Notes under the pieces: generated by a model | The model's input: only the letters and a program-made list of their open reading frames with translations | What the model was told of the DNA's origin: nothing | Databases searched by the model: none | Virus record (IMG/VR): IMGVR_UViG_3300028802_000004 | Location: 1-38,872 of that record | Direction: 5' to 3' (one strand) | Source of the DNA: a virus | DNA length: 38,872 nucleotides | Shown: positions 1 through 38,872 of the stretch, in pieces | How the letters are laid out: every line of letters starts with the position of its first letter | Position numbering within the stretch: the stretch's first letter is position 1 | Made by a program: the position numbers and the translations under genes

Positions 1-56
1 ACCTTGATGTTGTGGATGTCGCCCAGCAGCTGGTATTTCTCGGCGGAGTTGCTCAT
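1..56 (-). CDS. 5' fragment of small coiled-coil protein (full copy at 38592-38801)
   Basis: These are the first 18 codons of the gene that is complete at the right end of the window. The ATG (54-56, minus strand) overlaps the TGA of the upstream zinc-protein gene in an ATGA. The gene is cut only because the circular genome was opened here. Confidence 0.85.
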   Translation of the reverse strand, partial: MSNSAEKYQLLGDIHNIK

Positions 57-127
57 GCTGCCCTCCGGCCGGAGCCGTTGCAGGACCAGCAGCGCACGGC
101 GTCGGTGGCGATCGGCGGCCGGCGGGG
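1..127. repeat. Left copy of 127-bp terminal direct repeat
   Basis: Identical to 38746-38872. An exact 127-bp overlap at the two ends of a contig is what an assembler leaves when it closes a circle with k=127, so this is more likely an assembly overlap than a biological terminal repeat. It lies within coding sequence (start of the coiled-coil gene and end of the zinc-protein gene), which also argues against a packaging terminus. Confidence 0.95.
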
Positions 128-229
128 GACAGCGAACACGTCGAACCAGCGATAGCCGCTGCCATTGCACTGTGGGCAGGCCGCGGCGCCTGTGATGCGC
201 TTGTTGCAGACGACGAACTGGGCTCTCAT
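53..229 (-). CDS. Small protein with two CxxCxGxG motifs (DnaJ-like zinc site)
   Basis: This 58-residue protein has Cys18-x2-Cys21 and Cys47-x2-Cys50, each followed by NGSG. Two CxxCxGxG motifs are the signature of the zinc-binding repeat of DnaJ-type chaperones. Here the pair would form a single zinc site without a J domain. Start ATG at 229 is chosen because GGAG lies 8 bp upstream and because it overlaps the previous stop as ATGA; the open frame further upstream lacks both. It belongs to the leftward early operon from the promoter near 1104-1132. Zinc binding is inferred from the motif; the role is unknown. Confidence 0.75.
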   Translation of the reverse strand: MRAQFVVCNKRITGAAACPQCNGSGYRWFDVFAVPRRPPIATDAVRCWSCNGSGRRAA

Positions 230-426
230 TTCTTGTCTCCGATGAATTTCGCCTTGATGCCCAGCGCCAGCTTGCTTTTGCCGCTTTTGTTCCAGGCTGC
301 CTTGGTCCCCAGCGCATCGACGATCTCTTGCCAGTCGATATCGAGAACCACGGTGCCGGACCTCGGTTCGCTGTCGTAGAAACGCTTGAACGTCTGGTTC
401 TTGAAGGTGTAGCGTTGTGCTGCCAT
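226..426 (-). CDS. Hypothetical small basic protein, 66 aa
   Basis: No family is recognised. The protein is rich in Lys, Phe and Asp, with a middle part compatible with a small mixed alpha/beta domain (an RSGTVVLDIDW strand-like stretch, then a helix-like QEIVDALG). Start ATG at 426 has GGGAG 8 bp upstream; the 25 additional upstream codons of the open frame read like intergenic sequence. Its stop overlaps the next start (229) as ATGA, so the two are probably translationally coupled. It lies in the leftward early operon, where small host-modulating proteins are common in phages, but nothing in the sequence shows that role. Confidence 0.7.
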   Translation of the reverse strand: MAAQRYTFKNQTFKRFYDSEPRSGTVVLDIDWQEIVDALGTKAAWNKSGKSKLALGIKAKFIGDKK

Positions 427-488
427 GTCGGTACTCCCAGTGAACGCGCAGAGCGCAGGGGGAGTGGTGGGCCACTCCCTCCTGGGTT

Positions 489-926
489 CTAGTTGGCGCA
501 ACGGCCGTTGCAGTACACGGTCCAGCCCAGGCCCCCGGCAGGCTCATGGCCCCGGCAGTTGGCTGGCTTGAAGCTGGCGATCTTGGCCTTGATGGCTTCA
601 AGCTCGGCCTGCTCCTTGGCGATCTCGCGCAGGATGCGGTTCGACCACTTGATCAGCCGGAGCTGGGCTGCGCTCTCCGAGCTGTCGTGGAAGTAGCGCC
701 GCCCGCCCGCCGCGCGCGCCTGGAGCACGCCCGAGACGCTGTCGCGCTGGCCGCCCTTGCTGTCGACCCAGCGCGTGACCTGGTAGCTGGCAAACATGCC
801 CTTCGGCAGCTCGCGGCCGACGCCGGCGATCTTTTTGGTCTCCCGCTCTACGGCTTCGCCGCAGGCGTCGACCCCGAAACCGTCGCGGGCCTTGGGGACG
901 TGTACGAAAACGATATGGCTGTTCAT
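489..926 (-). CDS. Hypothetical protein with C-terminal helix and Cys-rich end, 145 aa
   Basis: The N-terminal half (about residues 1-80) is mixed, with a VTRWVDSKGG segment and an arginine-rich loop. Residues about 90-117 (EIAKEQAELEAIKAKIASF) form a likely amphipathic helix or short coiled coil. The C-terminus carries CRGHEP and YCNGRCAN, a possible small metal site (three Cys, one His). ATG at 926 lies just beyond the stop of the 46-residue gene (928), so the two run together. Not recognised as a known family. The 62-bp gap after it (427-488) holds only the next ribosome binding site. Confidence 0.7.
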   Translation of the reverse strand: MNSHIVFVHVPKARDGFGVDACGEAVERETKKIAGVGRELPKGMFASYQVTRWVDSKGGQRDSVSGVLQARAAGGRRYFHDSSESAAQLRLIKWSNRILREIAKEQAELEAIKAKIASFKPANCRGHEPAGGLGWTVYCNGRCAN

Positions 927-927
927 T

Positions 928-1068
928 TCATGGCTCCTTGAGGATGTCGGCGAGTTCCAGCAGGCGGACCAACTGGCGGCCCCATTCGGCGGCCTGGTCG
1001 TCCTTGCCGCACAGCTTGTAGGCGATCGCCTTGGCGAGGGCCTGGGCTACTTTGCTACGGTCGATCAT
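928..1068 (-). CDS. Small helical protein, 46 aa, first gene of leftward operon
   Basis: This short reading frame starts MIDRSKVAQALAKAI and ends LLELADILKEP. It is almost entirely helix-forming and has a pattern of spaced Ala/Leu residues. GGAG lies 7 bp before the ATG (1068), and the stop is one base before the next gene's start (926). It is the first gene after the promoter at 1104-1132, with a leader of about 30 bases. It is missed by longer ORF cut-offs. Unknown function; possibly a small regulator or host-takeover protein by position only. Confidence 0.7.
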   Translation of the reverse strand: MIDRSKVAQALAKAIAYKLCGKDDQAAEWGRQLVRLLELADILKEP

Positions 1069-1103
1069 TCTGTTTCTCCGGTGTGTTGTGATGCGATGAC
1101 TGA

Positions 1104-1132
1104 ATTATCGGTGTATACCGTACATCAGTCTA
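1104..1132 (-). promoter_or_regulatory. Leftward sigma70-like promoter (early operon via contig joint)
   Basis: On the minus strand: -35 TAGACT (1127-1132), 17-bp spacer, -10 GATAAT (1104-1109). The -10 and following TTC match two other leftward promoters (33020-33048 and 34400-34428). The -35 is weaker, at four of six consensus bases. CGGT-gtat-ACCG (1109-1120) is an inverted repeat overlapping the spacer and could be an operator. Drives the gene starting at 1068. Confidence 0.6.
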
Positions 1133-1243
1133 CTGGTCATTAGCTATATCGATATACACATATCTACACTAATGGAATATCGCAAGATGTAGTGCCCAAT
1201 GTGCGTTGACGCACAGCGCCTGGTAGGCGCACACTATCCGGCC
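1133..1243. promoter_or_regulatory. Divergent intergenic control region with palindromes
   Basis: This AT-rich stretch between the leftward early operon and the rightward late operon contains a perfect 12-bp palindrome TATATCGATATA (1145-1156), an inverted repeat GTGCGT-tg-ACGCAC (1201-1214) and a stem GCGCCT-ggt-AGGCGC (1216-1230). A rightward promoter for the late operon is expected here, but I see no good -35/-10 pair on the plus strand; TACACT (1165-1170) is a weak -10 candidate. The palindromes are plausible operator or activator sites. Confidence 0.5.
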
Positions 1244-1372
1244 ATGGATGCCGAGGAAGTCCATGTCGTACCCCTGGTCGGCCGCGAGCACGAGCTGTCC
1301 GCCGAGTGCTGGTGCCACCCCGAGCCGGATCCAGAATTCCCCAACCTGCTGGTCCACAACGTCGAGCAGTAA
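1244..1372 (+). CDS. Small conserved phage-type protein (CWC motif), 42 aa
   Basis: The product contains HVVPLVGREHELSAECWCHP and ends LLVHNVEQ. The order 'xPL/NDxxxH...CWCxP...VHN' is one I recall from a family of tiny proteins found in many phages, of unknown function. ATG at 1244 is used because the family resemblance begins right after it. An in-frame ATG at 1199 would add 15 residues but has no ribosome binding site; neither start has a strong one. It is the first gene of the rightward operon, 75 bp before the terminase small subunit. Confidence 0.6.
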   Translation: MDAEEVHVVPLVGREHELSAECWCHPEPDPEFPNLLVHNVEQ

Positions 1373-1447
1373 TGTGAATGTATTCAACAGCTTGCATCCC
1401 CGTCGACCTGCTACTCTGGATCACCTCCGAACAGGAGCAACTCGAGC

Positions 1448-2008
1448 GTGAGCGCGGCGAAACAACCACTGAAAAAACAGTGGGCCAGCACTGGGATGGC
1501 GAACCTGACCCCCTGGCAACCGGGCCAGTCGGGCAACCCAGCTGGCAGACCCCCTGGTGCCCGCCAGCTGATCGAGAACGACTTCCTGCAGGACGCCCTA
1601 GCGGACTGGAGGAAAGCCGGCAAGCAGAGCTTCCGCCAGCTGGCACGCAAAGACCCCCACGGCTACCTGCGGCTCATAGCCGAAGTCGGCAACGTGATCG
1701 CAAAGGGCGCTATCAATGAGCCCACTACCAACCACCCTGGAGCAGTATTCGACGCTGCAGCGTTCCTTGCTGGCGCTATCCTCGGTAGAGCAGGCCCAGG
1801 CCATCAGATACCTGTGTCTGAACGATCTGTACTACCTGCTACGGTACGCGCTGAACCGACCGGATGCGGAACACCAGTGGATCCTGGATCGGTGTCGGGA
1901 AGTGCAGGCGGATCCGAACGATCGCCTGGACCTCTGGAGCAGAGGCCACTACAAGAGCTCGATCATCACCCTGGCGCTGACGCTGCAGGACATCCTCAAC
2001 GATCCTGA
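1448..2008 (+). CDS. terS: Terminase small subunit (DUF5681-like), with long overlap into TerL
   Basis: Residues about 17-45 read MANLTPWQPGQSGNPAGRPPG, the PGxSGNPxGRPxG opening typical of DUF5681-type terminase small subunits. A helical segment follows with DPHGYLRLIAEVG near residue 80. This family recognises phage DNA and activates the large subunit for packaging. Start GTG 1448 has AGGAG 10 bp upstream; ATG 1496 is an alternative start nearer the conserved part. Oddly the frame stays open 293 bp into the large-subunit gene, where it looks like shadow sequence (Gly/Pro/Ser-rich). A one-base shift would instead end it at the TGA of 1717-1719, an ATGA overlap with the TerL start. Confidence 0.7.
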   Translation: MSAAKQPLKKQWASTGMANLTPWQPGQSGNPAGRPPGARQLIENDFLQDALADWRKAGKQSFRQLARKDPHGYLRLIAEVGNVIAKGAINEPTTNHPGAVFDAAAFLAGAILGRAGPGHQIPVSERSVLPATVRAEPTGCGTPVDPGSVSGSAGGSERSPGPLEQRPLQELDHHPGADAAGHPQRS

Positions 2009-3230
2009 GGTCACCGTCGGGCTGTTCTCTCATACCCGGCCGATCGCCAAGGGCTTCCTTAGGCAGCTCAAGAGAGAGCTGGAGACCAACGCCTGCCTGC
2101 GCGGTCTGTTCCCGGACATCATCTGGCACGACCCCGCGCGCCAGGCGCCGAAGTGGAGCGAGGACGATGGGCTAGTGCTCAGGCGCCGCGGCAACCCGAA
2201 GGAGAGCACGCTCGAGGCGCACGGCCTGGTCGATGGGCAGCCGACGGGGAAACACTACTCCATCATGGTCTACGACGACGTCGTCACCCAGAGCTCGGTC
2301 ACCTCGCCGGAGATGATGCAGAAAACGACCGAGATGCTCGAGCTGTCGTACAACCTGGGTACCGAGCACGGCCGCCGGCGGTTCGTGGGTACCAGGTACC
2401 ACGCCGCGGACAGTTACCAGACCATCCTGCAGCGCGGCACCGCCACCCAACGCGTGCGGCTGGCCACCGACGACGGCACCCTGGACGGTGTGCCGGCGAT
2501 CTGGACCGTGGAGCAGCTCAAGGAGAAGCGCAAAGATCTCGGGCCCTATACTTTCGCGTGCCAAATTATGCAGGACCCGCTGCACGACGCCACCCAGTCA
2601 TTCCGCCGCGAGTGGCTGAAGCACTTCGAGAACCGCTCGGGCGAGGGGATGAACAAGTACCTACTCTGCGACGCGGCGAACAGCAAGCGCCGGAGCTCTG
2701 ACTACACCAGCATCTGGGTCATCGGGCTGGCCGCCGATCGCAACTACTACGCGCTCGACATCATCAGAGACCGGCTGAACCTGACCGAGCGCGCCGCGGC
2801 GATCATGCGCCTGCACCGCAAGTGGCGCCCAATGGAGGTTCGCTACGAGTCGTACGGGCTGATGGCCGACATCGCCCATATCAAGGCCTGCCAGGAGGCG
2901 GAGAATTACCGGTTCGATATCACCCCGGTGGCCGGCCGGGCGCCGAAGAACGATCGCGTGCGCCGGCTGCTGCCGCTATTCGAGCAGGGCCGCTTCTACC
3001 TGCCGATCACCCACAACTATGGCGACTACGAGCACGTCGTGCGCGACCTGGTGCAGGACTTCATCGAGCAGGAGTACGTGAGCTTTCCGGTCGGCCTGCA
3101 CGATGACATGATGGACGCGCTGGCGCGCATCGCCGAGCCCGAGCTCGAGCTGATCTGGCCGCGGGACTCGAGCCCGACGGTGAAGGACCGCTACAAGCGC
3201 GAAGTCGAAACCAGTGCGTGGGCGGCATGA
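1716..3230 (+). CDS. terL: Terminase large subunit
   Basis: ATP-driven motor and headful or cos nuclease that packages DNA into the prohead through the portal. 504 residues, a normal length. ATPase domain: deviant Walker A SRGHYKSS at 75-82, Walker B-like IMVYDDVV at 183-190, and the conserved block around GLVDGQPTGKH (170-180). Nuclease domain: first acidic residue in LLCDAAN (Asp319), last acidic cluster HDDMMDAL (462-469). The sequence matches a podovirus and myovirus TerL group in which LWxRxHYKS replaces the classical P-loop. It overlaps the small subunit frame (see that entry) and its TGA overlaps the next ATG (3227). Confidence 0.95.
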   Translation: MSPLPTTLEQYSTLQRSLLALSSVEQAQAIRYLCLNDLYYLLRYALNRPDAEHQWILDRCREVQADPNDRLDLWSRGHYKSSIITLALTLQDILNDPEVTVGLFSHTRPIAKGFLRQLKRELETNACLRGLFPDIIWHDPARQAPKWSEDDGLVLRRRGNPKESTLEAHGLVDGQPTGKHYSIMVYDDVVTQSSVTSPEMMQKTTEMLELSYNLGTEHGRRRFVGTRYHAADSYQTILQRGTATQRVRLATDDGTLDGVPAIWTVEQLKEKRKDLGPYTFACQIMQDPLHDATQSFRREWLKHFENRSGEGMNKYLLCDAANSKRRSSDYTSIWVIGLAADRNYYALDIIRDRLNLTERAAAIMRLHRKWRPMEVRYESYGLMADIAHIKACQEAENYRFDITPVAGRAPKNDRVRRLLPLFEQGRFYLPITHNYGDYEHVVRDLVQDFIEQEYVSFPVGLHDDMMDALARIAEPELELIWPRDSSPTVKDRYKREVETSAWAA

Positions 3231-3487
3231 ACCGGCGTGGTTTTCTCGGTACGCTGGGCGCTGCGCTGGGCATCAGCGTGACGGCGCTGCCTGCGGTGGC
3301 TGCGCCAGGGCAGTTCGTATGGGATGGGCCGCTGCGGTTCGACTACGGTCACCAGGTGGCGATGTGCCTGACTCTGCCGGACGGTCGGCGGCACGCGGCG
3401 CGGACAGCGCATACGTCGGAGAGTGTGCCGCATCTGAAGCGGGTGCTGCTCGACTGGGCGGTGCAGCAGTACGGGGTGAAGGTATGA
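3227..3487 (+). CDS. Small exported protein with twin-arginine-like signal peptide, 86 aa
   Basis: The N-terminus MNRRGFLGTLGAALG has paired arginines followed by GFL, then a moderately hydrophobic stretch and ALPAVAA, a good signal-peptidase site near residue 26. This resembles Tat signal peptides ([ST]-R-R-x-F-L-K). The mature part (about 60 residues) contains a polar segment CLTLPDGRRH and a helical C-terminus. ATG 3227 overlaps the TerL stop as ATGA; a GTG nine bases earlier would put residues before the signal, so I prefer the ATG. Next gene also overlaps as ATGA. Function unknown; export is an inference from the signal. Confidence 0.7.
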   Translation: MNRRGFLGTLGAALGISVTALPAVAAPGQFVWDGPLRFDYGHQVAMCLTLPDGRRHAARTAHTSESVPHLKRVLLDWAVQQYGVKV

Positions 3488-3675
3488 AAGCCCCGGTCTG
3501 CAAGCTCTGCCGCGTCGAGCATTGGGGCTACCAGCCGCACCGCTGGGCGCAGAAGCAGGTAGTGATGGCGAAGGGCAGGCCGGTGGCGGTGAAGCGCAAG
3601 CTGGGGCAGAAGGACCGGTTGCCGGGGGACTGGTTATCGTCGGCGGCGGACTTTCCGGAGAAGGTGAAGCGATGA
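3484..3675 (+). CDS. Small basic protein with CxxC motif, 63 aa
   Basis: It begins MKAPVCKLCRVEHWG with Cys6 and Cys9 followed by His13 and His19, a possible single zinc site (CCHH) at the N-terminus. The rest is Lys/Arg-rich. The ATG overlaps the stop of the Tat-signal gene as ATGA, and its own stop overlaps the next ATG in the same way. It sits in a run of seven small coupled genes between terminase and portal. Similar short CxxC...HxW proteins occur in phages, without known role. Zinc binding is inferred only. Confidence 0.65.
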   Translation: MKAPVCKLCRVEHWGYQPHRWAQKQVVMAKGRPVAVKRKLGQKDRLPGDWLSSAADFPEKVKR

Positions 3676-3845
3676 CGAAGCGGACAGACGAGCCGGTAGG
3701 GCCGGGGCTGCGCGAGTTGGAGCAGCAGATGGTGGTGATGAAGTCGGTGCAGGTCGAGCATGACTCGCGGCTGGCGCGGATCTGGCACGACGTGGATGCG
3801 TTGCGGCAGCGGTTCGATGCCTTCGCGGCGAAGGTGGAGAAATGA
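3672..3845 (+). CDS. Small coiled-coil protein, 57 aa
   Basis: Residues about 12-55 (LRELEQQMVVMKSVQVEHDS onward) form a long amphipathic helix with heptad-like hydrophobic spacing. No membrane segment. It overlaps both neighbours by ATGA, so it is translated as part of a coupled chain. It resembles in size and helix content the next protein (3842-4042); the two may form a hetero-oligomer or be diverged copies, both with an 'xxxRIDxMxxDLDAL / RIWHDVDALRQRF' type helix. Function unknown. Confidence 0.65.
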   Translation: MTKRTDEPVGPGLRELEQQMVVMKSVQVEHDSRLARIWHDVDALRQRFDAFAAKVEK

Positions 3846-4042
3846 CGATAGACAACCGGGATGAGGTAGAGGCGCAGGGGCGCGATGCGGCGCTGCTGCG
3901 GACGGTGCAGAGGATCGACGCCATGCAGCGCGATCTGGATGCGCTGGGGGTGAAGCTGGAGCAGATCCGCACCGACACTGACGTGCTGATGGCGCAGGTC
4001 AAGGTGCTGGAGCAGGCGGTGGCGGAGGCGTGGAAGAAGTGA
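3842..4042 (+). CDS. Small coiled-coil protein, 66 aa
   Basis: The protein is predicted to be almost fully helical, with heptad spacing from RTVQRIDAMQRDLDALGVKL through to the C-terminal VKVLEQAVAEA. Acidic N-terminus. ATG overlaps the preceding stop (ATGA) and its TGA overlaps the next GTG (GTGA). As with its neighbour, a role in assembly or as a minor virion part can be guessed from position between terminase and portal, but nothing specific shows it. Confidence 0.65.
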   Translation: MTIDNRDEVEAQGRDAALLRTVQRIDAMQRDLDALGVKLEQIRTDTDVLMAQVKVLEQAVAEAWKK

Positions 4043-4338
4043 ACGTGGGCGATCCTTTGCAATTCTTCCACCGGTCGAACGGCCAGCCGGTGTACGACTC
4101 GCTGGGTGAGTCGATCCGGGTGCCGGCGGAGGGGACGCCGATGGCGGCGACGGTGACGGCGGTAGTGAACATGGACACGGTGCATCTGAGCGCCACTGAC
4201 CTGGACGGCAAGGTGTTCACCGAGGAGTATGTGTACATCCTCAATGCAGACGATAGCCAGCCCCGTGGCGGGCGCTATGCGCTGCGGATGGACGATGCGG
4301 TGCTGAAGCACAGACGGGCAACTCGATACGGGAGATGA
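4039..4338 (+). CDS. Hypothetical small beta-rich protein, 99 aa
   Basis: The sequence NVGDPLQFFHRSNGQPVYDS... then AATVTAVVNMDTVHLSATDL suggests a small beta-barrel, with a VTAVVNxDTVHLxAxDxxG pattern seen in phage beta-barrel proteins. Start GTG 4039 gives a GTGA overlap with the previous stop, the style used across this genome; GTG 4030 in frame is the alternative. The C-terminus is basic (HRRATRYGR). No family name can be given. Neighbours suggest a head-related or packaging accessory role. Confidence 0.65.
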   Translation: MNVGDPLQFFHRSNGQPVYDSLGESIRVPAEGTPMAATVTAVVNMDTVHLSATDLDGKVFTEEYVYILNADDSQPRGGRYALRMDDAVLKHRRATRYGR

Positions 4339-4673
4339 GCATGGCGACCAAGCGGGAAGTGATCCAGGACGAGCAGGACGCTGAGCGGCGGTACGCGAAG
4401 GGCGAACAGCCGGAAGACAGGGACGAGCTGGGGCCGGACCTAGATCAGGACTCGAAACGGTATCGGTATCTGCGCGACCAGGTCAGGAACAGCGACGGGT
4501 CGATCAACGAGCAGCTCTATGTGCGCTGTGATACCAGTCGCGACGGGCGCTGGTCGCTCGACGGCGAGGCCCTGGACAGCGCGCTGGACCTGTTGCTGAT
4601 CAACCGGGCCGAGGCGGAGAAGGCAGCAGCGCGGGCGGCGAAGGAAGAGAAGGCGAAAGCGAAGGGGAGATGA
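4335..4673 (+). CDS. Hypothetical acidic/charged protein, 112 aa
   Basis: The N-terminal 40 residues are highly charged (REVIQDEQDAERRYAKGEQP). A middle segment, SKRYRYLRDQVRNSDGSINE, resembles a short conserved stretch of phage early proteins (KRYRYLRD...). The C-terminus is an Ala/Lys/Glu helix (AEKAAARAAKEEKAKAKGR). ATG 4335 overlaps the previous stop as ATGA; ATG 4341 is also possible. No known domain; predicted soluble. It lies in the coupled chain ahead of portal. Confidence 0.65.
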   Translation: MSMATKREVIQDEQDAERRYAKGEQPEDRDELGPDLDQDSKRYRYLRDQVRNSDGSINEQLYVRCDTSRDGRWSLDGEALDSALDLLLINRAEAEKAAARAAKEEKAKAKGR

Positions 4674-4984
4674 TGGGCGAGGCGCGCAACCGGTTCAATG
4701 GCGAGGCCAGCTTGATCGATACCAGCGTCAGCGATCGGGCGATCCGGCGGGCCAAGCGCGAGTTCTGCTCGCAGCTCTCCGAGCGGCTGCTGATCGCGAT
4801 GATGAACGTGCCCTGGAACGACCCCGAGGCGACGGTGCAGCGCGCGTGGGCGCTGGCCGAGCTGCACTACGAGGAGATGCTGCGCCGGATGGCGCTGCGC
4901 GACGCGCCGGTGAGCCTGACCGAGCGCATGGCCGCGGACCAGACGGTGTCGGAGATGTCCCGGGCGGAGATAGCGCGAGGCTAG
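4670..4984 (+). CDS. Hypothetical helical protein, 104 aa
   Basis: Mostly helical and moderately charged, with a DxxIRRAKREFCSQLSERLL helix and a WNDPEATVQRAWALAELHYEE segment. It overlaps the previous gene as ATGATGA and ends 3 bp before the portal gene. Proteins of this length just before portal are often head-to-tail or packaging accessory proteins, but I see no diagnostic motif. The start could be either ATG of the ATGATG pair. Confidence 0.65.
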   Translation: MMGEARNRFNGEASLIDTSVSDRAIRRAKREFCSQLSERLLIAMMNVPWNDPEATVQRAWALAELHYEEMLRRMALRDAPVSLTERMAADQTVSEMSRAEIARG

Positions 4985-4987
4985 ACC

Positions 4988-7501
4988 ATGTATTCAGAGC
5001 AGCCCACTGAGCCGGTCGACAAGAGCGATGAAGAGCTGGTCGAGGACATCCTCGAGAAGCGCAAGCGCTCGGAGACGCACCTCGCCGAGTGGCGCAAGAA
5101 GGCTGAGATCTGGTACGACATGGTGGCCGGCAAGCAGTGGACGGCCGAGGACGAGGCGGCGCACAAGGACATGCGCAAACCGTGCGTGAGCTTCAACAGA
5201 ATTTCGGTCATGGTCAACGCCATCTGCGGATCCGAGAGTAACAACCGCCAGGAGGTGCAGTACAAGCCCAGAACGATCGATGACAGCGGGGTCAACGACC
5301 TGCTGACCGAGGGTGCGAAGTGGGCCAGGGACCAATGCGACGCCGAAGACGAGGAAAGCGACGCGTTCAGGGACACCGTCATCTGTGGTTACGGCTGGAC
5401 CGAAACCAAGATGGACTTCGAGACCAACCCGGAGGGGATGGTTGAAGTGCCGCGGCGCGACCCGTTCGCGTTCCATTACGATCCGGCCGCGGTCAAGCGC
5501 AACTTGAGTGACATGCAATGGGTGCAGTGCGACGACTGGCTCGACGACGAGGCCATTCTCGGGCGCTGGCCGGACGCGGAGCTGGTTGGCGGCCAGGAGC
5601 GGCTGCCGGACACGACCCCGCACGACGCCAGCCGCGCGCCGTGGTATGAAAAGACCGCCACTGACGACGCCCCGGACGGGACCCGGTGCGTGATCCACCA
5701 TTGTTGGCGCGAGAAGGTGACGGTGTGGATGGTGAAGCAGCCTCCTCCCCCGATGCCTCCCCCTATCCCCCAACTTGGGGGAGGCATGCCCCCGCCGAAT
5801 GGGCCGCCAGGGATGCCGAGACCGCCTATGCCCCCGGGCGCAGCCGGTGGCATGCCGGCGGGCCCGCCAGGACAACCACCAGGCAGTATGGGCGGACCGC
5901 CACCCCCAGCGGGGGGAATGCCCCCGCCGATCGGGATGGGCGGTCCGCCGGGAATGCAACCACCGAATGCGGTGGGAATGCGTCCTCCCGCAATGCCGCC
6001 GATGGGTGCCGGAACTCCCGGAATGCCGCCACAAGGCCCGCCTGGCGCGGCTCCCGCAATGCCGCCGGGTCCTCCCGGAACTCCCGGAATGCGTCCGCCA
6101 ACGCAGCCGAATGCGGCCGGCGGACCGCCGGGAATGCCGCCGATGGGGATGCCCCCGCCGCCCCCGCCGCGGCCGAAAAAGCCGCCCGACCTGGAGATGA
6201 GCGAAGAGGACTACCAGCTCGCGCAGGAACGCACGCTGCAAATGGGCCTGCCGCCGCTGAAGGGCCGCCGGCGCACGAAAGCGGTGTACAAGCAGGCCTT
6301 TTTGCTCGGCAAGCAGCTGCTCGAGGTGTCTGACGCGCCCTGCCAGTACGAATTTATCTACCAGGCGATCACCGGCTACCGCGATCACCTGAAAGGCACC
6401 TTCTACGGCGCCGTAGCGGTGATGGAGGACCCCCAGCGCTACGCCAACAAGATGCTCAGCCAGTTGTTGCACATGATCAATACCAACGCCAAGGGCGGAA
6501 TATTGATCGAAGAGGGCGCGGTTAACGACATCCGCAAGCTGGAGCAGGACTGGGCCAAAACCGATGGCGTAACCCTGGTCAATGCCGGCGCGTTGTCGGG
6601 CGCCAAGATCCAGCCTAAGCCCATCCCGCAGTACCCGAAGTCGATCGACGAGCTGCTGACGTTCTCGGTGAGCTCCATTCGCGATGCCAGCGGGGTGCCG
6701 CTGGAGATGGTCGGGCTGGCCGATAAAATGCAGCCCGGCATAGTCGAAGAGGCGCGCACCAATGCCGGCATGGGCAACGTGGCGACGCTGTTCGACGCGC
6801 TCAGGCACTACCGCAAGGCCCAGGGCCGGCTGTTGGCGCATTTTCTGATCGAGTACATGGCCGACGGGCGGCTGGTGCGGGTGGCCGGTCCACTCGGTGA
6901 GCGCTACGAGCCGCTGTTGCTCCAGCGCGGGGTGCTCGAGTACGACGTGGTAGTCGACGTCGCCCCGACCGCGCGCGATATGAAGGAAAAGACCTTCCTG
7001 GCGCTGATGAAGATCGCGCCGATGGTGATGCAAGCCGGCGGTCCGGTGCCCGAGGAGGCGCTCGACTATGCGCCCTTGCCGGCCGGGCTGGCGGAGAGCT
7101 GGAAGAAGCAAATTGCCGCGGCCAAGCAGGCCAAGTCGCAGCAGGGCGACCCGCAAGTGCAGATGGCGCAGGCGGTGGCCCAGGCCGAGCAGGCCAAGGC
7201 GCAGGTGGCGCAGACCAAGGCCGGCGCCGACATCCAATTGAAGCAGCTCGAGCTACAAGCCGAGCACGAGGCGCAGCAGACCGCGGCGCAGATGAAGCAG
7301 ATGGAGCTCGAGCTGAAGAAAATGGACCTGCAGATGGCCCAGCAGCAGGCGCAGTGGAAGGCGGAAGAGCACCGGATGGCGATGGAGCTGCAGGCCTTGA
7401 AGGTGCAGGGCGAGCAGCAGAAACAGGGCGTGGAGATGATAAAGTCGGCGCACGAGGTGCAGCGCATGCAGTCCGCGCCCCTGGCGCCGACCGTGCAGTG
7501 A
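4988..7501 (+). CDS. P22-like portal protein with Pro/Gly/Met-rich insertion, 837 aa
   Basis: Forms the twelve-fold ring at the capsid vertex for DNA entry and tail attachment. The N-terminal part (VEDILEKRKRSETHLAEWRK; KPCVSFNRISVMVNAICGSE; NRQEVQYKPR; TVICGYGWTETKMDFE; RDPFAFHYDP) matches the P22-type portal family. The middle part, after residue 400, contains the stem region (QAITGYRDHLKGTFYGAVAV, SSIRDASGVPLEMVGLAD). Residues about 640-837 are a long Gln/Ala/Lys coiled coil, the likely barrel. Residues about 251-398 are a GMPPP/GPPG-type low-complexity insertion absent from usual portals, making the protein roughly 150 residues larger. Confident in family, unsure what the insertion does. 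Confidence 0.92.
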   Translation: MYSEQPTEPVDKSDEELVEDILEKRKRSETHLAEWRKKAEIWYDMVAGKQWTAEDEAAHKDMRKPCVSFNRISVMVNAICGSESNNRQEVQYKPRTIDDSGVNDLLTEGAKWARDQCDAEDEESDAFRDTVICGYGWTETKMDFETNPEGMVEVPRRDPFAFHYDPAAVKRNLSDMQWVQCDDWLDDEAILGRWPDAELVGGQERLPDTTPHDASRAPWYEKTATDDAPDGTRCVIHHCWREKVTVWMVKQPPPPMPPPIPQLGGGMPPPNGPPGMPRPPMPPGAAGGMPAGPPGQPPGSMGGPPPPAGGMPPPIGMGGPPGMQPPNAVGMRPPAMPPMGAGTPGMPPQGPPGAAPAMPPGPPGTPGMRPPTQPNAAGGPPGMPPMGMPPPPPPRPKKPPDLEMSEEDYQLAQERTLQMGLPPLKGRRRTKAVYKQAFLLGKQLLEVSDAPCQYEFIYQAITGYRDHLKGTFYGAVAVMEDPQRYANKMLSQLLHMINTNAKGGILIEEGAVNDIRKLEQDWAKTDGVTLVNAGALSGAKIQPKPIPQYPKSIDELLTFSVSSIRDASGVPLEMVGLADKMQPGIVEEARTNAGMGNVATLFDALRHYRKAQGRLLAHFLIEYMADGRLVRVAGPLGERYEPLLLQRGVLEYDVVVDVAPTARDMKEKTFLALMKIAPMVMQAGGPVPEEALDYAPLPAGLAESWKKQIAAAKQAKSQQGDPQVQMAQAVAQAEQAKAQVAQTKAGADIQLKQLELQAEHEAQQTAAQMKQMELELKKMDLQMAQQQAQWKAEEHRMAMELQALKVQGEQQKQGVEMIKSAHEVQRMQSAPLAPTVQ
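5740..6180 (+). repeat. Pro/Gly/Met-rich repeat tract inside portal gene
   Basis: Imperfect DNA repeats built on CCGGGAATGCCGCC-like units encode GMPPP, GPPGMP and GNxPG-type motifs over about 147 codons. The reading frame is intact. The repeats are irregular, so expansion was probably old or is under selection. All frames stay open through it, which creates several long false ORFs. Confidence 0.85.
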
Positions 7502-7516
7502 GCGTAAGGAGGCAAT

Positions 7517-8422
7517 ATGTTCAGTGACACCGTGGCGGCGACCAACCCGCCGAGCCCAGAGGAGGTGAAGGCGACTTCACCGGAAGCACCGAAGACCGAG
7601 GCCGCGACCTCGGGGGTGGTAACGCAGGAAGATGACCGCGAGAGCGGGGAAAAGCAGCACGATGACCCGAAAGTATTGATCGGGGCGGTCACCCGCTTAC
7701 GGGCGGAGCGAAGGCAGTTGGACGCGGAGGCCAGGGCCAAGGACGCGCAGCTGCAGCAGTTCATGCAGATCCAGGCCCAGCGCGACCAGGAGTGGCAGAT
7801 CGCGCAACAGCGCATGCAGCAGGTGCTGGCGGCGCAGTTTGCCGAGCCGGAGCCGGACAAGAACGTCGACCCGCTGGCCTATGTCGCGCGCAAGTCGGAG
7901 CAGGCCGCGGCCGAGGTGCAGGCCATGCGCCAGCAGCAGTACCAGCGCGACCAGGCACAGTGGGCGGCGCAGCAGCAGTACGCACAACAGGCGCACCAAC
8001 AGCAGGCGGTGCAGCAGTTCGTGCACCGGGTGACCGCCAGCGAGGCGCAATTCCGCGAGGAGCATCCTGACTACCAGGAGGCGCTGACCTATGCGGTGAC
8101 CAGGCGCACCAAGGAGCTCACCGCAGCCGGCTGGGATCCCGACGAGGCGCGCGGTATTGCCGGCACCGACGCCAGGAACCTGGCTCTGCAGTGGGTGCAG
8201 CGCGGGCAGGACCCGGCGGCGATGGCCTACGAGATGTCGAAAGCGATGGGCTACCAGCCGGTGGACAAGGAAGCGATGCACGAGCAGGGCTACAAGGCCT
8301 CGAAGCCGAGCGGGGGCGGGGCGGCACGCGGTAAGCTGACCGTGCGCCAGATCGCCAACATGACGCCCATGCAGCTGGCGCGCATCAGCGACGAGGACTT
8401 CAAGGCCGCGATGGGCGGCTGA
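7517..8422 (+). CDS. Scaffolding protein (likely), 301 aa
   Basis: It lies between portal and major capsid, the standard place of the scaffold. Residues 1-55 are acidic and disordered. Residues about 58-160 are a Gln/Ala/Arg-rich helix (AVTRLRAERRQLDAEARAKD and onwards, with QQQYAQQAHQQQAV), typical of coiled-coil scaffolds. The C-terminal third is a folded helical part (HPDYQEALTYAVTRRTKELT; IAGTDARNLALQWVQRG) ending in a basic/hydrophobic tail that would touch the capsid. AGGAGG 5 bp before the ATG. Assigned by position and composition. Confidence 0.8.
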   Translation: MFSDTVAATNPPSPEEVKATSPEAPKTEAATSGVVTQEDDRESGEKQHDDPKVLIGAVTRLRAERRQLDAEARAKDAQLQQFMQIQAQRDQEWQIAQQRMQQVLAAQFAEPEPDKNVDPLAYVARKSEQAAAEVQAMRQQQYQRDQAQWAAQQQYAQQAHQQQAVQQFVHRVTASEAQFREEHPDYQEALTYAVTRRTKELTAAGWDPDEARGIAGTDARNLALQWVQRGQDPAAMAYEMSKAMGYQPVDKEAMHEQGYKASKPSGGGAARGKLTVRQIANMTPMQLARISDEDFKAAMGG

Positions 8423-8594
8423 ACAATAGGCGCGGGTCCGAAGAGGTTTTGGACATCGCCTAGAAATAAAGTAGGAAGATCGGCCTGGGGCGCCGCAAGC
8501 CCCGATCGTTTGCTCACCGACGAAGAGGTGAGAGATCGCTTCCATCCGGCGCGAGTGATGGGAACTTTTTCTCAACCACTTTGGAGCAAATGAA
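8423..8594 (+). promoter_or_regulatory. Capsid gene leader with stem-loops
   Basis: A gap of 172 bp, unusual in this tightly packed operon. It holds GATCG-gcct-GGGGC-gccgcaa-GCCCC-GATC (about 8478-8507), a two-part stem, and CTCACC...GGTGAG (about 8513-8532), followed by a GGAG ribosome binding site before the capsid ATG. TTGGAC-17-TAGGAA (about 8445-8473) is a weak promoter candidate. It could raise capsid expression or stabilise its mRNA. Confidence 0.4.
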
Positions 8595-9653
8595 ATGGCA
8601 GATACCAGCTATCTGGTCAACGACCCGTTGACCGTAAAGGCCTGGGCCAAGAAGTTATTCGTGGACGCGTTGAAAGAGACGAAAGCGGATAAATTCATGG
8701 GCACTACGAGCTCGAGCCTGATCCAGATCCGTGACGAGCTGTCCAAGGGCGCCGGCGATCGCATCACGCTCGGGTTGCGCATGCAGCTGACCCAGCCGGG
8801 CGTGCTCGGCGACGGGACGCTCGAGGGCAACGAGGAGGCGCTCACGACGTACAGCGACGCGATACTGATCGACCAATTGCGGCACGCGACTCGGTCGGCC
8901 GGGAAGATGTCCGAGCAAAGGGTTACCTTCAGCATCAGGAACGAAAACAAGATGGGCCTCCAGGACTGGTGGAGCGACCGCATCGACACCGCATTTTTTA
9001 ACCAAGTTTGCGGTTACACCCTGCAGACCGACGTGCGCTTCACTGGCCTGCAGCCGGCGATCGCGCCCGATGTCTCACGGCGGATCTGGGCCGGCACTTC
9101 GATCACTGACGACACTACGCTCGCGGTGGGCGATATCTTCACCCTGAAGCTGATCGACGTCGCGGTGGAGCGGGCGTCGACACTGTCGCCGACGATTCGA
9201 CCGTTGATGATCGGTGGCGAGAAAAAATGGGTCTGTTTCTTACATCCCTATCAAGTCTACGACCTGCGTACCAATACCAATGTCGGCCAGTGGCTCGACA
9301 TTCAAAAAGCAGCTCTGATGGGCGGTAACGAGAGCAAAAACCCGATCTACACCGGCGCGTTGGGCGAGTACAACTCGTGCATTTTGCATATGGACAAGCG
9401 GGTGACCACCGGCATCACCAATGCCGGGGTGGACAAGCCGACGGTGCGTCGCGCAGCGTTCTGTGGCGCCCAGGCGGCGTGTTTTGCGTACGGTGGCGAC
9501 GGTGGCCAGGAGATCCAATGGGTAGAGGAGCTCTTTGACTACAAGAACCGCTTGGGCGTGAGCGCCGGGATGATCTGGGGCCTCAAAAAGGTCATGTTCA
9601 ACAACGTCGACTTCGGTGCTTTGACGATCTCGACCACTGCCGTCGCGCACTAA
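8595..9653 (+). CDS. Major capsid protein (N4-gp56 family)
   Basis: 352 residues. The features DPLTVKAWAKKLFVDALKET, then KGAGDRITLGLRMQL, EGNEEALTTYSDAILIDQLR and QRVTFSIRNENKMGLQDWWS are those of the N4-gp56 (DUF4043-like) capsid group with HK97 fold. The C-terminal part KNPIYTGALGEYNSCILHM and GVSAGMIWGLKKVMFN fits the same family. No N-terminal delta domain is evident, in keeping with a separate scaffold upstream. Start ATG 8595 has GGAG 9 bp upstream. Confidence 0.93.
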   Translation: MADTSYLVNDPLTVKAWAKKLFVDALKETKADKFMGTTSSSLIQIRDELSKGAGDRITLGLRMQLTQPGVLGDGTLEGNEEALTTYSDAILIDQLRHATRSAGKMSEQRVTFSIRNENKMGLQDWWSDRIDTAFFNQVCGYTLQTDVRFTGLQPAIAPDVSRRIWAGTSITDDTTLAVGDIFTLKLIDVAVERASTLSPTIRPLMIGGEKKWVCFLHPYQVYDLRTNTNVGQWLDIQKAALMGGNESKNPIYTGALGEYNSCILHMDKRVTTGITNAGVDKPTVRRAAFCGAQAACFAYGGDGGQEIQWVEELFDYKNRLGVSAGMIWGLKKVMFNNVDFGALTISTTAVAH

Positions 9654-9664
9654 GGAGACTGATC

Positions 9665-10075
9665 ATGCCGACAGGAGTAGTTGCAACGAATGCGCGCAAT
9701 TTTCACCAGCAGATGGTGCATTACCTGCGCCGTGGAATTGACTACACGCAGAAGGGTGGCGTGGTTGATGTCGGGACCATCCCCGCCGGGTCGCTGATCG
9801 TTTATTCGGCCTCGGGGGTGTTCGTGACGCAGATCTTCAACGGCACCGCCAACGCGATCAACATCGGCGCCTCGACCGATCCCGGCCAGGATAACTTTGG
9901 CACGGCGCTGTCGGTGGCGGCGCTGGGCCAGGTGCCGCTGGACGAGGGCGTCAACATCAGCCCGGTGGTCGCGGTCGATACCAAGATCCAGGCCAACCTG
10001 GCTGGTATCACCGGCGCGCCGACGGCGGGAACGGGGATCATCATGATCGCCTTCGTGCCCAACAACGACCTGTAG
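9665..10075 (+). CDS. Head-associated beta-rich protein, candidate decoration protein, 136 aa
   Basis: It directly follows the capsid gene with an AAGGAG site 8 bp upstream. The sequence is beta-rich and neutral (GGVVDVGTIPAGSLIVYSAS; TAGTGIIMIAFVPNNDL) and is similar in style to small proteins after the capsid gene in other phages, which may decorate or cement the shell. No domain is recognised, and the function rests on position only. Confidence 0.65.
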   Translation: MPTGVVATNARNFHQQMVHYLRRGIDYTQKGGVVDVGTIPAGSLIVYSASGVFVTQIFNGTANAINIGASTDPGQDNFGTALSVAALGQVPLDEGVNISPVVAVDTKIQANLAGITGAPTAGTGIIMIAFVPNNDL

Positions 10076-10085
10076 TTTTCGGGTG

Positions 10086-10122
10086 ACCGTCAGCGCCGGG
10101 ACATTGGCGCTGGCGGTGTTTT
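10086..10122 (+). terminator. Stem-loop with T-run between head and tail genes
   Basis: A 12-bp stem (ACCGTCAGCGCC, 10086-10097, pairs with GGCGCTGGCGGT, 10106-10117, with one G-U) with an 8-nt loop is followed by GTTTT. It probably acts as a partial terminator, lowering tail-gene transcription below that of capsid, since no new promoter is visible before the adaptor gene. Confidence 0.65.
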
Positions 10123-10131
10123 GGAGGGCGC

Positions 10132-10758
10132 ATGTCGACCTTTGCACAGATGGAAGCAAGGATCATCTCTGAGCTTCACCGGGATGATATTGCCAGCGTG
10201 GTTGACGACTATATCAACGACGCGATCGCGCACTATCAGAGGTTCAGGTTTTGGTTCAATGAAAAAAAGTCGATGACGGTGACCGTCGCCGGCACCGACC
10301 TCTATAACTGGCCGACCGATCTGGTCAAGCTCGACCGTTTGGTCATGCTGGTCAACAGCCGCGAGACCGGGCTCGAGCTGGTGGCGCCGGAGGATATCGA
10401 CGGGCTCGGCATCCAGGCCAGCGATCGCGGCGAGCCGGAGTGGTACGCCAATTACGGCAAGGCGTTTCGGCTCTATCCCTGCCCCGACAAGGCTTACCCG
10501 CTGGCCCAGTATTACCTATTCACGGTGCCGCCACAGAATACCGGCGATGCGGTGGAAAACATGTGGACGGCCAACGCCGAGGAGCTGATCCGCACGCGTG
10601 CGAAGAAGTTGCTGGTCGGGCAATTCATGCCGACCTCGCAGGACACCATGGGCTGGGCGTCGATGCTCGACAAACAAGAGCACGACCTATTCCAGGACAT
10701 GCAGCGGCAGACCCAGGAAAGCACCAGTAGCGGCCGGCTGCGGAGCTGGGATGCTTGA
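10132..10758 (+). CDS. Head-tail adaptor (SU10/P22 gp4-like)
   Basis: 208 residues. The start MSTFAQMEARIISELHRDDI, then DYINDAIAHYQRFRFWFNE, AGTDLYNWPTDLVKLDRL and a C-terminal helix TMGWASMLDKQEHDLFQDM match the adaptor proteins that form the ring under the podovirus portal. It sits right before the nozzle gene, overlapping it by 8 bp. GGAGGG 6 bp upstream of the ATG. Confidence is high in the family from the order of motifs; the exact ring structure is inferred. Confidence 0.85.
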   Translation: MSTFAQMEARIISELHRDDIASVVDDYINDAIAHYQRFRFWFNEKKSMTVTVAGTDLYNWPTDLVKLDRLVMLVNSRETGLELVAPEDIDGLGIQASDRGEPEWYANYGKAFRLYPCPDKAYPLAQYYLFTVPPQNTGDAVENMWTANAEELIRTRAKKLLVGQFMPTSQDTMGWASMLDKQEHDLFQDMQRQTQESTSSGRLRSWDA

Positions 10759-12336
10759 CTGGCGGCCCGACTTCGACCCGCGCACGCCGGGCATCCTGAC
10801 CGGGCTCAGCGAGATGCTGCCGGAGCCCAGCGGCGGCTATTACACGGTGCATTCCGAGTGCACCTTCGGGCCGGACCCTAACGGCTATGTCTATGTGCCG
10901 ATCGCCGGCGAGACCTTTCCCAACGCTTACTTTGGCAGCCGCTGGAATTCGATCCCCGGCGGCATCCTGCTGGTCGGGACCAATAAACGCATCAGCTCCA
11001 TCTCGGGCAGCGGGTTTGTCAACGTCTCGCGCCCTGGCGACTATTCGCTGGGCACCTTGCCCTACCAGTACCCTGAAGATGCCTACGGCTTTTTCGACTT
11101 CACCGCCTTCGGCGACATCATCATCGCCTGCAACCGGGGGGTGACGGCGCAGAAGCGCAGCGCGCTGGATCTGGGCGGTGGCACGCTGTTCTCCGACCTC
11201 GGCAACCCGGCGTGGACGGCAGCACCGGGGGCGCGGGTGTGCTGCGTGGCCAACAATTTCGTGTTCCTGGGCGACGTGGGTAACTTCTCGACGGTGACCG
11301 GGGCGCGGGACATCCTCGCCTGGTCGGCGATCGGCGATCACACCGACTGGCGCATCAACCCGCAGGTCACGCAGTGCAGCTTTGCCCAGTTTGTCGACAC
11401 CCCGGGCGGGATCACCGCGGTGACCGAATTCCAGAATGGCATTATCGTGTTCAAGGGCCACTCGATGTACCGCGGCAGATATGTCGGCGCCGGCCCGAAT
11501 TCGCCCATCTGGGACTTCGAGCGCATTTCCGACAATATCGGCTGCATCGGGCCGCGCTCGTTCACCACCATCGACCAGGGCATCGTATTTGTTGGTGACG
11601 AGGACATTTTCATCTACGACGGCACCCGACCGCGCTCGATCACCGACGGCATCCGCAGGTGGCTGGCGGCGAACTATATGTTCGTCGGCAACAACGCCGG
11701 GCAGTACCCGCTGCTGCTCGGTCACTTCCGCACCGGCGACCTGGTCTATATGTGCGGGTTCACCAAGATGCTGGGCTGGAATTACAGGCTCAACAAGTGG
11801 GGCGCGCTGAGTACCACCATGACCGCCCAGGCCATCCCCTGCCGGACCAACACCATCCACTTCCGCACCAACCAGGTCATCGGGGTCAGCAACGGCCAGG
11901 AGCAGATCCAGACCAACCCGGAAGCGGTCAATGTCGACATCGGCTACATCGTCAACGGGGCGACCAAGAACCGCAACAAGGAGCAGTGGGGCGACTCCTA
12001 TCTGATCACCGGCTATGTCGGGCAGGCGGACAAGCTGTCGACGCTGTCGCGGGTGACTCCGATCATGGCGGCGCGTCCGCCCAACCCGGTGACTGTGCCG
12101 CCGACCATGGAGCTGACCTGGTACGGCAGCCGGACGCCGTGTGCCGGGACGCAGATCGGGACGGCCAACCTCAATGCCAGCTATCGCTTCGATACCCTGG
12201 GCGGCAACCCGAACCAGGTGGTGCAGGCCAGCACCAACAACTTTTTCGCCTTCCGCATCGATCTCCACAACCAGTCGATCAATGCCGCCACCGGCATCAT
12301 CGAGATCGTGCCCAAACTGACCCCTGCGGGTGAGCG

Positions 12337-12340
<4 letters not shown>
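10751..12340 (+). CDS. Tail nozzle / DNA-stabilisation-like protein, 529 aa
   Basis: Begins [20 protein letters not shown] at ATG 10751, overlapping the adaptor stop. The body has repeated beta motifs ([62 protein letters not shown]), consistent with a beta-propeller platform of podovirus nozzle proteins in SU10 and P22-gp10 type tails. Position after the adaptor supports this. An open frame continues 51 codons upstream but that is the adaptor's shadow. Its stop overlaps the GTG of the fibre gene (GTGA). Confidence 0.8.
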
Positions 12341-14801
<2,461 letters not shown>

Positions 14802-14802
<1 letters not shown>

Positions 14803-16721
14803 TGCACTCGGTCATGCACTGGGGATCGCAGTACAAGCCCCCACCCGCCGCCAACCTGGTCTTCGACCACCCGCTGATGTACCAGTTGTGGCCGACCAAG
14901 GCAGTCACTCCCACGCCGACCTTTTCCTGTTCCCTTGGTGGGGGCACGGTCTACGACTGGGAGATGGTGCTGCGTAAGTGCCGTCCGAACGAGGCGCGGT
15001 TCCCCGGCGCGAGGCGGGTCGAGAACATGATCCTCGGTTCTTCGCAGAACCTGACCGTGGCACCGTGGACGGCGTACAACGTCGGCCTCAATTCGGCGGC
15101 ACCGATCCTCACCTGGAACTATGGTGGATCGCAGGCCACACGGGTGCAACTGAACCGGGGCAACGACCTCGCGGTCGGGGTGTCGAGCATGTACCAGGTC
15201 ATCGTGGTCCCGCTGACCACCGCCGCCTATCGGCTGACGGCCAACCTGTGGACGCTGGGCAACCCGGTGACGCTGGTCATCGCACTCAGCAACCAGATCA
15301 ACAATTTCACCATCACCAACACCAGTCCCGTGCGCTATTCGTTCCTGGTCACCGGCAGCTATGCCTCGGCCCCCAGCTTCGCCATCGGCCTCTACGGTGG
15401 CAACAGCGGGGGGGTGAACAACTCGCAGCAGGCCGACATCATGGTCGGCAACGTGCAGATGGAGTTGATCTCGGGGCAGTCGAACACCAACCCCGGCGAG
15501 TACCAGAGCGTAGGCATGGGCGTTGCGCCGTATCAGTATTCCAATGTCGACGGGGTGCGTTGCTACGGGGTCAAGCTGGGCAATACGATGACCGGCAACA
15601 TCGTCAACGAGATCGCCGGGACGGTGCCGCTGACCACCCCCAACGGGGCCAGCGCCATCGTCTGCGATACCGTGGGGCCGGGTGGCATCCTGATGGACAC
15701 GCAGACCACGGTCGCCTATGGCGTCGAGTGGGACTTCAGCACGGTCACCCCGTCGGGCATGTCCATCGCCACCAAGAACGTCGCGGGTCCGACCGGTGAC
15801 TATTACGGATGCGCCTTTGTCGAGACCGCAGGCAGTTCCCAGCACTACTTCTATACCAGCGCCACCCTGCCGTTCGCGGTCACCAATTCGTTCTTTGGCG
15901 TGTTCGCCGCCCCCGGTCAGCGCAACAACATCCAGGTGCAGCATATCCTCGGCCCCGACCAGGCGCTGGCGAGGTATACCCTCGCCGGGAATGGCACGGT
16001 CACTGCGGCGTACATGAACGGCGGCACCGGCACCCTGCGCGGCTCGGGCATCATTCCCCTCAAGGGCGGGTGGTACTTCTGCTGGGTGGCGATGTCCGGC
16101 GTCGCGGCGAATACCGCGATGACCGCCTACATCGTCGCCGAGAACGGCAACACCTATGGCGGCAGTGGGCAACCGGCCTGGTATCTGTACGGGATGACGG
16201 TGATGGATACCGGCAGCGACACTTACACCTACCCCTGCCAGTACGCCGTCGCCACCCGTGGCACAGACATCCTGAATTTCCCCGGCAACAACATGAACCC
16301 CGGCGTGGGCACCGTCTACGCCGAGGTCAGGACCAAGTGGAAGACCGCCTGGCAGCAGCGGGGGTATGTCACTGGCGAGACCTATCACCTGCCGCTGATG
16401 ATCCAGGGCGGGTACGGCTCGGACAGCATCGCCATGTACGACGGCACCACGCTGGCGGTCAAGACTGGACTGCCCGACTCCAGCACCGCCATCCGCAAGG
16501 TGGCGGCGACCTGGGGCGGCGGACAGCAGCGATGCACCGGGGGTGGCCTGCCGGTGGCCGGGACGGTGTTCTCGGGCAGCATGGGCGCATCACTGGTGAG
16601 CATCGGTTACTCGCCCTGGGTCGGGCTGGCGATCGGGGGCCAGATCCGCAACGTCAAGATCTGGGACGTAATTTCGTCTGCCGCCGATCTCAGCGCGGTC
16701 ACTGCCGGGTCGGCCGGGTGA
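14802..16721 (+). CDS. Lectin-like tail fibre/receptor-binding protein, about 639 aa
   Basis: The N-terminal part has FSCSLGGGTVYDWEMVLRKC then NEARFPGARRVENMILGSS, a pattern common at the start of phage tail proteins that carry carbohydrate-binding jelly rolls. Two beta-rich sections follow (about 80-230 and 290-470). The C-terminal 170 residues (RGTDILNFPGNNMNPGVGTV; AATWGGGQQRCTGG; IRNVKIWDVISSAADLSAVT) look like a LamG/concanavalin-type domain. ATG 14802 overlaps the previous stop by one base; a TTG just before is not needed. Likely binds surface sugars and works with the collagen-like fibre. Confidence 0.75.
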
Positions 16722-16729
16722 GGTACGAG

Positions 16730-17158
16730 ATGATCGCGCCCGAAAACCTCCGCGCCTGCTGGACCAGGGTCAAGGCGGGGCTGGAGCGGGTGTTGCAGAT
16801 CAGCAGCGAGACCTGGATACCGGAAGACATCTATACCTACTTGCGGACCAAGATGGCCTTCCTGTACCTGGCCTGGGATGGTGACGAGTACCGTGGGTTC
16901 ATGGTGATCGAGAGTAAGCGCGACACGTTTACCAACCAACCCTACCTGCACGTCTGGGTGCTGTTTGGCGAACCACGCAACGGGCTTGACCATTTCGCTG
17001 CGGTGGAACAGTTTGTCGAGGGCACCATTGAATTCATCGACGGGCTGGCGCGGACGGCGGGTGCGACCACTGTGAGGATGTCTGGGCGCGAGGGCTGGAA
17101 GCGTTTCCTGCGCGGCAAATTCAAGCCGGTGAGAGTGTGCTACGAACGACAGTTATGA
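16730..17158 (+). CDS. Hypothetical virion-associated protein, GNAT-like, 142 aa
   Basis: The order of elements, MAFLYLAWDGDEYRGFMVIE, YLHVWVLFG, FVEGTIEFIDGLARTAGATT and SGREGWKRFLRGKFKPVRVC, resembles a small GNAT acyltransferase-like fold as seen in podovirus internal proteins near the tail genes. ATG 16730 with GAGG 6 bp upstream; GTG 16718 (GTGA overlap) is an alternative. The catalytic acetyl-CoA loop (Q/RxxGxG/A) is not clear, so enzyme activity is doubtful; a structural role is possible. Confidence 0.65.
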   Translation: MIAPENLRACWTRVKAGLERVLQISSETWIPEDIYTYLRTKMAFLYLAWDGDEYRGFMVIESKRDTFTNQPYLHVWVLFGEPRNGLDHFAAVEQFVEGTIEFIDGLARTAGATTVRMSGREGWKRFLRGKFKPVRVCYERQL

Positions 17159-17169
17159 GGAGCTAGGAC

Positions 17170-18270
17170 ATGGGCGGCGGATCAGGTGGTGGCGGTTCTT
17201 CGACGGTGGCGCGGTTTGAGCCGCCGGACTATGCGGCGCAGAGCTGGGCGGACTACGTCAACAACATGAGGGCGATCACCCAGCAGCCCTTCCAGCAGTA
17301 CGAAGGGATGACCATCGCGCCGATCAACGACGCCCAGGCGGGTGGCATGCAATACATGATGAACATCGCCGGCAACGACTCGCCGGACATGGCCGCGGCC
17401 AAGGCGATGAACCAGATCACCGCTTCCGGTGGTTACGAGAACCCGTACGCGACGATCCAGACCGAAAATGCGTACAACCCCTGGCAGCTGGCCGAGGCGG
17501 CGCCGCAGATCCAGACCAACACCTACCGCGACCAATACAACCCGTACGGTGGGTTTAGCCCAGAGTATCAGCAGTTCAAACAGAATTCGTTGAACGACAC
17601 CGTCGGCGCCTACCAGCGCGGCACGGCGGCGCAGACCGACAGCGCCTACAACCGCGCGGGGGCGTTTCATGGCGGCGCGCACGACGCCCAGATCGCCAGC
17701 AACGAAGACGCGCTGGCGCGCAACCTGGCCCGGCAGGGTTCCGAGATGGACTTCGGCCAGTGGGATAGGAGCTCAGGGCTGTACAACACCGACACCGCGC
17801 GCAACGCCGGGCTCGAGCAGCAGGCGATCGGGATGGTCAACGATACCCGCCAGGCGGACTATGCGCGCAACAGCGGCATCGCCGAGAACGCGCTCAACCG
17901 TGGCATGCAGTCGCAGACCAACGACCTCAACCGGGCGACGTCGGCCTGGGATGCGGAGCGGCAGCGGCAGATGGGGGCCTATCAGAATGCGCTGCAGGGG
18001 CACCAGAGCGACCTGTCCGACGCGCAGCACATTATCGGCGTCGGCGACGCGCAAAGACAGTACCAGCAGGACATGTTGAACCAGCAGCTGAACAGTTACA
18101 ACCAGTGGCAGCAGTACCCATACCAGCAGGCCGATATCTTCGGCAATGCACTGAGCCGCGCCTCGGGTAACTACGGCCAGAACACTCAGATCGGACAGAC
18201 CAATTACCAGGCTAGCCCGTACGGGCCGCTGATCGGTGGCGGGCTGCTCGCGGCGAGCATGTTTGGGTAA
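17170..18270 (+). CDS. Virion protein with Gly-rich N-terminus, 366 aa
   Basis: It starts MGGGSGGGGSSTVARFEPPD, a Gly-rich opening I recall from podovirus tail or internal proteins. Residues 15-100 contain YAAQSWADYVNNMRAITQQP and PINDAQAGGMQYMMN; residues about 150-310 are a long Gln/Asn/Arg helix region (NRAGAFHGGAHDAQIASNED); the end, YQASPYGPLIGGGLLAASMF, is hydrophobic. GGAG site 7 bp upstream. Likely an internal or tail-tip protein ejected with DNA; the hydrophobic end fits membrane contact, but this is inferred. Confidence 0.7.
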   Translation: MGGGSGGGGSSTVARFEPPDYAAQSWADYVNNMRAITQQPFQQYEGMTIAPINDAQAGGMQYMMNIAGNDSPDMAAAKAMNQITASGGYENPYATIQTENAYNPWQLAEAAPQIQTNTYRDQYNPYGGFSPEYQQFKQNSLNDTVGAYQRGTAAQTDSAYNRAGAFHGGAHDAQIASNEDALARNLARQGSEMDFGQWDRSSGLYNTDTARNAGLEQQAIGMVNDTRQADYARNSGIAENALNRGMQSQTNDLNRATSAWDAERQRQMGAYQNALQGHQSDLSDAQHIIGVGDAQRQYQQDMLNQQLNSYNQWQQYPYQQADIFGNALSRASGNYGQNTQIGQTNYQASPYGPLIGGGLLAASMFG

Positions 18271-18279
18271 GGAGACGAC

Positions 18280-19017
18280 ATGAGCGGCATCGAAGAAGCA
18301 GCACTAGCGGCGTGGATCGCCAACGCGGCGGCGGACTCCGCGCTGGTCTATGGTGGGCTCGAGGCCGGCGCGGGCACTGCGGCCGCGGCTCTGGGCACGG
18401 GGGCGGGCGCGAGCGCTGCGGCAGCGGGCGCCAGCGGGATGACTGCGGCACAGCTGGCGGCGCTCAACCAGCAGGCGCTGATGGGGGTCAGCTCGGCAGA
18501 AAGTACGATAGCGGTGCCGTCGGCCACCCAAGGGACTGGTCTGCTCGGCAATTCATTGGCCTATGGTGCCGGAGATACGGTGACCGGCAGCATGACCAAC
18601 AGCATGCTGGGCGACCTCGGCGGCGGCAACCTGGGCGCGTCGAACATGCTGTCCGACCCCAGCAGTGTGCTGGCCTCGGACGCCACCGGCAACCAGTTCG
18701 TCACCCAGGGTGACAAGTACTGGAACTACGCCCAGCAGGCCGGCAGGGCACTGACCAAGGGGGCCAAGGCAATAGGTCCCGCCGCGCCGCTGGCCAAGAG
18801 CCTGCTCGACCCGGGGGCGCCACCGAAACAGGAGCAGATCATGGCGCGGCAGCCTGGTGGCGGAGCACCGCAGCAGCAGTCATCGGTGTCACTGCTCGGT
18901 CAGCAGCAGCCGCACCAGATCAGTCCGTATGCGCCGATCTTTGCCGGCGCGGGGGGCGATGATGCAGAGATGCAGCGCCGCCGGAAGCTGATGATGCAAC
19001 AGATGGGGTACGCATAA
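18280..19017 (+). CDS. Ala/Gly/Gln-rich virion protein, 245 aa
   Basis: Residues 7-70 are Ala/Gly-rich and weakly hydrophobic (EEAALAAWIANAAADSALVY; GTAAAALGTGAGASAAAAGA), which may insert in membranes or form helical bundles. The C-terminal part is Pro/Gln-rich (GGGAPQQQSSVSLLGQQQPH) and ends in MQRRRKLMMQQMGYA. Start with AAGGAG 8 bp upstream; TAATG overlap with the next gene. Unknown family. Position suggests an ejection or internal protein. Confidence 0.65.
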   Translation: MSGIEEAALAAWIANAAADSALVYGGLEAGAGTAAAALGTGAGASAAAAGASGMTAAQLAALNQQALMGVSSAESTIAVPSATQGTGLLGNSLAYGAGDTVTGSMTNSMLGDLGGGNLGASNMLSDPSSVLASDATGNQFVTQGDKYWNYAQQAGRALTKGAKAIGPAAPLAKSLLDPGAPPKQEQIMARQPGGGAPQQQSSVSLLGQQQPHQISPYAPIFAGAGGDDAEMQRRRKLMMQQMGYA

Positions 19018-20225
19018 TGGCTACTGGACGCGGGTATTTCACCGACCCGACGACGGGTCACCAGTTGTACGAGGACGACCGGGGTAGGCTCACCGACATC
19101 GATACCCACACGGTGCTGTCGGAGAGCTTTTCGACCAATACCACCAATACCGATCTCGACCCGAACCGGAAGGATGTGTGGAAGGGCGGTCGCCGCGACG
19201 ATGCCTGGATGCCGCCCCAGTTCAAACAAACCTATGGCAACTACACCGGGCTGTTTCCCAGCATGGGACAGCAGGTCGGCCAGGCGCTCTTCGGTTCGAT
19301 CCAGCCGCAGAATTACCTGCCGTCATGGTTCCAGGGGACGCTGCCGCCACGGCTCAACGCGCCGGTCAAAATGCAGAGCTACTACGGCAACAACCCGGCG
19401 CTGGCCAACCAGTTCCCTGGCGGCGGACTGGGCGGTAGTACTTCGCCGTTTGGCATCCAGCCCACTGGCAACCCCAACCCACCCAGCGGAGTGCCAGGGT
19501 CGTTCAGCCGGACTACGATGGGCAACCCCTACCCGCTCAACCAGGCGATCCAGTACGGGCGCTCCAACGTGCCCCAGGTGACCCACGCCACTAACCCGTT
19601 CATCGGCGCCTATGCCGGCCTGAGCGGTTACAACCCCGGCCAGCAGCAGGTAGGGCAACCGCCCTCGGTCATCCCGAGGCTTTCCAGCCCGACCCCGACC
19701 ACGCCACCGCCGGACCCGTTCCATCCCACCCCGACTACGCCACCGCCCAACCAGATCACTGCCGCGCCAGGGGGTGGGGGTGGCCCGCAGTACATCGACC
19801 TGCCTGACAACTACAGCGGGGTGATCAACCTGACCGGCGGCGGCGGTGCGCCGACCTGGCAGACCCCCTCGGGTGGCGGGACGCAGCAGAAGACCTACTC
19901 GCCCGGGCAATACTCGCCCAACAACCCCTACGCCGGCCTGTACAGCAACCCCCAGGCCGATGCCTGGCAGAACCAGCAGGGACCGCAGATGCTACCGGGT
20001 ACCGGCGGCGACGTGTCACTGCCGTCCAACGGCTACGGCTACGGCGAGCCTGGAGGTTACCGGCTCGACACCGCGCCGGCGACGACCGATCCGGGGAGCA
20101 TGCTCGGGCTGCTGGGCTTCCTCGGCGGCGGCAACTTCCCGTCGAGCGCAGCGGCCTACGCCAATTGGTATCAACAGACGTACGGGAAACAGGCGCCGGC
20201 ACCGGCACCGAAAGCATACCCATAG
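19017..20225 (+). CDS. Pro/Gly-rich virion protein, C-terminal domain duplicated downstream, 402 aa
   Basis: The N-terminal part (residues 1-130) has GYFTDPTTGHQLYEDDRGRL and a DAWMPPQFKQTYGNYTGLFP segment. Residues 150-290 are Pro/Gly/Thr-rich and probably disordered. Residues about 297-402 (from QYSPNNPYAGLYSNPQADAW to ANWYQQTYGKQAP) recur in the next gene with high identity, so the two arose by duplication. The ATG overlaps the previous stop (TAATG). No family recognised. Confidence 0.65.
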   Translation: MATGRGYFTDPTTGHQLYEDDRGRLTDIDTHTVLSESFSTNTTNTDLDPNRKDVWKGGRRDDAWMPPQFKQTYGNYTGLFPSMGQQVGQALFGSIQPQNYLPSWFQGTLPPRLNAPVKMQSYYGNNPALANQFPGGGLGGSTSPFGIQPTGNPNPPSGVPGSFSRTTMGNPYPLNQAIQYGRSNVPQVTHATNPFIGAYAGLSGYNPGQQQVGQPPSVIPRLSSPTPTTPPPDPFHPTPTTPPPNQITAAPGGGGGPQYIDLPDNYSGVINLTGGGGAPTWQTPSGGGTQQKTYSPGQYSPNNPYAGLYSNPQADAWQNQQGPQMLPGTGGDVSLPSNGYGYGEPGGYRLDTAPATTDPGSMLGLLGFLGGGNFPSSAAAYANWYQQTYGKQAPAPAPKAYP

Positions 20226-20843
20226 GAGGATGAGATGAGTGGAGCAACAGGTGGTGCGGCACTGGGTGGCGCAGGCCAGCAATTGAAGAGCATGGGCTAC
20301 GGGCAACCGCAGCAGTTCAGTGGACTCAACAACCTGCCTCAGGGTAGCTACCAGATCCCCGGCTATGGGGGGGGGCCGCCCCCGCAAGCGCAGGCTGCTG
20401 CCAACCGACCGCAGTACTCGCCCGACAACCCCTACGGCGGTCTCTATGCCAACCCCCAGGCTGACGCCTGGCAGCAGCAGCGCGCGGGAGGGATGCCGCC
20501 ACCGCCGATGCCAGCGCAGGCGATGGGCCAGGGAATTGGCCGAGCGCCGGGACTGCCACCCCAGGCCGCCCAGCCGGCGCAGCAGAACATGATGCGCAAA
20601 GCGCTCGGGACTGGCGATGTTCCGTTGCCGGACAACGGCTACGGGCACGGCACCCCAGGCGGGTATCGTCTAGACACTGCGCCGAGCACGCTCGACCCCG
20701 GCTCGATGACCGCGCTGCTGGGGATCATGGGCGGCAATGTCAACGGCACGCCGTGGAACCGACAGGCGGCGAATTACGCCAACTGGTACACCCAGACCTA
20801 TGGCAAGCAGGCCCCGGGCGGACCGCGCGCCTACGGGCAATAG
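19904..20843 (+). repeat. Tandem duplicated domain (19904-20225 and 20407-20840)
   Basis: The DNA segments beginning with TACTCGCCCRACAACCCCTA-like sequence and running to the ends of both genes match at most codons, with differences mainly at third positions, plus an insertion of about 100 bp (Pro/Gln/Met-rich) in the second copy. The order indicates duplication of a gene 3' end followed by divergence. Confidence 0.8.
20235..20843 (+). CDS. Paralogue of upstream Pro/Gly-rich protein, 202 aa
   Basis: Residues about 58-202 repeat the C-terminal domain of the 402-residue protein: YSPDNPYGGLYANPQADAWQ, then DVPLPDNGYGHGTPGGYRLD and ANYANWYTQTYGKQAPGG. The first 55 residues differ (SGATGGAALGGAGQQLKSMG). 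Start ATG 20235 with AGGAGG 6 bp upstream. The shared domain, with conserved Asp, Trp, Tyr and 'YGKQAP' end, probably folds on its own and may form homo- or hetero-oligomers in the virion. Confidence 0.7.
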   Translation: MSGATGGAALGGAGQQLKSMGYGQPQQFSGLNNLPQGSYQIPGYGGGPPPQAQAAANRPQYSPDNPYGGLYANPQADAWQQQRAGGMPPPPMPAQAMGQGIGRAPGLPPQAAQPAQQNMMRKALGTGDVPLPDNGYGHGTPGGYRLDTAPSTLDPGSMTALLGIMGGNVNGTPWNRQAANYANWYTQTYGKQAPGGPRAYGQ

Positions 20844-20852
20844 GGAGGCATC

Positions 20853-22697
20853 ATGGCTGAGCTGGACGTAGACGAACTGATCAAGAAGGCGCTCGAGCAG
20901 TACAACAAGCCGCAGTCCGAGCCCTGGCGCACCGGGCTGGCGACGATGGCCATGGGCCTGTTGGCCAACAACCAGCGCGGCAATTTGTGGGAAGGCCTCG
21001 GTAAGGGCGGTCTGCTCGGCATGGAGGCGATGCAGGCGGAGCGGACCCGCCAGCAGAAGGACCCCGCGGCGATGATCAGCCTGCTCAACGCGGTCGAAGA
21101 GTTCAAGGGCAACCGCGACATGGCCAACCTGTTCAAGGGCCTCGGCCCGCAGGTCTCCGGCCCGCCGCAGTTCCAACCGGCGCCAGGGATGCCCCAGGAC
21201 GCCCCGCAGCAGGCCTACGGCATGGTCAGCCGGGACGACTTCTCGCCCAGTCCCAATGCGGTGCTCGGCCGGCCGCTGACTCAACCCGAGCAAAGCGGGT
21301 ACATAGGTTCGATGGTCACCCCTCAGCCGCGCTTCACCGGCAACGTACCCACGCCAGAACAATTGATGCTGCACGTTGCCAACCCGAAGCGGACCGCCGC
21401 GGCGCATAACCTGGCCGAGATGCTCGGCTACAAGACCGAGAACGTGCCCGGCGGCGCCACCCGCTTTGTCGGTGGCCAGCCGACCTTCACCGCGCCGATG
21501 CAGACCGAGGGGATGACGATCGACGCTAGCGGCCGCTCCCAAAAAGTACCGGGCTGGCTCGAGAACAAGGCCGAGATCGAGAAGACCATCGCCGGCGCGA
21601 AGGCTGGCGGCGAGGATCCGTACAAGCCCGCGGTGCCGGTGCCGACCGGCGACCCGAACAAGCCGGGCGAAACGGTGCTGGTCTCGCCGCAGGCCCAGCG
21701 CCAGATCGGCGCCCAGAACGCGATCCCCTTCCTGGCGCCGCCGCCAGCCCAGGCGCCCCAGGCAGCCCCACCCCAGGCGCGTCCGCCACAGCAGGCCCCA
21801 TCCCAGCTGCGCCCGCCCAACCCGGCCTATGGCCCGCCCAACCTCCCGCCTGAGGTGGGTGGCGCCTGGAATGACTGGGTCAACGCCGGCCGGCCGGGGG
21901 GACGTTTCAAGCTCGACATCGCGCCTGGAGCTCCACCGTTGCCGAACGTGCCGGGCAGCGCCGACCAACAACCCAGCCGCATCGGGGTCGCCGCCGGCCC
22001 GGTAGCCGAGAAGGTGGCCGAGGTCACCCGCAGCGCACCGCCAGAGATCCAGAAGGGCGCGCAGGTCGGGGCCAATACCGACTTCATTACCAACGAGTAC
22101 CGACCGGCGCTGGTCGCGGCGCAGTCGGCGGTGCGCTCTAAGGCTGCGCTGGACGTGCTCGACAACAAGGACATCCGCACCGGGTGGGGTACCACCGCCG
22201 CGGCCACCGCCGGCAGTGTGCTGGTCGGGATGGGTATGGCGCCGGACGCGGTGAAGAGCTTTGTCGCCGACTCGCAGATCTTTCACAAGCAGGTACAGAC
22301 CGAGGTCAACCGCAAGATGTTGCTCTCCAAGGGCGTGCAGACCAAGGACGACGCAGTGCGCGCCGAGGCGATCGAGTCGAGCCTGACCGATGTCGAGCAG
22401 GCCAACCAGTTCACGCGCGACATCGCCCGCGCGCAGTACAACCAGGACATCGCCAAGGGCAAGTTCTACAGCGCCAACTATGCCGCGGCGATCCGGAGCG
22501 GCGACCCGTTCGCGCTGGAGGAGAAGTGGCGCGACCTGCAGCCGAGCCTGTTCGACGATCCGGCGATGAAGAAGTGGGCCATCCGCGAGGCGCCGGCGAA
22601 GACCGTCGAAGGCAAGAATGACCCGGCGGCAACGCTCAAGCTGTTCCAGAGGACCGAGGACGAGATCCTGAAGCGGCGCAAAGGCATGGGGGGCTGA
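20853..22697 (+). CDS. Large internal/ejection-type virion protein, 614 aa
   Basis: The N-terminus MAELDVDELIKKALEQYNKP is helical; residues 30-90 (TGLATMAMGLLANNQRGNLW) carry a weakly hydrophobic helix. Residues about 290-335 are a Pro/Ala/Gln linker. The C-terminal half (about 340-614) is helical with KVAEVTRSAPPEIQKGAQVG and DVEQANQFTRDIARAQYNQD. GGGAGG 6 bp before the ATG. Large helical proteins after tail genes are typical podovirus ejection proteins, but no specific domain (lysozyme, peptidase) was recognised. Confidence 0.65.
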   Translation: MAELDVDELIKKALEQYNKPQSEPWRTGLATMAMGLLANNQRGNLWEGLGKGGLLGMEAMQAERTRQQKDPAAMISLLNAVEEFKGNRDMANLFKGLGPQVSGPPQFQPAPGMPQDAPQQAYGMVSRDDFSPSPNAVLGRPLTQPEQSGYIGSMVTPQPRFTGNVPTPEQLMLHVANPKRTAAAHNLAEMLGYKTENVPGGATRFVGGQPTFTAPMQTEGMTIDASGRSQKVPGWLENKAEIEKTIAGAKAGGEDPYKPAVPVPTGDPNKPGETVLVSPQAQRQIGAQNAIPFLAPPPAQAPQAAPPQARPPQQAPSQLRPPNPAYGPPNLPPEVGGAWNDWVNAGRPGGRFKLDIAPGAPPLPNVPGSADQQPSRIGVAAGPVAEKVAEVTRSAPPEIQKGAQVGANTDFITNEYRPALVAAQSAVRSKAALDVLDNKDIRTGWGTTAAATAGSVLVGMGMAPDAVKSFVADSQIFHKQVQTEVNRKMLLSKGVQTKDDAVRAEAIESSLTDVEQANQFTRDIARAQYNQDIAKGKFYSANYAAAIRSGDPFALEEKWRDLQPSLFDDPAMKKWAIREAPAKTVEGKNDPAATLKLFQRTEDEILKRRKGMGG

Positions 22698-22698
22698 G

Positions 22699-24975
22699 AT
22701 GGCTGACGAGATCGATCCTGCCGCGCTGTCCAACGAAGAGCTGATGAACCTCTATGCGCGGCTCAAGAAGGAGGTCGCGCCGACCCAGCCAGCGGGCTTG
22801 GTCGATCGCGGACTGGCGCCGTTCCAGGGCTTCAACCAGGCGGTGTTCACCGGGCTGCCCGGGCTACCGGTCGACACCGCGGCCAATGTTATCGACCTGG
22901 GCAAGGCCGCCTACGGCGTGGCCAGCCGCGAGCTGCCTACCTTCGGACTACCACCGACTACCGCCGCCGACTTGCCAGAGCTGACCCCGCGCGAGCAGGT
23001 CCCGGGCTCGAGCGCGTGGATCGCCGACCTGATCCGCAAGGGCGGGATGGGCAAAGCGATCGACGTCAACCGCCCTGACGACGCCATCTCGCGCTACCTG
23101 CACGCAGCCGGCATGGCGGCCGGCTCGGCGGTGGGCGGTTATCGCAACGCGCAGGGCACCATCGGTAGCCAGCTCTGGGGCCCGACCTGGCGCTGGCTGG
23201 CGGAGCTCGGCCCGGCGCCGTACAAGCCGGTGCCGCCGCCGCCCGCGGTGGCGCCACCGCCGCCGCCCAACCTGCCGCTCGGAGCGGCACGCGACGTGGG
23301 CATGGCCGCCGGCTCAGGGGTCGCTTCGCAGTACGCCGCCGAGCGCTTCCCGGATAACCCGGCGATGGCGGTCGCGGCCGGGTTTGCGCCGCAGGCGGCG
23401 ACCTGGGCGGTGCCGGCCGGCATCCGCGGGCTGGCGCGCGGCGGCGAGGAAGGCCGGCAGACCATGAACGAGCGGATGCAGACCCTGCTCGGTGCCGGGA
23501 TCACCAACCCCTCGCTGGGGCTGGCCTCGGGCCAGCGCACTCCGCAAGCGCTAGAGTCGATGTTCGCGCGCACCCCGCTGTCGGCCGGGGTGATGGCCAA
23601 GAACGCGGTCGCGACCCAGGCGGCGATGGGCGAGCGGGCGGGGCTGCTCGGCGACCTGTCGGCGATCGAGCGCGGGCCGGACATCGCCGGCCGGGCGGCG
23701 CAGACGGCGATCAAAGACTACCGCCAACGGCAGCAGGACATCGAAGAAAACATGCTCAACCGTGCCGAGCAGGCGATCATTCCCGGCTCGCGGTTCCCGA
23801 TCACCAACCAGCAGGGCGCGTACAACACGGTGACCGGGGCGATCCCTGGCGCACCGACGTCGACCGCCGGGCGCAATACCGAGTACGGCCGGCTGAACAC
23901 CGTCTTCCAGCAGCACCTGACCGACGCGGCGCCGATACCAGGCACGCCGGCCACCCCGACCCGGCAGGTGCCCTCGGGCATTCTCGACGCCAGGGGCAAC
24001 CCGCTCATGATCACCATCCCGGGCACCCCAGGCACCCCAAGCCAACCCGGCGGGGTGCCGTTCGCGGCGCTGCGCGCGTTCAAGTCGCGGCTGGGCGGGG
24101 TGGCCTATCCGGCCGCCAACGAGCTCTTGACCGACCAGAGCACCGGCGCGGCGAAGGCGGTCCTGGGCGGTTCCAAGCAGGACCTGATGCAAGCCGCGCG
24201 CGACAACGACGCGCTGTTGCGGATGTCTCTGGGGCAGACCACGCCACCCTTCGCCGAGCCGCGCATGGCGCGCGCGGACAAGTTCTACAAGGAGACCCAG
24301 CGCATCATCGAGGACGTGCTCGACCCGATCTACAAGCAAACCTCGGGTGAGGCCGCCTACGGCCAGATCGCCGGCACCGCCAGGCAGGCCGGCTCGGTCA
24401 CCCGACAGACCATGGCCTCGTTGCCCAAGGACGTGCGGGCCAAGGTGGCGGCGACGGTGATCGACGAGATGTCGCGCGCGACGCCTGGCAACCAGGACGC
24501 GACCGGCAACAAGTTTTCGTCGCAGACCTTCCTGACCAACTGGAACAAGCTCCAGCCGGAGGCGCGCGACGCGTTGTTTTCGGCCTACCCCAACGCCAAG
24601 CAGGTGCGGCAGGGGCTCGACGACATCGCCAACGCCGCGGCGATGATCAAGGAAAAGGGCGGGGTGTGGGCCAACCCGTCGGGCAGCGGCGGCGCGGTGG
24701 GCCAGCTGGCGCTGGGCGCCGGCGTCGGCAAGGCGATCGTCAGCGGTTCGCTGAAGACCCTCGGTAGCGTGTTCGCCGCACCGGTGATGACCTGGGCCGG
24801 CGCCAAGTTGTTTACTAACCCGAAGTTCGTCAATTGGGCGGCGCAGTCGACCACCATCCCCGACTCGCGCATCCAACAACATCTGGCGCGGCTGGCGGTG
24901 ACCTCAACCACCGAGAAGGACCCCGAAGTGCGCAAGGCGATGCAAGACCTGGTGGAGCAGATCAGGCCACAATGA
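22699..24975 (+). CDS. Large internal/ejection-type virion protein, 758 aa
   Basis: Starts one base after the preceding stop. Contains Gly/Ala-rich, weakly hydrophobic segments (AAGMAAGSAVGGYRNAQGTI; DVGMAAGSGVASQYAAERFP), a Pro-rich stretch at about 175-195, and helical regions around residues 230-350 and 490-700. A segment FKSRLGGVAYPAANELLTDQ and the following helix resemble parts of ejection or tail-length proteins in other phages. No catalytic motif was found. Function inferred from position and size. Confidence 0.65.
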   Translation: MADEIDPAALSNEELMNLYARLKKEVAPTQPAGLVDRGLAPFQGFNQAVFTGLPGLPVDTAANVIDLGKAAYGVASRELPTFGLPPTTAADLPELTPREQVPGSSAWIADLIRKGGMGKAIDVNRPDDAISRYLHAAGMAAGSAVGGYRNAQGTIGSQLWGPTWRWLAELGPAPYKPVPPPPAVAPPPPPNLPLGAARDVGMAAGSGVASQYAAERFPDNPAMAVAAGFAPQAATWAVPAGIRGLARGGEEGRQTMNERMQTLLGAGITNPSLGLASGQRTPQALESMFARTPLSAGVMAKNAVATQAAMGERAGLLGDLSAIERGPDIAGRAAQTAIKDYRQRQQDIEENMLNRAEQAIIPGSRFPITNQQGAYNTVTGAIPGAPTSTAGRNTEYGRLNTVFQQHLTDAAPIPGTPATPTRQVPSGILDARGNPLMITIPGTPGTPSQPGGVPFAALRAFKSRLGGVAYPAANELLTDQSTGAAKAVLGGSKQDLMQAARDNDALLRMSLGQTTPPFAEPRMARADKFYKETQRIIEDVLDPIYKQTSGEAAYGQIAGTARQAGSVTRQTMASLPKDVRAKVAATVIDEMSRATPGNQDATGNKFSSQTFLTNWNKLQPEARDALFSAYPNAKQVRQGLDDIANAAAMIKEKGGVWANPSGSGGAVGQLALGAGVGKAIVSGSLKTLGSVFAAPVMTWAGAKLFTNPKFVNWAAQSTTIPDSRIQQHLARLAVTSTTEKDPEVRKAMQDLVEQIRPQ

Positions 24976-24978
24976 AGC

Positions 24979-25230
24979 ATGGACGAGACGCCCCGGACGG
25001 GCTTCAACTACCTGCTGATGATCGAGGCGCTCGCCGCGGTGGCGGTGATCCTGGTCGGGGTGGTCTGGTTCGCGTTCAAGCTCGAGAGCCGGGTCTCGGT
25101 GCTCGAGGAGGAGCGGCACCGCGACGCGCAGAGTCGGGATGCGCGGCAACGCGACCAGCGTATCGAGCGTATCGAGCAGGCGATCGAAGAGCAGAGCAAG
25201 ACCCTGAAGCAGCTCGCACCGAGGAGATGA
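24979..25230 (+). CDS. Small membrane protein with coiled-coil tail, spanin- or holin-like candidate, 83 aa
   Basis: Residues about 9-31 (FNYLLMIEALAAVAVILVGV) form one membrane segment; residues 33-80 are a charged coiled coil (SRVSVLEEERHRDAQSRDAR). One N-terminal anchor followed by a coiled coil is the layout of Rz-type inner-membrane spanins, though 83 residues is short for Rz. It may instead be a small holin or tail-ejection membrane helper. Lies between two large virion genes, start 3 bp after a stop with weak ribosome binding site, suggesting coupling. Confidence 0.6.
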   Translation: MDETPRTGFNYLLMIEALAAVAVILVGVVWFAFKLESRVSVLEEERHRDAQSRDARQRDQRIERIEQAIEEQSKTLKQLAPRR

Positions 25231-25231
25231 C

Positions 25232-27949
25232 ATGGCAAGGCTGACCGACGAGGAACGCAGGCTGCTGGAGGCCGAACGCAAGCAGGGCATGACCCACTCG
25301 CTGTTGCAGGGCCAGGACGCGCCATTTGGCATGCTGAAAATTGGCAAGAACCAGTACGACCTGGGACGGCCATCGGACTGGGAGCGTGGCTTCCAGCTCA
25401 AGGGTAAAGGGCTGCCGGCGGACACCTTGTTCCAGCTTGGCAAGTGGGCGCTGCCGCCAGGGTTTGAGCACTTCCTGCCGCAGGCGAACATGCCCGGCGG
25501 TGCGGCTGATCTACGCCAGCGCGGCGTCGAGCAGGGCACCATTCCAGGCGATCCGGCCCAGTACGGGATGCAGGACCGCAGCTCGGGGGTGGCCACCGGC
25601 AGCCCCAACGCCGGCGAGCAGCTCGGCGGGTTAGTGGCCGACCTGGTGCTGCAGCCGGCCGGCATGAAGGCGGCCCAGCTGGGCAAGGCCGGGCTGCTGA
25701 CGATCGCACCGCAGGCGCGCCAGATGGGCGGGCGCGCGGCGGCCGGGATCAAGGATCTGATGACCCTCCCCGATAACCTGGCGCTGGCTGGGGCCGGCGG
25801 CCCGGCGTCGTTCCCAGCGCCGCGGCAGAACGACTGGGTGACGATGATGGCTGCGGCGGCCAAGGGCGGCGGTGGCGGCAAACCACCCAAACCACCCAAA
25901 CCACCGCCACCGCCGAAGCAGACGATCGGCAATATGTGGGACGCTGTGCCCAACGAGGCGACCGCGATGCCGATGGCCCGCGCCGGGGCGCACCTGAAGC
26001 AGGATGCGACCGGCAAGTACATCGGCGGGCCGGACTGGGTCAGTTGGCCTGGGCAGCTGGGATCGATGCGCATGGGCATGGACGACATGCTCACGCGCGG
26101 GCTCGAAAACGCGAACTGGTACGACCGCGCCCGGTCCGGGATCATGGACGTGACCGGCTACTCGCCGAATATGGCCCCGAACAGCAAGGAAGCGACCATG
26201 GCGCAGCTGTTTGCGCGCGGCGCCGCGCCGTATTCGATCAAGTCGACACCGATCGACGAGACCAACTCATTCCTGAAGCAGCACAACGCCAAGATGCTCA
26301 CCGGCCAGGACCGCCAGGCGCGGATGGGGTTCCAGATGAACATGGTCGCGCCGGCCTACACCAGACTGCCGGATGGCACCTACGAGATCACGCCAGGCAA
26401 TATCGGGCTGGGGCCGAAGATCGGTCCCTATGCGATGGCCAAGGACCCGACGCTGCCATTCGACTGGAAGACCGCGAACGACATCCGGCACGGTCGGGCC
26501 TACGGCTACCGGATGCCCAACGGGGACATCTTCGATCGCGGTTTTTCCGACGCCGAGCACGGGTTCCTGCATGGCGAGAACCTGCTGATCTCCGACCGCG
26601 CGCGGCAGAACGCGCCGACGATCCCGGCCGGTAGGGCATCAACCGGCGAGAACATCCCGGGCGGGCTGGACTGGAATGTGCCCAGGACGCAGGCGGCGAT
26701 CTGGGCGACCCAGGCCTATGACGTGGCCAACGCCAAGAACCTGAAAGCGATCGCCGACAAGACCGCCGACCTAGAGCGGTGGAATGCTGGTGATAAGACC
26801 GGACTGAAGAAAAAGCCGGTAGTGCCGGAGCGGTTGACCCATGAAGAAATGTGGGCCGACGCCAGCGCCGGCGTCGACGACGCGATCATGCGCAACACTG
26901 CATTTGCCAACTGGGAAGTGACCCCGGGAGAGAACACCCCACACTTCATGGGCCTGTCGAAGGACAAGGCGCTCAACGACGCTTATAGCAAGGCTCGGAT
27001 CGAGCAAGCCGCGGTGCGCGACCCGTACTACCAGTCGCTGCAACAGTTTGTGCGTCCAACCGAGAGGGCCACCAGCCGCGGTTGGTGGGATCCTGGCATG
27101 GGCCTGCCGACCCAGGAGAATTACCAGGGCATCACGCGGATGTTGGCCGATATCGAAGCGGGAGGGGTGATCAACCCCACCACCCAGCGCGGGATGAACA
27201 CAGTGGAGTGGTTGCGCTCGGCGATGAACGCGCAGTCAGGCGGCGGCACGCACTTCCTGGTCCCTTCCACCAAGAGCGCTGACATCTCAACCCAGAAGGG
27301 CTCGCTGCTCGACATTCCAGATGTATCGGGTGCGCCGGGGGCGATGGAGGGCCATATTGAGGAGTTGCGCAAGGTGATCCCCGAGCTGCGCAATACCGGG
27401 CTGAATGTGGTTGACGATCGCAATGGACGCTTCTCGGTTGGGCGGTTCGACCAGGACTGGACCGGCGAGGATGTACAGAACAAGGTCAATTCAGTGCTCG
27501 GCAACTACAAGGCGCTGACCAACACCCCAGCAACATGGAACAGCGACTTTGTCGGGGTGCCCTGGGGCAAGGACGCGGCCGGCAACCCCACCCAGGGCAC
27601 CGGGGTGGTGACCAAAGAGATGGTCAAGGTGTTGACCGGCAAGTCGAAGAACCCCCAGATGTTGCCGATCCCGGACCTGGCGTCGCGGCTGGACGTGCAC
27701 GGCGGAACCAACGCCGAGATCGCCGCGGCCAACGCTGCCGATCGCGCCTTCGCGGCGCAGAACCCGCAGTATCAGCCGGCGGACGATCTACTGAAGCTGC
27801 GCGACATCGTCGGCCAGCAGGGTGGCTGGCAGAAGCTGCTCGAGTACGTCAAGAAGAACGGCTACCAGGGTCTGCCGGCGGTGTTTGGTCCGAGTCTGCT
27901 GGACACTTCGGGGCTGTGGCAACAGCAGCAGGAGGATCGTGGATGGTGA
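25232..27949 (+). CDS. Very large virion protein, 905 aa
   Basis: GAGGAG lies 6 bp before ATG 25232. Begins MARLTDEERRLLEAERKQGM. Contains a Lys/Pro linker (KPPKPPKPPPPPK near residue 215), then a long soluble part with GFQMNMVAPAYTRLPDGTYE, PAYTRLP and MSGxGGTHFLVPSTKSADIS-like segments. Such giant last structural genes in podoviruses often encode ejected proteins or polyvalent enzymes; I could not recognise a domain. Its last 101 bp overlap the opposite-strand gene 27849-28121. No lysozyme motif (E-x8-D/C-x5-T) is evident. Confidence 0.65.
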   Translation: MARLTDEERRLLEAERKQGMTHSLLQGQDAPFGMLKIGKNQYDLGRPSDWERGFQLKGKGLPADTLFQLGKWALPPGFEHFLPQANMPGGAADLRQRGVEQGTIPGDPAQYGMQDRSSGVATGSPNAGEQLGGLVADLVLQPAGMKAAQLGKAGLLTIAPQARQMGGRAAAGIKDLMTLPDNLALAGAGGPASFPAPRQNDWVTMMAAAAKGGGGGKPPKPPKPPPPPKQTIGNMWDAVPNEATAMPMARAGAHLKQDATGKYIGGPDWVSWPGQLGSMRMGMDDMLTRGLENANWYDRARSGIMDVTGYSPNMAPNSKEATMAQLFARGAAPYSIKSTPIDETNSFLKQHNAKMLTGQDRQARMGFQMNMVAPAYTRLPDGTYEITPGNIGLGPKIGPYAMAKDPTLPFDWKTANDIRHGRAYGYRMPNGDIFDRGFSDAEHGFLHGENLLISDRARQNAPTIPAGRASTGENIPGGLDWNVPRTQAAIWATQAYDVANAKNLKAIADKTADLERWNAGDKTGLKKKPVVPERLTHEEMWADASAGVDDAIMRNTAFANWEVTPGENTPHFMGLSKDKALNDAYSKARIEQAAVRDPYYQSLQQFVRPTERATSRGWWDPGMGLPTQENYQGITRMLADIEAGGVINPTTQRGMNTVEWLRSAMNAQSGGGTHFLVPSTKSADISTQKGSLLDIPDVSGAPGAMEGHIEELRKVIPELRNTGLNVVDDRNGRFSVGRFDQDWTGEDVQNKVNSVLGNYKALTNTPATWNSDFVGVPWGKDAAGNPTQGTGVVTKEMVKVLTGKSKNPQMLPIPDLASRLDVHGGTNAEIAAANAADRAFAAQNPQYQPADDLLKLRDIVGQQGGWQKLLEYVKKNGYQGLPAVFGPSLLDTSGLWQQQQEDRGW

Positions 27950-28121
27950 TATCGCCCTTCCTGCGACCGGGTTGCCAGTCGCCGATGACGGGGCCGCCGA
28001 GGCGGGGTACGTCGTAACCGGGTGGCCGCGGTCCGCTTGGCTGGGCGGTGCGCTGATAGAGCGTGTGCAGCATGCCGGCGTAGCGGCGCTCTTCGTCGGT
28101 GGGGTGGGTCTTTTTAGGCAT
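27849..28121 (-). CDS. Small hypothetical protein, antisense-overlapping with end of 905-aa gene, 90 aa
   Basis: Last gene of the leftward block. Residues 1-60 look like a real protein (MPKKTHPTDEERRYAGMLHT; GYDVPRLGGPVIGDWQPGRR), with AGGAG 6 bp before the ATG at 28121. Residues about 57-90 (Pro/Ala/Asp-rich) lie antisense to the 3' end of the 905-residue gene. That tail may exist only because the opposite gene keeps the frame open. There is no other gene in 27950-28120. Function unknown. Confidence 0.55.
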   Translation of the reverse strand: MPKKTHPTDEERRYAGMLHTLYQRTAQPSGPRPPGYDVPRLGGPVIGDWQPGRRKGDITIHDPPAAVATAPKCPADSDQTPPADPGSRSS

Positions 28122-28123
28122 CG

Positions 28124-28141
28124 CAGTCTCCTCTAGGAGGT
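28124..28141. promoter_or_regulatory. Overlapping divergent ribosome binding sites
   Basis: The segment CTCCTCTAGGAGG serves both strands: AGGAGG lies 4 bp before the plus-strand ATG at 28145, and the complement AGGAG lies 6 bp before the minus-strand ATG at 28121. CTCCT and AGGAG form an inverted repeat, so the two messages would each carry a ribosome site inside a small stem. Confidence 0.7.
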
Positions 28142-28142
28142 G

Positions 28143-28658
28143 TCATGGAAAGTCTGTTGTCGTTGCTGGTAACGGTGATCGTGCTGGGCCTGGTGTGCTA
28201 TCTGCTGTACTGGCTGATCGGGCAAATTCCACTGCCGGCGCCGTTTGCGGTGGTGGCGAAGGTGCTGCTGGCGCTGTTTGTGGTGCTGCTGCTGTTGAGC
28301 CTGTTGTTTGGTTGGGCGCCGATCCCGCGGCTACATATGCGTTGACCCAGGCGATGATGTCCCCGGCGCGCCAGAGTAGTGGCTTGCCGGGCCGCGCCGG
28401 GTGCGGGAAGCCGGGCTTCTTGCCGACCCGCTCGAGCGTGCGCGGGGCGTAGTGCAGGTAGTCGGCGACCGCTACCTTGTCCCACAACAGCTCCTCGGGC
28501 CGGCAGGCGAGCTCGAGTGGCAGCTTGAGCTGGCCGTCGATCGCGTGTTGATAGTCGCAGCCGGCGGCGAACGCATCGCGCAGTGAGCGGCGGGTAAATT
28601 GCGGCTCTTCGCGGTCCTTGACCCAGTCGTCGAAGGCTTCCCTTTGCGCTGCGGTCAT
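28143..28658 (-). CDS. DNA-binding winged-helix protein (AlpA/excisionase-like) with antisense-encoded tail, 171 aa
   Basis: Residues about 56-108 contain ELLWDKVAVADYLHYAPRTL and PGKPLLWRAGDIIAWVNA, the layout of AlpA/MerR-type winged helix domains that read a DNA site and act as regulators or excisionase-like factors. ATG 28658 has AGGAG 5 bp upstream and overlaps the previous stop as ATGA. From residue about 105 on the protein is Ala/Pro/Thr-rich, and its codons switch to A-ending ones because the opposite strand encodes the two-span membrane protein. The tail is probably disordered. Confidence 0.75.
   Translation of the reverse strand: MTAAQREAFDDWVKDREEPQFTRRSLRDAFAAGCDYQHAIDGQLKLPLELACRPEELLWDKVAVADYLHYAPRTLERVGKKPGFPHPARPGKPLLWRAGDIIAWVNAYVAAGSAPNQTTGSTAAAPQTAPAAPSPPPQTAPAVEFARSASTADSTPGPARSPLPATTTDFP
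28145..28345 (+). CDS. Two-span small membrane protein, holin candidate, 66 aa
   Basis: Residues 4-25 (LLSLLVTVIVLGLVCYLLYW) and 36-57 (AVVAKVLLALFVVLLLLSLL) are membrane segments, joined by IGQIPLPAPF. The 'IPLPAPF-xxVAxVxL' linker is a pattern I recall from small phage and bacterial membrane proteins. AGGAGG site 4 bp upstream. It follows the late operon on the same strand, so late expression is expected, which fits a holin. The whole gene is antisense to the tail of the HTH gene 28143-28658. Confidence 0.7.
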   Translation: MESLLSLLVTVIVLGLVCYLLYWLIGQIPLPAPFAVVAKVLLALFVVLLLLSLLFGWAPIPRLHMR

Positions 28659-28990
28659 GTCGGCTCCTTGGGTTGGGCGAGGGCAGCGCGAGCAGCTTCC
28701 CATGCGAGTGGCTTGCGCTTGAAGTATTCCGCCTTTACCTCGGAAAGATCGGGTGCTGGAGGATATCCAACAATAATGTCCTTCATTGCCTTGAGTTTCA
28801 CAAGCTCATCGATCGCCGCACGCAGCCGCGCCACCTCCGCATCGCGTGCGGCGAGTGCGTCCTGCAATTCAGCGACTTGCTTGGTATCGCTGCGCTTCAG
28901 ATGCCCGATCTCCGCATCGCGTGCGGCGAGTTGCCGCTCCAGGGTTTGGACTACCCTGGTTAGTTCGATGACATCGTTGGCATTGCTCAT
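28655..28990 (-). CDS. Coiled-coil protein, 111 aa
   Basis: Residues 5-70 form a heptad-rich helix with an internal repeat: LAARDAEIGHLKR and LAARDAEVARLRA, about 26 residues apart, so the helix grew by duplication. The C-terminal part (YPPAPDLSEVKAEYFKRKPL) is short and folded-like. It overlaps both neighbours as ATGA. Similar small phage coiled-coil proteins exist without known function. Confidence 0.7.
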   Translation of the reverse strand: MSNANDVIELTRVVQTLERQLAARDAEIGHLKRSDTKQVAELQDALAARDAEVARLRAAIDELVKLKAMKDIIVGYPPAPDLSEVKAEYFKRKPLAWEAARAALAQPKEPT

Positions 28991-29322
28991 CGGGTCACCT
29001 GTATCAACCCCTCGCGCCAGAGGCGCAGCCAGGTACGGTCCATGGCGCGTCTGAACATCTGCTGGCGGTCGGCGCGTTCGCTGGTATAGATATTAGTCGG
29101 GTCGCGGCCGGTGCCCTGGTCAAGCCAGCGATGACAGGCGGCGCAGAGGTGGGCATGAAAGCAGTCATGCGCCTTTAGTGCACCACCCTTGCCGTGGATC
29201 GACATGTTGCTATGCGCCGGCTCGCAGGGCCCGATCGCGCCGCAGTTGCCGCAGACCGCGTCCAGGCTGTGGGCCAGATCGAGCAGGCGGCGGTTGCGGT
29301 ACTGCGGGTACTGATCGATCAT
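28987..29322 (-). CDS. YbcO-like (DUF1364) HNH-type nuclease
   Basis: 111 residues. Zinc-site residues Cys24, Cys27, Cys33 and Cys60-x2-Cys63-His64 surround AHSNMSIHGKGGALKAHDCF. A C-terminal MDRTWLRLWREGLI matches the end of the lambdoid YbcO/DUF1364 family, which comprises small His-Me-finger nucleases near NinG-type recombination genes. Its company of SSB and an annealing protein supports a role in recombination or DNA processing. ATGA overlaps at both ends. Confidence 0.75.
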   Translation of the reverse strand: MIDQYPQYRNRRLLDLAHSLDAVCGNCGAIGPCEPAHSNMSIHGKGGALKAHDCFHAHLCAACHRWLDQGTGRDPTNIYTSERADRQQMFRRAMDRTWLRLWREGLIQVTR

Positions 29323-29663
29323 GCCCCATACCCCCTTCGCTCGGCGCGTTTGGTGGCCTCCTGGGTGCGCCAGACGTCAGCGCGGATGGAAGTGACCTGG
29401 AGCTCCCAGCGCAGCGTCTCAGCGCGCTCCATGGCCTCCCTGAGGCCCTCCAGGAGCTCCAGGTAGTCCGGGTGGCAGCGCGCGTCGCGCTCCTGGGCGG
29501 CGGAGCTGGTGGCGCCGTGGGCCTCGGCCGCTTTCATGAGCATCGCCAATTTGCTCTTTTTGAACTCGTCCAGGTACGCCACCTGGGCTTTGGCTTTGGC
29601 GTACTGCGGCGCCAGCTCGCGCAGCTCGTGCATGCGCCGCTCGATCGCTTCATCGGAGGCCAT
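29319..29663 (-). CDS. Conserved phage helical protein, 114 aa
   Basis: Starts MASDEAIERRMHELRELAPQ at ATG 29663. The long helical segments YAKAKAQVAYLDEFKKSKLA and EGLREAMERAETLRWELQVT, with a motif 'AHPxYLELLEGLRExxExxExLRWEL', are recognisable from an uncharacterised family seen in many phages. Upstream open frame (52 more codons) is shadow of the neighbour. Overlaps the preceding gene by 14 bp and the YbcO-like gene by ATGA. Possibly a recombination accessory protein by company only. Confidence 0.7.
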   Translation of the reverse strand: MASDEAIERRMHELRELAPQYAKAKAQVAYLDEFKKSKLAMLMKAAEAHGATSSAAQERDARCHPDYLELLEGLREAMERAETLRWELQVTSIRADVWRTQEATKRAERRGYGA

Positions 29664-29967
29664 CGGCTGCCTCGTGGGCCCATTCGGCGGCCTGATCGAA
29701 CGGCTGACCCTGGCCGGCGCGCAGCCGGGCGATCGCTTGCTGGCAGGCGACGTCACTCTCCAGCCCTTCCAGGCGCTCGGCCAGCGCCTCGTTTCTGGCC
29801 CGCAGCGCTGGGGCTTCAATGATCAGCAGCGCATCAGCCGAACCGTTACGGCCGATCACCGGCAGGAAGCATACGGTCTTGTTGCGCGCGCCGACAATGC
29901 GCCCGCCCTTGCCGCGCGGGTTGTGCAGCAAACGCCAGGGGCCTGCGGTATTGGTTTGTTCGTTCAT
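29650..29967 (-). CDS. Hypothetical protein, 105 aa
   Basis: Start ATG 29967 has AGGAG 7 bp upstream; the extra upstream ATG at 30000 is less likely. Residues 8-50 contain AGPWRLLHNPRGKGGRIVGA and NKTVCFLPVIG, a beta-rich start similar to short phage proteins that begin 'PWxxx...GxxIxxxxxxxIaxxx'. The second half is helical (ALRARNEALAERLEGLESDV) and probably a short coiled coil. It sits just downstream of SSB. Function unknown. Confidence 0.65.
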   Translation of the reverse strand: MNEQTNTAGPWRLLHNPRGKGGRIVGARNKTVCFLPVIGRNGSADALLIIEAPALRARNEALAERLEGLESDVACQQAIARLRAGQGQPFDQAAEWAHEAADGLR

Positions 29968-29977
29968 GGTCGTGCTC

Positions 29978-30397
29978 CTAAAATGGAATGTCGTCATCAA
30001 ACGGATCGGTGGCCTTCACCGCTTTTTGTGGTGCCTCAGGGCCGCTGAGCGGCAAGCTGTCCGACTTGGCTTTGGGATCGCCAAGCAACTTCAGGTCGCG
30101 CACGTTGACTTCGGTCATGTAATGCTTGACCCCGTCTTTCTCCCAGTCGCGGGTTTGCATCCGCCCCTGGACATAGATCTGCGAGCCCTTGCGCACGTAC
30201 TTCACTGCGATCTCGGCTACCTTGCCGAAGAAGCTCAGCCGGATCCACTCGGTCTTTTCCTGCTTGGCGCCGGACTTGTCTTTCCACTGCTCGTTGCAGG
30301 CGATCGAGAAGTTGCACACCGCGGTGCCGTCCGGGAGGTACTTGGCGACCGGGTCGGACCCGGCGTAGCCGATGAAAGTGCAGCTGTTGACGCTCAT
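29978..30397 (-). CDS. ssb: Single-stranded DNA-binding protein (SSB)
   Basis: 139 residues. The OB fold begins MSVNSCTFIGYAGSDPVAKY and continues VCNFSIACNEQW, TEWIRLSFFGKVAEIAVKYV, KGSQIYVQGRMQTRDWEKDG, all standard SSB motifs. A short linker follows and the acidic tip DDDIPF binds host partners such as replication and repair proteins. Coats single-stranded DNA in replication and recombination. ATGA overlap with the annealing-protein gene upstream, so the two are coupled and probably function together. Confidence 0.96.
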   Translation of the reverse strand: MSVNSCTFIGYAGSDPVAKYLPDGTAVCNFSIACNEQWKDKSGAKQEKTEWIRLSFFGKVAEIAVKYVRKGSQIYVQGRMQTRDWEKDGVKHYMTEVNVRDLKLLGDPKAKSDSLPLSGPEAPQKAVKATDPFDDDIPF

Positions 30398-31359
30398 ACT
30401 TCCTCCTCGGTTTTGGCCCGCCGGCGAATTTCCTCGCGCTTGATGGACGAGCGGAATTCGGAGTCGAACAAGAACCAGATCGCGAGCTTGTCCTCGACGT
30501 CGAAGTTGAATTCCTGGAACAGGTCGACTGCCTTGACGATGCCGTGCATGGCATAGGCGGCGACCACGTCTTGTGCCTTGCGCTCGAGCACTTCCTTGGC
30601 GCTGGCGTCAAGGGCATTGAAGGCCTCCTCGGTGACGTTGCGGGCCGACCCCTTCGGGGGCTCGCTGTCGCCGCGGGGGCGCTCGGGCGTGAGCGCAGTC
30701 GAGCTGGGATGAACTCCGACATCTTTGCTGGCGTCGGTATCCTCATCGGGGTGCAGCTGGCCTTTGTGCCAGAGCTCGAGCGCGGCGCCAAACCTCATGC
30801 CGGCATTTCTCAGCGCGTCGCCGATGGCTTCCTTGGTGCGGCTGCCGACGTCCATGTACGACTTGCGCTCGGCGTTGCCGTAGCCGATCCGGGTGACGCC
30901 GCACACCGTAAGGCGGATCCACAACCCGCCCTCTGGATCAAACCGCGGCAGGCCGTCCTCGCCTTTGGCCAGCGGCTCCCAGGACCAGCCCGGGTCGGCC
31001 TCGAGCAGCCGGTCGGTCAATGCGGCATGGCCGACGTAGTCGAGATGGATGACGTCGGGGTGATGGAAACCGCCGCAGATGTCGCAGCGCTTTTTCAGGT
31101 TGGGCGCGCACTCGTTCTGGGCCTTGGTGCCCTTCGGTAATTTGGAGATATGGTGCGGCGGGAACGGCGTGCGCAGCAGCTCCAGCCCGGTGGGGGCTGG
31201 GGGCGGCGACTGGTTGGCGGCTTTGGCGATCGGGCCCTTTTCGTATTCCTCTTTACCGACTTCGGCTTGTTGCTGACTCACGGCTTTTCCTTTGCGGTTG
31301 AATTTATCGAGCTCGAGCGCGACACGCCGGCGGAGCTCCTGGTCGGACAGCAGCGTCAC
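30394..31359 (-). CDS. Rad52/Sak-like single-strand annealing protein, 321 aa
   Basis: Core at residues about 106-198: HLDYVGHAALTDRLLEADPG, then WIRLTVCGVTRIGYGN and SRTKEAIGDALRNAGMRFGA, matching the Rad52/Sak annealing fold. Preceding it are Cys84, Cys92, Cys95 and His99, a possible zinc site uncommon in this family. The C-terminal part (about 205-321) is charged and helical, perhaps for SSB contact. ATGA overlap with ssb. Role: annealing of complementary strands in phage recombination or replication. Confidence 0.8.
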   Translation of the reverse strand: MTLLSDQELRRRVALELDKFNRKGKAVSQQQAEVGKEEYEKGPIAKAANQSPPPAPTGLELLRTPFPPHHISKLPKGTKAQNECAPNLKKRCDICGGFHHPDVIHLDYVGHAALTDRLLEADPGWSWEPLAKGEDGLPRFDPEGGLWIRLTVCGVTRIGYGNAERKSYMDVGSRTKEAIGDALRNAGMRFGAALELWHKGQLHPDEDTDASKDVGVHPSSTALTPERPRGDSEPPKGSARNVTEEAFNALDASAKEVLERKAQDVVAAYAMHGIVKAVDLFQEFNFDVEDKLAIWFLFDSEFRSSIKREEIRRRAKTEEEV

Positions 31360-31700
31360 TCGACCCCCAGGTGGTAACGGATGTCGATGGTGTCCCAGCC
31401 CTCGCCGGCGATCACCGCATCGATCCAGCGCGCGCGCCAGCGGTCGATCACCTCTTTGTGCGACAGCTCGCCTGGGTTCATGATCTGCGCCAGCGCCTCG
31501 GGATGCTCGACGTTGAGCCAGTCGCAGCAGTCGCGGCTGATATCCAGGTCGCCGATCTCGAGCCGGAACGACAGCTCGTCCTTGACCCGGCTGGCGCAGT
31601 CGCGGCGCAGCCGCACCTGGAGACCATGCACCCGGCGGTGCAGCTCCTGGGCCTGGGCGATATGGACCTGCCTGAGCACTTCGGTGTCGCGGTCGTTCAT
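31356..31700 (-). CDS. Hypothetical protein, 114 aa
   Basis: Helical N-terminal half (TEVLRQVHIAQAQELHRRVH) and a mixed middle (SFRLEIGDLDISRDCCDWLN) with two adjacent Cys. The C-terminus, RARWIDAVIAGEGWDTIDIR, is mixed alpha/beta. ATG 31700 and both ends overlap neighbours as ATGA. Upstream of the annealing protein in the operon. No family recognised. Confidence 0.65.
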   Translation of the reverse strand: MNDRDTEVLRQVHIAQAQELHRRVHGLQVRLRRDCASRVKDELSFRLEIGDLDISRDCCDWLNVEHPEALAQIMNPGELSHKEVIDRWRARWIDAVIAGEGWDTIDIRYHLGVE

Positions 31701-31900
31701 GGCGCGAGCGTCAAGCGGGTGCGCCGGCGGTTGCTGATGCCGATCGCGCGGTACCTGGCGATGTAGTCGGGGAAGGCGTCCTGGATGCGCTTGCTGTTGC
31801 TCTCGTCGGCGTGCAGCCAGGCCTCGCCCAGCAGGCGTACGAAGCTGCCTCCGGTTTCTTGCATGGCGCGGATCACCTCGAGCTTTTCGTCGTGGGTCAT
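31697..31900 (-). CDS. Hypothetical small protein, 67 aa
   Basis: Starts MTHDEKLEVIRAMQETGGSF at ATG 31900, which overlaps the previous stop as ATGA. Contains a helical FVRLLGEAWLHADESNSKRI and AFPDYIARYRAIG. The conserved-looking 'MxETGGSFVRxLGEAWLxAD..N..ri..aFpdyw..Y' pattern is one seen in other phage genomes, without known function. The longer frame upstream of ATG 31900 is shadow. Confidence 0.7.
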   Translation of the reverse strand: MTHDEKLEVIRAMQETGGSFVRLLGEAWLHADESNSKRIQDAFPDYIARYRAIGISNRRRTRLTLAP

Positions 31901-32109
31901 TTCGCCGCCTCGACGCGGGTTACGGCGCCGACCAGCGTCTGCCGGCGGTTGCGGGTGCGCGGCTTGCTGTTGACGGCCGAGATGACGCCGCGCAGGTTGA
32001 AGTCGGCCTCGGCGACGACCTGGGTGAAGATGTCGACGGCGACGCCATCGGTGGTGCCGGTGCTGGTGTCGCCACCGAATTCGGTGACGGTGATGCGGTA
32101 CTGTTTCAT
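31897..32109 (-). CDS. Small beta-rich protein, 70 aa
   Basis: Starts MKQYRITVTEFGGDTSTGTT at ATG 32109 with GGGAG 5 bp upstream. The rest (VDIFTQVVAEADFNLRGVIS then RRQTLVGAVTRVEAAK) suggests a small beta-alpha fold. ATGA overlaps on both sides. The very long upstream reading frame is antisense or out-of-frame sequence of neighbours. Unknown role. Confidence 0.65.
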   Translation of the reverse strand: MKQYRITVTEFGGDTSTGTTDGVAVDIFTQVVAEADFNLRGVISAVNSKPRTRNRRQTLVGAVTRVEAAK

Positions 32110-32288
32110 TCTGACTCCCTGGGTTGGCGTGGTGCGTTGTGACTGCGTAGCAGCATGGCATCGGCGAAGGCGTAGGCCAGGTTGGCGTAGTCGTCGATGA
32201 TGTCCTGGTGGAACCTGGTCTCCTCGGTGCCGCCTGCCAGCGCCCCTTGCAGGGCGGTGGCGGCGAAGAAGTCGCGTAGGGTGATCAC
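32106..32288 (-). CDS. Conserved small phage protein (RDFFAATALQG motif), 60 aa
   Basis: GTG start at 32288 overlaps the upstream stop as GTGA. The opening ITLRDFFAATALQGALAGG and later NLAYAFADAMLLRS match a well-known small phage protein pattern (tlRDyFAaxalqg... AYxxADAMLxaR) of unknown function. Because that pattern begins at the fourth codon, the GTG start is well supported even without a strong ribosome binding site. Confidence 0.75.
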   Translation of the reverse strand: MITLRDFFAATALQGALAGGTEETRFHQDIIDDYANLAYAFADAMLLRSHNAPRQPRESE

Positions 32289-32557
32289 TCGGTAGCCTCG
32301 TACAACTCGGCCCACTGCTCCTGGACTGCTTCCTCCCACCATTCCTGGCCGACTGCGCGGAGACCGTCGACGAACTGCTCGGCGGTGACCGCCTGGCACT
32401 CCTCGTTGAACTCCAGCCAGCCGGTGCGGATCTTGTTGCCGTCGTCGGTGCGGCACTGCTCCAGCAGCGCGGCACGGGCGCGGTCATTCATCTCTTCGCT
32501 GACCGCCGGGTCGAAGGCGTCTTCGTCGCGGCTGGACAGTTGGTGTTCGTAGTTCAT
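32285..32557 (-). CDS. Acidic hypothetical protein, 90 aa
   Basis: Strongly acidic and rich in Trp/Glu near the C-terminus (VGQEWWEEAVQEQWAELYEA). N-terminal half: SSRDEDAFDPAVSEEMNDRA. Such small acidic early proteins can be DNA mimics that inhibit host nucleases or regulators, but this is a guess from charge alone. ATGA overlap upstream, GTGA downstream. Confidence 0.65.
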   Translation of the reverse strand: MNYEHQLSSRDEDAFDPAVSEEMNDRARAALLEQCRTDDGNKIRTGWLEFNEECQAVTAEQFVDGLRAVGQEWWEEAVQEQWAELYEATE

Positions 32558-32778
32558 GCTGCTTCCTTTTTCTGCCCAGCAACCAGGGCGAGGGTGGCGT
32601 CGAGCCGTTCCCGGTTGATGGGGTAGGAACCGTCACCGAGGGCGCAGGCCAGTTCGCGCAGAATGTATGCGGCGTGATGGGCGGCACCTGCCACGCTGCC
32701 GGCGATCACCGCCGACTCGGCGATGGTGTCGAGTTGGCGGCAGGTGTTCTGGATGGCGCTGCTGTCGTGCTTGGACAT
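32554..32778 (-). CDS. Hypothetical helical protein, 74 aa
   Basis: Helical, with an Ala-rich middle (IAESAVIAGSVAGAAHHAAY) that could be a weak membrane or packing helix, and a short Lys/Glu end (GQKKEAA). ATG 32778 lies 2 bp after the previous stop. Overlaps next gene as ATGA. No family recognised. Confidence 0.65.
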   Translation of the reverse strand: MSKHDSSAIQNTCRQLDTIAESAVIAGSVAGAAHHAAYILRELACALGDGSYPINRERLDATLALVAGQKKEAA

Positions 32779-32780
32779 GA

Positions 32781-32987
32781 TCAGACTCCGTTGGCGCGTT
32801 TGTAGATGGAACCGTGGATGCCGACGCTGTACGACAGCGACTTCAGGGCGTGACGCTTGGCATCGTCGTACTCGCCATCGTCAAGCGCGGAGACGGCATT
32901 GCTCAGGTGTGCCCGTGCTTGCTGCTCTTGAACCACGTCGGCGGCGATATGGCGACGGGCGAGGGTGACTACTTTGGCTGCGTTCAT
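32781..32987 (-). CDS. Hypothetical helical protein, 68 aa; first gene after second leftward promoter
   Basis: It begins MNAAKVVTLARRHIAADVVQ and is mostly helical with an LSNAVSALDDGEYDDAKRHA segment that resembles a single TPR-like helix pair. GGAG(C) ribosome site about 6 bp upstream (AGGAGCAAAGAA). It follows the promoter at 33020-33048 with a leader of about 30 bases, so it may be abundant early in infection. Function unknown. Confidence 0.65.
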   Translation of the reverse strand: MNAAKVVTLARRHIAADVVQEQQARAHLSNAVSALDDGEYDDAKRHALKSLSYSVGIHGSIYKRANGV

Positions 32988-33019
32988 TTCTTTGCTCCTG
33001 GTGCGTTGTCGATGTCTGA

Positions 33020-33048
33020 ATTATCAGCGCAGCGTAGAAAAGTGTCAA
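33020..33048 (-). promoter_or_regulatory. Leftward sigma70 promoter, near-consensus
   Basis: Minus strand: -35 TTGACA (33043-33048), 17-bp spacer, -10 GATAAT (33020-33025). Upstream tract TTAGAAAAGC-TA repeats that of the promoter at 34400-34428 (TTAGTAAGAAAAC-TA), which suggests a shared UP element or operator. Drives 32987 down to 27849. Confidence 0.85.
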
Positions 33049-33065
33049 TAGCTTTTCTAATAATA

Positions 33066-33320
33066 TCAGAGGCCATTGTCGTATTCCTGCTGCAACAGAT
33101 CCTGGATGGCAGCGTCCTTCGTAGGCCCCCGGCCGATCAGACATCCCGGTTCGTAGCCGTCGCGGTAGGCGGACCAGTCCATCGAGCGAATGGGGATCGG
33201 TGGATAGTCGAAGTAGACGTGGATGCGCTCGGACTTGACCTTGAACCCGGAGCGCTTGCGCAGCCGGGTCAATTCCACGCCCATCGGCTCCCACGGCACG
33301 AGCTTATAGTTGGTCTTCAT
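33066..33320 (-). CDS. Hypothetical protein, 84 aa
   Basis: ATG 33320 lies 1 bp after the previous stop, giving MKTNYKLVPWEPMGVELTRL; upstream in-frame ATGs at 33350 and 33356 are possible but would overlap the neighbour. Mixed alpha/beta with a HVYFDYPPIPIRSMDWSAYR middle and a C-terminal GRGPTKDAAIQDLLQQEYD, similar to HicB-like or 'dsRBD-like' small folds only in outline. Last gene of the first leftward unit; the second promoter lies just after it. Confidence 0.6.
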   Translation of the reverse strand: MKTNYKLVPWEPMGVELTRLRKRSGFKVKSERIHVYFDYPPIPIRSMDWSAYRDGYEPGCLIGRGPTKDAAIQDLLQQEYDNGL

Positions 33321-33321
33321 G

Positions 33322-33534
33322 TCAAGGCAACAACTGTCTAGTTCGTGCATTGACATGGGCGACGATCACCTGGGCGAGCTCGAGTTCGCGGTTGACCAGG
33401 TCGGCGATGTACTGCTCGTGATCGGCCTGGGCACGCAGCCGCTCGCGCACCCGGGCGAAGGTGGCGCCGACGTCGGTCGACGCCGAGTTGCGGTAGACGA
33501 ACCTGGGATCCAGGATGGACAGCGGAGGGTTCAT
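33322..33534 (-). CDS. Hypothetical protein, 70 aa
   Basis: Starts MNPPLSILDPRFVYRNSAST, then VGATFARVRERLRAQADHEQ and a helical C-terminus VNRELELAQVIVAHVNARTR. The motif 'ILDPRFVYxxSxxTDVxxTFxRVRxRL' is recalled from other phage genomes as a small conserved protein without function. Ribosome site weak; close to the stop of the preceding 27-residue gene. Confidence 0.65.
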   Translation of the reverse strand: MNPPLSILDPRFVYRNSASTDVGATFARVRERLRAQADHEQYIADLVNRELELAQVIVAHVNARTRQLLP

Positions 33535-33536
33535 GG

Positions 33537-33620
33537 TTAAAGTCCGGTGAGATGAAGCACGAGCAGCACGAAGGCGGCCAGGGTCAGCACCAGCGCCACG
33601 ACACGGTCGGCGGCGCTCAT
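33537..33620 (-). CDS. 27-residue single-span membrane microprotein
   Basis: This frame reads MSAADRVVALVLTLAAFVLL then VLHLTGL and ends TAA (33537). One uninterrupted hydrophobic helix covers residues 7-25. The ATG overlaps the previous stop as ATGA, and the next gene begins 3 bp later, so the reading frame fills exactly the gap between two genes. It is too short for usual gene finders. It might modulate a host membrane protein or be an early membrane toxin; nothing more can be said. Confidence 0.6.
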   Translation of the reverse strand: MSAADRVVALVLTLAAFVLLVLHLTGL

Positions 33621-33826
33621 GCTTCCACCCGGATCTCTACGTCGCCAGCGAACCCGCGATAGCGGTCACGTTGGGCCTGCGCGAAGTCTTCCGCTTGATA
33701 CTGGCAGGCGAACTGATGCGCCTCGGAGCGCACATCGGTGCTGAACCCTTCGCAACCGGATCCGCCCAGGTAGGCGTCGCCGCGGCGGCCATCAGAGTGA
33801 ACTGCGTTTTTCAGAACGACGATCAT
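33617..33826 (-). CDS. Hypothetical protein, 69 aa
   Basis: MIVVLKNAVHSDGRRGDAYL leads into a GSGCEGFSTDVRSEAHQFAC middle and a C-terminal AQRDRYRGFAGDVEIRVEA. Mixed alpha/beta with two Cys. ATGA overlaps at both ends. Not recognised. Part of the first leftward transcription unit after the 34400-34428 promoter. Confidence 0.65.
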   Translation of the reverse strand: MIVVLKNAVHSDGRRGDAYLGGSGCEGFSTDVRSEAHQFACQYQAEDFAQAQRDRYRGFAGDVEIRVEA

Positions 33827-34032
33827 GCCGGCTCCTTTATGGCCGCGGCGTCGAGCGCGAGCGGCTTGATGCCGAGCGCGGTGTCGATATCGTCGATCAA
33901 GGTCTCGACGTTGCTCAGGTACGGGTGCAGGTGGAGCAGCACCGTGAGGCAGCCAGAGGCCTTAGCCAGTAGGTGCCGGGCACGGTCCTTGTCTTCCTGG
34001 GACCATTCCTGGTAGGTGTTGGGCAATTCCAT
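33823..34032 (-). CDS. Hypothetical helical protein, 69 aa
   Basis: ATG 34032 has AGGAG 7 bp upstream and starts MELPNTYQEWSQEDKDRARH. The rest is helical (LLAKASGCLTVLLHLHPYLS) with a final acidic-hydrophobic segment. ATGA overlap with next gene. No known family. Confidence 0.65.
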   Translation of the reverse strand: MELPNTYQEWSQEDKDRARHLLAKASGCLTVLLHLHPYLSNVETLIDDIDTALGIKPLALDAAAIKEPA

Positions 34033-34033
34033 T

Positions 34034-34219
34034 TCAGACTCCTTTCGCGGCGAGGTTGTAGGCGTCGAGCAGCGAGGCATAGCCGACGTGGTTCACGGAC
34101 TGGTTGGAAACGAAGGCGCAAGCGGTGGTCGGGCCGACGCCGGCGCCGACCAGGGTCAGCACCTGGACGAGCGGCTCGAGCAGCTTGGGCGGGACGGCGT
34201 CGATGCGGTAGGTCTTCAT
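34034..34219 (-). CDS. Hypothetical small protein, 61 aa
   Basis: ATG 34219 has AGGAG 8 bp upstream and shares its A with the previous stop (TAATG). MKTYRIDAVPPKLLEPLVQV leads into VLTLVGAGVGPTTACAFVSN, a weakly hydrophobic stretch, perhaps a buried strand-helix pair rather than a membrane span. The long upstream frame is not coding. Function unknown. Confidence 0.6.
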   Translation of the reverse strand: MKTYRIDAVPPKLLEPLVQVLTLVGAGVGPTTACAFVSNQSVNHVGYASLLDAYNLAAKGV

Positions 34220-34374
34220 TACAGGTCTCCTGCGAGGCGGTTGGCTTTGATGGTGTTGACGCTGGCGAACACGATGCGGTGAAACTTGCTGCTGCCCCAG
34301 CGGTACTGCTTGCTGAAGCGAAACCCGGTGAAGCGAAGCACCGGGCTGATCAATACTGCTGTGAAGTCGCGCAT
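34219..34374 (-). CDS. Small basic protein, first gene after main leftward promoter, 51 aa
   Basis: MRDFTAVLISPVLRFTGFRF is followed by a basic part (SKQYRWGSSKFHRIVFASVN). It has GGAG 7 bp before ATG 34374 and a leader of about 20-25 bases after the -10 of the promoter 34400-34428. First position and strong promoter suggest high early expression. The basic, aromatic make-up could suit nucleic-acid binding, but no family is visible. Confidence 0.65.
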   Translation of the reverse strand: MRDFTAVLISPVLRFTGFRFSKQYRWGSSKFHRIVFASVNTIKANRLAGDL

Positions 34375-34399
34375 TTCGTTCTCCGTGGTTGATGTACGA

Positions 34400-34428
34400 A
34401 TTATCGGAGTAGTGTAGGTATGTGTCAA
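34400..34428 (-). promoter_or_regulatory. Main leftward early promoter, near-consensus
   Basis: Minus strand: -35 TTGACA (34423-34428), 17-bp spacer, -10 GATAAT (34400-34405). Upstream of -35 lies TAGT-tttctt-ACTA (34429-34442), an inverted repeat that could be an operator for the divergent repressor. The spacer and leader share positions with the 33020-33048 promoter. Confidence 0.88.
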
Positions 34429-34454
34429 TAGTTTTCTTACTAATTTTATCGGTG

Positions 34455-34483
34455 TTGCAAATAAGCACGGCTATTGCGACAAT
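34455..34483 (+). promoter_or_regulatory. Promoter of repressor gene, likely giving leaderless mRNA
   Basis: TTGCAA (34455-34460), 17-bp spacer, GACAAT (34478-34483). The -10 ends 7 bp before the ATG at 34491, so transcription would start at or next to the A of the start codon. No ribosome binding site precedes the ATG, as for lambda cI transcribed from pRM. Confidence 0.6.
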
Positions 34484-34490
34484 AGGCGCC

Positions 34491-34754
34491 ATGAACCTCA
34501 TAGACTATTTGCAGACCACGACCCAGCAGGAGCTGGCCGACCGCCTGGGGGTGACCCAGGGGGTGATATCGCAGTGGGTGGTCGGCCGCGCCCCGGTGCC
34601 GCCCGAGCGCGCGGTGGCGATCGAGCGCGCCACCCGCGGCGAGGTGACCCGGCTCGAGCTCAGACCGGATGTTTTCGGTCCGCTGGGGGTCCGCAGGAAA
34701 CGACGCAATAAGAATTCGCCGACCCCGCATGGCGGCGATCCCGGCAGTGCTTAA
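34491..34754 (+). CDS. Cro/YdaS-like repressor, 87 aa
   Basis: HTH at residues about 12-31 (QELADRLGVTQGVISQWVVG) followed by VPPERAVAIERATRGEVTRL and LRPDVF, the exact order seen in Cro/YdaS-type regulators of lambdoid phages. The end is basic (RRKRRNKN). ATG 34491 chosen because the HTH begins there and upstream residues are out of character. Divergent from the main leftward promoter; probably binds the intervening operators. A strong hairpin terminator follows (34780-34816). Confidence 0.85.
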   Translation: MNLIDYLQTTTQQELADRLGVTQGVISQWVVGRAPVPPERAVAIERATRGEVTRLELRPDVFGPLGVRRKRRNKNSPTPHGGDPGSA

Positions 34755-34779
34755 TTCCTTTCGACTGCACGGGTGTTTG

Positions 34780-34816
34780 GGGGGTGGTGTACGGAGCCGT
34801 AGACCACCCCCGTTTT
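34780..34816 (+). terminator. Strong hairpin terminator after repressor gene
   Basis: GGGGGTGGT (34780-34788) pairs with ACCACCCCC (34803-34811), and inside it TACGG (34790-34794) pairs with CCGTA (34797-34801), broken only by a single G-G. GTTTT follows. The result is a very stable stem that probably ends the repressor message or limits expression of the two genes downstream. Confidence 0.8.
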
Positions 34817-34828
34817 CAGGAGGGTGTC

Positions 34829-35011
34829 ATGGTCTACGACCTGGATGGAGAGGTGTGGGTGATCCTGGGTGAGGGGGAGGTGATCATCCGGCTGGCGGCG
34901 ACGCTCGAGCCGGACGAGACGCTGACCTATATCGGGCCGGCGGAAAAACCTCAGGCCAGAGGTATCAGGAAAAGTGGAACCTCAGGCCAGAGGTTCCAGA
35001 AAACGAGGTAA
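34829..35011 (+). CDS. Hypothetical small protein, 60 aa, with repeat-bearing C-terminus
   Basis: ATG 34829 has AGGAGGG 6 bp upstream. MVYDLDGEVWVILGEGEVII looks like a small beta domain (WVILGEGEVIIRLAATLEPD), then a basic tail encoded by two copies of a 17-bp repeat (34947-34963, 34978-34994). The tail (PQARGIRKSGTSGQRFQKTR) may not be functional protein but shaped by the repeats. Lies right after the terminator hairpin. Confidence 0.6.
   Translation: MVYDLDGEVWVILGEGEVIIRLAATLEPDETLTYIGPAEKPQARGIRKSGTSGQRFQKTR
34947..34997 (+). repeat. 17-bp direct repeats, the second in a perfect hairpin
   Basis: AACCTCAGGCCAGAGGT occurs at 34947-34963 and 34978-34994 (31-bp period). Each contains CCTC-aggcca-GAGG; in the second the stem extends to GGAACCTC/GAGGTTCC (34976-34997). 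The following AGAAAA gives no T-run, so it is more likely a protein-binding or RNA-processing site than a terminator. Confidence 0.75.
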
Positions 35012-35018
35012 GGAAAGC

Positions 35019-35207
35019 ATGCTCCATTTATTGGTCTCACTCATTTTTGCATTCTGTCTTGCGCTCTGGCTGCTCGAGCTGGTGGAGATACTCTTCGCCC
35101 ACTTCGACGCCTATCTGGGCGATCGGCAGAAGGCGAAGGCCAACCCGCGGCCGAAGCTGACCGCGGCGCAGCACCAGCGCAGGATGCTGGGCTACCCGGA
35201 AAAGTAG
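35019..35207 (+). CDS. Small single-span membrane protein, 62 aa
   Basis: MLHLLVSLIFAFCLALWLLE forms a membrane segment (residues 2-22), followed by ELVEILFAHFDAYLGDRQKA and a basic cytoplasmic-type tail (PRPKLTAAQHQRRMLGYPEK). ATG 35019 has AAGGA 7 bp upstream. In the repressor-side operon, such proteins may act in superinfection exclusion, but this is inference from position only. Confidence 0.65.
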   Translation: MLHLLVSLIFAFCLALWLLELVEILFAHFDAYLGDRQKAKANPRPKLTAAQHQRRMLGYPEK

Positions 35208-35262
35208 TCGGGCAAGTAGTTTTCCTTTACTTCCCATTTTCCCAGATGTAAGCTATTCCACG

Positions 35263-35377
35263 TCGAGTGGCATCGGCGACACGCAACGAAGGCCCTCTGG
35301 TAGAGGGGTGGACCGGATAATACCGGCGGCTTTGTTGCGTAAGCTGATGCCATCCGTCCCTCGACCACAGGGCCTTT
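35263..35377 (+). ncRNA. Candidate structured RNA with three-way junction
   Basis: Helices read on the plus strand: P1 GTCGAG/CTCGAC (35263-35268 with 35361-35366); P2 TGGCATCGGC/GCTGATGCCA (35269-35278 with 35344-35353); P3 ACGCAACGAAG/CTTTGTTGCGT (35282-35292 with 35331-35341, one G-U); then two hairpins inside, CCCTCT/AGAGGG (35294-35308) and CCGG/CCGG (35314-35327). AAGGCCCT (35290-35297) can alternatively pair with AGGGCCTT (35370-35377), just ahead of a TTTT, like a switch or terminator. No known RNA family recognised. The minus-strand RNA would fold too. Confidence 0.6.
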
Positions 35378-35553
35378 TCCTATGGCGATGGACAGACTGG
35401 CCGGCGGCGCGGGACTGATCAGCGACAGGCGCCGCAGGCGAGAAGTGGTACTGGTCGGATAGCGATGAAAGACCACACATAGGGGCGGTGAAGCTAGCAC
35501 CCCTTCGCGCAAGGCTAGCCCGGCACGCGGCTCCGACGGTGAGAAACTTCGCC

Positions 35554-35562
35554 TGTGGATAA
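35554..35562 (-). promoter_or_regulatory. Consensus DnaA box
   Basis: TGTGGATAA is the complement of TTATCCACA, the consensus high-affinity DnaA site. A weaker TTATCCTGG lies at 35580-35588 in the other orientation. Between and around them are stem-forming sequences, and an AT-rich stretch lies about 80-130 bp to the right. Supports a host DnaA-dependent origin. Confidence 0.7.
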
Positions 35563-35706
35563 CTCTGAGCAGCTGCGAATTATCCTGGTGACCCGGGATG
35601 GTTCCGGCTGCTCACCAACGGTGAAACGCAAGTGGTTTTGACCTTGACTCTATATGTAAGAAGTTGCTTTTGACTTTTCGTTGAAGCGAAGAGAGGGAGT
35701 ATCTCA

Positions 35707-36234
35707 GTGGACGGCACGACTGCTGATCTTTTCGAGTACGGGATCCACACCGAGCACAGCGACATTCGAGCTCATGTGTCGGTCGTCAACCGCGCGGTCT
35801 ATGTGTTCCTGACCAAGAACGGGATCGCCGCGGCCGCGCTGCGCCAGGTGCCGCTAGTCGACGCCGGCCAGCCTGGGGTGAAGGGCAGGACCGCCGAGGG
35901 CTGGTTGGTCAAGCCGGAGTGGATCGCCGACCTGCGCCGGCTGCCGTTCGTTTCCTGGCCGCGCTGGGGCGACTTCGATCCCGGGATGACGACCACCGAG
36001 AAGGGCGCGCTGGCCGTGCAATGTGTGTTGCAGACGATGAAGCTCGGGCGCTTTCCGATCTGGTTTGACGCCACCGAGGACGATCGCCACAACGTGCAGA
36101 TCCTGGGCACCGATATCCTGGTGTTCTGCAAGAAAAAGGTCCAGGTCAAGTGCGACTGGAAGTGTGGCGGTCCGCTCGGTACCGGTAACCTGTTCCTGCA
36201 GAAGGCCGAGCGCAACCCGCTCAAGCGGCACTGA
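35707..36234 (+). CDS. PD-(D/E)XK nuclease-like protein, 175 aa
   Basis: GTG start at 35707 with GGGAG 8 bp upstream. The C-terminal half has Asp136 in GTDILVFCKKK and Gln146-x-Lys148 in KVQVKCDW, a D...(E/Q)xK arrangement typical of PD-(D/E)XK enzymes, followed by GNLFLQKAERNPLKRH. The last motif is recalled from a set of phage proteins of this kind. Residues 1-120 have no named domain. May be a Holliday-junction or structure-specific nuclease. Its stop overlaps the next ATG by one base. Confidence 0.7.
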   Translation: MDGTTADLFEYGIHTEHSDIRAHVSVVNRAVYVFLTKNGIAAAALRQVPLVDAGQPGVKGRTAEGWLVKPEWIADLRRLPFVSWPRWGDFDPGMTTTEKGALAVQCVLQTMKLGRFPIWFDATEDDRHNVQILGTDILVFCKKKVQVKCDWKCGGPLGTGNLFLQKAERNPLKRH

Positions 36235-36542
36235 TGCGCAGGGCGGCGCGGGTCGACGACAACCATGCCGCGATCGCCGCGGCATTGCGCCAGACTGGCT
36301 GCACGGTGTTGAGCCTAGCCCCGATCGGCCAGGGTTGTCCTGACCTGCTGGTGGGCCGCGGCGGGACGTGGGGCATGAACCTACTGCTCGAGATCAAGGA
36401 TGGCGACAAGTCGCCCAGCCGGCGCGAGCTGACCCCAGACCAGGAAACCTTCCTGCACAGCTGGAACGGGCCGATCGCGGTGGTGACGTCGCTGGAAGAG
36501 GCCCTGGCAGCGGTGCAGAGGCACCTGGGGCGTTTGCGCTGA
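36234..36542 (+). CDS. VRR-NUC-type nuclease-like protein, 102 aa
   Basis: Compact PD-(D/E)XK fold: GQGCPDLLVG (Pro36-Asp37), LLLEIKDG (Glu53-x-Lys55), then SPSRRELTPDQETFLHSW and IAVVTSLEEALAAV. This order is the VRR-NUC-like family common in phages, suspected to process DNA junctions. It has the complete catalytic set. ATG 36234 overlaps the preceding stop; with two nuclease candidates side by side next to a DnaA box, a replication or recombination function is likely. Confidence 0.85.
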   Translation: MRRAARVDDNHAAIAAALRQTGCTVLSLAPIGQGCPDLLVGRGGTWGMNLLLEIKDGDKSPSRRELTPDQETFLHSWNGPIAVVTSLEEALAAVQRHLGRLR

Positions 36543-36700
36543 TGGACCTGAGCGACATCCTGTCCTGGGTTACGATGATCGTGCTGGTGTGCGTGTATCT
36601 GGTGCTGCTGGCAGCCTGGGAAAGCTGGCGCGACTACAAGCGCAAGCGCGAGACCATGCGCCGGTTCTGGACCGAACGTAAGCGAAGGGGACTGCGATGA
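36542..36700 (+). CDS. Small single-span membrane protein, 52 aa
   Basis: [20 protein letters not shown] begins a membrane segment (residues about 8-27), followed by a basic helical tail ([20 protein letters not shown]). ATG overlaps the previous stop by one base and the end overlaps the collagen-like gene as ATGA. Topology N-out/C-in predicted from charge. Function unknown; may anchor a phage complex at the membrane. Confidence 0.7.
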
Positions 36701-37461
36701 AGCTCTATGTCTTTCCAGCCGGGTCGGCGTCGGACACGGTGCAGGTGATCGAGTGCAGTCAATTCTATGTCCACGCCGGGGACGATACACCGCCCCCGAC
36801 CGGGGTGATGGGACCGCCGGGGCCGCAGGGTGAGCCGGGTCCGCCAGGCCCCGCGGGGGCGACCGGGGCGCAGGGTCCGCAGGGCGCGTCGGGGAGTCCG
36901 GGTCCGCAAGGGCCACCAGGGCCGCAGGGGATGCCGGGGGTGCCCGGCCCCCAGGGTCCACCGGGGCCACAAGGCCCCGCTGGTTCCGGTGGTGGCGATG
37001 GGGGCGATGGCGGTACAGGTGGCGGCGGTGATACGCCCCCGCCGCCCTCGGGCCAGGACTATCCGACCCCGGTGCCGCCGGTCATCATCCCGTGGCCTGC
37101 GAGTGGTCAGGTGACGTTGACCAACGTCCAGCTAGCGCCAAACCAGACGTGCTGCTTCCGGTTGGTGTGGAAGTCGGCGATGGACCCGAACAAATTCGGG
37201 CGCATCAATGTCATCGAGGAACCCGGCAGCGCGGTCATCCCGCGCACCCTGAAGCTGAACAACAACGGGATACAGCGGTTCGCCTCCACCGAAAACGCAC
37301 CATCGTGTGCATTGAGCAACGCTCCGACCCCAGGCAGTCCATCCCAGGTGATGATGACCTTCGATGACACGCTGGACATCATCGTGGTCAACGGCGACAA
37401 GCCTTTCGGCGGTGCCCCGACCAATATTCGCATTGACGTGATGACCCCGGACAGGTATTGA
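36697..37461 (+). CDS. Second collagen-like protein, 254 aa
   Basis: Residues about 36-98 are about 20 classical Gly-Pro-X/Gly-X-Pro-type triplets ([29 protein letters not shown]), followed by a GGDGG linker and a Pro patch (DTPPPPSGQ). The C-terminal part (130-254) is a beta-rich domain ([40 protein letters not shown]) with a double Cys, perhaps a trimerisation or binding head. Collagen-type triplets differ from the GAT type in the late fibre. Expressed from a different transcription unit than the tail genes, yet looks like a virion fibre. Confidence 0.8.
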
Positions 37462-37462
37462 C

Positions 37463-37672
37463 ATGGTCCTCTGCCCCCTCTGCGGTCAGTGGCACCTCGG
37501 CATCGACCGGGTCCACGCCGCCATCGGCGTGATGCTCGAGCAGGTCCACGCCTACGAGACGCAGCAGCGACAACTCGCGGCGCTGCTGCGCCCGCCGGTC
37601 AGTGCACCTGGGCCGGGGTCAGATACAGATCGATCGCCCGCCGAACAAGCTCTGCGACGCTTAACCCGGTAG
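37463..37672 (+). CDS. Small protein with CxxC...H motif, 69 aa
   Basis: MVLCPLCGQWHLGIDRVHAA has Cys4, Cys7 and His11, a likely half zinc site. A helical VMLEQVHAYETQQRQLAALL and a disordered C-terminus follow. It starts 1 bp after the collagen-like gene stop. Its last 74 bp overlap the opposite-strand RHH gene (37599-37736). Function unknown. Confidence 0.65.
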   Translation: MVLCPLCGQWHLGIDRVHAAIGVMLEQVHAYETQQRQLAALLRPPVSAPGPGSDTDRSPAEQALRRLTR

Positions 37673-37736
37673 TGCTCGCCAGAGTCTGCAGCGCGGCCAG
37701 CTGTGGCGCGCTGAGGTAGATGTTAGTGCGGACCAT
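37599..37736 (-). CDS. Ribbon-helix-helix regulator, 45 aa
   Basis: MVRTNIYLSAPQLAALQTLA and GLSVAELVRRAIDLYL show the RHH layout: one beta strand (RTNIYLS) and two helices, with the usual GxSxAELVRRAI in the second helix. Such minimal Arc/CopG-like proteins bind DNA as dimers. GGAG 6 bp before ATG 37736. The start overlaps the end of the 157-residue gene by 14 bp. Last gene of the leftward early operon, perhaps a feedback regulator of its promoter; a second candidate regulator alongside the Cro/YdaS-like repressor. Confidence 0.85.
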   Translation of the reverse strand: MVRTNIYLSAPQLAALQTLASTTGLSVAELVRRAIDLYLTPAQVH

Positions 37737-38196
37737 GTTTGCTCCATTCCGAGAGTGGCGTGATGCCGTCCGAGTAGGTGACGAGCATGGCCGGCTCGGG
37801 GTCGAGCAGGGCCTCGATCGGGTCGTCGGTCTTGCGCGCGTAGCGGGCATTGCCGTGCTTGTCATGGCAGCGCTCGCAGACGCGATCCAGCTTGCGCAGT
37901 GAGGCGTCGGAGAGCACCAGCCCCATGCCATGCCGGCGCAGCTTGACCGGCACGGTGGCGAACAGCACGTCGGTGCGCACGCCAACCTCGGCCTCGTCGG
38001 TGATCAGCTCCGGCTGGCCGTAGCGCCAGCTGGGCGGGCCGAGCTCGCTGCCATCGGCGTCGAAGCGCGGCCCCAGCGCGTACATCGGGCGTTGGCTAAG
38101 ATCGAGCGACTGCCAGACGACCAGCCCGCCGCGGTTATGGATCCAGTCGCGTACGCTGGGGACGTCTGCGGCGGTGCATTCAGCTTTGAAATTCAT
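37723..38196 (-). CDS. Hypothetical protein with CERCH motif, 157 aa
   Basis: MNFKAECTAADVPSVRDWIH begins a mixed domain; residues about 106-125 contain RVCERCHDKHGNARY, a CxxCH-type site that resembles one half of an HNH or zinc-ribbon motif. No second half is obvious. ATGA overlap with the gene upstream. I recall similar proteins from other phage genomes without assigned function. May be DNA-binding. Confidence 0.6.
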   Translation of the reverse strand: MNFKAECTAADVPSVRDWIHNRGGLVVWQSLDLSQRPMYALGPRFDADGSELGPPSWRYGQPELITDEAEVGVRTDVLFATVPVKLRRHGMGLVLSDASLRKLDRVCERCHDKHGNARYARKTDDPIEALLDPEPAMLVTYSDGITPLSEWSKHGPH

Positions 38197-38387
38197 GAGA
38201 GCTCCACTTGTAAGCCGGCCTGGCCGATGCCGGAGATGATGTCGGAAACGTACTGGTGGCCGATCGCGGTAGCGCCGGCCCAGCGCAGGCGGTCCTCGGG
38301 TAAGTTCGACGCGACCCAGGCTTGTGCCTCCGGGGTGCGCGCGGTGAGCAGGTAGATCGACCCGTGCTCGGCGAGTAAAAAGTCCAT
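38193..38387 (-). CDS. Conserved small phage protein, 64 aa
   Basis: AGGAGG 7 bp before ATG 38387. MDFLLAEHGSIYLLTARTPE then AQAWVASNLPEDRLRWAGAT and ISGIGQAGLQVEL match the small 'MDFLIxDHGSIxLLxxxTxxAxxWxxxxLP... Yvxxixxgxxxdgl' family found in many phages, unknown function. The fold is probably alpha/beta. ATGA overlap at its end. Confidence 0.75.
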   Translation of the reverse strand: MDFLLAEHGSIYLLTARTPEAQAWVASNLPEDRLRWAGATAIGHQYVSDIISGIGQAGLQVELS

Positions 38388-38388
38388 C

Positions 38389-38595
38389 TCAGTCCTCCTT
38401 GCGTTTGACGTGAAAAACCTTGCAGTTGATGGTGCCCACCACGCACGGCACGGGCGCGTTGCGCTCGGGGTGCCACCAGGTATAGCCGCGGCTCGAGGTC
38501 TTGGTGCAGCGCTCATAGAACGAATTGAAGCGCGGCACCGGGCCGATGAAGTCGAAGGTGTCGCCGAGTTTGAGCTCGCTGAATTTGTGGCTCAT
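38389..38595 (-). CDS. Small beta-rich conserved phage protein, 68 aa
   Basis: MSHKFSELKLGDTFDFIGPV, PRFNSFYERCTKTSSRGYTW and NCKVFHVKRKED suggest a small beta barrel. 'FxxLxxGDxFxFxxxxxxxxxxxxKxSxRxY' is a pattern shared by a common small phage protein group of unknown role. ATGA overlap with the coiled-coil gene upstream. Confidence 0.7.
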   Translation of the reverse strand: MSHKFSELKLGDTFDFIGPVPRFNSFYERCTKTSSRGYTWWHPERNAPVPCVVGTINCKVFHVKRKED

Positions 38596-38801
38596 GGCTG
38601 CTCCAGCTCCTGCAGCCGCTGGCGGGCGCCGGTGCGGCGCTCCGCGAGCAGGCGCCGCTCCGCGTTCAGGTGCGCGATCTGCGCCGCCAGGTCGTCGATC
38701 TGGCGGGCGATGGTGTAGGTGCGCTGGTCAATGGCGTTGATCTCAACCTTGATGTTGTGGATGTCGCCCAGCAGCTGGTATTTCTCGGCGGAGTTGCTCA
38801 T
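38592..38801 (-). CDS. Small coiled-coil protein spanning the contig joint, 69 aa
   Basis: Heptad pattern over nearly all residues (LLGDIHNIKVEINAIDQRTY; LAAQIAHLNAERRLLAERRT). Complete here because the end repeat repeats its start; the same start is at 54-56 on the left. In the circular genome it follows the zinc-protein gene with an ATGA overlap. Function unknown. Confidence 0.75.
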   Translation of the reverse strand: MSNSAEKYQLLGDIHNIKVEINAIDQRTYTIARQIDDLAAQIAHLNAERRLLAERRTGARQRLQELEQP

Positions 38802-38872
38802 GCTGCCCTCCGGCCGGAGCCGTTGCAGGACCAGCAGCGCACGGCGTCGGTGGCGATCGGCGGCCGGCGGGG
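38746..38872. repeat. Right copy of 127-bp terminal direct repeat
   Basis: Identical to bases 1-127. Lets the sequence be closed into a circle of about 38,745 bp with all genes continuous across the joint. Confidence 0.95.

Follow-up and report, generated by a model that had tools for sequence, protein, structure and literature searches.

Structure of the locus

The window analyzed here is the whole 38,872-base virus record IMGVR_UViG_3300028802_000004, which stems from a tailed phage. Its plus strand carries terminase, portal, capsid, and tail-fibre genes, and its minus strand carries an operon of early type that includes an SSB-like gene (by reading of the sequence). The late (plus) and early (minus) operons converge at about 28.1 kb, and scans for terminators and promoters at this junction gave nothing convincing. 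In the late operon, eight large plus-strand ORFs (202–905 aa, between 15809 and 27949) had no Pfam match, and none of the seven that were scanned against PHROGs matched.

The last gene of the late operon (28145–28345, plus strand) encodes a two-helix membrane protein of 66 aa with the sequence MESLLSLLVTVIVLGLVCYLLYWLIGQIPLPAPFAVVAKVLLALFVVLLLLSLLFGWAPIPRLHMR. Its ATG is immediately preceded by AGGAGGTGTC with the ribosome site AGGAGG. On the minus strand, positions 28143–28658 encode a predicted winged-helix DNA-binding protein (MerR/excisionase/Nu1-like) of 171 aa, in the following called the regulator. The minus ORF extends from 28143 to 28703 when the first ATG is used and then also encloses the plus ORF fully. 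Position 28658 is likely the true start, since AAGGAGCCGAC-ATG is present there and this site is also found before the homologs in the related loci L014 and L015.

The whole plus ORF lies opposite the final 66 codons of the minus gene, in antisense orientation (the overlap comprises regulator codons 105/106–171), and base 28145 is common to the minus stop codon TGA (28145–28143) and the plus ATG. This is the arrangement that a preliminary description of the locus had claimed. Plus codon position 1 is opposite minus position 1, plus position 2 is opposite minus position 3, and plus position 3 (wobble) is opposite minus position 2. The third positions of the minus gene are A in 11%, C in 51%, and G in 36% of codons 1–104 and A in 57% of codons 105–171, so the shift to A-ending codons from about codon 105 was also reproduced. 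Codons 106–171 and the stop (28143–28343, minus strand) form a lineage-specific C-terminal tail, which is rich in Pro, Ala, Ser, and Thr and is predicted to be disordered.

Directly downstream of the regulator gene follows a small minus-strand ORF of 90 aa (27849–28121), the start of which faces the start of the plus gene. Both starts are 23 bases apart on opposite strands and point away from each other (28121–28145). They share the near-palindromic block CTCCTCTAGGAGG (28128–28140), which contains the ribosome-binding site AGGAGG of the plus gene and also, read from the opposite strand, the site GAGGAG of the minus gene that follows. The two start codons come even closer in L014, where they overlap within the sequence CATG. 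A small minus ORF after the regulator was also present in L004, L014, and L015, always directly beside the plus gene start, yet its sequence is not conserved beyond a few residues. We considered the palindrome (CCTC-TAG-GAGG) as a hairpin acting as an RNA switch and rejected this, since its folding was no better than that of shuffled sequences. A palindrome is expected here because two facing starts share one ribosome-site block.

The membrane protein belongs to a widespread phage family

The AlphaFold2 model of the plus protein is a helical hairpin (helices 2–27 and 34–55, mean pLDDT 87), in agreement with the two membrane spans proposed before. A fold search of this hairpin among viral structures returned only non-specific two-helix matches (E > 1). 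In the phage collection, neither a nucleotide search with positions 27700–29700 nor tblastn with the plus protein gave a match, and a single weak short match was found in genome contigs.

Among viral contigs we found 35 loci of the family, which are characterized by the two-helix pattern and a QIPLPxPF loop. The window forms a clade with L002 and L003, in which the plus protein is identical, and with L004 (91% identity). Outside this clade, identity is 78% for L014, 77% for L015/L016, and down to 34% for others. The homologs occupy scattered positions: some are flanked by portal and scaffold genes, some precede the terminase gene, and some follow tail-fibre genes (gene names by reading of the sequence). 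Distant homologs have their own ribosome sites, and no regulator match was found opposite the more distant relatives within the flanks fetched. Both frames are open across the entire overlap in the window, L002, L003, and L004; the equivalent antisense frame (position 1 facing position 1) has 0 stops only in this clade and 2–9 stops elsewhere. Since distant homologs lack a regulator match and have these stops, the comparison indicates that the plus gene is an independent phage family, mostly without any regulator opposite.

The family can be loosely tied by sequence to the Thivi_2564 family membrane proteins (NCBIfam NF041949), which are also short and carry no assigned function in the libraries used. 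The alignment of the window protein covers almost the entire model; its score of 14.1 bits is far below the cut-off of 33 bits, which the distant relative L039 passes narrowly (33.3 bits).

The regulator and its counterparts in related loci

Residues 57–110 of the regulator are predicted with modest confidence to form a winged helix, closest to MerR, excisionase, and small-terminase domains. The pLDDT is about 66–74 over residues 61–110. The best PDB matches were RacA and packaging-motor domains (E 0.04–0.3), with a Foldseek probability of up to 0.99 and a best E of 0.04 for residues 57–110, and there was no significant sequence match to solved structures. PHROG matches included phrog_4996 (E = 2.8e-07) and weak ones to excisionase and small terminase. 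With tblastn of the minus protein against the phage collection, only a short 50% match to a Mannheimia phage was obtained. The predicted fold is like that of MerR/excisionase-like winged-helix proteins (RacA, BldC, RdfS, TorI) and of small-terminase DNA-binding domains, but the tail is without a counterpart there.

The regulator is represented by few independent lineages (about five distinct sequences). The preliminary description named truncated regulators in related phages that end near codon 105 as a finding that would favor a by-product origin. Short regulators (88 aa) were indeed present in L014 and L015/L016 opposite a whole plus gene, but they are cut at plus codon 34/35 and not near codon 105, which leaves about half of the overlap. 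In L014 and L015 the frame has the same phase, and the TGA is created by the plus codons for Phe-Lys (TTC AAG). These regulators keep the winged helix and lack the N-terminal domain, and their tail sequences are unrelated to that of the window.

Selection acts on the plus frame

We determined dN/dS by the method of Nei and Gojobori and in a second test classed sites by their effect in both frames. Purifying selection on the plus frame was clear in comparison to L014 and L015, with dN/dS of 0.10 (window–L014), 0.16 (window–L015), and 0.06 (L014–L015), and values ranged from 0.06 to 0.18 across the more distant pairs. The substitutions in the plus gene between L014 and L015 numbered 11, 0, and 20 at codon positions 1, 2, and 3. 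The site classes gave dNN/dSN of 0.11–0.34 for the plus frame in more distant pairs. These values, together with the conserved family and the stops in the relatives' antisense frames, bear out the earlier view of the plus gene as the constrained partner.

For the minus frame, dNN/dNS was > 1 in every computable pair, and no NS change was seen between L014 and L015. This test has little power because plus position 2 doubles as the main minus synonymous site and is also the site that determines hydrophobicity of the plus protein. In the tail, 41 codons differed nonsynonymously and 1 synonymously between the window and L014, while dN/dS of the winged-helix part outside the overlap was 0.06–0.23. 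Judged from these sequences, the tail is not conserved between the window and L014/L015. The family-wide conservation of the plus protein and the loss of the minus tail in relatives are not due to chance. As a counterpoint to the priority of the plus gene, its constraint was hardly visible in the closest pair, window–L004, with few changes, a plus dN/dS of 0.48, and dNN/dSN of 0.83.

Composition of the tail and wobble bases of the plus gene

As a null model, we used random synonymous spellings of the plus protein with the codon usage of the late genes of the window. The antisense frame was open in 18% of these spellings and is, therefore, unsurprising alone. Pro, Ala, Ser, and Thr made up 71% of the tail, while 54% was expected from the plus protein (P = 0.0007; 0.001 among open frames). 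Thus, the Ala/Pro-rich tail can be traced to the plus gene, as proposed, but it is not simply forced by it. Third positions of the minus codons are set by the plus protein, and first positions largely so. The second position is the free plus wobble base and separates Pro/Ala/Ser/Thr from Arg/Gly/Gln/Glu/Lys. The excess came from the plus wobble bases, which are unusually rich in purines. Leu and Val codons ending in C/T accounted for 0/29 in the window and 1/27 in L004 vs. 319/949 (34%) in late genes (Fisher, 9e-6). The same was seen for codons where no stop was at risk (0/25), and none of 485 sliding windows of the late genes was as low. L014 and L015, which have the same kind of convergent junction, showed no wobble skew. 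Few such NTY codons were also present in the distant family member L029 (4/28) and in one late gene (4/29), so codon use varies between genes.

In L004 an open antisense frame was expected in 0.3–0.5% of spellings, though its openness is mostly inherited. Ile48 is encoded there by the rare ATA, the sole Ile codon that avoids a minus stop before Met49. Synonymous divergence between the window and L004 was 0.13 in the plus gene (0.05 in codons 1–44), 0.26–0.27 in the rest of the minus gene, and 0.40–0.56 in neighboring genes. The difference between the plus gene and the rest of the regulator block had p = 0.09, and p = 0.006 was reached for the post hoc choice of codons 1–44. The block as a whole (28143–28658; 0.13–0.27) was less diverged than all compared neighbors, which suggests an exchange by recombination.

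Origin of the overlap

The plus gene is very probably the older one, and the tail a by-product that arose when the regulator frame ran through it. An old, independently conserved membrane gene would have closed the late operon at the point where the two operons converge. In an ancestor of the window clade, the reading frame of a short winged-helix regulator would have been free of stops opposite this gene and would have continued through all of it to the TGA that overlaps the plus ATG. This extension would have provided the regulator with a 66-residue disordered Pro/Ala-rich tail, the composition of which comes mostly from the phase and from the leucine and valine richness of the plus protein. 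In a later step, plus wobbles may have been adjusted to purine-ending codons, which would preserve the open frame of the tail and leave few charged residues in it. We infer this order of events, together with translation of the tail. Tail gain is presumed over tail loss, a direction not rooted by a tree. L014 and L015 may carry a gene that was assembled in another way rather than the ancestral form, because the N-terminal domain of the regulator is also absent there.

Where coding DNA is Ala/Pro-rich, hydrophobic ORFs on the other strand are a frequent artifact. That the minus frame is the real gene and the plus ORF such a chance product is nevertheless extremely improbable: many phages carry a homolog without the regulator, these homologs have ribosome sites of their own and face stops on the other strand, and the plus frame is under strong purifying selection. 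We rejected this explanation as already refuted by the homologs and the plus dN/dS.

For the tail itself, there is a nearly even chance that the open frame is pure chance and the tail neutral baggage, or that translation of the regulator stops short of its end in vivo. The proportion of open spellings and the expected share of the tail composition agree with this, but it leaves the wobble skew unexplained, and, since no stop precedes 28143, full translation of the regulator necessarily includes the tail. Some selection may meanwhile act on the tail itself, since the purine-rich plus wobbles are the second positions of its codons, and the data are suggestive of weak selection on it. That both frames are selected now, with the by-product turned into a functional disordered tail constraining the plus wobbles, is possible but somewhat improbable. 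It would account for the near absence of C/T-ending Leu/Val codons in the window and L004, the lack of such a skew in L014/L015, the frame kept open in L004 with ATA at Ile48, and the low synonymous divergence of the plus gene. Against it stand the dNN/dNS values of the formal minus test, the lower divergence of the whole block as after recombination, with p = 0.09 for the plus gene within it, and the low NTY counts of L029 and one late gene. That selection on a new functional disordered tail has rewritten synonymous codons of the older membrane gene is rather doubtful.

Comparison to known antisense overlaps

Cases of antisense overprinting have been described for bacteria and viruses (PMC5810103, PMC7457138, PMC8227390), and the overlap is a clean but modest new example. 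The laoB gene of E. coli is likewise short and lies antisense to the gene of a CadC-like transcriptional regulator (PMC5810103). It is reported as a young gene that arose opposite the regulator, whereas here the short gene would be old and the regulator tail young; this comparison disregards phase. According to PMC4182739, selection on the mother gene automatically protects one antisense frame, in which positions 1 and 2 of the codons are exchanged and wobble is opposite wobble. The frame found here is different: the wobble of the mother gene coincides with position 2 of the codons in the other frame, and the tail should, therefore, drift quickly unless selected. The rapid divergence of the tail between clades agrees with this expectation, which also lends interest to the skew seen inside the clade.

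For complete antisense overlaps it is usually difficult to tell which gene is the older one. Here, no, half, and full overlap coexist among relatives, which allows the older gene to be identified and the expectation for a by-product to be computed. In general, where an Ala/Pro-rich tail lies opposite a membrane gene, it needs comparison with the composition forced by the membrane protein (54% here) before it is called a domain.

Proposed holin function and transcriptional coupling

The plus gene had been regarded as a late holin. This is unsupported: holin profiles in Pfam, PHROG, and NCBIfam matched neither the window protein nor other family members, no endolysin was found, and the gene positions in the family are scattered. 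Coupling of the early regulator and the late gene by antisense transcription, also proposed before, is permitted by the gene order and otherwise unproven. Elsewhere in the window, an 83-aa ORF (24979–25230), which has a coiled coil and a single membrane span, weakly matched the Rz-like spanins of phrog_89 (E 6e-4).

Follow-up and report, generated by a model that had tools for sequence, protein, structure and literature searches.

Two neighbouring RNA elements in a gene-free interval of a viral contig: an attenuator-like 5′ element and a divergent Betaproteobacteria-1 RNA

Introduction

The Betaproteobacteria-1 RNAs (Rfam RF02932) are defined by a covariance model of 120 positions, with three stems bearing the letters ACUG, UGAAA and GGNGGNGAAGC, and are associated with betaproteobacteria and their phages. 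The family was reportedly described by Weinberg in 2017 among 224 motifs, and no paper naming it turned up in the literature searched. Two other systems offer points of comparison for structured RNAs in phage operons. Intrinsic-terminator attenuators combine mutually exclusive folds that share strands, one of which ends in a run of U, within an operon. The put RNA of phage HK022 is a structured RNA of a phage early operon, ca. 70 nt in length and composed of two stem-loops, which acts in cis on RNA polymerase and for which that study reports no pseudoknot (PMC9378689).

Genomic setting and coding status

The window, meaning the whole stretch of DNA analysed (38.9 kb), is a viral contig whose left side carries terminase, portal and major head genes and whose right end looks lambdoid; searches found no named phage or plasmid that it resembles at the DNA level. 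Its minus-strand left arm encodes a single-strand annealing protein (30394-31359), a strong promoter-like site lies on the minus strand at 34428-34400, and AT skew turns negative in 28001-34000, consistent with the minus-strand genes of a left early arm. On the plus strand, the Cro-like gene listed below is followed by two small ORFs, the interval 35208-35706, a 175-aa gene and a possible nuclease (phrog_93, weak).

34422..34754, plus strand: Cro-like early regulator (Pfam P22_Cro 3.6e-9, YdaS 7e-20; phrog_35 transcriptional repressor 2.1e-19)

Because of this layout, with the Cro-like gene upstream and the annealing protein on the left arm, the right early operon of the phage probably includes the interval. 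A long hairpin (GGGGGGTGGTGTACGGAGCCGTAGACCACCCCC, 34765-34852), located after the Cro-like gene and before the following ORF, is kept in L002, an 88%-identical relative, and has sub-threshold Rfam matches only.

The interval extends from the end of a small ORF (35207) to the start of the 175-aa gene (35707). The ORFs of at least 60 aa that overlap it are minus-strand frames only, and these are broken because the interval differs from L002 by indels of 1 and 2 nt. It holds no conserved frame, as a preliminary description of this DNA had proposed. That description also considered it highly structured, which is borne out by a plus-strand folding energy of −207.9 kcal/mol against −178.5 ± 6.9 for shuffled sequences (z −4.2; none of 100 shuffles equal). 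As the opposite strand also folds at z −3.8, the folding score alone leaves the strand of the RNA unsettled; the Rfam match and the covariation described below fix it as the plus strand.

Throughout the 38.9-kb window, the sole Rfam match above cutoff is RF02932 at 35401-35523. The gap therefore divides into two neighbouring RNA elements rather than one, of which the 3′ element can be assigned to a family and the 5′ element cannot. Hence the earlier view of a new RNA outside any known family holds for the 5′ half only; it is wrong for the 3′ half, where the RF02932 match above cutoff identifies a known family.

The 3′ element

The 3′ element comprises the following features.

35401..35523, plus strand: Rfam RF02932 core (58.3 bits, gathering cutoff 49.4, E 2.2e-8, model 1-120 of 120)
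35399..35638, plus strand: extended Betaproteobacteria-1 RNA (R1 covariance model, 94.3 bits, E 1.2e-25, positions 1-207 of 207)
35462-35465 (GCGA) with 35505-35508 (TCGC), plus strand: pseudoknot helix P2.1 (covariation; not in the Rfam structure)
35482-35485 (GGGG) with 35500-35503 (CCCC), plus strand: pseudoknot helix PK1 (CGGG/CCCG in L002; covariation; not in the Rfam structure)
35533..35542, plus strand: direct repeat X1, CCGACGGTGA (repeat comparison)
35566..35614, plus strand: terminal hairpin S5 between the direct repeats (folding; compensatory differences from L002)
35615..35624, plus strand: direct repeat X2, CCAACGGTGA (repeat comparison)

The whole RF02932 model is matched above its cutoff and the three Rfam stems with their characteristic letters are present in the alignment, so that 35399-35638 is a divergent, full-length member of the family. 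The copy is among the most divergent, scoring 58 bits with the RF02932 model against ca. 85–110 for most others. With R1, whose 207 positions were derived from 28 sequences, it scores 94 bits against 120–198 for most relatives, the training set including the window and many of these relatives. Among the loci compared, R1 gives 46 further or known matches at E < 1e-8. A likeness of the core to helices h22-h24 of 16S rRNA was considered and rejected, as the local alignment score to a real Burkholderiales 16S locus (44) is that of shuffled sequences (43.2 ± 5.5; 130 of 300 as high).

Past the end of the Rfam model, a conserved 3′ extension of ca. 80–115 nt is common to some 35 relatives (ca. 115 nt in the window, ca. 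80 nt in most of them). In the alignment it runs, in order, through a stem CATGC/GCATG, the motif TGAAGGC, a hairpin with covarying strands, and YCACC. Within the core are two helices that cross the Rfam stems, neither of which was found in the Rfam structure line of RF02932 and whose pairs were not given when R1 was built. P2.1 connects the loops of stems 2 and 3 (GCGA/TCGC in the window, GTTGC/GCAAC in L002); over 24 distinct sequence combinations its pairing reaches 96.6% and 51 cells show double changes, whereas exchanging the partners among sequences gives 61.8% and 13.9. PK1, in which GGGY pairs with RCCC, interleaves with P3 (the third Rfam stem, 35493-35498/35514-35519) and shows double changes in three of five pairs; its covariation score of 0.215 compares with a shuffled mean of 0.092 and is reached in none of 500 shuffles. 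Beside PK1, reading the alignment by eye shows wobble partners that switch between U-G and C-A. The core is thus predicted from its aligned relatives to fold as a compact double pseudoknot, with two helices new to RF02932.

The two direct repeats, each ca. 10 nt, follow GGCTCC in the loop of the fourth stem and CACC at the 3′ end. They are nearly alike within a phage and different between phages (CCGACGGTGA/CCAACGGTGA in the window, CCGAAGGACAGG/CCAAAGGACAGG in L032, CCGAAAAGCAAC/CCAAAAAGCAAC in L024), even where the first 120 nt of the RNA are identical (L016, L017, L033). Across 34 sequences the mean X1/X2 match score is 7.38 within and 5.05 between sequences (permutation sd 0.21), none of 5000 permutations exceeding 5.85, a comparison that overstates independence because some rows are close relatives. 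Neither a third copy, such as iterons or guide targets would provide, in 11 phage genomes nor a position standing out as their complement, inside the RNA or up to 200 nt away, was found. Such repeats, varying between phages yet matched within each, are unusual and need explaining; their matching argues for a single partner reading both. The Rfam model, which is without the extension, the two pseudoknot helices and the paired repeat seen in the window, is incomplete in size, topology and repeats.

A pattern for the RF02932 core finds 27 viral contigs, all 27 confirmed by the Rfam model, and also matches genomes of Variovorax, Paraburkholderia (two), Thauera (two) and Ottowia. The relatives accordingly belong to betaproteobacteria and their phages. 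Only 5 of 399 Burkholderiales genomes exceed the RF02932 cutoff, which fits a phage-borne element, and no further genome with the RNA was found among 369 drawn from the class. In at least 10 distinct phages the RNA begins 7–72 nt (mostly 7–30) past the stop codon of a Toprim-motif protein, called by the motif EG[YF][AV]TG and in one case confirmed by Pfam (Toprim_3, 1.2e-6); in Acidovorax phage AP1 this preceding gene is annotated as a primase. In other relatives the RNA follows different early genes, again in early or replication operons, and in L183 terminators stand both before and after it. In two genomes of Burkholderiales, G036 (a Paraburkholderia) and G295, copies are scattered between metabolic genes in intergenic positions, and some of them have decayed. 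Copies that stand alone in this way speak against the second RNA acting only in cis.

The 5′ element

The 5′ element is described by two competing folds, A (the rod) and B (the terminator).

35226..35254, plus strand: weak promoter-like TTTACT-17-TAAGCT directly upstream of the rod (read from aligned sequences; below the consensus threshold)
35258..35378, plus strand: bistable attenuator-like RNA, fold A against fold B (both in the window/L010, L012 and L013; z about −4 each)
35267..35353, plus strand: fold A, whole span (constrained folding, as for its parts)
35267-35277/35343-35353, plus strand: fold A P1, 11 pairs
35281-35290/35331-35340, plus strand: fold A P2, 10 pairs
35293-35298/35302-35307, plus strand: fold A hairpin a, the P3 of the preliminary description, 6 pairs
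35313-35316/35323-35326, plus strand: fold A hairpin b, a small hairpin at the three-way junction
35289..35378, plus strand: fold B, 35289-35296/35369-35376 and 35298-35301/35364-35367, stacked on a second helix of ca. 10 bp, with UUUU at 35375-35378

Constrained folding recovers exactly the 27-pair rod drawn previously (11 + 10 + 6 pairs, closed by a three-way junction). An 8-bp alternative pairing beside a T-run, noted at the same time, is real and larger than supposed: helices of 8 bp and 4 bp flank a single mismatch and stack on the ca. 10-bp helix. In fold B the middle of the rod pairs with downstream sequence, giving a predicted terminator stem of more than 20 bp that is followed by UUUU, encloses a loop of ca. 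60 nt and competes with the rod.

Relatives on three other contigs make up, with the window (four contigs), three lineages: the window with L010/L002, L012, and L013/L003. The same two folds are obtained in all three, with a U-run in each, and are near-equal in energy in two of them. In the window fold A has −52.0 and fold B −56.7 kcal/mol; in L012 fold A is the overall minimum at −65.2 and fold B has −64.1; in L013 the values are −50.8 and −65.3. Helix sequences of both folds vary among lineages with pairing intact (for example, AAGGCCCU/AGGGCCUU against the fold B helix AGCCCCGCUA/UAGCGGGGCU of L012/L013). In both elements, then, pairing is kept in relatives by compensatory change, which supports the reading of the interval as structured RNA.

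In L012 and L013 the 5′ element is present and the second RNA absent. That their DNA after the rod might be a diverged second RNA was rejected, since it yields no R1 match at E 0.1, no above-chance Rfam match in L013 and a folding z of −0.08. For the 5′ half itself the best Rfam match, a plant microRNA model (MIR3627), reaches 24.9 bits against a cutoff of 64 and is dismissed as an effect of the long hairpin. A loose rod pattern gives at least 120 matches, and stricter patterns found no new homologue.

The recurrence of two mutually exclusive folds, one ending as an intrinsic terminator, in three lineages with differing sequences points to an attenuator. Thus, 35258-35378 is assigned with moderate confidence to the transcription attenuators, with terminator and antiterminator anatomy; the claim is kept at that level because the folds are seen in three lineages only and the tail has no more than four U. 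The element shares with described attenuators the exclusive folds with common strands, the U-run end and a place within an operon; it differs in the unusually long stem and the four U, and no ligand, leader peptide or antisense RNA was identified.

Proposed function and alternative explanations

An attenuator at 35258-35378 followed by a separate, repeat-presenting RNA with a partner at 35399-35638 is the preferred joint explanation, at a probability of roughly 0.55. The nascent strand of the 5′ element would take either the rod, in which case polymerase passes, or the long terminator hairpin with UUUU, in which case transcription ends. In the second RNA, the double-pseudoknot core would be followed by two tails that terminate in copies of one ca. 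10-nt sequence specific to the phage. This RNA is most probably a discrete non-coding molecule, either freed from the early transcript by processing or transcribed from a promoter of its own. The biochemical role that we infer for it is binding of a partner, protein or nucleic acid, that would recognise the repeated tail. A bolder and doubtful extension is that the extended Betaproteobacteria-1 RNAs act in trans, their bodies presenting two hypervariable, co-evolving address copies that set each phage's specificity; if so, the addresses might serve, for example, immunity between phages or partner choice. An orphan Rfam family thereby becomes open to experiment: its full length is described, its topology gains two helices, and its variable sequence, present as a pair, must be matched by some partner. 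The two-state 5′ element offers a simple target for a transcription assay, in a phage lineage for which this analysis identified no cultivated member.

Several alternatives bear on this explanation. The 5′ element could be a small RNA in its own right, with a promoter and a terminator of its own, rather than an operon attenuator. All three lineages retain a TTGAC-like box and the start of the RNA, while the L012 spacer diverges (TTGACT-17-CAAGAT in L013 and TTGACA-19-TACGAT in L012 align with the window's site), and the 3′ end is terminator-like. Against this, no promoter before the rod passes a consensus scan, and the terminator stem with its ca. 60-nt loop competes with the rod as in attenuators, so that the small-RNA reading appears somewhat unlikely. 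For the second RNA, put-like antitermination is an unlikely role: it would act in cis on RNA polymerase for read-through of later terminators, the rod being one barrier. Its place inside long early operons with many same-strand genes downstream, its fixed structured core and the RNA-only precedent of HK022 putRNA would suit such a role (PMC9378689). The rod, however, lies upstream rather than downstream, stand-alone chromosomal copies and the terminator-flanked L183 units have no operon to serve, and the variable repeats are left without explanation. The window RNA, at ca. 240 nt and with crossing helices, also differs from the put RNA, which is described as two stem-loops in ca. 70 nt, no pseudoknot being reported (PMC9378689).

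Less probable again is a ribozyme or RNA guide whose repeats are substrate, or guide and target. Several pseudoknots, strongly conserved loop letters, paired sequences that change fast and the exact deletion between the repeats of one decayed chromosomal copy (L217:16893-17053) would agree with it, but a nuclease, transposase or reverse transcriptase gene was not seen beside the RNA, the 11 phage genomes hold no matching target, and the deletion is explicable as ordinary slippage. The reading of 35208-35706 as a DNA element, such as the replication origin suggested earlier, is very improbable. The window does contain a single perfect DnaA box (TTATCCACA, 35554-35562, minus strand; 0.29 expected), kept in L002 though its neighbours have moved, and relatives adjoin primase genes. 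Yet no DnaA-box cluster, iteron array or GC-skew turn was found, and relatives retain the RNA helices through compensatory change, including the U-G to C-A wobble exchange.

Related loci

Four Betaproteobacteria-1 RNA copies, some decayed, lie on one strand within ca. 41 kb of one Paraburkholderia contig among metabolic genes (L217:4951-5067, L217:16893-17053, L219:4798-4914, L219:9622-9732). A different family, EGFOA RNA (RF02955), occurs at L007:4669-4782 (47.7 bits) just after a homologue of the window's 175-aa gene (35707-36234); it differs in sequence and fold from the window RNA, and the window has no RF02955 match. L002 has ca. 230 bases more than the window between the RNA and the 175-aa gene (L002:3583-4000). 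In L004, L005 and L006 a gene with LYADPPWSYG-like motifs, of MT-A70 methyltransferase type by eye, replaces the RNA region directly before the homologue of that gene.
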